Positions 1-64,000 of a DNA stretch of 64,000 nt are shown here, one piece after another (the stretch's first letter is position 1; each line of letters begins with the position of its first letter). The stretch spans positions 4,532,844 through 4,596,843 of the forward strand of contig NC_135178.1 in the NCBI RefSeq assembly GCF_041146795.1. The letters are read 5' to 3'. Origin of the DNA: Maylandia zebra. Taxonomy: Eukaryota > Chordata > Actinopteri > Cichliformes > Cichlidae. The notes under the pieces are model-generated. The model was not told the origin of the DNA, ran no database searches, and worked only from the letters and a program-made list of their open reading frames with translations. Both the position numbers and the translations under genes were made by a program.

Positions 1-663
1 TTAGTTAGAAAGCACCCACACTGCCCCTTGATCCATGAGCACTTTTGTCAGACACCAGTTCAGTTTTCATAAGGTATCCTGCCACCAGACTGCAGGTAAA
101 CTGTCTTAGAAGTAGGTGGTTCGATGACTCACTGTATGTGAATTTACATTAATGCAATGGGAGTCGGTAGCCTTGAGCAGCATTCAGAGTTCTATAAACA
201 TGACTATCATTCAGAGGATTATTGTTTCTTTCCTTTGGATTAGATGTAAGATTCTACCACCTGGTTTAGGGGAGGGAGGGAAAGGATCTGTTAATGGGTT
301 TATTCATGGTGGCAGGCAGACTCTGTGAATCAAGATGTTAACCTCTTAAACTCCAGCACAGACACTACTGGAGTTATGACTGTTCCACCCTCTAAAACTT
401 GACAAGGTGCCCCACAAAATATTCAATACACAATTCCTAGGAAGCGCAGGGAGACATGTCCTTAATCAGAGCTGACCTCATTTGTTTTGTAAGGTGGTAT
501 TGCCCAGTGTAATCTAATAATGTTGCACTGAGACACGAGTTACTCAAGGACAGGACGCATTAATACTTACTTTATGATAAAGTTTATATTTGCTACCCTT
601 TCTGTTATTACTTCATACTGTAGTCATTCTTCATTATACCCCTCAATACAAACATGCACTTAC
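1..663 (-). other. kcnv2 intron 1 (partial)
   Basis: This sequence follows the kcnv2 exon 1 donor. I find no reading frame resembling the pore/S6 exon on the minus strand, so it is read as intron continuing past the window edge. Nothing else is recognisable in it. Confidence 0.6.
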
Positions 664-1998
664 AGCTGCCCACCACCATGCATGAGGAATGCTGGTGAAG
701 TTTGTGTGTGGCATGTCGTGCTCCACGGTATAAACCATAGCAGAAAAGCTGAAAATGCCCATGGCGATGAAGAGGAAGAGGCAGCCCACTTGCTGGTAGC
801 ACTGTCGCAGGGTGAAGCCAAACGCCCGCAGACCCGTGGAGTGACGCGCCAGCTTCAAGATCCGAAAGATCCGCATCAGTCTCATGATCCTCAACACTTG
901 CCCCAGCTTTCCCACCTGCCCCACCGCCTGCATGTCAGCCTCATGCTTCACGTAATTATCCTGGCTGTCAAAGATCTCCAGAATGCACTGCAGATACTGA
1001 GGCAGGATTGCGATTAGGTCCACGGTGTTGAGCACGCTCCTGCTGAAGGAACTGAGGTCGGGTGTGGATATGAGACGCAGCAGGTATTCCATGGTGAAGA
1101 AGGTGATGCACATGGACTCCACGCACTCCCAGTATGTCTTGCCGCTGAGGTGACCTGAAGCAGTTCTGTACTGCATCTCCTGTACCGTGTTGAGGGTCAT
1201 GGCCACCAGGGAGATCAGGACAAACAAACTGGAGGCCACAGCCATCAGCTTGGCCTGCACAGATGAAAAAGGCTTCTCCATCAAATTCCAGATGGCTCGC
1301 CGCATCTGGCCCATGAACATGTCGTGGAACAGCTCCTCGTTCTCCTCTATCTCTATCTCTGCCTCCAGCTCCCTCTGGATTTTCAGCTGGTCGTTGAGCT
1401 CGTCCTGCCTCTCCTCGAAGGCGATGCGGCAGCAGCGGTGGGTGGTCTTGATCCTCACGCCCCAGTAGTTGATCTCCTCCAGAAAGTTGCGGGGACACAG
1501 CTCGTCCTTGATCCAGAGCACTCCCGTCCTGTAGAAGTTGAAGATGCTGTGAAAGACATCTGGGTCCCTGTCAAAGAAGTACTCGTTGCTGGTCACTATG
1601 TAGTCATCACACAGGTCCAGCTTCATGTTGTGGTCTGTGTACGTGGCCAGTCTCCCTATCCTGGTCTTGGGGTACTTCGCTGCCATCTTGTAGGCTATCT
1701 TGTAGGGCTTCCCTCCTACATTAATATTGATCACATAGTTCTTCTTGGAGGAGGAAATGTGCTTGGTGAAGCCGTATGGAGTACTGTCATCCTCTTCGTC
1801 CTCATACTCTGCATAAATGTCGTAGATGTCCCTGCTGAGCTCCTGCAGAGAGTTCCACGTTTTCACGCAGCTTTCCTTTGCTAGTGGGTAAACGATCTCA
1901 GAAGGTCTTCGATTAAGATCAGAATCTGTGACTTTGTAGTTGGGGAAGAGACTCTGTCTCCTGTTCGGTATGCTGTCCACCTTCCTGGTGCTCCCCAT
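664..1998 (-). CDS. kcnv2: Kv8.2-type potassium channel modulatory subunit, first coding exon (partial gene)
   Basis: This exon encodes 445 residues of a voltage-gated K+ channel subunit of the silent KCNV2 (Kv8.2) type. Such subunits join Kv2 channels at the plasma membrane, notably in photoreceptors. The acidic N-terminus (about 1-80) is followed by a T1 tetramerisation domain (about 87-190, with [11 protein letters not shown] and DEYFFDRDP-like residues), then S1-S5. The S4 arginine ladder, [18 protein letters not shown], lies near residues 368-386. The reading frame reaches the pre-pore Trp-Trp-Trp-Ala-Ala and meets a consensus donor (GTAAGT) at 663-658, the place where human KCNV2 is split. 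The pore (GYG) and S6 exon is absent and must lie left of position 1. I chose ATG 1998 (MGSTRK); the frame extends to 2019, but that codon is TTG. Family identity is sure; the a/b paralogue is not assigned. Confidence 0.93.
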
Positions 1999-3108
1999 CT
2001 TCCTGTGCTCCACCCTCAAAAACTACACAACACACAGAGCAGCCAGACTGACCAGCATTACTGGAGTCTAATACCCCCTTTACCTAAGAGTGGAGGACAC
2101 AAGCAGGATGCCTCATGGCCCTGTTAATGTTGCTGACTGAGAGGATCCGCATGCTTACAGGACATATAAATACCATTATCCTCTACTGAGCTGCCTGGTG
2201 ACATGATGTTGGCTGTGTAGAATATCTGAACAGATGACCAATAAGAATACATCTCGTTTTATATAAAATGTGTTTTGAAATCCCTTACTCAAGAAGTTAT
2301 ACCTGAAGGCTATGTGTGGGAAATACTACTGTATACCTTTGTTACTTGCATGCTGTCTGAATAAAACTACACTACTTTAATACAGGAAAAACTGTAGATT
2401 TCTAGTAGAAGTGTTGTTAAAAGTTCACTTCAAATTATTTGTGAGATGTTTTTGTATTGGTTTCCTATAGCAAAGGGAAACAAAGGAAGGCTAGTGCATA
2501 CATAAAAGAGGATAAAGGTTTTAAGCATTAGCCTACTTCCTGACTGGGAGGGGGTGGGGGGTGGGGGCGTTCCTCAGAAGTGAAGTGAATCAAGGTTGCA
2601 TGCCCTTAACATTAAAACATGTGGTTTTAATGTTAAAGCAGCAGACAAGCATCAGCAGCAACGCTGTGACACATTCACATAAGCAAATAGCAGGCTGAAA
2701 ATTTCTACTCAGAAGAAACAAGTGTCTCCAACATGACTTTGATTGCCATTGAATCCTCTTATTGGATATCAGATTATTGTCCTGCTGACCAATGACGGCA
2801 TTCTGCAAGACTATTGGCTTATTACAAGAGCCATAAAGTATGTCAACCCTTTATTTACCTTCCTGCTGCCAGCCACCACATGAGGGTTAAATCAATTAAG
2901 GACTGAAGTCATTAAATAAGTGACACTTAAATACCACTTTCAGACTTAAGATAGCCTTATTAGTATAATGTGTCATTAGAACAAGGGGTAAACTGGGATG
3001 ACGATGCAAACTGTAGGGTCACATCAAGTGGAAGAGAAAGGAAAAGAACATTTCAGAACAATGTTTTTTGTTGTTTGTTAAGCCACTTCACATCTGTGAA
3101 TCATTTAA
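1999..3108. other. kcnv2 upstream region
   Basis: This is the 5' flank of kcnv2 on the minus strand. It contains no supported gene. It includes a G-rich run near 2550-2570 and a 13-bp perfect inverted repeat (2606-2618 against 2624-2636, loop of 5). I could not place a TATA box or transcription start. Confidence 0.4.
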
Positions 3109-4219
3109 GAATCAGAATCAGAATCAGAATTGGTTTTATTGCCAAATGTTGAGCAGGTTTACAACATTAGGAAATTGCTGCGGTGCTTCAGTGCAAACAT
3201 ACTGTCATAAATTACGCTTAAATAGACATGAAAATAAAAATAAGAATAAGAATTAAAAGTGCTAAGTAGATAGGTATATACACGAGGGGCTCAAGAGTTG
3301 GGAGTTCGCCTTGTAATCAGAAGGTTGCCGGTTCGAGCCCCGGCTCGGACAGTCTCGGTCGTTGTGTCCTTGGGCAAGACACTTCACCCATTGCCTACTG
3401 GTGGTGGTCAGAGGGCCCGGTGGCGCCAGTGTCCGGCAGCCTCGCCTCTGTCAGTGCGCCCCAGGGTGGCTGTGGCTACATTGTAGCTGCCATCACCAGT
3501 GTGTGAATGTATGTGTGAATGGGTGGATGACTGGATATGTAAAGCGCTTTGGGGTCCTTAGGGACTAGTAAAGCGCTATACAAATACAGGCCATTTACCA
3601 TTTACACGAGTGCAGGTGGTGATCAGTGCCAAACATAGAATGATGCAGTGAACACAGCGTAGGGTCATGTGTTAGTGGTGGGAACAGTCATACGGTTATT
3701 GTTCATGAGTCCAACAGCAGAGGGGAAGAAACTGTTCTTATGGCGAGAGGTTCTGGTGCGAATGGACCGGAGCCTCCTGCCTGAGGGGAGCAGGTCAAAC
3801 AGACTGTGTCCAGGGTGAGAAGGGTCAGCTGAGATCCGAGCTGCACGCTGCAGTGTCCTGGAGGTGTACAGGTCCTGCAGAGATGGGAGTCTGCAGCCAA
3901 TCACCTTCTCAGCAGAGCGCACAACACGCTGCAGTCTCTGTTTGTCCCTGATAGTGGCTCCAGCGTACCACACGGTGATGGAGGAGGTGAGGATGGACTC
4001 GATGATTGCAGTGTAGAATTGCATCATCGTCCGTGTTGGCAGGTTGAATTTCTTCAGCTGCCTCAGGAAGTACATCCTCTGCTGGGCTTTCTTAATGACG
4101 GAGGTGATGGTGGGCTCCCACTTCAGGTCCTGGGTGATGGTGGTACCCAGGAAGCGGAATGAGTCCACAGAGGTGATGGGGGTGTCAGTCAGGATGATGG
4201 GGGGAGTGGGGCTGTGTGC
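3109..4219 (-). mobile_element. 5'-truncated Rex1/CR1-group LINE, 3' end copy
   Basis: The minus strand encodes the C-terminal part of a non-LTR retrotransposon polymerase. The peptide has FRFLGTTITQDLKWEP, KKAQQRMYFLRQLKK, ESILTSSITVWYAG and LLPSGRRLRSIRTRTSRH, which is typical of the CR1/L2/Rex1 group. The 3' end carries the hexamer tail (TGATTC)n at 3109-3139. The element is 5' truncated near 4219 and is interrupted by a SINE at 3287-3602. A related copy in the opposite orientation occurs at 7927-8292. The clade (Rex1 against other CR1-group) is inferred from sequence feel and is not proven. Confidence 0.8.
3287..3602 (+). mobile_element. tRNA-derived SINE inserted in the LINE
   Basis: The head is tRNA-like, with an A-box-like start and a clear B box (GGTTCGAGCCC at about 3330). 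A conserved body follows, then a tail with paired AAAGCGCT blocks, as in fish SINEs whose 3' end mimics an L2-type LINE. It is flanked by the direct repeat TACACGAG (3279-3286 and 3603-3610), a target-site duplication. A highly similar copy lies in reverse at 7152-7478. Confidence 0.85.
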
Positions 4220-4867
4220 TTAAGTATATGAAAGGCACCCAATTCGAGGGATAAACCAATAATGTGTCTACACATACGAGACAACTCAACAGAAAACTCA
4301 TTTTAAATTGTTGCAATAGCACATAATTTGTTGAGCATTGATTAACATTATCTGAAAGTCATGTCCTTGGTGCAAATTGTTGTCAGTATGTACAGTGCAG
4401 TTCAGCAGAGAGGTACAACGGTGAGTGTCAACAGGAATCTGTAAAACACAGCTCTGCCGTGATTTGAGACTGAGATCATTGTGATAGGATCATCTTGAGA
4501 AAGAAGAGAACAAAAGGCAACCAACATCCAAGGAAAAACATTTCTAATATCCTTTAAGAAGCCTGGAGAACTAGCCCTAAAGAGTACTTAAAGAAACTAT
4601 AAGAAAGCTTTCACAGGAGAGTTCAGGCTGTGTTGAAGAATAAAGGTGGCCATGCCAATTATTGACTTTCAAGCTTGCTAGAATTCCACAAACTGTTTTT
4701 GTCTTATCTGCTGTATTTTGATGTGTGTTTGCATGTTTCAATAAATCCCTGCACCTCTTTCTCATTTTCCCAGCAAAACATAAAGAAATGAGAGGCAGCT
4801 CTTGCCTTTTAAGGAGGAAATAATGTGGTTAATTTTTACTATGACCTTCACTCTGACATGGTGACAA
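4220..4867. other. spacer between LINE fragments
   Basis: This is about 650 bases of AT-rich sequence between the minus- and plus-oriented LINE pieces. I see no gene, RNA or recognisable repeat in it. Confidence 0.4.
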
Positions 4868-5213
4868 ACATTACCTACCTACAGACCGAGTCACTCCCGG
4901 ACCATCAGCACCGGCTCCCCTCAGGGTTGTGTTCTTTCTCCTCTGCTCTTCTCCCTGTATACTAACTGCTGCACCTCCACCCACCAGTCTGTCAAGCGAA
5001 TCAAGTTTGCAGATGACACCACCGTTATTGGACTCATCTCGGACGGGGATGAGTCTGCCTACAGGAGGGAGGTTGAACGTCTGGTGTCCTGGTGCAGCCA
5101 CAACAACCTGGTGCTGAATGCCCAGAAGACAGTGGAGATTATTGTGGACTTCAGGAAGCACACAGCTCCACTCCCCCCCATCATCCTGACTGACACCCCC
5201 ATCACCCCCAGTT
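4868..5213 (+). mobile_element. Rex1/CR1-group LINE fragment A (reverse transcriptase core)
   Basis: The plus strand reads TGSPQGCVLSPLLFSLYTN followed by IKFADDTTVIGLISDG and LVSWCSHNNLVLNAQKT. This is the palm of a LINE reverse transcriptase including the F-A-D-D catalytic box. The fragment stops abruptly after ILTDTPITP, where L2-like sequence begins. Its own 3' end reappears at 7927-8292, with roughly 400 bp of the coding region missing between. Confidence 0.8.
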
Positions 5214-6089
5214 AACTTCAATAATTACTTCCTCCAAACCATCAACGTGTCTTTTAGACCCCATTCCTACAAAACTGCTCAAAGAAGTCCTGCCATTAAT
5301 TAATTCTTCAATCTTAAATATGATCAACCTATCTCTAATAATCAGCTATGTACCACAGGCCTTCAAGCTGGCTGTAGTTAAACCTTTACTCAAAAAGCCA
5401 TCTCTAGACCCAGCAGTCTTAGCTAATTATAGTCCAATCTCCAACCTTCCTTTCATATCAAACATCCTTGAAAGAGTAGTTGTCAAACAGCTAACAGATC
5501 ATCTGCAGAGGAATGGTTTATTTGAAGAGTTTCAGTCAGGTTTCAGAGCTCATCACAGCACAGAAACAGCTTTAGTGAAGGTTACAAATGATCTTCTTAT
5601 GGCCTCTGACAGTGGACTCATCTCTGTGCTTGTCCTGCTAGACCTCAGCGCAGCGTTCGATACTGTCGACCATAATATCCTATTAGAGCGATTAGAACAT
5701 GCTGTAGGTATTACAGGTACTGCACTGCAGTGGTTTGTATCATATCTATCTAATAGACTCCAGTTTGTGCATGTAAATGGAGAGTCCTCTTCACACACTG
5801 AGGTTAATTATGGAGTTCCACAGGGTTCAGTGCTAGGACCAATTCTGTTTACATTATACATGCTTCCCTTAGGCAGCATCATTAGAAGACATAGCATACA
5901 TTTTCACTGCTATGCTGATGACACCCAGCTCTATCTGTCCATGGAGCCAGATAACACACACCAATGAGTTAAACTGCAGGAATGTCTTAAAGACATAAAG
6001 ACCTGGATGGCCGCTAACGTTCTGCTTCTTAATTCAGATAAAACTGAGGTTATTGTACTCGGCCCTGAAAATCTTAGAAATATGGTATC

Positions 6090-6780
6090 TGAAGGAAACG
6101 GTTTCCAAGGCCTAATCCGTGGATCGACTTCCTTCGAGACGTCTATCAGCAGAGAATGTACCTTCACCTATCAGCAGAGAATGTCCCTTAGTCTGTAACA
6201 CAGTCAAATATATTCTCAAGCAATATTCAAGCATGCCATTCAGCGTGTTAGTACGAGCTCGGGAGCAGCTTGGGAGAACAAGAAAACAGAGACTGCTTCA
6301 GATTGTCTTCCCAAATTGACTCAACTTTATTCACAAGTACAACAGTTTATATAGAGGGTAAAATTCATGAGACAGCAGATTATCAGTTTAAACCAGTACA
6401 GACCAAGATAAGGGAGTGTCTTCCTGCCCTTGGGTGAAGAAGCATCCTTTGTGTAGTGTATCAGTTCAGCTACAATTGTGATTATCTCAGCGACATATTT
6501 TCAAGGCACAAAACAAAGAGTTCTTTCATTAGTGAAATCTGAAACAAACCATTTGGCCTTCAACAGGCGTCTAAAAGATTAAGAAACTAATGTAGCTGAG
6601 GGAGTGATCTCTGTGGTATTTCAACCTTGTACCAGCCTGTGATTCTCACACATCAATTCTTGGGTCAAAGAGAAAAATAACTAAAACAAAGGGGCCTTAT
6701 TGAATGACAGAGTTTTCCTGCATAATGTCACTATAAAACAATATCCAGTAAATGCTACCATGGTACTAAAATACCTAACA
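6090..6780 (-). mobile_element. Solo LTR of an LTR retroelement
   Basis: This 691-bp block starts with TG and ends with CA. It is flanked by the 5-bp direct repeat GTATC (6085-6089 and 6781-6785), and the L2 LINE sequence resumes directly on the far side. On the minus strand a TATATAAA box (6353-6346) is followed by AATAAA (6331-6326), as in LTR promoter and polyadenylation regions, which gives the orientation. No internal coding region is present, so it is a fossil left by LTR-LTR recombination. Family (Gypsy or ERV type) is undetermined. It is younger than the L2 insertion. Confidence 0.8.
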
Positions 6781-7151
6781 GTATCTAACCAGATTCTTAC
6801 TCTGGATGGCATTACCTTGGCCTCCAGTAACGCTGTGAGGAACCTTGGAGTCATTTTTGACCCGGACATGTCCTTCAACGCACATATTAAACAAATATGT
6901 AAGACTGCGTTCTTCCATTTGCGCAACATCTCTAAAATTAGAAATATCCTGTCTCAGAGTGACGCTGAAAAACTAGTTCATGCATTTATTACTTCCAGGC
7001 TGGACTACTGTAATTCATTATTATCAGGAAGTCCAAAAAACGCACTGAAAAGCCTTCAGCTAATCCAAAATGCTGCAGCAAGAGTCCTGACAGGGACTAG
7101 AAAGAGAGAGCAGATTTCTCCTGTTTTGGCTTCCCTTCATTGGCTTCCTGT

Positions 7152-7478
7152 TAAATGGTAAATGGCCTGTATTTATATAGCGCTTTACTAGTCCCTAAGG
7201 ACCCCAAAGCGCTTTACATATCCAGTCATCCACCCATTCACGCACACATTCACACACTGGTGATGGCAGCTACATTGTAGCCACAGCCACCCTGGGGCGC
7301 ACTGACAGAGGCGAGGCTGCCGGACACTGGCGCCACCGGGCCCTCTGACCACCACCAGTAGGCAACGGGTGAAGTGTCTTGCCCAAGGACACAACGACCA
7401 AGACTGTCCAAGCCGGGGCTCGAACCGGCAACCTTCTGATTACAAGGCGAACGCCCAACTCTTGAGCCACAATCGCCC
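7152..7478 (-). mobile_element. tRNA-derived SINE inserted in the L2 LINE
   Basis: This is a reverse-oriented copy of the SINE at 3287-3602, matching along nearly its whole length. It includes the B box GGTTCGAGCCC on the minus strand and the AAAGCGCT tail at the left. It has a slightly fuller tRNA-like head than the other copy. It splits the L2 coding sequence after the peptide LHWLPVK. I see no clear target-site duplication. Confidence 0.85.
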
Positions 7479-7926
7479 AGAATTGAATTCAAAATCCTGC
7501 TCCTCACATACAAGGTCTTAAATAATCAGGCCCCATCTTATCTTAATGACCTTGTAGTACCATATCACCCTATTAGAGCACTTCGCTCTCGCTCTGCAGG
7601 CCTACTTGTTGTTCCTAGAGTATTTAAAAGTAGAATGGGAGGCAGAGCCTTCAGTTTTCAGGCCCCTCTTCTGTGGAACCAGCTTCCAGTTTGGATTCGG
7701 GAGACAGACACTATCTCTACTTTTAAGATTAGGCTTCAAACTTTCCTTTTTGCTAAAGCATATAGTTAGGGCTGGACCAGGTGACCCTGAATCCTCCCTT
7801 AGTTATGCTGCAATAGACGTAGGCTGCCGGGGGATTCCCATGATGCATTGAGTTTTTCCTTTCCAGTCACCTTTCTCACTCACTATGTGTTAACAGACCT
7901 CTCTGCATTGAATCATATCTGTTATT

Positions 7927-8292
7927 AGGCAGGAGGCTCCGGTCCATTCGCACCAGAACCTCTCGCCATAAGAACAGTTTCTTCCCCTCTGCTGTCGGAC
8001 ACATGAACAATAACCGTATGACTGTTCCCACCACTAACACATGACCCTACGCTGTGTTCACTGCATCATTCCATGTTTGGCACTGATCACCACCTGCACT
8101 CATGTATATATCATGTATATATCTATCTACTTAGCACTTTTAATTCTTATTCTCATTTTTATTTTCATGTCTATTTAAGCGTAATTTATGACAGTATGTT
8201 TGCACTGAAGCACCGCAGCAATTTCCTAATGTTGTAAACCCGCTCAACATTTGGCAATAAAACCCTTTCTGATTCTGATTCTGATTCTGATA
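7927..8292 (+). mobile_element. Rex1/CR1-group LINE fragment B (3' end)
   Basis: This fragment matches the 3' end of the minus-strand copy at 3109-4219 (without its SINE). It holds the last coding part (Arg/Ser/Thr-rich), the 3' UTR and the terminal (CTGATT)n hexamers at about 8266-8291. With fragment A it represents one plus-oriented LINE that has been interrupted and partly deleted. Confidence 0.8.
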
Positions 8293-10899
8293 TATATACA
8301 TATCTTTCAGTGATTTTATCACAAAACCATTTATGCAACTGTCTGCTGAATAAATCCAAATGTCTTTCCTGTAAATATCACGTGTGGCCGTAGTGAGTCC
8401 TCTTTTACAGTATTGCTGAAATTTCTAACTTACAATGTGGTGATTAAAAATGATGGATTGTCATAGAATTTAATATTTCAGAATAAATGTGATAAAGATC
8501 CAAAAGGATTTAAATGGAAAGAATTTAAATTAAAGTTGTCCAACATAGTGACAAACATAGCTAGCAAACATAATCGGTCATACTTCTTTGTACTTTTCAT
8601 TTACAGCTGAATCTCCCTATTGATCCAGTTCATGATACAAGATGCTAAAACAAAACAACTTTTTACTTGCAAATCTGGGGATTAATATGACCCCCCACAC
8701 CCCAAAGCCTATGCTTTGTTGTCAATCACAAATGTCCACAAGATCATATTTAGTCCCTTTAAAGCTGTTTAGCAGAGCAAGAATGCAGGTTTTAATCTGC
8801 CCTGTAGCTTTTTTAAAGCCTCCGGTCATATACATTCCTTGTTATTTAAATTCAAACACAGATTGTTCAGCCACAGTAAATGCTGGCGTTTGACCTTTGA
8901 AGGTGTTATTACATAATTTCAAAGTGAACAACTTTGCAATCTGCAAACTCCACAGCAGATTATACTTTATGGTATACCTTTTTCGCAGTGTCAGTTTTGG
9001 TGTCAATATTTTTTTTTAGGTACAGTGAGGTACAACAACCTAATCTTATTTTCTCACTTGCATGTGTGAATTGTACACATGTTCATATTCCAGTTTGTTA
9101 AAAAGAGTTAGATTTTGTTGCTGCCTCAAATAAAAAAGAAAACAAAACGGAACAACAACAAAACCCCATCAAAATATTTATTTATCTGTTTTACATTGTG
9201 TAGTATGGGGGAAGGGGGCAGAGTGCTCTGCTAAATGTTGCTTTTTACTAAGAATTTTTATTTTTTACATTTAGATGACTGGCTTCTCCCGCTTCTGCTG
9301 TGCACAGGTTATTTTACCTCTAGTATTCATGAAGTAGCTTTGGAGATATTTCAGATATTTTTATTTTCTGGTTTGAAGCCTTGAAAGAATTATTGCAATG
9401 ATTCCCAACAATACATCATTTTCAGAGACAATTTAACACATCACAATAGGAAACAGAATAATCAAATTAATGGCGCTTCGACTTTGAGATCTGATTGCTT
9501 GTGTGTGACAGAATCAAGTCATCAGTAATGTTATTAGTAACACCACTTTTCTGTGTTCGTCAGTAAAAAATACTGAGTAGATACCGATTAGGAATAGATT
9601 AGATTATCAGTGATACTCAAATGCAATCACAGGAAAATAATGGTTAACTTGTGCATTCCTCAGGCATCCTCTCACTCTCCAAGACTGAGGTAAAAAGTCC
9701 ACTGCCCTCACTCCTGGGCATCTCACTATCTCCACAGATATGTCGTGTGGACCAACTGCTTTGTCTTGACATGTGTGAAACTTCCTGATTCACTCATTTT
9801 TCTCCATCTGTCCTCTGATGAATTTTCTTCATTCATCAGCTCCTCAAAATACTACTTCCATCTTCTTGAGACAGCTTGTCAGAGCTAATTCTACTTATTA
9901 ATTACACGTGTGCTTTCGCTGCTGAGACACACAAGTGAATTACACTGCTCTTATATTGCCAGGGTTGTTGACTGATTATTGGAGGGCTGTCCTGACATGT
10001 AGGTTGAACACCATTTATGTGCTTAAGGTTCAGCTTGTTCTGTATCAGGCTGGCAACTCATCATTTATGGTATTCCCTTTTCCCCTATGGCCAAATCCAT
10101 CACTTGTTAGAGATGAGTTCTTGTGGTAGAAACTTTGAAAAAGAGAAGAAGAAGAAACTACAATGAGTCAATATTATTTTAGAAACAAAGCACACATAAA
10201 TTTTGATCAGCTTACGTTTCTGAACACATTCAAATCACGTTTGTTACTTAACCACCTCACCAAAAACTACAGCGGGGTCGCACAGTGGGGCCTGACAGCA
10301 CTGTGAGCTCTGTCAAGTTAGTTACACTAGAATAAAAGATTATATGATTGTAAGAAAATAAAAGTGTTTTATTTCCAATATGCAGACAAAAAAAATGAAG
10401 ACTGAAGGTCTAATTAATATTTTTATGCAAAATCGGCTTACATGTAAAAAGGTTTCTGTCGGCTGGCCCCAAAGGTGTGACTTCCGGGCTTGATTGGCAA
10501 ACTGAGGAGATGTGCATTAAACGGAGGTGGTGATTTATATATATATATTTTTTTTATTTTCTTAGCGGTGCAGAGCATCTTCTGTATTTTATTACCAATG
10601 AAATAGTTATTGTTATAAAGATAAACTAAATTATTTGATAATTTATTTATTCTTAAGGAAACTCTAACAGCAACGGCCACTATATATTATTTTGAAACGC
10701 CCAACCGGAACTTATTTAAGCAATTACCTCGTTTGCTAAGAAAACGCTGTTTTTTTAAAGGGAAACCAAGGTTGTTGAGGTCTGTGGTGGGCATAGCAGG
10801 TGGAAGGTAGGTGTAAACTAATTTTTGCACTATAGCTGTCCAGTTACCACAGATGTTCTCAGTCTTTAATTTTTTCTTGTTTCGGAGCTTATCGCTGGG
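8293..10899. other. intergenic, no gene seen
   Basis: This is AT-rich sequence between the repeat block and the tmem150a promoter. The short open frames show no family motifs, no splice-site support and no composition bias. No clear repeat or RNA gene is visible. Confidence 0.5.
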
Positions 10900-11247
10900 G
10901 TTAGCGGAAACCGAGATGCGTGCAGGTGTCAAGTCAAACGAACTGGTAAAGTGCGAGCTAACTAGCTAGCTAGGCTGAAGCTAGCGAGGCTAACGGTTGG
11001 ATTTCCGCGGTTCGCAAAGAAGGCTGCCGTGCTCCGGGATCTTACTGCCTTTGGTTGGCCGGAGTAGACAGTGGAAAAGTTAGTGTTGTTGGCTGTTCGC
11101 AAAAAACATACTGTCACGGTTGTATTTTGCCTTTTATAAGTACAGTGGCGAATATTTGCTGTGAGTGGCTGCGGGCGGTAAGGGGGGCATTTCCTTTACA
11201 TAGACGGTTCTGTTCAGTATGCTAAAGTCCTTCTCCGTAGAGGCGAG
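10900..11247 (+). promoter_or_regulatory. probable tmem150a promoter and non-coding first exon
   Basis: The sequence becomes locally richer in CG dinucleotides (for example TTTCCGCGGTTCGC at about 11000). It ends in a good splice donor, GAGGCGAG|GTAAGA, at 11247/11248. The first coding exon at 12839 lies downstream, so this is read as the promoter and 5' UTR exon. It is inferred; no TATA box was found. Confidence 0.45.
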
Positions 11248-11794
11248 GTAAGAATAATAAAAGGCCAGTCATCCTCTTCATTACAGCATATTTTACGATG
11301 TTACATTTATAAATGCTAACTTTTAGTAGTTTTTCATAATTAAAATTACTTGTATGAGTAAGTATGTATGTTGTGAAGCCAATTGGTCTCGTCAAACAGG
11401 CAAGTTGTGTTTGGCAAATGCTAAAAGATAGGAAACCTAAATGAGTGATTTGGGATTTTTTTTAATTTATTTTTTTAAGTTGTAGAGTTTTGTAATTGCA
11501 AATGGTAGGGTGTAGTCACTGTGGGAAGTTTTATTATTATTGTTGTTGTTGTTACATTACATAGTAGAAAAAGAACAATTTTAACACTGCTTCATTTGTG
11601 GGTTCAACCCTTCTTTGGGTACAAGAGCTTCTACTCCATCTAATGCCACTGTATAGTCCCTCTGAGCTAAGGGCACACTTGTAACTGTACCCTGTGTAAA
11701 GTGATACACATCTGTGTTGGGGCATGCTTTCCTCCACCACACAGCTGACCTTGACCAAGTCTACATTCTCAAAAGAAGAAGAAGAAGAAAGAAG

Positions 11795-12010
11795 AAGAAA
11801 GTGTGTACATTATTGAGCCCCGTGGGGAAATTGCTCTCTGCATTTAACCCATTCACTCAGTGAAGCAGTGGGCAGCCATTGGGCGCCCGGGGAGCAGTGT
11901 GTAGGGACGGTACCTTGCTCAGGGGTACCTCAGGGTAGCTGTTAAGGGGAATCGAACCCCCGACCTTCCGATCATGGGGCAACCACTCTACCTACTGAGC
12001 TATCCCTGGG
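11795..12010 (-). mobile_element. tRNA-derived SINE in tmem150a 5' intron
   Basis: The minus strand begins with a very tRNA-like head: TAGCTCAGTAGGTAGAG as A box and GGTTCGATTCC as B box. A typical fish SINE body follows (the CCCACTGCTTCACTGAGTGAATGGG region) and GGGTTAAATGCAGAG. An (AAG)n-rich tract sits at the left boundary. The tRNA-like part is the SINE head, not a functional tRNA gene. Confidence 0.8.
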
Positions 12011-12838
12011 TACACCTTTCCCAGACAGTTTAACAGCTTCATGTTGCTGCTCATTTCTTTTCTAGAGGTGCAGTCAGTTTTTGCGTCATGTGGGGAACAG
12101 ATGCCGTTACAAATGGACATTGGTAATGGTGACATAGGGCAGTCTTACGGAAGATATTTAGTGAATGCAGTGAGGTTTTATTGCTGAATGTGTGTTTTGT
12201 TTACTGTAAATGGAACAGTCTTGCATGTAAACTTTATTTTGCGCTGAGGTTCATCAAGAATCTAAGAGTCCCTAAAAGAGTTTGATAGGCTGGCCATCCT
12301 CCTTTGTTTTGTCTTTTTTTTTTTCTTTCTTATCAGCATGCTGGGGACCTTCAAGTTACTATAAGAGTACGCACAGTCACTGCTTATTTTGTCCCTCGTG
12401 CCACACAAGCACAGTGTGTATGTGCTTAACAGTTGGCCGCTTGCATTTATGTCTTAAAATGCAACCATTAACAGAGCATGTGAGGGAACTGAGCTTTTTT
12501 TTTTTTCTGTGATATGCATGCCAAGGCAAGATTTTTCCAGATGATATAACACTGAAGATGTGTCTGTAAAAAATCTATCTGAATGCTTCATCTGTTTAAT
12601 AAAATTGTCCTTCTACTCCTCACCTTCTTTAGGGTTGCTGCTGTTTGCAGGAACGTGTGGAGCAGAAGAGCTGTGCCATTCCCCCTTTTGCCCTCTCATG
12701 CCCCCCTTTCCCCCGTGTGTCTCCCTGTGTGTTAGTGCCCCCACACCCCACCCACCCCCAACCTGATCCGTTGCCGCTCCAGCCCAAAGTCGCCCTCTCA
12801 CCCCATGCTTGGGACAAAGGTTGCTCACTGCCAGCCCA

Positions 12839-15800
12839 ATGACTGCCTGGATTGTACTACCTGTCAGCTTGTCTGCCTTCTCCATCACAGGAATATGGAT
12901 AGTGTGAGTCACAGTGCCTGGGTCTTGTATGCTGTCACATTTAAATGTGTTACATGATGGGTCGATTAATTGAAGGGTTTGTGGGAAAGGACGGAGCAAA
13001 TGGGCTTTTGTCATTGGGGATTTGTTTCTTTCTTTAAATTATGGTGGGTTTTTTACTCTACAGGTATGCCATGGCTGTGATGAATCACCATGTGTGTCCT
13101 GTGGAGAACTGGTATGTGATTTTTCTTCTATGAAGGTGATGAAATGGGCTAAAATATCTAATGGGTTACAAAAATAAACCAGAGCTAACTCCATAGCTAT
13201 GAGCAGGGAATAAACAGAGCTTTTTGTGTCACTCCTACAGGTCTTACAATGTAACATGCATAGAAGAGCTGCCCCGGCCAGGCTTCCCGAAGTCATGCTG
13301 CACCATCCAGGACATCCCCCTCATCAGGTCCCTTTGCTACACTTAATGTCTTTGTTTCAGAGTACAAAAGCTATTTTGTGTTAGCAAAGGCCTCGAAGCA
13401 TGAATTATCATCTTGTTATGTCATCGTTTTGCATAAATTGCATTTGTTTAATTTGCAAATACGCCACTTACCACAGGCGAGTACAATAGCGCTCTTGTAA
13501 AAACTAATCACTCCAAACAAGTTTTTGCAGTCCGTACGTTTAGATGATTTCTCATCTAAGTTTCAGGCCGTGTAAGCCGACATTTGGTGTCATACTTGAA
13601 TTTATTAGAGAAGCTTCCCTTGGCAGAAGCATACTGTTAAACAGTGTCAGGTAAAATACATGCGTAGTCCTTTTAAAGTAAGTCTCACTATTCAGCAGCC
13701 ATCTTGTCATCACCTCAGGGAAGTTATTTGGGCATTTATCTTAAAGATCCTATCTAAATGAATGGGGAAGGGGCCATGGCTAGTCTTATAAATAACTGCT
13801 TAAGACAGTGTTTCCTCCTTCTCACACCAGATCATTGAACAAATGGATGCAGTTAACAAAAAACAATAAGTACACTTTTCCATGTTTTTAGTATATCGAG
13901 TGGTTTGAGAACGGTTTAGTTTTGAATCTCAGTATGTGACACTGCAACAACATGATTAACTCATGTTTTTCAGTTCATTACATTGTTGATTTGCTCTTTA
14001 AGGGTAGAGGCAGGACAGCTGCCATCTTTGGCGTTTCAGAAATTAGAATAATTTATGTAATTTTTGTTGTGTGTGTGTGTCTTTGTAAATACTGTCTATA
14101 TCTTGTCTTCACAGTAAATGTGGCTCCTACCCTCCTGAAAGCTGTCTGTTCAGCCTGATAGGCAATGTTGGAGCCTTCATGGGTAAGCCTAACTAAACGC
14201 AGTATGCATGCATATCTTTACAGTGTGTATAGATGTCGATGTAGCTTGCAGTGAGTTGGCTGAGTGTGACATGTAGTCTGTAAACAATGGGGAAAATCTG
14301 TTCCTCATTATGTTTTATGTTCTATTGTTATGTTAAGTTTTAGCAACACCCAACGACAGGGTTTTAGTGTTTATGTACTAGTGTTAGCCAATGTATCACC
14401 AATTGAAGACACCAGGAAGCGACTGTACCCAAGTTTTACTTCCTGTAAAACTACCAGTTGACATTTTAACACTTCCTTTTTTTGTTGTTGTAATGATTAC
14501 ATAATCATTTTAAGCTACTTTCTGTTTCAAGTCTTAATGTTAAACTGAGATAATCATCTGTAAGAACATCAAACTTATTCGACTAGCAAGAATGATACCC
14601 TCTGTAATTGATTACCAAAGTATGACTTGGTGTATTTTTTTTATTTTATTTTTTTAGTCTTTAGTGTCTTAAAACATTTAAGAGCATCTTAAATGACACA
14701 CAGAAGAAAGGTGTGGGGTCATTTCATAAGGAATAAAAGGTGGACTGGTTAAATCTCTAATCTGTCTTTATATTCATTACCAACACTTGAGTGAAAAGCC
14801 TGTTGGCTTCTGTTTGTTAAACAAAATTAGGCAGTAGACACCTTTCATCTCAACACTGTCTCCACAGTCCACTCTGTATATTTTATTAATTCTCCACAGT
14901 TTCCCACAGGCACAGACGTTAGCCACAAGAGTTATGCAGGGGCTGGAAATAGCCTGTGCTCTCTAATCAATAATGAATACAGCTTTCCTTCCCCCTCTGT
15001 CCCTTCCCCTTCATTCACCTTCTGTGGCTTTCCTCCATTCCTTCTCCTCCCCCTCTCTCGTTTTATCACCACTCACTTCTGTCCCAGTTTTCCCACAGCT
15101 GCTTGATTGCTTCTCTCCTGCAGCTCTACTTCATTATTCACGTCACCTTTACTTCTCATATGTCTTTCCTTTATATTCCAGCTGTCATGGTTTTATTTTG
15201 TTTCCTTGCATTTTTAGTAAATAATGCATTTCTGCAATTCCTCAGTAGACCAGAAGCCGTTTTAGACCCTCCAATTCCTTCCTGTTGGTAGCTTGTGATG
15301 TTGGGCTCTGTTTTACTGACTTGCAACCTGGGTTTTTAAGCCTGCTGAGAAAATTGACCCTTATGCAAGCAGAGATGTCAGTATTTGAAAGCCAGCATCC
15401 TGTCTAGGGCAGCAGTTACATGAATCACATAGTCTAACCTTTGGAAGAATGCGTGAAGCTACTTCCCAGCTGCCTTTCTCATGATGCAGAACAGCGAGTG
15501 TCCAAATCTCAGGCGTTCAAGTTTATTCTAAAAAATTAGGAAAACAAAAGCATACTTTTCATACTAAGACCGCTTCGTTCCAATTTCAAATCAAAAAGAT
15601 TATAGATTATTAATACTTGTTAAATTTGTTTCTAACAGTTGTGATGGTGTGCTTTTTGCGCTACGCCCAAGTGATCGAACACAGCCACAGATGCTGGGTC
15701 AACACCAGCGCTCTGGTGTCTGGCTGCACCAATGCCATTGGTCTTGTCATGGTGGGCAACTTTCAGGTAAGTAAAGAAAGGAATATAATGATTGGCAGAT

Positions 15801-18800
15801 ATCATAAACCTGTTTTTATTCACAATAGAAACCCATCTAATGTTTAAAATGAGAAAATGTACCACTTTTAAGAAAAAACCCCATATTTGCTCATTTGAAT
15901 GTGGCGCACAAAAGCGCCCTCGTGTTTTTCCACGATAGTCTGTAAATATCTGAGAACCGAGGAGAGCAGCTGCTGAACTTGAACAGCAGTATTCTCTCAT
16001 TCTTGTCTGAAATAGATTTTTCTTCTGTTTCATGATCCGTCGGATGTTTTTTAGTTGAAGGGTCTGGACTGCAAGCAGGCCAGTTCAGCACCTACATTCT
16101 TCTGTTCTCATGTAAAAATGGCTGCAGTCGGTGGTTTAACAGTCTCTGCTCAAATTTGCATGGCCTTCTCTTTTAAAATAAACAAAACAAAAGCCATCGC
16201 CTGAATGGGAGGATAAGTTTCTCTAAAACCAGTGTACATATCATTCAGTATTGATGGGATCTTTCTGTTTGTACAAGCTGTTTATTTCACAGGCACTGAT
16301 GTGCCTCAATACAATCTAGATGCAGACTTTTGAACTGAGTGCTGCTGATAAGCTGGATTGTCGTCAGTTTGTCTGACCACAGAGCATTTTTGTTACCAGG
16401 GTCAATTTTATATCATCTTTAGCCAGAGAAGACGGCTATGTGTTTACTCACATGTTGCTGCCATCAAATTTAAAATGACCTTAATTTCTAAAATGATACA
16501 TTTTCTCAGTTTAAACATTTGATGTTTCAGTGTTGTGAATAAAATGAGCTTATGAGACTTGCAAATCATTGCATTCTATTTTTATTTTCATTTTATAGTG
16601 ATGCTGATCACAATAAGTGAAGACCTCGTGGATGTCACAGTTCAAACGGCTCTTCTGACATTGTTTCCATCTGACAGGTTGATCATGCCAAATCTCTTCA
16701 CTATGTGGGAGCGGGTGTGGCCTTTCCAGCAGGGCTGCTGTTTGTGTGCCTGCAGTGTGTGTTGACCTACCGTCTGGCTGTCACGGCCCTCGACTACTGG
16801 ATGGCTCATTTCCGAGTGGCTCTGGCACTGGGAGCCATGATCTCCCTCGTCTTCAGTATCCTTTCCTTACTGGAGTGAGATCCTTGTTATTATGCAGATA
16901 AACGTATGAATGTGGTTTCAGCTCTTATAAGCTTTTTTTCAGTTCCTTTAAAGCCACACTGATGATTTTGTCATTTAAAGGCATGGTGGCTCTGTGCCTT
17001 ACAGTAAGACCGTCCTGGGTTCAAACTTAGACGAGGCCTTTGTGTGCTCCATGGATGCTCTTGCTCCAGTTGGACCTCGTGGTGACCTGAGCAGGGTGTA
17101 ACCTGCTTTTCTCGCCACCTCACCTGGGACAGGAACAATCTATGAACTAAATAAGAAAAATAGCCTTTGATGTCAAACTGCCTACCTGCCTACTCATTGG
17201 CTGATTGGCAACAGAAATTAGAACCGTTCAGCTCCGTCCTCATCAATCCTCTAAGCTGCACGTGTGCGCACTGCTGGCACGGTCTCTGCGCACAGAAAAA
17301 AAAAATCTAACCTGAATTAAAATTAAAACTTTGACACTGCAAAACAGAATTGTTTAGTCAGTAAGTGACCGGCTGCTCCCGTATGGGATTAGAACAGACC
17401 TTCCCAAAGTATGGGGGCGCAGAGCCATTGCAGGGGGGGCGCGGTATGAAAAGGAAAAAACAAAACAAAAAAAACCCGCTTGGACACTGCTAGCATAATG
17501 GACAGGTTTTTGACGGGGCGCCCACACAAATGCAAATCAGGAGATGAAGCATCGCTGAATATGTTTCCAAACCAACTTCATTCAAAGCCAAAGACTAGAA
17601 AATATGGTGAAGCAAATCTGCCCTTTGGCTTCACCTGCACAAGTGCCGCGGTAGGTTTTCCCTTCATTGAGAGCAGCGCTGGGCTCTCCAAATCACGGAC
17701 AAACAGTATCCCACAGTTGTTTATGTTTTTAAACCCATTTTGCACAGAGAGGCATTTTTTTGAAAAATGTATTGATAGCAATGTTGAACATTATTACACA
17801 GGAAAAAAACAACTACACGAAAAATAATTACACCGTGACGCCTCTGCCTTTGTAAACAGAGGGACATTAACTGCATGTGTGTATGTAAGCGTGTAAACCT
17901 GCAGATAGAGACAAAATACTGTTAATCTGACTATCTGCCATTCTGCAATTCATCTCATGTAAACAATAACATGGCGCACAGCGCAACGTGAAAAAGGCTC
18001 ATACCTTTGACGTTGCCTGACCAACTCTGTATTCCTCGTCCACACTAAACGCAAAAAATTAGTTTAAAAAAAAAAATCTGTTTTCGGTGATTCGAAACGC
18101 CGTTTACATGTGGACGAAAGGTCCAAACACATAGAAACAGCTGCGTTTGCAAAATACCCGTGTAGGTGCGGACGTAGCGTGAAAGAGTTTATTTTCTTAC
18201 TACCTGTAATTTATTGCAGATTACTTGTATTTAGTTAATTGTTTACTAAATGTTTGAGATGTGAAATAAACTGCAATGGAGCAAAATATGGGTGTGTGGT
18301 TAAAGGATGTGTTTGCACGTGCATGTGCGCGCGCCGGGAGGGGGGGGCGAATATTTTTCTTGTAAAACAAAGGGGGGGCCTGGCAAAAAAAAAAAAATGG
18401 GAACGACTGGATTAGAAGATGCCACCTTATCCCATAGTCCAGCCAATAATGTGATTCACATTCGTATACACGCAGCTAATCAACGTGGCTGACAGGCTAT
18501 GACAGCGTCCTTATGTGCCGACACCGGTGTTTTAGCTAGCAAAGCGGCGTGGCTGATGTGGAGTGAAGCCACGTTAATGACAACGTGCACAACCATTGGA
18601 GCAGGACAGACGGAACAATTCACGGAAAAAGTGTGGACTTTATAACAGTTTTTAACTCTGTGTAAAACCAGAGTTATGATAAAAATATCTGCAATGTTTG
18701 TTTTTCTTCCTGAATACTGTCGTTGTTTATATTTACTGTGGGAAGAAACGGTAAAAACTGCGTTTTATAAGGAAAACGCTCAAAAGCCTGTGAGCAAAAA

Positions 18801-20226
18801 CACCAAAAAAACCCACCCTTTCCTATTGGTGGAAAAATGTACCGTGTCGACCAATCAAAAAACGATATAGCAACATAGCATTTAGTTGTTTAGGAAGGGG
18901 GGGGAAGTTTTAGGAGTGACGGCGTGTTTTGAGATGTGAGAGATTTGCGAAGTTTAGGTGTAGTTAGTGTGTAGTTAGTGTGTAGTTAGTGTGTAGTTAG
19001 TGTGTAGTTAGTGTGAGTGTAGTCAATAGTTTTGTTGTGTGTCAGAACAATGAGGCGACTGCTGAATGTTACAGGTGTTACAGCAGTGATACATCTCCTG
19101 TTGTCAGGCCTGCAGGTATCAGGCTGTTGTTCTCCTTCATCTCATAGTGGACAGAAATTATTTTTTGCAGCGGCACAAATATTGTGTGGCATCAGATTTG
19201 ATGCAGAACAGCTGATTGTTCTGTAAATAGTTTGAAATGTTTAATTAAAAAACGCCTTGGCTACATTTTTAGGTAAAAGCTGCAAAAAACTTTGTTTGCA
19301 TAACTCAGTTACTTTTTTGAAGAAGTAACTATATAATTAATTGCCCAACATTGGTCTTTATATGCTGTATTTTGCAGACAGAGTTACAGGACTCTCTCCC
19401 AGACCACAGACTCATACTCATAATACAAGTCAAGAGTTTTATTTAAAAAAAATTTTGTTGTTTTCAAAATTGGAGTTCAAGTTATTTTTACTTCAATAGT
19501 GTTAACATCCTACACAGGTCATGAACAAGATTTTTTTTTTTTTTTTAATTTCATTGTAAGTGGGCTAAAGCAGTTAAATAAAGTTGTCTAACATAAGTGT
19601 AAATGCTGTAATTTGATTATTTTAATAAACCATGTAACTTTGATTCGATGCTGGCGTGACCACAGTGCACACGTGTGCTATTGCTCACAGTGGTCCAAGG
19701 GACGCTCAGGGAGTTTGTGTGTTCGCTCAGACACGTGAAACATTAGAGGGAACATTGGTCATTATAAGTAAGCCTACTGTGGGTGAAGAAAAAATGAAGA
19801 CACCAATCATTTAATACTTTAAGTCCATCTGTTTGGTAGAGATTTGAATGTTCTGTCTGCTTCAGTGAGGATAAATGCTCTGTTCTCTCTACAAGAGCCG
19901 TTTGTCATCCTTAACTTGTCCTCCAAGGCGGCATCTTCTTCATTCACGAGAGCTTTACCCTGCAGCACGCCGCAGCCATCTGCGAGTGGGTCTTCACGGT
20001 GGACATCCTGGTTTTCTACGGGACCTTCACCTATGAGTTTGGCACAGTCACCAGTGAGACCATGATGGCAGGCTTGCAGCAGAGCCACCACGGCTCAGGG
20101 GTGATCATGGGTTCCAGGGGCCAGGGCTCAACATTAGGAGGGGCAACCAAAGGCCTCAAGTCCCCTGGGGGAAGCAGCACATCGACACATCTCAACTGTA
20201 CCCCAGAGAGCACAGCCATGTTGTAG
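12839..20226 (+). CDS. tmem150a: Transmembrane protein 150A
   Basis: Seven coding exons join in phase into 290 aa: 12839-12903, 13064-13111, 13241-13327, 14115-14182, 15639-15766, 16678-16855 and 19928-20226. The product matches the TMEM150/DRAM (Frag1) family of six-pass plasma-membrane proteins. TMEM150A is known to aid EFR3/PI4KIIIa-dependent PI(4)P synthesis. Recognisable parts are [63 protein letters not shown] and [14 protein letters not shown]. The C-terminal end [12 protein letters not shown] is very close to that of human TMEM150A (271 aa). The start ATG at 12839 opens [18 protein letters not shown], the family N-terminus. The donor of exon 3 (GTCCCT) is weak, but phase and homology support it. 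It converges tail to tail with rnf181. Confidence 0.94.
17395..18409 (+). mobile_element. non-autonomous hAT transposon in tmem150a intron 6
   Basis: The element is 1,015 bp long, bounded by the 8-bp duplication GATTAGAA (17387-17394 and 18410-18417). Its imperfect terminal inverted repeats, CAGACCTTCCCA and CAGTCGTTCCCA, are typical of hAT elements. A frame from 17480 reads [15 protein letters not shown] and later [15 protein letters not shown], like the N-terminus of ZBED5/Charlie-type hAT transposases. It then loses similarity, so only a remnant of the transposase is left. Confidence 0.85.
18957..19022. repeat. 11-bp tandem repeat (TAGTTAGTGTG)n
   Basis: About five near-perfect head-to-tail copies of an 11-bp unit lie in tmem150a intron 6. 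It is a minisatellite-like array and no function is seen. Confidence 0.85.
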
Positions 20227-21691
20227 CTGTGCAGCCCAGCCGAAAGGTCTGAAACATCACCGCAGAGGTGCTTCACGGGCTCCCACAGGAAGCCAAGCTG
20301 ACAGAGGCAGCACGTGGAGGAAGAGGAGGCGTTTGGATATCCTCAACCTGTTTTTGTTTTTAAATCTCCACTGTTGGCGTGACCTGCTGCAGTTGTTTCC
20401 TGTAGTGTTGTTGAAAGTTTGGAGCCATGAATGTTCCTCGGAGGCTGTTGATCTGGGCACTTCTGCATTAGGTAGGGTGTTGCCTGACTGGGAGAGAAGT
20501 TTTTATTTTTTATTTTACTTTCTCCAAAAGTTGATTCTGTTCATCTGGCCGTAGCAAAGTCCAGATGAACAGAATCAACTTTTGGAGATTTACTTTCCTG
20601 GATGATTGAGGATCAAGACGTTTATTTTATTTTATTTTTTACTCTGCATAGCTGATCTCTTGATGGTTTTCTCCTTCTCCCCAGACTCCTACACAAAACC
20701 TTGCGTGGCCGACCTGCTTCGGCTTTTTGCTTCTCTGCATGGCACGCTTTTCTTTCTTTCTGTCTTTTTCTTTTAACAGAAGAGCATTTCATGTTTGATT
20801 TCTGAGTTTGTGTAGTAGGTAGGAACCACTGAATGTCTGAGAAATGAATAGTTATGTTTTACAGTTTGAGAGCGCACAAGCTTTTTTTAATCAATCAGGC
20901 ATAAATTAATTATCGCACCTGCCTTTGGTTTGGTTGCACAGATAATTTGAATGCAGATGGTGAAGGTAGTTTTTAAATAATTAAAAAAAAACAAAAACGT
21001 GTAAATGTGTATGTTGGGCCTGCGTCCCTCGTGTGACAGCAGCATGGAAATGAATCAATCACCCTTAGCTGATAATCGTCATCTCCTGTATGTTGTTCCA
21101 TAAATGTGTTGACAGTTTCTTTGAAATGCTAACATTTCATGTCACCCTTTATTTCACCGATGTCCACGCAATAACTGCCATCAGTCATGTGATAATGAGT
21201 TTAACGCAAATCCTCTCTTTGCTTCTGACAGATATTTAAAGCCCATTTTATGATAAAACAAGAATCGACTTTGGCGTTTGAGGGTTCTTGTTCGCACATT
21301 GATTCCAAGCTGGACCCTTGGAAGCCTTATTTGAGTTCATAGACCAGCGTTTTGTTTCAGTAAGAAGTGATGTGAAGCCCGAGGTAGTGTGATTTATTCA
21401 CAGGAGAGGTACATATGATACAGGCTGTAGACTGGTGTCAAAGTGCTTTATGTGATGCGTTTTTGTTTTAAATTGTGTTGCCAATTTCTCTTAAGTTGTT
21501 ATCTTTGTAGTAGCTCAACACCAGACTGCCACACATCACCACTGGTCAAACTGCAGCTGGCTAATGCCGCCTGTTTAGGTTACATTTCTTTATGTTGGAG
21601 TGAGTGAGGTGTGTTTCACAGATGCACAGTATTCTGCCCTCTGCATAGTGTTGAGTCATTTTAAACTGTCTGAAACACTGGATGCCAGCAA

Positions 21692-21732
<41 letters not shown>

Positions 21733-22640
21733 TCACCTACCTCTCTTATTTTTTATTTTATTTTTCATTTTATTTTTTTGTCAGTTGGATGTTACTAGAA
21801 GGTGAAAGCTTCTGGTACAGAATACAGTTGTGAAACATTTTCCATCTGGCAGCGTTTGAGGTATTTAATGTGATGGCGAGTGGGCAGTGTGCGACTCTGT
21901 CTGCAAGTGTCTGTCCTAAAAAGTGTCAGCATCCTGTGTAACGGCACAGTGGATGCAGTTACACAGGATGCACAATCATGTGTCTGTTTTGTCAATCCTG
22001 TTTGTCCTGCAAAACTTGCCAAAAAGACTAAAATCTACTCCAGGTTGAGTTAATTTTTTTTTGTCTTTTCCGTTTTAGCATTACATCTTGTACTTTTTTT
22101 TTTTTTTTTCTTTCTTCTCATGTGTTCACCTGTAACCTGTTTCGCCATACTGTTACTGAGTCATGCAGTTTGACTCCCAATGGCAGCTTGTTTGAGTCCT
22201 CACATTGGGGTTGGGATTATTCTGTTACAGCATCTATACCATAATGCCATCTTCCACAGGCCAAATATTAAATTAGTGGATTTCATTAGTTTGTTTTTTG
22301 TTTTGTTTTTTTTCTTTCTATCCAAATGTGCACTTCAATAAGCAGTCAGATCATTGGGTTGTTTGTGTAGGAACACTGTATTACAAAAAGCCGCCTGAAC
22401 TGTACGTCTTGAACTTTAGCAACACAGAAAAACTTTACTGGTCCTGTTTTTCTTTTGAATTTGAAGAGTATGTAAATGAATGGTAATCACGGAGTCTGAC
22501 AAATCCCTGAAATCAAGTCAACACAAATTGTTTGTTTTTTTTTATAAATTCTGTAAATATGTATGATTTTTGTCTATCATTTAGGTATTTTCATTTGACA
22601 GAGATTTATATTCAAATATGAAATAAAAATGATAAATTAT
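20227..22640 (+). other. tmem150a 3' UTR
   Basis: This is sequence after the TAG stop up to an AATAAA signal at 22622-22627. It holds a 28-bp perfect hairpin (20521-20588), a long T tract (about 21690-21725) and no other gene. Its extent is inferred from the first strong polyadenylation signal with AT-rich context. Confidence 0.6.
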
Positions 22641-23017
22641 TAGCACGTGGCTTTCATGGACTATTTTAAACGCACAGATTTCCCTTTGTTTCCTCAACGT
22701 TACTTTCAGCTGCTGTGTCTTTGATTTAGAAGATTATATTTCTTCTGTGTGGGATGGCCTTCCTGACACAACCCCGAAGGAATTCAGATCTCCTCCTGGG
22801 ATCAGACCGGGGCTCTTGTTGGGTGAATGTGTAAACTACAACATTATATAAACGGCAAAATTAGTTCAACTCTACAAATCAGCTTCTATTTTCATTTCAC
22901 TTTTGGTCTTGGGTGCGTCACACTGTGGAAAATGTCAGGTGGAATATTTTTAGGACTTGCCTGTTCTTTAATGCGGCCGTTCACACCAAATGCTGAATGA
23001 ATTTGTGGCAGTTATTG

Positions 23018-23057
<40 letters not shown>

Positions 23058-25134
23058 ATTTGGCAAAAGAGCTTGTAACCCAAATTGTGCACAGTTACTG
23101 AATATACAGACACTGTTCCTGGTCAGTTGACTCTCAAATCATTTCTCTCCCTTCTCATTTTTTACATTTTTTTTTTTTTCCCTAAGGATGAATTTTTCAC
23201 AAAATGCATCGTGTTGTAACACATTTGGTGTGTAATGGCCTTTATAGAGTGGCTTTGCTTGATTTACAGCTCAAAGCCTTATATATCTCATAATGAGCTT
23301 TGATACAGCCAAGACTCATGAGATAATGACACGAGCTTTATTTACCATCTGAAACAAGCAGTTTTAGATTGCCTTTCATCAAGGCAACTGTCTTCTGATT
23401 GGCTGCCCCTCGCAAACAGATATTCAGACAGCAGGTGGGTGGGGCTTCTGTCTTCACATAGCTGTGATCGAGATGACTGTAATGAGATCTGTTCTCTTTG
23501 TCATACCGAGCCAAGAGTAAAACCAGAACGTCAGTGACGTAGTAGCTCAGCTGGCTCATGATCCATCATAATTCACAGGTTACTGTAATGTATAAAGTGC
23601 AGAAAGACAGTGAAGAGTTTTGTCATTGCTTGGATGCACAAACCAATGAAAAGTTAGAGAAGCTTTAAGTCCGTCATATCCACGACACATTCATCTCATG
23701 TCACTAAAGTCTGACCGCCAGTCTAAGACTCATTACGTCACTGTGTACTTGCTAATAGTGGAGGGACATATGGACAGCTGATGAACTTCTCAGCACTCCA
23801 TGAGTTCACTGATCCTTTTGTCTGAGATGGTGTTTAGAGCAGTCTGAGCTTTTGGCTCACAGGAAATACTTGTACATACACCGACCTCACAATTTAAAAC
23901 TTTAAAACAAAGACCAACATGGCTTCCTAATCATAGCACGCCGTACTTGTTAGATAATAACAGCATCACTCTAACTATGGTTAGTGTTCTATACGTTCTA
24001 ACGTTTTTAAAAAAGGGCCAGCTACTTATTTGCAAGCATAAATAGAAACAACTTTGGACAGAGCAGCTGACACAAATAGCTTCATAATTGGTTAAAAAAG
24101 AAAAGAAAAAGCCTGTTTAAATGTTTCCCAGATTATCACTGTGACGTGGACGCAGTTTGAAGATTGTCATATGATTCAGGAGCATTAAAACCAATTCTGT
24201 GCAGATTGTGTTATTAATATTCGCTCCAGATAGGCTACAGGACAGCCAGTGTTTTTTCTAAAATCAAAACATCATGGGACCAGCTGAAGGGGAACTCCAC
24301 AAATCTTCCCAATTACAGATCAAATTACTCAGCATGAGGAACAGACAGAAAAATCTGCTGAGACCGCAAATGTACAAAAAAGCCCGTTCTCTACTGCGAA
24401 CATGGAGTTTGAAAGGTGCGGGCATTTATCAGTGAACAATGGGCAACCCAGAATTTGACGTCCGCTAAGCTTGTTGGCGATTCTTTTAAAATTAAGCTTT
24501 TGATTAAAAAAAACAAACAAAATAAAATCAATTTTTTCAATTTTTATTTTTATGAAGAAGTAAGAACAGCAGCAGACAGATCTTAAAATCATAAATTACA
24601 AATCATAACTTCATGGTCGTTGAACAAATACAGACGAACAGATTTTGTCCATTTATAGCCTACAAAGTTGTTTTTTTGTTTGTTTTTTTTAAAGGAAAGG
24701 AAAAAGCAGCTGCTGTGTCTGAGAGCGCTCTGCTGGCAACAGGATGTGGAAGTATAATGGTCCTAGCTAGTGAGAAAAAGAGCATTTTAAATGTTTAATG
24801 ACCTTGTTGCTTCCACTGCATTCACACCACGTCAACAGAGTGGGGAGAACAGGAGCCTGTTTACATTAATCCTCGACAGTCATCCCGATTGCCCGACATT
24901 AAGTCATTCCAGATAACCCGATGTGTTTTTTTTACTGTGGTCCATTTTTTCATTATTACAATTTATGTAGGATTTGCTGATATTTTGCCAAATATTTCAC
25001 ACTGTTTCCCCATCCTTGAGCGTGAAACTACACTCTGTTTGAAATGGTGTGCGAATGCAGCTTTATGCACTTCTCAAGCTTTCATTAAACTAAAATGTCA
25101 ACGTGCCACAACCTTGCCCAACAGCACTGCAGCG
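22641..25134. other. convergent intergenic region and rnf181 3' UTR
   Basis: This region lies between the tails of tmem150a and rnf181. It includes T-rich tracts (about 23020-23055 and 23170). The part next to 25134 is the rnf181 3' UTR; its end was not fixed. No gene motif was found. Confidence 0.4.
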
Positions 25135-26755
25135 TCATGTGTACATGGCTCCATGCAGGCCCTCCAGCCGATGCTCGCTCTGTTTCCTTCTCTCCTGCAG
25201 ATCAGAAAAATAAATTAAAAAACAACAATATAGAGCTAATGCCACGATAAATGTACGGTTAAACGTTAGGACACACTCAAACACACCCACCTTGTCTTTT
25301 TTAAACTGCTCGTAGTCTGCATTATCGGTGGGTAATTCAAGTCGGCAGAGCGGACAGGAGTTGGTCTAAAGTTTAAAGACGACAAAGAAGCAAAAAGGAT
25401 TTGTAAGAGGTCACGCTCGTGTGTTTTCTATTTCAAAGAGAAGCACAAACACGGGAGCGTTACCTTGTCCAACCATGGCAGTATACATCCTGAGTGGAAA
25501 AGGTGTTTGCAAGGCATTTCTCGAGCCGTTTGCTGCTCCTCAAACTCCAGCAGACACACAGGACACTTGAGACCTCTGCCTGTGAGAACGAAAAACAAAA
25601 AGCCACATCAAAATCTCAGGTGATATGCACGCTTACGTAGATTTTACATAGATCATGGGCTGATCATCAACCTAAATGTCAGGGCAGTTAATTCTCATGG
25701 TTCTGTCTACCTGCTTGTTCAGCAGTTATAACGATCACAGTGAGGGTCTGAACGGCAGTTTTGGCAGCCGGAGGAGGAAGCCTCTGGTCCCAGCTTGACA
25801 TGCCAGCATAGCGTGCATCAATCCAGTCCAAGCCCTGTATCAAATACCTGTAAACACCAACGCAGGCACCAACAGTCAGTCAGAGCACTGCACACATGAG
25901 AATAAAGCCTCTCTGTTTGCTAGCCCTCACCTGGCCATCTCAAGGAGAGCATTCTGGCGGTACTGCTCCTCGGGGTCGGTGGGCTCGCAGTTGTGTTCAT
26001 CAAAGTAGGATGCCATTTCCGCCCAGTACGTCCTGTTCACAACAAAAGAAATCAGGCATGAATGAGACGTGCTGAACGAGAGCTTGGCTCTACAACAGAC
26101 AGTGAAAGTGAAAAGCTGAGGAATGCGATTGGTGAGTGAGCACCGTGCAGGAAAGTACGAGAAACACAGCTATGCCAATCATACTGCAAAAGCAGATATA
26201 TGTGCTGCCTTGATGGCAGGGACTGATGTTGTTTTGTAACAGTTTTGTTCTGGATAAACATTCAAAGAGAGTGTGATGGGGATCTGAAAGATAGTCCAGT
26301 CATGTTTTACAATACAGGCTTTTCTTGGGAACACAATAGAGGGGGAGGGGGGCAGATAACAACAACAACACGAGCCAGCGCAGATACCATCGACCTGCGC
26401 TACTTGCTTTATTTCGTGAAAACAAAAGAGAAAAGCGCTCAACTTTAGCAAATTCTGTTCACGTATTAAGGATATAAATAAAACTTCAAAATATAAAACT
26501 GAGACCATCGCAAAAAGCGTTTTCCAGCCGAACTGTGTAAACAGTGAGCCAGCCGCTTCGACGTTAACGACCAACAATGGCTCAAAGGCTCTTCCACATT
26601 ACAAATAGCCTCCACACGGAACTACCGTAAACACCAACCCTTACACGAGCTTTGTACAATCATAAGATACAAAAAGAATTTGTTGTCTTAAAACTATTCT
26701 AAACCTGATAAATTTGGTCGACTCACCTGAAATCTTGCAAAGAAACATTTGTCAT
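25135..26755 (-). CDS. rnf181: E3 ubiquitin-protein ligase RNF181
   Basis: Coding exons are 25931-26016, 25711-25847, 25464-25579, 25291-25365 and 25135-25194, together 157 aa (human 153 aa). An upstream exon, 26727-26755 joined to 26032-26017, is in frame and could add 15 residues. The protein begins [20 protein letters not shown]. Its RING-H2 zinc ligands are all present: C80, C83, C98, H100, H103, C106, C117 and C120. It ends [12 protein letters not shown], the family C-terminus. RNF181 is a cytosolic E3 ligase that passes ubiquitin from E2 enzymes to targets. All junctions are GT-AG and in phase. Its start region is rich in CG and contains CACGTG near 26776. Confidence 0.95.
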
Positions 26756-26978
26756 CTTTCCGGGTACGAAGATAGCCACGTGACTCCTCGTCCAATCACA
26801 GTCGAGGTTTGGTTTTCCTCGTCTTCTGTTTTGTTTGTCTACGTAAGCGTGCAAAATGTCTCACTAGCGCCCACAACCGGTGAAAGACGTTCCCAAACAC
26901 TGAACTTTCAAAGGGTTTCTGTACGAAAACGAATCATTTATTCATCATTTTTCTTATCTGAAGGTTATGAATAATACG

Positions 26979-27240
26979 GGCCTTCTGCCTAGACTCTGTA
27001 GAATTTCTTAAATAAAAAGGGCTAACTTATCATAGTGAGTAGGGACAGCAGGGTGCTGTGAAGGTTGTGGGTTTGAATCCTCTGTTCCTGCGTGTCTTGA
27101 TCCCCATTGGTGATTTTATATTTGCTGAAGGCGTAAACGTGAGCATGAATAATCTATGCATTAGCTCTGTGACCTCTCCAGGATGTACTCTGCCTATCAC
27201 CCAGCTGTGACCCTGAAGTGGATAAGCAGAAGAAGAGGGC
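26979..27240 (+). repeat. degenerate tRNA-SINE-like repeat
   Basis: The sequence has a B-box-like GGTTTGAATCC and ends in the CTGTGACCCTGAAGTGGATAA motif followed by AGAAGAAG. This is the tail style of an abundant teleost repeat. A similar degenerate head (GTCCTGGGTTCAAAC) is at about 17010. It is old and truncated. Confidence 0.5.
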
Positions 27241-27284
27241 TCTTACCTCATCCTGAAAGAGGTGCTCTACAGCTGGACTAATGT

Positions 27285-27700
27285 CTGATTAAAGTGGACC
27301 TATGATGATTTTCCTTATTTTATATTATCCATGTAACTGTGATGAATTAAACTTTACATAATGAAGTCGTCGCGTGTACAAACAATCTCTGAGTGTTTTT
27401 GATGATTTTAGTGAGAGCAGGTATCCTTAGTAAAGCCACACTCATCTTCTCTTTAAACCTTTTGTCTGCACTATTCAGCCAATCAGAAGATGGCTAGCTT
27501 AAAGGGAAGGACTAGAAAGCTAAAACAGCTTGTGTAAGACAGTGGATGCTCTGAGGGACTGTACCAAGATAAATAAGGGTCATTTTTACCTGTGAATCAT
27601 GCAAAGCTTCTCTAGAAGCTGAGAATAAAATTATAGCATTGGAAATTGCAAAGCTTAAGGGTAACAGCTGCACACAAAGTAAAAGCTTAGCATAAATTAG
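27285..27700. repeat. dispersed repeat family, copy 1 of 3
   Basis: It starts with TTAAAGTGGACCTATGATG, a common fish DNA-repeat end. It contains a block with GTGAATCATGCAAAGC, CTCTAGAAG and GAATAAAAT. The same block recurs at 34500-34665 and 54470-54605, which marks it as an interspersed repeat of unknown class. Confidence 0.55.
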
Positions 27701-27729
27701 ACCCTTGGATGACATTTTGATACCAAAAC

Positions 27730-29547
27730 TGAATTTATTGGCATAATCAGGCTAGAACAGAGGAATCTCACTATTTGTATCTATTGACATTCAAAGTGAA
27801 AAGAAAAAACAAAGTGAACAGACAAGAAAAACTGAAAGAAGGTATGGCTTTGGTTAAATAACCTCTACGAAAGTCATTTTGAAAAGACGACTGTTACAGG
27901 ATATCTTAAATACAGTGAGAAAAAAAAAAAAGAATTAAGGCTCTAGAATTCCCTGAACAAGACAAAAAGCCAAATCTGTCTGCTGTGTATGAATAACCAT
28001 GTACAGAACCCCAACCTGGTGGTCATACAGTAGATGCTACTCAGACGCTGAGGGAGACAAGTCATCCTAGTCCTACCAGTTATTCTAGCAGACCACCAGG
28101 CTCTCATTTTTACAAACTCACAGACTAATAACATGAAAACAGAACAGCGGACTCTCGACCTGCTCTCAGTATTTTTTGCTGAATTTGCCAGTGTTATTAG
28201 ACATGATACAATGGCACAGACAGCCTAAGAAATAGATGCTGATGCTGAAATACAAAGCTGTTAATCCACAGTTGCATAGTTATCGGAATATCACAGGCAA
28301 ATTGTGTGTACGGTTTGCATTCTCTCAAAAACAAACATTCATCAGCTTCTCGATACAGTAATATCAGCAAAGACATCCAAATATCTCCGCTATGCCTTCC
28401 AAGCAGCCCTTTCCTTCTTTTAACGAGTGGTTATTAAACACATGTACATGCTTACAATGTAGCTGCATTGGACATGTACAAAAAACAACAACAAAAATTC
28501 TCAGGATGTACTCAGAAACAGTAAGGGTAGTGTAGCACAAAAACACTGTACACCCAATATCTCTGTGCAGCTTCACTTTACTGTACGAGGCAAATCCAAC
28601 AAACTGCTTTTAGACTCGCTTTAATTCAGAGGAACCAAAAGGAATGATTTGGCAGCACATGTAATGAAGAGTGAACACCGCAGTGACTGCTGAGTCAAAT
28701 ATTAATCCATGCTCAGTTTGCCCTTGACTGCTTTGTAACACAGTATGCACCTTTAATTAAAATATGACATACTAGAAAGGGGTTTCTGGTCAAGGGACAC
28801 TAAAGATGCATTTCACCATAAAACACAACTCTATCAGTTATATAAAGATGTGCCTTATCTGACTTTATACTAGGGAGGAGAGAACGTAAAAGGCCTTTTA
28901 TCCTGATCATTTGTTAAAAAAAAGTTTATATTGTGTAAAAACAACAGGTCACCTGTTCCCTGCCATATGTTCATTGTTTTGATTTCTAAAATGACGCACT
29001 CAACCAGTGAGTAACTTTACCACACACCGAGCATTTCATAGATCAGAGTTTCAGTGTGCTTAGTAACAATTTATCACCTTCTAAAAAGATAAAAAATAAA
29101 ACGATTTGAGGGTTACACACATACACATACATACACACTCAAAACAAACAAGACAGCTGCTTGTTTCAGCACATCTAAGTAGACTGGGAGAAAAGTTGCT
29201 GTCTTGGAGGGGGGGGAAAAAGATTTTCCTTTAAAGACCGAATATACCTTCATCCGATATAGTCACCCGCTCACAACACATAAAAAGCTTCACAAATAAA
29301 CTGCTGTCAATCTAAAAATAATAATAATTCTGAATGACATGAAAAACATTTAGTCTGGCCGAAGCAGCACACCGCTTCAACCACATGCACATACTTAGCC
29401 CATACACACTTCCAACGCCATCATCCAGAGACGGCTTCCTGCGATACAAACTAAACCCGTTCTCACTCTCCCTGTGCTAGAAATGCTTCAGACTCTCATT
29501 TTAGCCCTGACCCAAGTGTGCCAGTGTTAAACGTTCCCCCTAACTCT
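27730..29547 (-). other. pxn 3' UTR
   Basis: This is sequence after the pxn TAG stop (29548-29550) down to an AATAAA signal on the minus strand at 27739-27734. It is AT-rich with no frame of interest. Confidence 0.55.
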
Positions 29548-32500
29548 CTAACTGAACAGCTTGATGAAGCAGCCGTGGCAGTAGGGTTTGTCGTTTTGCT
29601 CTTTAAAGGTGCCTTTGTTGAGCTGTTTCAGGCAGAAGGCACAGACAAAATGCTCCGGGTGAAACTTCTTGGACATGGCTGTGATGCAGCGCCCCGTGAT
29701 GGGCTTCTGGCAGCCGGAGCAGAGGGAGCCGCGGCGCTCGTGGTAGTGCACTTCACAGTAGGGTTGGCCATCGTGCTCAAAAAAGCTTCCATTCACAAAT
29801 GGGGTGAAGCACTCCTGCAGAAACACACACACACGTTATTATTTTAGTACTCTTTTTCTTACAAGGCATGCAAACTATTATAGAAAAGTTCCTGACTAAA
29901 GCATAACACTAACCCTGCAAACAAAACACTCGGGATGCCAAAGACAGTTCAGAGCTGAGATGTAATTTTCCAGAATGGCTCTGGCACAGCCGCCGCATTT
30001 CGGTGCAAACATGTCAAAGTAATCTTTCCTGCAGTATGCCTTTCCATCCTTTTCATGAAAACCTGAAAGTAGAACGAGACAAGAGATTATATCCACTCTA
30101 AAGTAGAGAGAAACTGCTAAGCAGTATGATTCAAAACATATACTTGTATCACTTTACCCTCAGGGCCAAAGAAAGAGCCACACTGAGCGCAGAAGAAGTG
30201 TTCGGGATGCCATGTCCTATCCAGCGCCGTCACAACTTTCTGAATGAACATTGAAGACATTTATAGGCTGACACGTCTACAGCAGAGACCACATGTGTGG
30301 AGAGCAGTGACTCACATCCAGTATGGGCCCGTTGCAGTAGTAGCACCGCGGAGAGAACAGATTGTGGTAATCCTTCTCACAGTAGGGCTGTCCTTCACGT
30401 TCAAAAAAGTTCCTGGAGCCGATTTCCTCTTGACAGTGTGTGCACACAAAGTGTTCGGGGTGCCATGTGCGGCCCATGGCGGTCACCACCTAAAAAATAA
30501 TTGACAAAAAACAGATAACCAAAGCATGATTAGAAAACATCTATTTATGTTACAGACAAAAGATTACCTTAACCGAACCATCTCACCTGTCCCACAATCG
30601 GCTTACAGCAGGCTCCGCAAACTCCTTTAGCGACTGTCTGCACGCCCAGTTTGTTGAGGTCAGACTGCAGGCTGCCAAGCATGTTGTCCAGCTTGTTGAC
30701 CTGTGTCGGGGGTCCACCGGAGACACCACCCTTCCCTTGGGCCATAATCTGAAATGGTTCAGTATGAAAATAGTTATTTACTGTTGAAATGTAACAAAAA
30801 TATTTAAGTTTAGGGTTACTTAACTTTAAAATAAGTGTGAAAAACAGAAGGAATAAAAGAGGGAGGGGTTCATGCCTGCATTGGAGGGAAGATGGGGTCA
30901 TACTCAGTTTGGCAGCCTACAGAGACCAGGACTTTGGGTGCAACTGGGGGAACCGAGTCCACTGTTGGTGGCTGGGTTGGGGTTTTTAGGACAGGAGGAG
31001 GCGGCTCTGGTTTAGGCGTAGAAGGGTTCTGAACTGGAGCCGGTGGAGGTGAGGCTTTTATGAACTGCCGAGGTGGAGCAGGAACTGGTTCGTGAATGTG
31101 GTGGGTACGTTGTGGAGGTGGTGAAGGAGGTGGAGGAGGTGGGGGTGGTATTGGGACAGGGGGGTGCTGTACAGGGAGGGGTCGCTTAGGTTCTTCTATG
31201 ACAGGGGGGCGACGAGGGGTAGGGGGAGAGGGAGGTGGCAGCACCTTCCTCACAGGGACAGGAGACTCGGGGGGAATTATGATCTGAAGAAAAGAGGAAA
31301 AACAGAAGGAAGGAGACAGGAAATGTGCAGAAGAGGGAAACAAAAAGTGAAATAATTGCGAAAGGAGAATTTGTGGAAACTGTCAAGCACACTGAAGCCA
31401 ACCTTGTCGACCTCACTGCCCGCCCCATCGGGACGATATCGCTGAGGTTTGGACGTGACGATGACACCCTCCGTCAGCCAATCATCGGACTGTTTGCGCC
31501 TCCGTTCTGAGCGGCCGATCCCAAGCTTACCCTGAAGCTCTTCTATGAGACGGTCCTGGGAAGAGTTCTTGTTTACAATGATGGGTCCCATCTTCCTGCG
31601 CAGGTGAGCCTCTCGGTACATGGGGTGCACATTGGGAGTCTCCTTAGTGCGCCTAATAACTGATTTTATCTAAGAGCAGGGAGGGAGGGAGCGAACACCT
31701 TATCATATGTCCACTCCAATTTACAAGCTCAAGCACTTACAGCAGAGCACTGAGGCAGCAGGTCAGTCACACCAGCCGTTTTCAAGTCACTGACGTGCCG
31801 GCAAAGCAGTGGTCACGAGCTCGGAGTCCCATATTAGGAACTTCATGCATGCTTTCAGCAGAAGCCACTGCTATCGATGATCTAACTCTCATCCTTCAGT
31901 TTCTCAAGCAGCCACATAAACATCAGGTCTCAGTTTGGTCCTTCACACAAATGCAGTGGTGCCATGCAGAGTGGTGGTGCTGCCAAACAGCAGGTTAGTT
32001 GTAAGAGTAGTTTCCAAGCAAAATCTATTAATTAGCTTGCTTCAACTCCTTCAGCCTCTTCCTTACAAGGCATTTTCTTCTAAATAAATACATGTAGTTT
32101 CTACATATCGATCAAAGCTTAAAAATTTAGCGTTTTTCTGCCTGGTTTATTTGCCTGGCTAAAGTAACTGGGCGCGTCTCCTCCAAGGTCTGTTTACAGG
32201 GATGAAAAGAATCGAGCTCAAGCCAATCACAGCCCTGATGATACTGAAAGCTAACAAGTCAATCATAATCGTATCTGATGTAAGGATCATAGTAGTGGTC
32301 AAAATAGCAGATAAAATATTAGATGCCATGTTTTAGTTTTTCAAAAAACATGCAAGATAAACCCTTGCAGCAGAGGCTGGGATTTAAAGGCGCATCAGTC
32401 TCATTAGCTAGCAAAACAACATTTTAAAATCAGGCAGGGCCGGCGAAGCGTACATGTCCAGACGCTGAGACTCTGTCTATAGTGGGAGTCTGAAGCAGGG

Positions 32501-35500
32501 GCAGGTCCAGGGTGACGTCAGGGGTCCCGGGGCATGATGATGGGGTCATGGACTCATCCATCCAGCTGGCCTCTGTCAGTGGGGTCATGCTGCCATCTGT
32601 ATAGAGCCTCTCAGTGTAAGGGGTCATGGTGCCATCCAGACCGTCATGTAAGGACATGGACAGCTCTTCGTCTGCCCAGTCCAGGTCTCCATTCCCATCT
32701 GTGCCTCCGTCCACTGAATCGTCTGTAAAAGTGTTGGTGAAAGTGTCTGGCTGGACGCTGCTTCTGTCCAAGGGTAGGATGAGCTCCTCGTGCACCTCCT
32801 GCATTCCTCTGCCAAGACACTCTGCATCATTCTTCAGCTGAGGTCCATCCACATTCGCCATTGTGTGATTTTGTGAAAAACTCATTGCTAGAAGCTTGTC
32901 TAGTGCCTCATCCAGGGATGGCTCTACCACAGGGGGTTGCTGTACAGTGAAGTTGGTGGTTGTATGGGTTGCAGGTGGTGTCTCCAGCAACTGTCTGTTG
33001 TGGTTATTAAAGGCCATTGGAGAAGAGACTATTAGTGGCGAGACTGGAGATGGTGAGGATGTTTTTGAAGGTGAAGACAGAGAGACAAAAACGGGGAGGG
33101 GTGAGGGGGCTGAGACCTGAGGGGTGAAGTTTTGGGTTGTAGGTAAAGACGAAGAGGAGAAACTGACATCGAGATCATAAAAACAAGGAGAACCCTTGCT
33201 TACACTCTCAGGAGCACAGGAGGATTTACCTCCAGAAGCTGAGGGTGAGACCCGTTCTACAGATGGACTTGGGGACTTGGAGGACTTGTGATCCAGGACA
33301 GTGATAACTGAGGTAAGTGAAGGGGTAGTGGTATTGGAAGGACTTGGGCTACTTCTTAGCAGGTTGGAGTTCGAGGAAGCAGACTGAGAGAGGACTAGCA
33401 GAGACTTGGTTTGAGATGATAGCATGATGGCAGAGACATCTATGACAGAGTCCAGGTCTAGCTCACTGGTTGCAGAATATGAGGATGTAGGACTGTGTGG
33501 AGAGAGATGGCTAGGGTGGGGTCTCAACATGCCACCATCTCCTCCATCCTCATCTATATGTAGCTCTAGCCCAGCAGGTAAAGAGAAGAGAGGAGAGGCA
33601 CAGGCAGACGGATGAGACAGACTCAAGGAAGGAGAAGCCATGGGGGAAATGGAAGAGGACATTGGAGTGTGGCAAGAGCTGGAAGATGCTCCTGCTGGTT
33701 CAAGCAGAGAGCCTAAAGAGCTAGGCTAGAGGAACAGAGAAGCACAAGTGAGAGAAGAAGAAGAAGAAGAAGGCAATCATGAAGAACATGACAGGAGAAG
33801 CTTGGGATTTGTTGTTTAAATAAAGCCTTTCCAATGCTCCCTCATACCTTGAAGTCAGACAAAGAGGCCATCAACTCATCGAGCTCTCTGGTGGCACAGG
33901 AAGCTGAAATTCTGGCCTGCTGTTGAGAGGATGTGTCCAAGTCACTGTGACGAGTGGGGGGGCTGGAAAACACAAGTCATTGTGATTATTAAATCCATGC
34001 AAACACTGACTTTTGTTTTTAATAGTGAAGCTCAAAATTGTGTAAGTTGATGATTTCTAATTATCAAAGCAAAACAGGTGCTGTGTTGCTCCACAATGTC
34101 TCAGTCTCCCCACGGCAGCTGTCACACACAAAGCAATACAGCTACCATTTAATGCTGCTGTAAACTTACTTAATCTTTTACTGCGCATGGAAAATGCATG
34201 TATTTGTTAAGAAGCTGTAAATGCTAATACACATTCAGAAACCTCAGATGTTTCCATTTGCTCATACCAGACCCAATATCAACACTCTCACATACATTTT
34301 AAGTATATATACCTCCCTGTGTGGAACTTTTCTGGAATCCTTTTCAATAAGGTCGCATGAGGGGAGAAATTGCACACAAAAAAAGAGCCCAACATCTGCA
34401 AATATTTTTTCTACTCTTAAGTCCTACACAATGACAAAATGACATTTTGTCATTGTGTAGGACATTTTAGTTTAGCGCATTTTAGTTCTCTCCCTCAAAT
34501 ATCTTGAGACAGTGGATGAACTGAAGGGGCTACACAAAGACTCTGTATCAGATATATTAGGATTAATTTAATCTGCAAATCATGCAAAGCTATTCTAGTA
34601 GAGTCTAGGGATAAAAATACAGAACTGCAAATGAACACACAGGTCTACTCTGCCAGGTCTCAGAAACTTTCTGCTGAAGAATATAAAGACCGTTTTTAGT
34701 GTCCAACTCTGAACTAGTATAGTGAATCAAACACAAAACAAAAAGGAACAAAGTCTGCAACACTGATTAGAGGGGACTTTAATGCCAAGTTAGACCCCAG
34801 CTGTAGTGGAGATACCTGGGTGAAGGCACCGAGCCTTCCAGCTCATCCAGCAGACTTTCCACAGTAGGTCGGGCGTCCTCCATCCTCCCATTCCTCTTTG
34901 GTTTCTCCTGAGGTGGTGGGCTTACCAAGATGTCAGGTGTGCCGCCGTTCTCGTAGTGAGTGATGCTGCAGGATGGCAAGGGAGGAGCTGCCTCCTCTGT
35001 GGACACATAACATTGAAACTAATGATGCTCAATCCCATTAGAACCGATAAATCTGAAGCCTTTGTCTCTACCTGTAGTGGGAAATGAAGGGGAGCTCTGT
35101 TGCACAGCATTAAGTTCCAGCAGAAGCCTGTCAAGCTCTGACAGATTACTGCCCAACGCAGAAGTCATGGCTGTTGTAGAGGAATCTGATGTCTTCTGTT
35201 TGTTTGGGAAACTAAAGAGACAGAGATAACTTACCGAAAGAAACTAAAAGTTAAAGAAAATGCCAGATGACGCAATCAGGTTTATATACACAACATCCTG
35301 AGTGTGTGGAAGTTACCTGTAAACGTGGTCCTCTTCAATGTGAGATAATGGAGAACTGCTACTGTCCCTTGACCATGAGCTCTTCTGTGCCGAACCCAGT
35401 GACTGCAGAGAATACACCAACCAGTAACTGCTGAGGTTTTTTTTTAATTAATGTAACATTTACTGTTTCTCATTTGAAGAGTCTGATATACTAAGTGAGA

Positions 35501-38500
35501 TCAGATCACAAACATTGCAGAGATCTACCTGCTGAGAGGAGTGGTGGGAATCAGGCTGATCTCTCAGGGACCCGTTCAGAGCTTCAGCTGAAGGTGGAGG
35601 AGGGACCGGAGGTGGAAGTGTAACATCTTGGTAGGGCTGTCCTCCTGTAGGGATGGAGTAGGGCGTCTCGTCGGGCAAGAATACAGGTCGCTTTGAGATG
35701 TGGGATGTAGTAGATTCCAGGTCTGCCAGCAACGCGTCTGAAAGATGCAATTCATTCATGTTTCAAGGCACAGTGAGAACATAAAAAATGATCTGTCCAA
35801 CCAAAACAACAATCAGAATAGATCTATTTGTCTAAGGTAAACAAATTCTAAAGGTCTTTTTCCAAGACGTTTTAGCCTGCAAACATAAAAACCAATCACA
35901 CCTTCAGTGGGATCTCCCTTCTGTGTGAAGAGCAAACATAATCTCCCAGTGTCTGTGTAGGTTTCCTCCCACAGCTCAGAGAATATCAGAGTAACCGGTG
36001 ATTTTATACTGGCCTTAGCTGTGGATGATATAGTGTGTTATCCTTGTAAGCCCTTGCAGCTCTTGCTGAATAACTGGTTAACAAAATGGGTGGACAGACG
36101 GATGGATGGGCGCTCTGAGGTCACTACTGATGTTGGCGTCAGGCTGTAACAGACAATGCCAGCGAGTCTGAGCCCTTCATTCCAGCCTGTTAACAAAACT
36201 GGTTTCTCCTCACAGGTCATCCATGCTGTGGTGGGTACATGGCCAAATGTGACCACCACAGCATGGCACACTACAACACCTACACCCAATTTCTAAATCA
36301 TAAAACATCCCCCAGAAACTGGCAATGTGTTTTTCCCACAGTCCACATTAAGATACAAACTTGAAGTCAATGAGAGCAACCATGCATTTGATCTGTCAGC
36401 TCCGTGTGCCATGCATCCAGTTCATGTCTATGATTAGTCTTAGTTTCAAGAGCCTGAGTGTGAACTTCATGAGACAGACTGATAAAACAAAGAAGCAGAG
36501 AGACAGAAAATGTTTCTGAATCCGGTCCAGGGTTGAGGGGGTACAGTGTTACCCTGGCGAGTGTTTGGTGGAACGCAGGAACAAAATAGACTCTTACATC
36601 ACACAATCCATCCATCTGCAGCATGTCTAGAATAGACCGCAATCCCTGGCTGCATAGTGTTACACTACAGAGGCTTGGCCCTGTTACAAAGAATAATATC
36701 TTTGAAAGGCAGGATGGAAAACTGTCCAAATATCCAAGAAACAGGGAGCTCTTACCACCTGTCTGTCTAGCACAGACTGGCTCTCTAGATTTGGATTTGT
36801 TAAGTTTTATTTCCTGCCTCTTCTGAGTTTATATTTTAATCTCTTAACATCAAACCAAGTCACTGGTGAGATAGGATTAAAACTTGCGCCTGTTTAGAGC
36901 AACCAAAGGGAAAATATCTAACTCTAAAGTATTTGAGAGCTGACAAGTTAAAAAAAAAATGTTAAAGAAGTTAAGAAACAAGATTCATCTGATTACATAT
37001 CATTCTGGAAAACTTCCTAAAAGTTTATATTTTACAAAATAATTCAAATTCTCAAAATATTCCACCACTAAATCCCAACTTCATCCCGAATGAAGTCAAT
37101 GGAGAAACCTCCAGCATAAAATACACAAACACAGAGAGAAACGCATACATGCAACACAACCATATAGTTTTGAAATCCTGACAAAGTTCAGTATCTGTAC
37201 TTACATTCTTTCCACCTGTATCTGTAATATCCTTCATGAAGGACTGTGACTGTGTGGGTGCCAATGTGTGAGTGTGAGCAGCGTGAAGCGATAACAGGCT
37301 GCCAGTCTAATGGGGGAGTGGTTTAAGGGCCAAACAGTATCCTCTCAGTGCCCTCTTATCTCAACACAAACGCTGAAATGAACTTTGAGAGAGAGAATGC
37401 ATTAACAAAATATGACCAACAGATCTGAGCTTCACAGGTGTTTGGTCAAGAGCAAGAATAATGTGTGACAAAAGTTTAAATCTTGTACATCTTCTAGCAA
37501 CAGAGCGGTCTATATCGCAAAAAGAAAACTCACACCTGTCTCCATCTTTCAAATTTCATATATACTCTCTCTCAACCCTTCATCACAGCCCTCAATCCAC
37601 AGACACTGCCACAAGCCCTGAAAAGTTTGACATAAACCACATGGGAGCTCTAATCTATTTAAAGCGGGAAGCTCTGTGAGTAGCCCATGTCTGTGCAAAT
37701 GTGCTGAAATATCATGACCAGCCCAAAATAATCTGCACCTGGTGCTGACATGCTGAGCAAGGTCTCACTGAAGTTGACTTTGTCACTCATGAAACAAAGC
37801 CGCTAGATTAAAAAAAGAATACCACAACTGTGTTTTGGGACAAAGGTGAGTCATGTGAAATATAGCGCATTTAGGTACTGATCTACATTTCTCATGAAGC
37901 AGCAGCTTAGAGCCTTTCAAATCAAAATAAATGAATAAATAAATGCCTTAGGTTACTAATTATGGCCATGTATTCCTAGAAAGTTCTTCACAGCCTTGAC
38001 AGAGAGGGCAGCCATGCTGCCTCAGGCCCTCTGAGCCAAGTTTATAAGACAACTCCTTTCACAGCAACTCTGCACTTATTATTCCTTTTCCCAGCTGGTG
38101 ATACTACACATGTATGCCTGACACAGGACCATGATCTCCAGGATAAATATACACAGAGTATCCATAATAGGAAATACATTTTAGTACATTTTACTGTGAT
38201 AAGCCAATATTGATACATCAGAGTTTGTTTTCTGAATGTGACACTAGTTCAATTATCAGTACAGTAGTATCTTTTCAGGAAACTACAGGGTATAACGATT
38301 CTCTAAAACCTGAGGCTGGTTAATACCTCTATTGCTCTTTACAAGGGAGCATTCATTTTTTTTAAAACCTATCGATTAGTCACAGACTGGATAACATATA
38401 AACTCCATTATTATGATGCATGGGCCTTAATGATACACAGTTCTCTTTCAACCCTCATTTGCTTTTCAAAGAACTGGGGTTATGCTAAATGTTTGCACCT

Positions 38501-41500
38501 GAGTAGCATGCTCCTCGTGTTGTCATTTTGGTCCCAGTTCCAAACTTGTTACACCCATAAAGGAAAAATAGGCACAGCAGCTCAGCTAGACTGCTCCTAT
38601 CCATATATGCAACGTATCATAGCTACTCTAGATCTGATAAGTTTGTGTTTCTTTCATATGACAGAGTTCAGTGCATGTGTGTGGTTGCATGTAGGTCACA
38701 GGTTACTGTCAGAAAATATAGGTATAGCCATTGCCATAATGTAGACACTTTTTGGATAGTACAAGTCATGATGGCTATTTAAAAAAACAAAAACAAAAAA
38801 AAAACAAAAGAAGAAGAAGAAGAAGTTTTTTTTTTAACATTATGGATTAACGCTATAAGTGGGACACAGACTTCCTCTAACTACACAGACAGATGGTGTT
38901 ACAGAACATGGGCAAACATATCGAATGTCTTTCATTATTTATAAAGCTGCTTTGATATCAGATTTATTATACACATCCTCAAGCAATCAGTCCCAATAAA
39001 TCACATTTTTTCTTCTTTTTGGCCATGGACACAGACCAGTGTTTTCATATCACTTCTGTCTGATGTTTTCTCCATTGCATATGTGTTTGTGTGCATAGCC
39101 AGGGAAACAGTCCAGCAGATAGTCACTAGGGGAATGGAGTTCTGCAGGTAAGAACCTCCATGCAGCTGTACTTAAACATAAATGTACATTTTATTATACC
39201 GGTCAAATTTTCATAATATGTTATTCTGTGAAACCAGTATAGCCAGAAACCAGAGCAAAAACGATTGCCTAGTAAACTGACTGACAGAATGATTCTGTTT
39301 TAGATTCAAGTTAACAATTATTTATATTATAGAATAATCTCAACTATTTATCTTCTCTTTTAATCTGTTGTTTGGTTTGTAAATATTCTGATGCCTGTAA
39401 TTTAAAACATTTACAAAAAACAGTTGACAGTTTATATAAACTGCTAGAGAAGAATTTTTGACACGAAACATTTATGTGCTTTAGGTTAAAAACTTGAATT
39501 TGTAAACAATAAGTAACAATAGATGTGAGATCATTCTAGGGAAGTAAACAATATTTCCATCTGACATGTTACAGAGTAGAAGTAGAAAGTATGTCTGAGG
39601 AAAAGAAAAGTACCTTAAATTTGCTCTGACAGTGAAAACAGGACATTAGGAAAGAAAATCCAAAATTTCCATCACACATCCTTTTGTGGCTTTTGACTAA
39701 GCAGCCTGTAATCCACACACATCATTCTCAGTGGGTGGCCTGTAAGCACATCTCTGATGTCTGTTACTGCAGCTCATAAAAGGAGAAAGAATGAAAATGG
39801 GAGTTAAACTTGCTTGCTGCTCCTCATTTCCCTGACGAGGGCAGCATTGACTGTCATGAGGACAGACAACAAGCCTTCGCCAGCCTCAGAAAACTTAAGT
39901 CCACAAAGAGTTAGAAACACCGAGAATCCAAACATGCACTGTAAGCCAAGCAACAGGCTAATCTTTTCCATTCCAGACAGGGGGTAGGAGCCACAATGGA
40001 CAAAGTCCAATTCTGCTCTAACAGCATCCTGACTCAATGGTCCATTGTGCAAGATCTGGAGAATGAAGCTGTCATCTAAAAGGGTGTCTGCAAAAGTCGT
40101 GAGCTATGATTTAAACGCTGTGTTTCACAGTGAATACAGAAACAGGTTCGACATCCAACAGTTTAAAGATTAAACCATGTCATTACTCCTCTCTCACAAA
40201 GAAGATGGAGAAGAAAGAGGCTCAGGCAATTTATTATACAGCATATCGTGTTTTACCTGTTGCTCTGCAGGTATTAGGTTTGCCTGCTTCATGTCTCTGA
40301 ATAGATGAGAATGATTAAAGCAGCGATACACCAGTGTGCAACCTGAAAAGAAAGCAGGACAGAGGTGTAACGTGCACCAACTGCTTCACTCGTACAATGT
40401 GCTGATTTAAACCAACAGCAGCGCTTTCAGGGGATTCAACTGCGGCCACACTGTGCCAACTAATCTTTATTATGTTCAACAAACAACTGAAGTCATGTGG
40501 ACACTGTACACATTCTTGTGGCAGTGGGCGCATGTACAGTCTTGTCTGCACCCCTATCCACCCACCCAAAGCCATGCCATCGTCCTGCTGTGTTTATCAG
40601 ATGGGAGTGAAGGTGCAGGGGGAATTCCACACATTCCTCTGTCCACTTGGCAAAAAGCAAGCAGATCAGGCAGGGACGCAGGCAGAGAAGGTGGCTCAGG
40701 AACAGGAGCATACAGTCACCCTAATCCAATGAAAACTCATTTTAAAAACCCAACCAGTCTCAACTGGAATCTAAATGACGCTTTGTGATCAAAGCTACTT
40801 AAGCAGGACATTCCTTCAATGCTGCGGGATCCTAGGTAGTGAGCCTGTGAAGAATGTGCTCCGATACAAAACACCATCTGTCAGTACAGAAAATGAAATA
40901 ATGTGTTGACAATTACAGGATGGATTCCACTAACTGCAGCATGCCTTGAATTCCAGGATAAGGGAGATGTCAAAATTTCTACTGCCCATTGCCCACAGAG
41001 TACCGTGCAGGGTGGAAACCAAGGCTGCCTAATGGTTTTTATTAACATGTGGGCAATGGTGATGGGCCGCTGAGGTCTACAGCTCACCTGTTTATAGCCA
41101 GGGAGCAAAAGAGCAGAACTGGCCACAATCCCAGGGTGAAACCCTACCCCATCAGGCCAACCCAACATGATATTTATATCAAACAAGACAGGCAGGGGCC
41201 ACGGAGAGGGGGTGGAGGGTTAGATGCCAGCGAGACAGACAAGGAAGGCTGTGTAGAAACCACAGAGCGGGAATGTGGGTGAGAATGAAAGAAAATGGAC
41301 CAAAAGCAAACTTGATTAAATAGTGGACCAGGGGAAAAATAAAGGTCAAACCTTGCAGGGGCTCGCACCCTGTCTATACAGTACAACACACGATCCCAAA
41401 CAGACAATGGATGAATGAATGGATCAGAATGACTAAAGCATTGTAGGGTGATTACTATCTAAAAATATCCTGCCAAGCAATCCCATATCCGAAAGATGAC

Positions 41501-44500
41501 ACTCCTCTTGGAGTGAACGCCAAACCAAAATAAAAGAACTTCCCCACAGACCAGTAAATCAGATGACATGGCACCATGTGGAGACTGATGTAACACCCCA
41601 GTCACTGAGGACACATTCATAGCCATGAATGTAGATAAATTGCATGTCAGTGAGCAGCCTTTTGTGCTATAAGAGTGTAATTGGGTAGGATGAGAAGAAC
41701 GGTCAAAGAAAGACCGTCTTGTCCCTCTTAAACACCGACTGAAACCAGTCACCCAAGCTTCAAACTAACAGGGCTTAATGCTTTGAGTTAAACACTAAGA
41801 ATGTACAGTTGGGACAAAAGAAAGTGTCATAATGTGAACAATTATTTAAATATGGAAAGTGTACCACCTGTTCCAACTGAATTTTTGTGAATAAGTAATT
41901 ATTATATTACTTTAACCTCATATGTACACTTGGTGGTTTTCTCATCTTCCCATATAATCAAGTTGTAGTTGCAAGTCAGCTTTTGTGTATGAATATAATC
42001 CTACTACCGTTTCATTCACACTAGTTTTTTAATAACATTTATAACTAATAAAAAAAATTAAATTAAACTTAGCTGTAAAAGTAATAATTACAGCAGTAAA
42101 GTTACTCTAAATGTTATGATGTATTTCACTTTAAATGTCTACATGAGACAGAACTGTTGAGCTGAGCCTCATATCAGTTTTTTAAAATCACAAACACTAG
42201 TGAAACTCTGACACACTCTGGTTTAAGCTTCAGTAGGTGAAGCGTCTCCACATCACCTGATCTGGGACTATATTCCTAAAACTGTGCATATAGAGGTTCA
42301 TGTTTTCAAACTGTACAATTGTGACGATTTTGCATGCAGGGAAAACCCTGATGACGATGAAACCATGAAACTCAGACACTCACTGGAGAAGTGGAGAAAA
42401 AAGGAAATGTGCAAAAAAAAAAAGAAAGAAAAAAGATCAAGTTTTAAAGAAAAACTACTGAATGGAGAAAAATAGCAGTTCAAAGAAAAGAGTCCCAGCA
42501 GAGATATAAAGAAAATTGACTACAATTTACTGATAATCTTATCAGTTCATACAAGAAAAGCTTGTATATAAATGACACAGCATTTATAGAACTCAAATTA
42601 TCATCATCATCATCATTATTATTATGCTACACGTCGTCTTTTCCTTCTTTGCCAACACCTCTTCACTTCATCAGGTTTGAGCAGCTCTCAAACTCATGTG
42701 TCGACATTTGCTGAAGGCAGCATGTTTACTACAGACTGCAGCTCTTAGTTTGGAACCAAGAAAGCTGGAAATCATTTTGTCACCGTCAGAGTATCAGTGT
42801 TTGTTTCAGTCTTAGTAACAAAATATGGACTAAAACAAAACGTAATGACAGCATAATTACTCTTTAGAAAAGAAGTGAGATTCCCTGCTCCGCTTAAGGA
42901 AACACATTCCCCTCTCCAGAGACTTACTGACAGCTAACCCCTGAATAAGCAAGCTTATTCCCCCCAAAGGAATAACAACAGGACAGTAATATTTTTTTAG
43001 CTGGGATTTCATTTACTTAAGTAGAAAATACATTTTTGTTGATCACATAGGCAGGAATAACAGAAAAATGCACCCGCTTCCCTTACATAAGGCAGTAGAA
43101 GCTCTTTGCCTTTACTATAGACAGATCAATTATTCCTAGGTGCGCTGCCACCCCCAAAAGGCCCATTTTTTCCAAAGCCAGGAAACCCCCGATATGCCCC
43201 GGAGGTCCCCGGCTTCAGTAATGTTGGAAGAATACAGCAGAATCCCACTACATTACCCAGACCTGTTAGGAAAATAATCAGCATTATTCTCCGAGAGAAG
43301 TTACAAGAGTGGGGAACAGTGAAGGCATGGAAACAGTATGGCAGGGAGGGAAGAGGAAGGGACTGAAGGCTGCTGTGAGTGGAAAGAACAGTATCGTACA
43401 ACAGCATTTAATAGTGGAAAGGCTGTTCGAGCAGCAGGATCACAGACTGAAGGCCCCCCAGCTGCCCCCAGTGCTGACTCTGCTCATTGTTTTTCTCCTC
43501 TGTTTCCTGAGGATGTGGGGCAGGCTCTGTTGCCCAAGCGATGAGGTCAGCCACGCAGCTCTTCCCCAGACCCAGAACAGGATGGGTGTGGAGCTCGGGA
43601 ACAAGGCTGATTTACAGTCGGGAGCTTCTCTCTAGCCTAGCAGGCAAGCCCACTGGTTAGGGATGGTATGCACCAACCTTGCAGCTCTCAAGGGGTGATG
43701 ATAGCTAGTCTGGTAACACTAACTCTGCTGTGGAATTACTAGGACACAGAAACCACTAAAGACCTAAGAGTTTTTGGTATGCTGCGTAAATGCTGTAAAC
43801 ATTTAAGACAGCTGCCTCACATCTCATCCTATGATTGTCTCAAGAATAAGACGTTCCTCTTCAAGGTGATCAACAGTTATTGTTACAGTAAATCTTACAG
43901 GACTACTGTGTGTTTACCAAAGGCATTCTTATAAGGTGTCGCTGTGTTTCATTCCACAGAGCAACCACATGGCCCTCATTATGTCTGCGAAACGAAGCCG
44001 AGTGGCTCCCACTTTTTTAAAGTCTGCCTTTAAGCAATAAAGAGCACCTCTCCTCTGCAGCTTCTTTGCAAAGATAGCCCATGTTTATCCTTCCTTTAAA
44101 GTGGCCATATAATGCTCTGAGGGCTTTCCCCTTTCATTTAAGTTTTCACATGGCTTTTCATGCATGTAGACGATCTTCAAAGTTACAAAACCCAAAGCTT
44201 TGGTTTCCTATAGAAAACCGCTGTCTCTCTGTGACTTATTCAATTCTATTTTTTTATACAGCACCAAATCACAACAACAGTAACCTCAAGTCACTTTACA
44301 TTGGAAGGTTAAGGCCCTACAATAATATATAGAAAACCCCAACAATCTGACGACCCCCTATGAGCAAGCACTTGGCAACATTGGGAAAGAAGAAAAATCA
44401 AATTTGATTCTGGATTATACGGGGCACCAATGAAGACAAGTCAACAGTCACTTGATGTCAAGTCAAGTCCTGCTATGAAGCCTCTGAATGAGTGTTTTTG

Positions 44501-47500
44501 TCAGCTCCATCTTGTGTGTTTTGAAATAGGTTGTGATGAGTTGGATCTGACAGTGAAACCACATGCTCAGTGGGAACGGACATGTAACTCACACACTGAG
44601 CCAATAAGCATATCCTGCATAATTCTCCTTTCTTACTCTAATCATGAACACATTAGGCTTCTTTTTTTTATTCAACATGACTTGAAACTGGCAATTAGGC
44701 CACAAAGACATCAGGAAAGTGTTTACTGAGGTCACAGAGTAATTGAGAAAAATGTGAAGCAAGGACTAGATGTATGTTCCTGTATTTTCATGTCACCTTC
44801 AGTACTGTTGTGGTACCCTCACCGCAACTAGCTTTTTTTTAAGCATTACCTTAAGCTACATGGCTAAACTATAGACCGTGCATTTAAAAACAAAAAACAA
44901 AAGGAAAAATAAACCACACACAAAAACAAAGAAAACTGCTCCACCGCCACAGTAAGGTTAAAGAAGTTCAACTTGGTTCTCAAATTTGTGGAGGAATGAA
45001 GTAAGCAGTTTCAAAAATAGTAACATCGTTGCAAGAAAGTGTTGTGCACTGTGTAACAGAGAAACTTCTCTCATAAGTCTCTCTTTGGCTTGTTACAAAC
45101 AGTGACTTTATTTTTGCAAGGTGCGGATTACGCAGGCATCCTTCAGGTGGATTTCAGAGAAATACCAGTAGAATCCCTGGTTTCTACAGCTGCCTACTTC
45201 AGTTGTCTATTATCAATCAGTCATTCAATCAATCACTTCAGAGGAATCCTTCACCTACTGACCAGTTGTGGACTGTGTGACTGGGGCCTTCGTCACATGG
45301 TCTTACATATGAAAAATGGTAGACAAGGTAACATCACACAGTTATTTGTCATGTCTACAAAACCTCAAGACCTATACATTATGTAACCAGTCTTGCAGTT
45401 TTTCCAAGGACTGAACTGATCAATCAGCACAAGCTGGGATTTCAGGATGCGATGCCTCAAGAAGTCCGTCTTTGGTCCCGTCTTCCTCCCGTCTCCACGA
45501 ACGTGCTCGCAGCACATGGCTGCCCCTCCCAGAGCCTGGTCCTGCTGGATCGTCTCTCTGTCTCCCAGCGCTTGCTCATAGGGAGTCATTTGATATTTGG
45601 GGGTTTCTTTGTATCACCGTAGGTCTTTATCTTACAATATAAAGCTCCTTCAGGTGACTGCTGTTGTAACTTGCCGTTATGTAAATAAAGTAAAACTGAA
45701 CTGAAAAGCTTTACACAGGGGATGAAGTGGTCTCTCGGAAATTTAAAAAAAAGTGTTGTTTTTTTAAAAGTTAAATATTATTAAGCTTTACTAGAAGGAC
45801 CTGTAAATGAAAATTAGAATCATAAGAAACTGCGTCAATGTTTTACTTGGTCAGCCCTGGATTAAGAAAACAAGGTTTTATATGGGAGTGTACACATACT
45901 GACATTATCTGTGGACGAACAAACAAAAGGGCTCCTAGTGATCCTGGTTGCCAACATTAGTTTGGTTTCAATTTGAGTAAGTGGACATATATTCAAAAAA
46001 GCTATGATGAGTACTAACAGCTTTGGGGAGTGACCCTAGATTTTGCAAAACAAAGTCTAAAAATGAAGAAGCTGCCTTTAGGCCCTTGGAATTATAGTTT
46101 CTGTTGTACTTTAAAATAATATATTTAACAAGAATGCAGTATATAGGAGAAGTTCCCTTCTGTGTCCAGTCACTAATCTTTCAGTTTGATTCTCTAGTAA
46201 TTAACAAAGAAACCATTCAATGGGAAACTGCAAGCAAAAAGTACATTCTGTTACTCAATATTATTCTCACTTTGTTTGTGACCATTGAGCATACTGCATG
46301 CGTGCGTATTAGGTCAGTATGCGCATTCTTAACATGCAGAGGTGGAACAGGGGGTTTTCAGCTCACTGAGTGAGGTCAGTGTGCCTGAATGTCACACAAT
46401 CGTCAGGAATTCACAGAGAGCTGAATGTTAGCTGCACACACCCCACAAACATGAAATGCAGCACAACAGAGCCAACAGAGAGGACACTACGTCACATGTG
46501 GTTTAAGAGCCACATCTGCATGAGTCGCCGCCCCCTTGGCCACATCAGAAGTGAAGGCTAAGCCTGGCTGCCACCTGGTAACCAGCCACAACAGTATGAC
46601 TGTGTTTGTCTGTTATCATGGCCAAACACGACCCCTGATTCACCTACTCCAGCAGTAATTACAACCGAGATGGCTATGAACACCCTGGCAGGTGTTTATG
46701 TGTGTTTACGCCCCCGTCACACAGCCTTTTGCATTGTTAATGTATTTGTAACTCCCCTTAAGGATCTACATCTGGTGTATAAACAACATTTTCCATTATG
46801 GGTGTAGTCCGGGAAATCTTTGGCCTCATGGTTGTTGTGATCCCATCTCTAGTTTGTGCTGTATGATCTGTGCTAACTCACAGATCAAGCAGGTCCTCTG
46901 GAAAAATCTGACTCAGAGGAACAAATGGGAAGAATGCTTACAATCTGTTGATGGAATTCTCTACCTCGAGCAGTGAGCAACACCAGATCACTATACACAA
47001 ACATAGTATTCAAACAGTGACCCTGAATATCAGGACCTACAGGTGCAGGTAAATAGCAGTAGAGTAAACCTCAGTGATGTGATATTTAAAAATATTTACA
47101 CTGACTTGTTTTTGTGTATTTAGGGAGGATGTGGGATGACTGCGATTGACCCCAAAGGTCAAATTTTTTAAACAGTGCCTGCAATTACTAGGGTACCCAT
47201 ATTCTAATGAGACACGTGTGAAACCAACATCCCTCTCTCAGATAGTAGCGACAGGAGGCGAGTCGTGACCCAGAGAGTTTTCGGCCTTGAACCGTGTCAG
47301 AAAGTGATGGTCGAAATTCCTCAGCAGCCTCGCCCCCTCCGTCAGCCCTTCAGCGAGCCTACAGGCTCCCTCTCAACCAACAATCAATCCTTTCAGCCTC
47401 ATAAGGCAGCGAGAGTGTCTAATGGCTCCTTGAGGTATTCTCACAACAGACAAATGGGAAATGCGGCCCATCATCTCTCCACTTAAACAATTCGCAAATC

Positions 47501-49049
47501 CATTTCACTGCTGGTCTACTTTCAGAGATCAGAAGATTCCTACAGATATTTGACTGGTGAAACAAGTTTTTCACAAGTACTGAATTAGTAATGCAAATAT
47601 AGAAACCTGCCAGCTGCTAAAAGTGTAACATAATTAGAAACTCAGACGTTGCGTGTCAAAGGTTAAAAGTGGGGCCAAAGTAGAACAAGAAAAAAAAAAA
47701 AGATGACGCTGGTAACGTCAGGAGAACTGGCGTTGATAAAAGGCAGATAAAACCTGTAGTACCGATGAAAGGATTCATAAAACTGATTAAATTATTAAAA
47801 GAAATAAAATTAACCAGTTAAAGTCATCCACAAGCTATCTGATGACATCACTGTTTTTTCATGACTTGTGATGATCAAATTAGTAATACAAGGGGATGCC
47901 ACACCAGTCCAGAAATAACAGTTATATTAACAGACACTGAAAAAAGCCTCAGCTACAAGTTACAGTCTCTATTAAGAGACAGTGTCTCCCAACAAAAAAC
48001 AAAAACAGAAAATGCACAAAGAGTCATGACAGACATGTGAAGCAGCTAAGAGAAAATGACATTCGGCCATTAACAAACATGTTGTATATTTTCCTGTGCA
48101 AAATTGTCAGGGATACATCAAGATATCGGCCTAATGGTAGAGGCCAGTTTGATCTGGTGTGTGACAAATGTTTAAAGACAGTTTAAAGTCTCCATCAGCA
48201 CAGAGTTATTTCTTATGATGAAGGTTTGTTTGCTAGGTAAATAAACACATGTTTGAATATGAGCTCATTATCAGTATCAGCACAGAATTTCCCAATCAGG
48301 AGATCCCTAAAGATGTACTGATTGTCCAACTCTTACAGCATTTCTCAACTTGCACATGTCTAATCAAACAGTTTTCAGACCTGATCTTTCCGCTTCCTAT
48401 ACCTCAGTTTTTAGTTTTTGATATAAAACGATAAAGTGTACCAGTATACCAAGTAATTATACATCCCTGCAAGTTAAGTTTGTCACACTGGAGGATCACT
48501 AGAAGTCAGCCAGGCCAGGGCTGAGCACACATTGTACAGGGAGGCCTGTTGACTCTACCACTTCAAAGCTGGAATGAGTAGCCTTGGGGCAAAAGTTGAG
48601 AAGGTAATGTTGAGGCTTAATGTCAAAATGTCATTAAATAACTCCTCCCTCCGGCACACATACTGATAAAAAAGACCTTGATTTAGACGAGCAGGGCGGC
48701 GTGGTATTGCCAGAGACGTTCGCTTCACCTCGGAGAGGGAGAGTTAAAAAGTAGGTAGAGTTAAAGGCTAGCGATGTCCAGCTGCTAACCTACTAGGCTG
48801 CTTATTTTACAACAGTGTGAGGAGAAAGTCAAGTCGGTACAACATTCACTCTTTCGCTCGTCACTGTAACATTTCTGTCAGGTATTCGCAAGTTTCCCTG
48901 GATAAGAAAGCTACATTGGACAAACAGCCAGCATAAAATCTCTTCGTAACGTTGACTACCCCTCCACCCTGCTATCCGCTCCAAACTGGGGGCAGAAAAC
49001 CCACATATGGGGAAAAAAAAAAACCTCATAACTTACCTAAATCGTCCAT
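29548..49049 (-). CDS. pxn: Paxillin, focal-adhesion LIM scaffold
   Basis: The canonical form joins twelve... listed exons in phase to 525 aa: 49037-49049, 35529-35737, 35317-35402, 35072-35211, 34816-34996, 33848-33962, 30587-30748, 30316-30489, 30158-30239, 29914-30062 and 29548-29814 (eleven exons). Paxillin docks FAK, vinculin and Src/Crk at focal adhesions. LD1 is at residues 1-13 ([13 protein letters not shown]), LD2 about 125-140, LD3 about 192-203, LD4 about 234-248 and LD5 about 267-280. Four LIM zinc domains follow to the end, where the family usually closes with K-L-F-C/S. The Src/FAK-type tyrosines sit at Y31 (ETPYSIP) and Y102 (HVYSFP). The first coding exon is only 13 nt and is separated by a 13.3-kb intron. 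Human alpha-paxillin has 557 aa. The a/b paralogue is not assigned. Confidence 0.95.
30876..31283 (-). CDS. pxn: pxn cassette exon 3, proline-rich (136 codons)
   Basis: A 408-nt phase-0 exon follows a TTCTTCAG acceptor and encodes a strongly proline-rich segment. It starts [20 protein letters not shown] and ends [17 protein letters not shown]. The frame closes at the natural junction CAG|GCATGA, so a GC-AG intron must be assumed to link it to the LD5 exon at 30748. Runs of five or more prolines could bind SH3, WW or profilin-type partners (inference). Confidence 0.65.
31403..31669 (-). CDS. pxn: pxn cassette exon 2 (89 codons)
   Basis: A 267-nt phase-0 exon lies between a CTCTTAG acceptor and a weak AAG|GTTGGC donor. 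It encodes a basic, non-repetitive segment with [40 protein letters not shown] and [20 protein letters not shown]. The high complexity and the intact frame speak for real coding sequence. It sits between the large Ser-rich cassette and the proline-rich cassette, and can be skipped without a frame change. Confidence 0.75.
32454..33725 (-). CDS. pxn: pxn long cassette exon 1 (424 codons)
   Basis: An open frame of 1,272 nt begins in phase 0 after a CTCTAG acceptor (exon starts CCTAGC at 33725). It can end in phase 0 at CAT|GTACGC (32454/32453); if unspliced it runs seven more codons to a TGA at 32430. It is very Ser/Thr/Pro-rich and acidic. It contains an LD-like stretch ([14 protein letters not shown], about residues 267-280) and repeated M-T-P motifs near its end. 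Joining it to the next cassette would read SGH-IKSVIRR in frame. It is inferred to be an alternatively used exon of a long paxillin; the weak donor leaves open a terminal-exon reading. Confidence 0.75.
34421..34463. repeat. perfect 21-bp palindrome with 1-nt loop
   Basis: Arms 34421-34441 and 34443-34463 are exact reverse complements around a single A. It lies in the pxn intron between the LD3 and LD4 exons, next to a copy of the dispersed repeat at 34500-34665. Confidence 0.95.
34500..34665. repeat. dispersed repeat family, copy 2 of 3
   Basis: It contains GCAAATCATGCAAAGC, TATTCTAGTAGAGTC and the AAAATACAG...TGCAAATGA block shared with the copies near 27560 and 54530. It lies in a pxn intron. 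Confidence 0.5.
44240..44400 (-). mobile_element. L2-like LINE 3'-end fragment
   Basis: The sequence CAGCACCAAATCACAACAAC followed by GACGACCCCCTATGAGCAAG is the reverse complement of the common teleost L2/Maui 3' tail. Only the tail is present, which is normal 5' truncation. Confidence 0.7.
45410..45703 (+). mobile_element. L2-like LINE 3'-end fragment
   Basis: GCTTGCTCATAGGGAGTCAT, then ACAATATAAAGCTCC and GTAAATAAAGTAAAACTGAA, follow the L2/Maui 3' tail in plus orientation. The fragment is strongly 5' truncated. It carries the tail that the L2 copy at 5214-7926 lacks. Confidence 0.7.
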
Positions 49050-49260
49050 AGCTGCTGCCTAGTTGTGGACTGCGTCAGTTTTTTGTTTGGCGACCTTCCG
49101 GATGGTTTGTGAAATCTGACTTTTCCCCCTTCAAACTTCACCAGCACTGCTGCCCTGGAAGTTGGTCAGTCAGGATGTCTCTCGTGAACGCGCGGCAGTT
49201 TGTGTGTACCACTGTGTGTACTTTTCCAGGGCGCGCGCCGACTGAATGGCGGTGATGAGG
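49050..49260 (-). promoter_or_regulatory. probable pxn promoter and 5' UTR
   Basis: This is CG-containing sequence just upstream of the pxn ATG, with GCGCGCGCCGAC near 49232 and GAACGCGCGG near 49186. The ATG context (AGCTATGG) is good. No TATA box is evident, as expected for a broadly expressed gene. Confidence 0.45.
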
Positions 49261-49829
49261 GACATCTAGCGGCCAAACACCGGAATTACACGTTTAAAAT
49301 AAATATCTCCAAATATCCAAATAATGTCATGGCTGTATAAGCAACCGTGATTTTTTTATAAACCTTCTAGATCATGTAGTGCATATCTGTTCACATAACC
49401 TCAGAGAAGAATAAACTTTATACCATTAGAATCATGAAAGGCACAACAAATCAGACTGCATACTCAAGTTTTTGGGACAAGTTTGAAGATAAAGATCAAT
49501 GCATTTATTATAGATCATAAAATACTTTGAAGTATGACCATAACTGTTATCAGACCCTTCCCCAAAGGTTGGTACACTGGGACATACAAAAATAAAGTAA
49601 ATGCACCTTCAAATGTCTTTTTTTAGATGGCAAATGACAACAAAAGCAGCTGGTCACACTCTTTTGTATAAAGTGTAAAAAGTCTATACAGCATTTCAAA
49701 TTAAAATTCCATATAAACAGTCAATAAATACTTCAATGATATGAAATGGAAAGATAAGATTTGATCGCTCTCCTATAAAAGACAACAAATGTCATTTATT
49801 CTAAAGAAAAAAAAAACATTATTTATGAT

Positions 49830-50963
49830 TCAAAAGTCTACTGCTTTCAGCTTTCTCTCCTCCTCCTCTGTAAGTGGCTGCTGGGAGAGGATTTTATCAT
49901 GGAAGCGGTGATGTTTGCCTATTCCCAGCTTTGGCAGACCTCGGTTCAGCCCCTCCAACAGCACACATGCCTTACACAGTTTCTGACTGGAGATGTAGCC
50001 ACACCGGCTGCAGGTTCCCTGGACAGGCATCTTTACCCCCTCGCGCACAGACAGGTTCTCACCGGAGTGAATAACGTCCATGATCGAACTGGGCCTCACA
50101 CTCTCCAGATCCTTTAAATAGGTTCTTGCATAGCCACGGTAAGCATTAGGAGAGTAGATACACTCAGTAGAAAAGTAGTCTAATTTCTTGAAGTAAGCAT
50201 ACAGAACAATCTCTTTTTCATAAGCGTATTTAAGGGGCTTGCAGCGTGGCACGACCCCTTCGTTCTCGCTGTCCGTTGAGATGGTGGTGCAGCGGCGCAG
50301 CCGAGCTATGTCCCCTCGCAAGACGTTCATCAAAACAGTTTCTGCCACATCATCAGCATTGTGACCTGTGCAGAGGGGAAAAAAAGAAAACAAAACAGAG
50401 ACATCTCGTTATTCAAAACAACACATTAAAGCTAACACTGCTCACATTTTCAGTCATTTGAATCTACCTGTACATATCTTGTCCACTTTAAGCATGATGG
50501 CTCCTCTGTCCAACGCCTGCCTCCTGAACACGCCACAGAAGGTGCAGTTATTTTTCAGCCCAACCTGCTTCACTATAGCATCCATTGTCCAGCCATACAG
50601 CTCCTCATAGGACACAATCTTCAGAGGCAGCTCATACTGTTGCTGGTTCCTCTTCACAGTCTCCAAGGAGTCATCTCGATAACCCGTGATTCCCTCATCC
50701 ACCGAGAGAAGCATGAGCTCAAGGCCGTAGCTGTATCGCTCATTCAGGACCTTCATTACATGTGCAAGCACAGTGGAATCTTTTCCCCCGGAGGCAGCGA
50801 TTCCCACAGACTCCCCGGTTTTGAACAGCTTTGCTGACACTATGGTCTGATGAATCTCCTCTTCAAAGGCCCAGAAGAAGCACTCCTTACACAGAGAGTG
50901 GCCGGTTTTTGGACGTTTAAGCACGGCACGCTTTTCAGAGCAGCTGCTACACTGGACAGGCAT
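49830..50963 (-). CDS. ctu1: Cytoplasmic tRNA 2-thiolation protein 1
   Basis: Two coding exons, 50468-50963 and 49830-50365, join in phase 1 (ACA-G|GT-CAC) to 343 aa (human 348 aa). CTU1 with CTU2 and the URM1 sulfur carrier thiolates the wobble uridine U34 of tRNA-Lys, -Glu and -Gln in the cytosol. The N-terminal zinc ribbon has C5-C8 and C25-C28. The ATP pyrophosphatase P-loop SGGKDS is at residues 58-63. The catalytic-type CTFC lies in [18 protein letters not shown] (about residue 143), [13 protein letters not shown] follows at the exon join, and a C-terminal CSRCGY...CKAC zinc site is present. An acceptor just upstream of the ATG (CCAACAG|TCAAG) shows a spliced 5' UTR. Confidence 0.96.
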
Positions 50964-51494
50964 CTTGACTGTTGGAAAGGTGGTTTATTAAAAGAACAAT
51001 AATGTCCAAAATTAATATAACAAATACTTTAAATATTTCATGTCAAAGCCATACAAATCTACAAAGCTCAACTTCTTCGTTGCTGATCTCCTTAAAGTGA
51101 TCTTTATCATGTTCGTTTTGTAACCTGAAAATCCCAATTTAAAGTTTGGCTTTAGTCTAATGGTCTAGTAAGTGCTTTAAAAACACTTTTACAGCTCCTT
51201 ACATAGCCAGGTAGGTGAGATGTCAGCCCTGAAGAATAAGAAACTTTACTTCATACGCTGGATTCTTACTACATTAGCTTCATTTTTATCGACATAAAAG
51301 TCGATAAAACACCCCGTTACTTCAATCAAAGAAATAAGCGGATAACTTAGTCACAACTTCAGTCATATTAGTGGATTATCAGGCTATATTTTCAAGACAT
51401 GCCACATTTAAGAGTAGTACAACACATACAAAACCTAAACGTGGTCTAACATTAGCTAGCTAAGCTAAGCTAACTCGTGAGCTGTACCATTTTC

Positions 51495-51650
51495 TTACCA
51501 AAGTATCCGGGGAATGTGGGGATAATATATGCAGTTACTATAATAGCTTTTAAAAATTAAACCGTTAGCACGCTAAAGCAGGAGAATATTTTTCATCTTG
51601 TAATGTTGCCTCTTCTTTACTGGGACAACAGGAAGTGACGTCTCCAGTAA
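51495..51650 (-). promoter_or_regulatory. probable ctu1 promoter and non-coding exon 1
   Basis: On the minus strand a donor GGATACTTTG|GTAAGA lies near 51498, upstream of the coding-exon acceptor at about 50968. The plus strand reads CAGGAAGTGACGTC at 51629-51642, a joined ETS plus CRE-like site common in housekeeping promoters. Confidence 0.5.
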
Positions 51651-51863
51651 ACACCCTACAGCGCAGCCTATTGGTCGGAGTGGGCCAGTGCACAAACCAA
51701 CCCATGTAATGCCTTCACAATACCCATATATTCTCTGGTGGTTTAAGCACAGTTTAGATGCATTGGTGGTGTCTGTTTTTCAGGTGTTGCAGTCTGAAGG
51801 ACTTGTGTGGAGGGGAAAAACAGAAGACAATCCCATGATTGAGTCAAATGTAAGCAATGAGGA

Positions 51864-51869
51864 TTTATT
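51864..51869 (-). terminator. crybb2 polyadenylation signal
   Basis: AATAAA on the minus strand lies about 145 bases after the crybb2 stop codon, a normal 3' UTR length for a crystallin gene. Confidence 0.6.
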
Positions 51870-52013
51870 AGTTTGCTTCAAAGATTGTTACTACTGCCTC
51901 AGCTGATATCAAAATGCTGCATGGTGGTGGTAAATGAAGGTCAAAGGGTTTGTTGCCAGAAAGGGAGCAGAGGATGCTGAGGTCAGGATTCCTGACAGGA
52001 GAGAGTCACAAGC

Positions 52014-53189
52014 TTAGTTGACGGGATGAAAGGCACCCCTCTGATGCCACTGCATGTCTCTGATGCGCCGGACTGATTGGATCTGAGGAATCTGGGCTCC
52101 GAAATCAGTGGTGTCCTTGTACTCCCCCTTCTCAAACAGGTACTGATAGCCTCTGTAGCCTGGATACTGGTAGCCCACCCAGCTGGTGCACCACAAGCAA
52201 AGAGAGGGGAAACAAATGTTAGCCAATTAGAGGTCAAAGGGCATGTGGCAGCTATTTCTATGATATACAGCACCTGCTGAAAGGATGGACTCACGTGCCA
52301 CTCTGGACCCGAACAGAAGAGACCTTCTCCTGGTAGCCGTGTGCGTGAAAGCTGGGGACATCATCATCTATGATTTCTATCTTCTTCCCTGCAAAGCTGG
52401 GGTTTTCGTAAAGGACAATCTTGTGCTCCTGGCTGTCCTGATGAATCAGAAGAAAAAAAAAATCAAGCCAAGGGTGAGATGTGAAGCAGCTGATTATGGG
52501 ATGGAGGTATAAATTTGTAAATCTCTCTTACCACTTTAATGGGGCGGAATGCAACAATGGTGTCACTACGCCTGCTGTTGGTCCAGGAATCCCAGCGAGG
52601 ATACTCGCCCTTCTCAAACACATACTGCTCCCCCTTACAGTTGGCCTGCTCATATCCCACCCATCTGAGAAGACAGAAAACAACAACAACAACCACAACA
52701 ACAAATGGGGCTGTGATTGATGCAGGGGCTCAGCTGGAAAGATGGTTGGTTGTCTGCTTATCACACATTAAATTTGATTGCTTTTCTCTATTCCATTCCC
52801 TCTTTTTTTTGGTCATTTGCTAGTTTTCTCTGTCTGTCTCTGACCCACACTCACGGTCCACACAGCACCAGTATGGAGCCCACTTTCTCCACGCCTGCTT
52901 CCTGAAGGTTGTTACAGGGACCAGTCAGCTCATGGCAGCGTCCCTGGAAGTTTTCCTGCTCATAGATAACCAGCTGGAAAAGAGGAAAAATTTCTTCTTC
53001 TTTTTTAGCTCTTGAAAGGAGTTGTGTTTTTTTGGAAGATAAACAATTGCAAATACGGAGTGCACAGATTTCATGTGAACTTATGTGAACTGGTCTCGCT
53101 GCCAGTGTGCGCCTGTCCTCCCTCACCTTAAACGCACTGGTGCCTGGCTGCTGCTGCTTGGATGCAGGACTCTGGTGGTCTGTGGCCAT
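52014..53189 (-). CDS. crybb2: Beta-crystallin B2
   Basis: Five coding exons (53127-53189, 52855-52973, 52532-52664, 52295-52437, 52014-52182) join to 208 aa (human 205 aa). BetaB2 is a soluble structural protein of the eye lens that forms beta-crystallin oligomers. Each of exons 2-5 encodes one Greek-key motif: [54 protein letters not shown] with [20 protein letters not shown], and [20 protein letters not shown]. It ends with [19 protein letters not shown], nearly the same as mammals. The short N-terminal arm ([14 protein letters not shown]) has its own exon, as in the family. An acceptor just before the ATG shows a non-coding first exon. Confidence 0.97.
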
Positions 53190-53449
53190 ATTGAATGGAT
53201 AAGGATGATGCTGAAAAGAAACAGGTAAAAGTATAATTCTGAATAATTTTGAGGTATTTCTGTAATTTTTTTTTTTTGGTAGCTTTTTCTAAAATCTGAG
53301 AAGCTGTTGATTGATTCTGTTTGCTGTTATTGTTCTAAGTTTCTAAGATTTAACCTAAATTACAGTGGCAAAAAGAAGACAAATACTGATAAATATATAT
53401 ATTAAAATTTTTTTTATAAAATACAGCGTGACGGACATGATCCCCTTAC

Positions 53450-53505
53450 CAGTACCTGTCTGTGCCAGTGTGTTTGTGATGGCACAATGAGCTCAATATA
53501 TACGG
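53450..53505 (-). promoter_or_regulatory. crybb2 TATA box and non-coding first exon
   Basis: A TATATATT box lies on the minus strand at 53502-53495. About 25-30 bases downstream a short exon would begin, ending ACTG|GTAAGG at 53450/53449. It is spliced to the acceptor TTTTCAG upstream of the ATG at 53189. This is the usual beta-crystallin gene arrangement. Confidence 0.6.
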
Positions 53506-54469
53506 GACGCCCAGGGGTGGAAACTTTGCCAACAGCACCGAGAGTGTCCAAGCTGGCCGGCAGATCGGCCTGCCATAGGCCCAGCAGAATGAAATCAGGG
53601 GTCACTGTGCACCCCCACCCAACCCCACCCCACCCCACCCCAGAGTGTCACACTCCCACAAAGTTATTTCATTAGTTGTCAGTTTTGTCCAGCCAGTCAT
53701 TGTTTGATGTCCTCATGATTCAGCACAAACAGTGCCAAGAGACCCACACCTACAATGAGCAGGGAGAGTGAGAGAGAGAAGGACGGTAAAAGATGGGTTT
53801 TACCGTGCTGGAGGGATGTGAATAACAGAAGAGATGCTGCTGAACATTTCCATATGTTTGAGTTGATTTTATTTTATTTTTTTACTGTATGGTGTTAAAA
53901 AATCAAATCAAATAAAGGCAGATGGTAATGCTGCTGGCTGCAAAGAAAGACAGCAGCTCTAAAGAATGGATTTATGACTTAAACCTGCTGACCATCTACT
54001 GGGAGCAATAAAACAGCTCCATAACAATCCATCTTTAACATTTTTATACTTTGGGACAAAGTTTTTAGACACTTCTATTTATACTCTATACTCGTATTTA
54101 TTTATTTTTTTACATCTACTTTATATTGTTCACAGTGATTCAGATGAAACTAGAGTGATTTCCTACTAAAAATGTGCTCTTATTAGGTGTGTTTGTTATT
54201 ATTATCATTAAGATCGGTACTTTCACCACAGTAGGATTTCAAATGGATGCTTGAAATGAAGCATCATGCTATCGAGGTGATCTTTTTATTGTTAGTGTTG
54301 CTAAAAGGAAACATTTTAATGAGATCATAATGTGCATGCATCACCACGGACAACAGATGAACTGGAGCTGAGATTTTTGGGTTTGAGGTTTTGTGGTGTT
54401 GCCTGATGGTCTGTTTCAGCGGTGGCCAAGAGCCTTTGCAGAATTACAATACCAAGCTGCAGCTTTTCA

Positions 54470-54605
54470 GGGACCTTAAAGGGACATATGAGGCTGAACC
54501 AAGACACGGTATATGATAAATAAGGATTATTTTGAACTGCGAATCATTCTAAGCAACTTTATTAGTGTCCAAGAATAAAGAAGAAGAAATTGAATTTGAA
54601 TTGCT
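54470..54605. repeat. dispersed repeat family, copy 3 of 3
   Basis: It has CTTAAAGGGACATATGAGG, then CACGGTATATGATAAATAAGG and the AACTGCGAATCATTCTAAGC block. It matches the arrangement of copies near 27560 and 34560. Confidence 0.5.
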
Positions 54606-55129
54606 TATAATAAGTTCCCTACTGAGAGAGACCTCTGTTGTTGTGCGTGAAATCTGTTGAAGTCACTCTTTTAGTATTGTTGTTACAGCTCCCAATGCTC
54701 CTGTTACCAGGAACATTTTGGACCATTTTAGAATTTACCTTCCAATTCTGCTCCTGTTGCTCCCTCATGCTGCTTCTTCCTGATGTTCTTGTCTGCTGTG
54801 ATTGCAACATCTATCACAACTGCAGTCTTCTGCTTTTTATTAACCACCACTGTGTCTGGTTGGTTGACCAGCAGCTGCTGGTCCCACAGGACTTTAGCCC
54901 TGTTGTTCTCAACCAGCTTTGATGGTGTCTCGAATTAGGACTTGGGAACTTTGACACTATATGTGGAGTTTTTCTTGGTCCATAACGTTGCAGTCCATTC
55001 CTGTGCAGGCTTCTAGTGATTGCCCTCTTTCAGAGTACAATTGCTGGTTTGGCTAAGTCATTCACTAGAGTCTTGGCAGTTGTTCTGGGGTTTTTAGGTA
55101 CATCTTCGATAGTTTTCTTTCCAGAGTCT

Positions 55130-55880
55130 TTGAAATTGTTTGGTTCCTACTTCTGCCAGACTTTTTCTGTACTGTGTGGCAAATAATTCTGTCCTCATCT
55201 GTATGCAAATTGTCTTTGCCAACATAAAAAGGATTTATTTGACAGCACTCATTGGACTGACAATGCTCAGAACAATGGAAAAGTCCAAGGAGCTCAGTGA
55301 AGATCTAAGAAAGAAAGCTAGATTTACACAAGCTGGGAAGATCTCTTGGAGCTAACAGTTAATCAGGTGTGACACCACTTTGCCAAGGTCTGAAAGAACA
55401 CCAAAACTGTCACCCTCAGATGAGAGGAAATTGTTCACAATGGCCTAGAACAATTCAGAAACCACAAAGGATCAAATCTGTCATGAACCGGAAACTGCTG
55501 AAACCCCAGCGTCACTGTCTACAGGAAGCCAGTTTTATCTCGCCATGGACTGAGTGGTAACCAACCAAAGAAGAAGGCCCTGCTCCAAAATCAACACCAT
55601 CAAGCTCAACTGTAATTTGCAGCTGCCCAAATGTACAAACTAAATGCCTTCTGGAAGTTTTATGGTCAGTCAAGACAAAGACAGAGAGCTTTTCTGCCAC
55701 AATAACAAAAGGTATGGTTATGGGAGCAAAAGTCAGTCTTTCAAATGCTCTACCCAAAGTCAAGCATGGTGATAGCATCATCCTGTGGTACAGCATGACT
55801 CTGCTGCCAGTGGTACTGGTACATTGCACAAAGTGGATGGAATATATTCAAAGTCAATAAAGATGTATGCTGTACAAACG
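55130..55880 (+). mobile_element. degenerate Tc1/mariner transposon
   Basis: The plus strand reads EKSKELSEDLRKKARF near 55280, the start of Tc1-type transposases (K-S-K-E-L-S-E-D-L-R). Later comes VLWSVKTKTESF (the W-S-D-E-T-K-I-E block with its first catalytic Asp lost) and KVKHGDSIILWYSM (the T-V-K-H-G-G-G-S-I-M-L-W block). Several frame changes and stops make it inactive. It lies between crybb2 and crybb3. Confidence 0.7.
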
Positions 55881-56127
55881 TTCCACCCTTGAAAATATTG
55901 TATACGACTTGTATTTCCAAAACACAAACACGACTCTTTCAGGGAACACATTACACAGACAGATAATGTAACACAGTTACATCCAATCATTAGAACCGAA
56001 GGAGTCCTGCAATCAAATCCAGTGACTGGCTGCTTTTATGAGCCAGATGGTCCGTCTGAGAAACAGTCAACGACTTTGTCGATTAAAGACATGCTGACTG
56101 CGACTGTTTTGTTGGGATGTTATGTTC

Positions 56128-56164
56128 ACTTGACTACACTTGATGTAGTCAAGTGTAGTCAAGT
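56128..56164. repeat. perfect 16-bp hairpin
   Basis: Arms 56128-56143 and 56149-56164 are exact reverse complements with a 5-nt loop. The arms themselves contain repeated ACTTGACTACACTTGA-type words. Confidence 0.9.
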
Positions 56165-56422
56165 ACACTCAGGAAATGATTGTATGACTAATCAATAGTT
56201 AATTTGTTTTTCATGCGATTATGGGCAGTAAATCTGGGCTCAATATCCGGTTGCACACTCACAGGATTGACAAATCCTTGAGTAAAATTGCTTGCTTTCT
56301 GACAACAGTGAGGTTGTTTGTGGCTCATTTCAGATGTGTTTTGTGTGTGTGTGTGTGCGTGCGTGTTTGAAAGCCTCATGTTTAAGTGAAAATTCTAGTC
56401 CAGGGAAACGATGCTGAGGCAG

Positions 56423-56457
56423 AAATTGCCAGAATCTTCTCATGATTCTGGCAATTT
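56423..56457. repeat. perfect 14-bp hairpin
   Basis: Arms 56423-56436 and 56444-56457 are exact reverse complements with a 7-nt loop. It lies about 260 bases from the hairpin at 56128, in the crybb2-crybb3 spacer. Confidence 0.9.
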
Positions 56458-57172
56458 TGATTGAGTTATTGATGATCAGCTGCATGTTTTCTGCAAGTAT
56501 TATGCATAAACTTCAGGTCTGTGTCTCTTATCTCTGCTCTCCCTCTTTTACATGATTAAAACTTTGCACTTTGTAGAAAAATAGAGAAAATGCTCCAGTC
56601 AGTGTTGTGAGGGAAAAGTGTGCTTTGTTTTAAAAACCGCATGCATGTGTGCTTTTACATTTGGACTGATTTTTTTTCTCTTATTATGCTAAACCTGAAC
56701 TTAACACTAGTATAATAGTGTTAAATAGGTACACTGGAGTAACTGCATGCTCTCAGTGTTCACCTTGTGACCATTAACCACCAAATGCACAATGAAGACT
56801 AAGGGAAGGGAATGCAGCGCACTCTGTTTTAATAGCAAGCATACATACAGCATGACATCATTTCCATTTCTGTTAGGCAAACGCGTATCCACATATGCAT
56901 TGAATAAGTCATGTGTTCCTAATGCTCGATGAGGTTTTCAGCTGTCTGACTAGAATAGGAAAACACATGCAATGAAAGCGGCACACATCTGCAGCTTATC
57001 TCGAGGAAAACTATCTGCCAGATGTAGGCTGCATTATCTCCACATAGATGTCAGTGTGACATCTCTGATAGTGTTTTTATTTTGTTTCCAAACCTTTAGT
57101 TAAAGCCATCTCCACCTTGACTTGAAGTACAACATCACCAATAAACTCCAGGTCAAACAACTTTTATTCGCC

Positions 57173-57178
57173 ACTGAT
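57173..57178 (-). terminator. crybb3 polyadenylation signal
   Basis: AATAAA on the minus strand lies about 120 bases after the crybb3 stop codon. Confidence 0.65.
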
Positions 57179-57294
57179 ACATACATGGCACTCCTCACTG
57201 GGCACAAGCAGCGTTTGCCGTGGTTAGGTTAAGGCAGAGGGCAGGCACTGTCGGCAGCGTGGGGAAGGCTGTGGGAGGCAGGCGAGGGTCCTGC

Positions 57295-58671
57295 TCAGCT
57301 GGCTCCAGCTGTAGCAGGAGGGGCAGGAGGTGCTGGGGCAGGGTCGGGATCAGGAGCCGGAGCTGGATCGGGAACGATGAAACAGCCCCTCTTGTGCCAC
57401 TGCATGTCTCGCACACGTCGGACAGACTGGATCTGGGGAGCGGGGGCCTCCCAGTCATTCCAATGCTTGAAATCTCCTCGCTCAAAGACAAACTGCCGAC
57501 CCCTGTAGCCTGGGTACATGTAGCCAACCCATCTGGAGGAAGGAGAAACAGACAAAATGTGAGGTGTGTCGCAGAAAAACACCCAGAAGGCAGTGCGATG
57601 TGGTTTAGATAAGGGTGCGCTGAGGATCTTACGTTCCATTGAGAGCTTTGATGCTTGCTACACGGTCCTGAAAACCATGGCCCCACAAACTGGGCACATC
57701 ATCGTCAACGATCTCCATCTTTCTGCCAGTAAAACTTGGATTCTCATACAGGTGCAGCTTGTGTTCAGCACCATCCTGAACACAAAAATTACACAAATGT
57801 CACCAGGGTGTAGTCTGAATGTGTGCGTGTGTTTGTAGACACTGATTCAGTAAAGCAATCATTTAAAATGTGTCAGGAGGTAAAAATACAACGGGCAAAG
57901 GTTACGTGTAAACAGCTCGTGTCAAATATTCTTCACATATCTGTGTGACTGCATCATGAGCTTTGTATGTAAACTAGTCACGCACCACTTTGAGTGGCCT
58001 TAGAGACAAGAGGGAGTAGCTGTTCTGACTGTTGGTCCAGGTGTCCCAGCGTGGATACTCTCCTTTCTCCAGAATAAACTGCTCCCCTGTGAACCCATGC
58101 CGATCATAACCCACCCAGCTGAGGGGAAAAGAGAAGATCCGAGTTTACCAGCATGACAAGCTTGCCTAACAAGTTATCTTCTACATTTTCTTATATGAAT
58201 AATCTCACATGCGGCATTACTTACGGTCCTGACTCAACAATCACAGAGCTGACCTTCTGCAGTCCCTTCTCTGTCACATCTTTACACTCTGCAGAAAACT
58301 CTGCCTTGCAGCCCTGAAAATTTTCAAACTCAAACAGCACCACCTGGAAACACAGAAACAAAAGGCATTCCATAAACTAACACAGACTCCTTTCAGTTTC
58401 CCCTGGGAGCTTAAGATAACAGCCTCCATATAGAAAATAGACATGACATAGGCTGAGCTTAAAAATAACTCAAACTGTCAGGTTCAGCAGATGATGCAGG
58501 TACATCTGTGACCAATAGCTGGGCAGCGAAATACACCTGTATAAAGGTGAACCCTGGGAGCAGTTCTTCTATGAGCAAACCAAGTTGTTCCAGTACCTTG
58601 TATGTGGCTCCAGCTCCACCCTGGCTCTTCCCAGCAGCTAGCTGCTCCGGGGCACTTTGCTGCTCCGACAT
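57295..58671 (-). CDS. crybb3: Beta-crystallin B3 with C-terminal Pro/Ala/Asp tail
   Basis: Five coding exons (58597-58671, 58225-58343, 57986-58118, 57633-57775, 57295-57532) join to 235 aa (human CRYBB3 211 aa). It is a lens structural protein. The N-terminal arm [16 protein letters not shown] is close to human betaB3 and unlike betaB1 or betaB2. Greek keys are [54 protein letters not shown] with [18 protein letters not shown], and [20 protein letters not shown]. After [10 protein letters not shown] comes an extra tail of about 25 residues rich in P, A and D. Exons 2-4 have exactly the same lengths (119, 133, 143 nt) as in crybb2, showing tandem duplication. Confidence 0.95.
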
Positions 58672-59033
58672 CCTCCTGATCCACTGCTCCTCCACTTTTT
58701 GGCAGCAGCACACACATAGAAAAAGCACCGTCCGTCACACATTCATACATGGACACACACACACACACACACGAGAGAAGCTTAATGTCTAAGCTACAAT
58801 TGTAGAATACATCCTTGAGCAGGAGGACTTTTTTAAAGCCTCAGCAGTAATAATTTACCTGATAAGAGTTTGTTTTTCGAGTATGAACACACATTTTCTT
58901 CATCACGTGCAATACTTAATAACAAACTCCACCAAACCTGAGTCTTCCCTGGTGCAGCACCACTGAACTCCTTTGCAATGGCATTATTACACCATGGTGA
59001 TTGATAAGTATGTGTCCAGTAGGAGGCTTTTAC

Positions 59034-59143
59034 CTGGGTATGCCTGCTAGGAAGCTGTAGTGTCCCTCTTTTTTCGCTGCCACTTGGTGTTTGGTGGGGT
59101 TGAGCCATTAGACCGCAGGGATGGTGTGGGGGGGGTATTTATG
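59034..59143 (-). promoter_or_regulatory. crybb3 TATA-like box and non-coding first exon
   Basis: On the minus strand a CATAAATA box (59143-59136) precedes a probable short exon ending ACCCAG|GTAAAA at 59034/59033. It would splice to the acceptor just upstream of the coding exon near 58690. The layout parallels crybb2. Confidence 0.5.
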
Positions 59144-59346
59144 GTTTATTTCTGGCCACAACAGCAGAAAAGGGGGAGCTGTTGATACAGCAAGTCTGTC
59201 GCTCACATTGTGTCCGTAACGCTGCCTCTCAATAGGCAGCTGTGTTGGCACACGCTGCCCTGCCTATCTGCCTGGCTGCCAGCAGGCGTTGTGTGTGGGC
59301 ACACAGAGAGAGAGCCAAGAGGATTCAGCAAACGGCCCTACTCAGC

Positions 59347-59372
59347 ATAAACACACACACACACACACACAC
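59347..59372. repeat. (CA)n microsatellite
   Basis: A simple dinucleotide run lies upstream of crybb3. A shorter run is at 58755-58773. Confidence 0.9.
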
Positions 59373-59514
59373 TCATTCACCCAATCTCAACTACACAAGA
59401 GTTCCTCGTGCCTTTTTTGTGTACTAAAAATAAGTAACTTGATTCAAGAAATACCCAGAAGAATGCAGTTTTTCATGTTACATGAGGCTGTGACACAAGT
59501 CAAGTATATTTTAT

Positions 59515-61154
59515 TAAGAATTTATTCACTTTAGGACACTGGCCAGTACAACACAGTGCAATATAGACCTTTCCTTTTGAATTTAAAAAAAAAAAAAAAA
59601 AAAAAGGGCATAAAAATTAACCCTTGAATTTTATGACAAAGTAAAACATCCATGTACATACACACCAGGGACAATCACTCTGAAGCCTCGATCAACACAT
59701 TCACTTGCATTGCACGAGCAGGCCGACGATACAGAAGATGAGACCAGAGGGGAAGGGGTGGTGGTGGGTGGGTGTCTGTGCTGTAGTGCGTCAAGTGACA
59801 AAGTGCTTTACTGAAGCGTGGAGAAAGTAGGGAGATGGCAAATGTGGAGAGGAAGACGGAGATGAGGCGTAGCTGAAGTTCAAATGTTCACATTAGTTTG
59901 GTGCATTACAGGACTCGTTTACATTGTAGTGAATGAACCGTCCCCTTCCCTGGAGTAGTGTAAGTCAACATCTAGGTCCTCTGAACCAGTCAGCGAGAGC
60001 CAAGCCTGATGTGACAGCAAAGATTGTACATGCATGGATAATGAGTGACAAAAACGAAAGGGAAATTGCACATACTGGGAAATAAAAACAGTATTGTCAG
60101 GACATGATCGAGAAGTAGGTGAGTATGGCTTAAATTAGATGCTCGCAGCTACAATCTACTAAAGAAGGGGAAGATGGGCTGATTAGTGTTTTTATAAAAG
60201 ACTGAGGAGTGTGTTTGTGCTGATTAGGAGTGTGCATGATTGACAGATACAAAGCTGCTTGTCCCATCCCTCTTACACATTGACAAAAAGATAAATCACA
60301 AAAAAATATATACACAGTATGCAGCAACTGCACCCCTGTTAGGTTGTGTAACTGTATCAAAGTGAACAGCTCTGCTGTAGTGATGCATCCTTTCCAAAAC
60401 GAGTTCTCCACCTTTGTTAAATCAATGAGGATACAAATATAACATCTCCTGATTACAGATACTAACATGAGCAGCACCCCCGTGGACGATCAAGACCGTG
60501 GAGGTTTGTTCTCAATACGCAGAAATCATTAGTGTCTGAAATGTCATCCTATGGTAAAGTTTGTGTGACTCCAATCAGCAACCTCTGCAGATAACACATA
60601 CATGGCTAGCCTGTACATTAGCTCAGTAAAGAGGAAACTGGATACAAAGGATTGGCTGGATTGTCCTCCAGCATGCGATGAAGCTCGTCCAGGAAAAGGA
60701 GGTGCTGTGTCTTCCCGACTCCTCCTGGTCCCTCTTTAAAGTGTTCGTGTGAAGTTCGTTTTGGAGCCCCTGTGTTCAAGCATGAAATGGAGTAAGCAGA
60801 CCAGCCTGATGTTTTTCCTCCATGCTCGTTTTTCTTTTTCCATAGGACAGAGACTTCCCCCCCAAAAAGGCACCATGCACATTTACCGACCCAGATGAGA
60901 AGAGAGAGAGAGAGAGAAAAAAAAGTGGGGGGGTTTTAAAAAAAACAAAACAAAAAAAATCATCAGCAGCTGTAGATTCAACCTCCTCCTACTCTCTGGG
61001 TCAAACGTTAAGGCTTCTGTTTCACACAGATTCATCTGTTAAGGCAACCTTCAGGAGACAGACAGAGATAAGTATGAGAACCGCTGCTGTTTATTTGTTA
61101 CAAAACAAGAAGACACACAGAAGAGCCAAAAACCTAGCTCACCTTATTATTTAC
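59515..61154 (-). other. probable 3' UTR of the small gene
   Basis: About 1.6 kb lies between the TAA stop at 61155 and AATAAA on the minus strand at 59526-59521. It includes an A21-type tract near 59585-59605 and no gene. The extent is inferred from the signal only; a nearer site is possible. Confidence 0.4.
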
Positions 61155-63020
61155 TTAGCTCTCACTTTCATACTGACTCAGGCGTTTCTTGGATTTCAGC
61201 TCTTTCAACCACTGGGGTGAATCCTCCTGGCTACAAAGTAAGATAAACGATGAGTCGACAAATTCTCTCAAGTATAAAATAAACGTTTTGTGTTCAGCTG
61301 ATGTTGCTTACCCATTTTCTTTCCCGCCAGAGGGGGGCAGCACACGCGCTGCCCTGGGGAGAAAAGGGGACTTGGGAGAGTGAGACAGCTGGGAGGGAGA
61401 GGGAGCAGGTCCATCAGTTTGATTGTCAGAGTCCCCCCTCTTCTTCAGCTGTGCCTGACAGAAAAAGCGATGCATTACAAAGAGTTTGCTAAAAAGTCAG
61501 TGCGAGTTTAAAATAAGAGAAGGCTCTGTGAAATAAAACTGCAACATGACAAACAATGCCAGGAGGTGAACGCACAGTTCCTGGCTCACCTTTAAAGCTG
61601 AAGGGTCCATGCCAGGGAACAGGGCGACCCTCTGTGGCTGTGACGCAACAGCCGGTGCAGCATCAGCTCCTCTGGGCTTCTCCTCAGAGTCTGAGTCATC
61701 GTCTTTACTCTCAGCCTTTGCCTCTGTCGAACGGTGAGCACATATTAACAGGTACTTTCCACCAAATGTCCTGTAATCTCCCCCTAGAGCTTATGTGCAG
61801 CAAGCGTAGAAGCTCCTCCAGGGATTTTTAAATTTGCATTTCCACAACAGGGCTTCAGCTTTGGGAGGTTTAAGCAAATTAATTAAAACAAACAAGTAAA
61901 GATCTCAAATTCCCTTGGTTATTGTTCGCAACAAAAATGAACCAACCCTGGTCGTCATGTTAATTTATTAGCCCGAGTATTTCCACCACAAAATACAAGG
62001 AAACCAACTTGCACCGAAATGCTGGTAGAAATATTAAATGGTTCCTGTTTCAAACTGAAACTTCCTGAAACTTCAACTACCCAGTGAGGACTTATGAATC
62101 AGATTCCTGGAATAAATGAAATTGATGTTCCTGGAACTGAATTCAGTCCACGGTCTATCGGGAAAAATTGCATTTAGGGGAACATCATAAGCCTTCTATT
62201 CCCTGGGAAAAGTTGTTGTGGTTGGAAAAGTTCTTTGTGTGATTTGGGAGCCAGTTAAGAGAGTGCAGGGAGGGAGTAGGGCTGCCACAAATTTTGATAG
62301 ACGACTAGTCACCGATTATTTTTGCAATTAGTCGACTAATCAGATCATCATCCATTGGACGTAAAACGTACAGCTTATTGCACCAGCAGCATCTGCTCTT
62401 ATATAACTATCATTAGCTTACAGCTTTAAGTGTTTAAGGTCTGTGCTAACTAAAAATAAAGACAAGATGATAGTTTATTAAATTTTAATGAAATTTGCAG
62501 ATTGTTTCGGTGAAGTTTAATAAACTCCTTGCTATCTAAAATATAACAGGACACCGGAGTAAATTCTCCAGCATCTCACACTTCTGATAATCAGCTGTCT
62601 GCTTGACGTTTATTCAGCTGTGTAAAAACTATAACTTTAATCTCAGCCAAACCGATTTACTCAGGAACAAATAAAATACTAAAAAAAGCCAAACAATAAC
62701 ATTTTTAACTTATCTAAGTGACTTAGATATCATGTTTAACCTGAGTAGCGAAAGACGGCGGTGGGTTTGAAAACGATTTGCCAGGAGTCTGGTGTTCTCA
62801 CGGCTCTAGTTAGCCTTGCCCCCGGCTAACTATCGAGCTAGTGGGTAACGGACGTCTCTGAAAATGTCGGGGCGCTTTTGAGAATATGTGGTGTCTTGAT
62901 AAACTGAGCAGATATTTGAGGTTTACACAGCTACATTCTCGCCTGAAATATGTTAAACATTTATTTTGTGACCCAGAAAGAATAATAAGAGTAATATTAA
63001 AACTAACCAGCTGCCGCCAT
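61155..63020 (-). CDS. small unrecognised protein, 121 aa, four exons
   Basis: Four exons (63008-63020, 61590-61723, 61312-61454, 61155-61230) join in phase to 121 aa with GT-AG borders. The ATG context ACAATGG is strong. The protein starts M-A-A-A-E and has an acidic stretch KAESKDDDSDSEEKP. A short hydrophobic-basic motif VALFPGMDPSALKAQLKKRG sits near residues 35-55, followed by a Ser/Pro-rich middle. It ends with QEDSPQWLKELKSKKRLSQY at the C-terminus. It has no signal peptide, membrane segment or known fold that I recognise and looks mostly disordered, perhaps a nuclear or cytoskeletal adaptor (inference only). The ordered-looking motifs and clean exon phases argue for a real conserved gene. 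A transposon lies just upstream. Confidence 0.72.
62279..62815. repeat. probable hAT-like dispersed repeat in intron 1
   Basis: It begins GGGCTGCCACAAATTTTGAT and contains GACGACTAGTCACCGATTA and ATTAGTCGACTAATC. This is the style of a common fish repeat with 'attagtcgactaat' words. The right end is uncertain. It lies in intron 1 of the small gene. Confidence 0.4.
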
Positions 63021-63036
63021 TGTTGGAAACTGAGCA

Positions 63037-63849
63037 TGTCACTACCCGATCCGTACCGGAAACCCGATCGGTACCCCGTATGCGCGAAAGGTTTCTACTT
63101 CCGGTCGTAGCGTTTTACGATAGTTATGGGTCAGAGTATCTGTTAAGAATAACAAGTATATCCTAAAATGTTTGCAATAATGAAGCATTTCAGTACAATG
63201 TAGACAAAATCGAAAAATAAAAATAAAGTTACGGATCAGGACTCTCCGATCCTTACTGCGCATGTGCAGATGTTTTCTTCTTCTTCTTCTGTTCGTTTAA
63301 TGGCAGTTTACTCCCCAGTGAACGAGGATACCGCCACCTGCTGACCGAGCGAATAAACCCTATTATAAACTGAATTAGCGTCATTACAAACATGTGTTAA
63401 ATCTGATTTAGCGATAGTCGAGTGTGTTTATGCTTGTCTGTGAGGAGAGGATTGTTGGAATAGTGATGATGATGTGCGCTATCACTGTCAATTGTCAGTA
63501 AACACTTAATCTGGCTGATGAATCTACACGTGAGATATTACAAAGTCTGCATTATTAACTCTGTCATTAGGCGCCATTCTTCTTATTTTACGGCGCTGTT
63601 TCTCAATCGGGGGACGCTCTCTGTTGAGGAGAAAAGCATGAATTTCTTTGTATACGGATTATCCATTGTTTAAATGTCCCGGGCAGTCGAAAAGGAGGCA
63701 GAGCTGTTGAGAAATGCTAGGAGCTAACTGGCCGCTAACCGTATCATTCAAATATATTGAATGACGCAATGTTGGCAAAGAGAGGAAGTGACGTAAGATT
63801 TGCGCATCGGGGTACCGATCGGGTTTCCGGTACGGATCAGGTAGTGACA
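63037..63849. mobile_element. inverted-repeat DNA transposon (MITE-like), 813 bp
   Basis: The ends are inverted repeats of about 42 bp with a single mismatch: TGTCACTACC, then GATCCGTACCGGAAACCCGA and TCGGTACCCCG. Looser similarity runs on to about 75 bp. The flanks carry the direct repeat GAGCA (63032-63036 and 63850-63854). No transposase frame is present, so it is non-autonomous. Superfamily is not assigned; a 5-bp duplication does not fit hAT (8 bp) or Tc1 (TA). Both inner ends hold ETS-like sites (ACTTCCGGTC, GAGGAAGTGACGTAAG). Confidence 0.85.
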
Positions 63850-64000
63850 GAGCAGGGCTGCCCTATGAATTCTGGGACACAGCTTCTTCTTCGGGGTTTA
63901 ACGGCAGCTGGCATCCTTGTACATGCAGTGCTGCCATCTTCTGTTTCAGTCCGTTATTACACTCTTAAATCCTACTACTTATTCCTGTGTCTTTTGGGAT
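63850..64000. repeat. flank of the transposon, part of a dispersed repeat
   Basis: CTTCTTCTTCGGGGTTTAAC then GGCAGCTGGCATCC and GTGCTGCCATCTTCTG resembles a frequent fish repeat. A related stretch (CTTCTTCTTCTG...TTTAATGGCAG...GCCACCTGCTG) lies inside the transposon at 63275-63345. Confidence 0.4.

Follow-up and report, generated by a model that had tools for sequence, protein, structure and literature searches.

The window, a 64,000-nucleotide stretch of the Maylandia zebra genome, contains a paxillin gene on the minus strand whose canonical exons join in frame to encode a protein of 525 aa. The first coding exon (49037..49049; ATGGACGATTTAG|gtaagt, encoding MDDL) fits the frame of the assembly, and its pattern was matched once in the window and in none of 100 shuffles. 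Exons 2 to 5 (35737-35529, 35402-35317, 35211-35072 and 34996-34816) encode LD1 to LD3 and are followed by the LD4 exon (33848..33962), the LD5 exon (30587..30748) and four LIM exons that continue to the stop codon (30489-30316, 30239-30158, 30062-29914 and 29814-29548). Exon 2 matched Pfam family PF03535 (E 2.7e-34), as did the LD4 exon (E 2.1e-17, profile positions 235-269 of 269); the LD5 exon alone gave no Pfam match at E up to 0.1. The LIM domain (PF00412) was identified in the first and last LIM exons, the two that were scanned, and the best PDB match for the last LIM exon was paxillin itself (6u4m). Both ends of the protein are those of paxillin, with five LD motifs (LD1 to LD5) that match all five key positions and four C-terminal LIM exons in frame.

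The LD4 exon ends with SLSDFK at position 33848 (donor AAG|gtatga) and the LD5 exon begins at acceptor TTTCAG|ATTATG, both in phase 0, and the direct junction between them (33848 to 30748) is likewise phase 0. Within the intervening 3099 nt lie three open segments that start and end in phase 0. Cassette exon 1 (33725-32454, minus strand; 1272 nt, 424 codons) is bordered by CTCTAG|CCTAGC and GGACAT|gtacgc, cassette exon 2 (31669-31403, minus strand; 267 nt, 89 codons) by TCTTAG|ATAAAA and GACAAG|gttggc, and cassette exon 3 (31283-30876, minus strand; 408 nt, 136 codons) by CTTCAG|ATCATA and ATGCAG|gcatga, the last being a GC donor. The acceptors are all AG with pyrimidine tracts. The earlier note had described three in-frame cassette exons that more than double paxillin; their coordinates and codon counts held on reassembly, and in-frame assembly of all three adds 649 residues to the canonical 525 aa, giving a giant paxillin of 1174 aa. 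The Ser-rich, basic and poly-Pro modules assigned to them were likewise recovered. Cassette exon 1 is Ser/Thr/Pro-rich and acidic (20% Ser), has a conserved block at its C-terminal end and includes a degenerate LD-like stretch, cassette exon 2 carries a net charge of +8, and cassette exon 3 is 39% Pro with a conserved head (IIIPPESP) and a conserved tail (30926-30876). None of the three exons matched a Pfam family at E up to 10, and a search of PDB sequences yielded only a chance-level match for cassette exon 2 (E 1.3) and none for the cassette exon 3 tail at E up to 10.

Conservation was assessed against one gene from the same genome, a second and diverged paxillin gene on contig C5, in which all three cassette exons are present and open (616 codons), with order, location and phase unchanged. 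The LIM2 to LIM4 exons of this paralog were not found, and its locus adjoins a gap of 5000 N. The counterpart of cassette exon 1 (L003:4205-5419; 405 codons, open) is conserved in islands only: identity was 29% when 431 columns were aligned locally without masking and 42% among the residue pairs of a global alignment, below every canonical exon compared, and a genome search with this exon matched only residues 374-423 (64%). Cassette exon 2 is the best conserved of the three, with 81% identity to L003:6327-6596, a dN of 0.18 and saturated dS; in identity it is similar to the LD4 (76%) and LD5 (75%) exons, and it is as constrained as these classic exons. For cassette exon 3, 70% of aligned residues are identical, and the counterpart (L003:6843-7205) has the same head, the same tail and a GC donor after the same codon. 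The tail is 76% identical over 25 aa between the copies, and a search of the 962-Mb genome with a cutoff of E 10 located it at only these two places. Across the five canonical exons compared with the paralog, protein identity ranged from 60 to 93%.

Between the window gene and the paralog, synonymous differences have reached or nearly reached saturation (pS 0.61 to 0.85 over eight exons), and because dS was saturated no dN/dS ratio is given for the three cassette exons. Since the identities of cassette exons 2 and 3 fall within the canonical range while synonymous sites are near-saturated, selection acts on the protein. Interruption of the frames in relatives, which the earlier note had named as grounds for abandoning the idea, was not seen in this comparison within one genome: the frames are open and the borders and phases kept in the diverged paralog. 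These shared features argue that the three segments are very probably real exons that code for protein and predate the split between the genes, and that the giant form is very probably real. We infer that the two paxillin genes are teleost duplicates. With both genes near synonymous saturation and each having kept 600 or more extra codons, the giant form appears to have been long under selection.

Other members of the family were searched within the same genome. A 20-kb region was searched around each of two genes, on C8 and C22, which we take to be Hic-5-like and leupaxin-like respectively. Neither cassette exon 1 nor cassette exon 2 matched either region at E 0.1 or below, and cassette exon 3 gave only short proline matches there (E 0.006 to 0.07). 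As no such exons occur at these two genes, the cassette exons are paxillin-specific within this genome. Separately, contigs of bacteria, archaea and viruses were searched for relatives of cassette exon 2; of 19 and 26 pattern matches, none was confirmed by tblastn, which fits a vertebrate gene.

Donor strength was scored as U1 pairing energy for 13 donors of the window gene and nine of the paralog. The weak cassette donors proposed in the earlier note stood for cassette exon 1, whose donor is the weakest of the 13 (-0.5 kcal/mol), and for the GC donor of cassette exon 3, the second weakest (-4.5 kcal/mol). They did not for cassette exon 2 (-5.4 kcal/mol), which is comparable to the LIM1 (-5.0), LIM3 (-5.6) and LD4 (-5.7) donors, nor for the paralog, in which the LIM1 (-1.2) and LD4 (-1.8) donors are the weakest and those of the cassettes score -4.2, -6.2 and -4.5 kcal/mol. 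In both copies, of all introns examined, the one before cassette exon 1 has the most TCTT words (six in the window, seven in the paralog). The 784-nt intron between cassette exons 1 and 2 (31670..32453, minus strand) contains one AATAAA, at 32151, and three TGCATG words, which we presume to be RBFOX-type; because TGCATG is frequent in the window copy only (three, against one in the paralog), this part of the argument for regulation is thin. Phase 0 at all junctions, the very weak donor of window exon 1, the GC donor in both copies and the densest TCTT tract before exon 1 in both copies together fit regulated inclusion of the cassette exons, which may be tissue-specific.

Paxillin, a central adaptor in cell-matrix adhesions, has almost always been studied as the roughly 60-kDa form. 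Human PXN entries of over 1000 aa exist (UniProt A0A1B0GTU4, transcript NM_001385981), and these long isoforms likely carry the same exons. The insertion point of the mammalian beta and gamma isoforms is, we assume, identical to the LD4-LD5 junction of the window gene. Mammalian beta and gamma paxillin are described as carrying inserts of 34 and 48 aa downstream of LD4 (PMC5316197). The insert here resembles these in lying after LD4 and in phase but, at 649 aa, differs in length, and the likeness is one of position. The same source reports that GenBank predicts at least 26 further paxillin splice variants with extra exons of unknown role (PMC5316197), and A0A1B0GTU4 is given as paxillin in a proteomics table (PMC11283412). 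Among the titles and abstracts listed from open-licence PMC, no study of a giant paxillin or of the function of the long human isoforms was found, and no paper there matched the isoform accessions or the exon peptide strings. The giant form would be a little-studied version of a much-studied protein, and experiments that use only short-form constructs may overlook functions specific to particular tissues.

With high probability, the three segments are genuine paxillin coding exons which, with all or some of them spliced in between LD4 and LD5, would yield a giant protein of at most 1174 aa in addition to the 525-aa one. That the frames are instead fortuitous open stretches within an intron has a negligible probability. 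Ser-/Pro-rich low-complexity sequence does tend, as general knowledge, to be stop-poor. However, the longest open stretch of the LD4-LD5 interval, which holds cassette exon 1, spans 431 codons, whereas in 500 dinucleotide shuffles of the interval it averaged 121 and never exceeded 227, and the retention of frame and borders in the paralog, together with the identity of cassette exon 2, refutes this explanation in substance.

Two further readings accept the exons as coding and are each improbable. In one, cassette exon 1 would act as an alternative last exon, with read-through to a stop seven codons on and intronic polyadenylation producing an LD1-LD4 paxillin devoid of LIM domains. An in-frame stop does follow soon after the exon 1 donor in both copies (VRFAGPA* in the window, VGGSA* in the paralog), the window donor is the poorest of those scored, and the intronic AATAAA lies about 280 nt downstream; yet a stop within nine codons is expected by chance about one third of the time, the nearest AATAAA/ATTAAA after the stop in the paralog (L003:6091) is over 650 nt on, and conservation extends to cassette exons 2 and 3, with frame and phase unchanged. 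In the other reading, the cassette exons would be constitutive and the giant form the usual product of the gene, as their open and conserved state in both copies and their AG acceptors with pyrimidine tracts would allow. Against this, short paxillin is the well-known form, phase 0 throughout permits skipping, and the donors of cassette exons 1 and 3 are the two weakest in the window gene. The isoforms described in PMC5316197 also speak against constitutive inclusion.

Inclusion of the three exons beside a short form would not disturb the LIM domains or LD1-LD4, where FAK, vinculin and GIT1 dock, but would separate the two by about 650 mostly low-complexity residues. Exon 1 would contribute many SP/TP sites, exon 2 its conserved basic module, and exon 3 a predicted LC8 (dynein light chain) site as well as SH3-type proline ligands, so that giant paxillin might act as a longer and multivalent scaffold, perhaps one that LC8 joins into dimers. 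The predicted site, VSVGCQTE (30903..30926, minus strand), lies in the conserved tail of cassette exon 3. In both copies six of its eight residues (V-5, S-4, G-2, Q0, T+1 and E+2) agree with VSRGTQTE, the best LC8/DYNLL ligand (PMC3078936), a level of agreement that 2 of 2000 shuffled versions of the 649-aa insert attained. LC8 ligands follow the pattern [D/S]-4 K-3 X [T/V/I]-1 Q0 [T/V]+1 [D/E]+2, usually within disordered regions (PMC3078936). VSVGCQTE resembles them in S-4, Q0, T+1, E+2, the affinity-raising V-5 and its Pro-rich low-complexity context, but differs in having Cys at -1 in place of Thr/Val/Ile and Val at -3 in place of Arg/Lys, and many anchor-bearing peptides fail to bind LC8 (PMC6607443). 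Judged by this motif, the site suggests an LC8-bridged giant paxillin scaffold, a proposal new to this work. In the fuller version, giant paxillin would be an adhesion scaffold in its own right: VSVGCQTE would recruit LC8, which would dimerise two giant paxillins, and additional LD-like helices together with the conserved basic module from exon 2 would help to make this a bivalent hub of long reach, at muscle or neural adhesions, that ordinary paxillin would be unable to form. This version is put forward tentatively and is rather unlikely.

LD motifs occur as class I, LDXLLXXL, and an inverse class II (PMC7703752). LD-like stretches of 12 residues that match four of five key positions in both copies were detected in cassette exons 2 and 1, the latter being LDDTLEKLLSTD in the paralog. 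The window insert contains five such matches at three places, against a mean of 0.78 in shuffles. Unlike the true LD motifs, all five of which reach five of five, no stretch of the insert does so, and a four-of-five match was also present in 54.5% of 1000 shuffled inserts and in 6.6% of 2000 shuffles of exon 2; these stretches are therefore a lead only. By hydrophobic moment, not even the true LD motifs could be told apart from other stretches. The predicted LC8 site and two LD-like stretches provide precise peptides for testing.

The minus strand of the window carries a paxillin gene whose exons join in frame, from a first coding exon at 49049–49037 (located by pattern match), to encode a 525 aa protein ending at 29548. 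Among five exons scanned, the Pfam Paxillin family (PF03535) was assigned to exon 2 and the LD4 exon and LIM to the first and last LIM exons, with no Pfam match for the LD5 exon; the best PDB match for the last exon was paxillin. The LD4 and LD5 exons are 3099 nt apart, and this interval contains three further segments on the same strand, cassette exons 1 (33725–32454), 2 (31669–31403) and 3 (31283–30876), of 1272, 267 and 408 nt, every one divisible by three. Each is preceded by AG, the donors are in order GT, GT and GC, and all are in phase 0, as is the direct LD4-LD5 junction, so that any combination of cassettes could be skipped or included without a frameshift. Inclusion of all three yields a ‘giant’ paxillin of 1174 aa. 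The earlier note had described three consecutive in-frame, phase 0 segments between LD4 and LD5, and the junctions, lengths and assembled protein agree with this. The longest open stretch within the interval is 431 codons, against a maximum of 227 in 500 dinucleotide shuffles of it.

At the sequence level, the decisive evidence for the cassettes is a second paxillin gene, on contig C5 of the same genome (962 Mb, 63 contigs). In genome searches, which score best candidates only, cassette 1 had two matches with E of 0.001 or less, one to itself and one to the C5 site, and so did cassette 2 (81% identity). Under this cut-off full-length cassette 3 had no match besides itself, while its last 25 residues matched themselves and the C5 site alone (76%), even at E up to 10. 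The DNA around this site (L003) is a second paxillin gene with exons for LD1–LD5 and LIM1 in order, and its cassettes, likewise placed between LD4 and LD5, lie at L003:4205–5419 (405 codons), L003:6327–6596 (90 codons) and L003:6843–7205 (121 codons). All three have AG acceptors, and their donors are GT, GT and GC in turn. The earlier note had named interrupted frames in related fish as a refutation; in this paralog all three cassettes are open and in phase 0. The GC donor of cassette 3 follows the same codon in both copies (...PPMQ in the window, ...PPIQ in the paralog). The two genes are presumably the teleost-specific pair pxna/pxnb.

The C5 gene might be a truncated copy. No LIM2–LIM4 exons turned up in 110 kb of downstream sequence, and LIM4 as sole query identified no further close copy genome-wide apart from those on contigs C8 and C22. 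However, the exons of the C5 gene as far as LIM1 have open frames and are constrained. A few kb beyond LIM1, a 4.8-kb minisatellite of a 21-bp unit in approximately 235 copies (L004:2588–7424, in DNA from downstream of LIM1) runs into a stretch of 5000 N (C5:16225424–16230423); this gap and the preceding minisatellite likely explain the missing exons. The C8 and C22 genes, with LIM4 identities to paxillin of 71% and 62%, are taken to be Hic-5-like and leupaxin-like, respectively. Neither gave a cassette 1 or 2 match at E up to 0.1 in 20 kb at each, which argues that the insert is paxillin-specific within this genome.

Eight exons were compared between the copies by global alignment, with identity counted over aligned pairs only. 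Protein identity was 60% for exon 2, 78% for exon 4, 76% for LD4, 75% for LD5 and 93% for LIM1, and 42%, 81% and 70% for cassettes 1, 2 and 3. By these identities cassette 2 is conserved like the canonical exons, and cassette 1 is not (29% over 431 columns by local, unmasked alignment; 33% by MAFFT). Across the eight exons pS was 0.61 to 0.85; dS was 1.3 to 1.9 in three canonical exons and beyond measure in the other five, including all three cassettes. Cassette 1 retains conserved islands, consisting of a 10-residue block, an LDEALDKLL/LDDTLEKLL stretch and the last 50 residues (64%). The head of cassette 3 (IIIPPESP) and its 15-residue tail are kept while the proline middle drifts.

Signals bearing on alternative inclusion point in both directions. 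Favouring it, besides the uniform phase, of 13 window donors scored for pairing with U1, the weakest is that of cassette 1 (−0.5 kcal/mol), followed by the GC donor of cassette 3 (−4.5). Against it, the cassette 2 donor (−5.4) is similar to those of LIM1 (−5.0), LIM3 (−5.6) and LD4 (−5.7), so the earlier proposal of weak donors holds for cassettes 1 and 3 but not 2. Also against it, among nine donors scored in the paralog those of LIM1 (−1.2) and LD4 (−1.8) are the weakest, and that of cassette 1 ranks in the middle (−4.2). In favour of alternative inclusion, TCTT words before the cassette 1 acceptor are the most numerous among the introns examined (up to 150 nt; six in the window, seven in the paralog), and a TCTT-rich upstream tract is what a PTBP-repressed exon should show. 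Against it, TGCATG occurs three times in the 784-nt window intron between cassettes 1 and 2 (31670–32453, minus strand; plus-strand window average approximately 0.5 per kb) but once in that of the paralog. The inserts of mammalian paxillin beta and gamma likewise lie downstream of LD4, according to the excerpt of PMC5316197. In both copies the frame past the cassette 1 donor reaches a stop within a few codons (VRFAGPA*, 32430–32453, minus strand; VGGSA*, L003:5420–5437). An unused donor would here allow a short product with LD1–LD4 only.

The insert breaks no LD or LIM motif. Its description as Ser-rich, basic and poly-Pro modules is borne out: Ser accounts for 20% of cassette 1, which has 26 SP/TP (paralog, 28), cassette 2 has a net charge of +8 (+7), and cassette 3 is 39% Pro (52%) with 23 PxxP (33). 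The tail of cassette 3 contains VSVGCQTE (30926–30903, minus strand), present in both copies and identical at six of eight residues to VSRGTQTE, a match reached by 2 of 2000 insert shuffles; the best in the 525 aa protein is four of eight. VSRGTQTE is a phage-selected ligand of the dynein light chain LC8 (DYNLL), whose affinity is increased twentyfold by its Val at −5 (PMC3078936, excerpt). With the match rare in shuffles and shared by both copies, a scaffold is proposed in which LC8 would bridge giant paxillins through this predicted site. Unlike usual LC8 ligands, it has Cys in position −1 and Val in position −3, counted from the anchor Gln, and many anchor-bearing peptides do not bind LC8 (PMC6607443, excerpt). 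LD-like stretches in cassettes 1 and 2 are common to both copies. The window insert holds five 4-of-5 LD matches at three places, compared with a mean of 0.78 in 1000 shuffles, 54.5% of which hold at least one; for cassette 2 by itself, 6.6% of 2000 shuffles do. This is suggestive of extra LD motifs but not proof.

Annotated long human PXN entries exceed 1000 aa, and the giant form is probably annotated already. Isoforms alpha to delta have been published along with 26 or more additional computed variants (PMC5316197, excerpt), and A0A1B0GTU4 is given as paxillin, without length, in the excerpted proteomics table of PMC11283412. No paper on giant paxillin was among the matches listed in the open PMC literature, and as far as seen in the literature covered the form is functionally untouched. 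New here are the evidence suggesting long-kept selection on its exons and a specific predicted partner, LC8.

Elsewhere in the window, a 459-codon voltage-gated potassium channel frame (643–2022, minus strand; BTB_2 and Ion_trans) is presumably KCNV2-like. An ALKBH8_N match (3665–4219, minus strand) and a reverse transcriptase match (RVT_1; 5194–5967, plus strand) have neighbouring frames, within 3665–7161, that resemble LINE fragments by eye. Two minus-strand frames at 49830–50984 (ATP_bind_3 and zn-ribbon_14), which we take to be CTU1 (tRNA 2-thiolation), lie upstream of paxillin, which is on their strand, and end approximately 780 bases before its first coding exon; a beta/gamma crystallin exon (PF00030) lies at 52851–53288 (minus strand).
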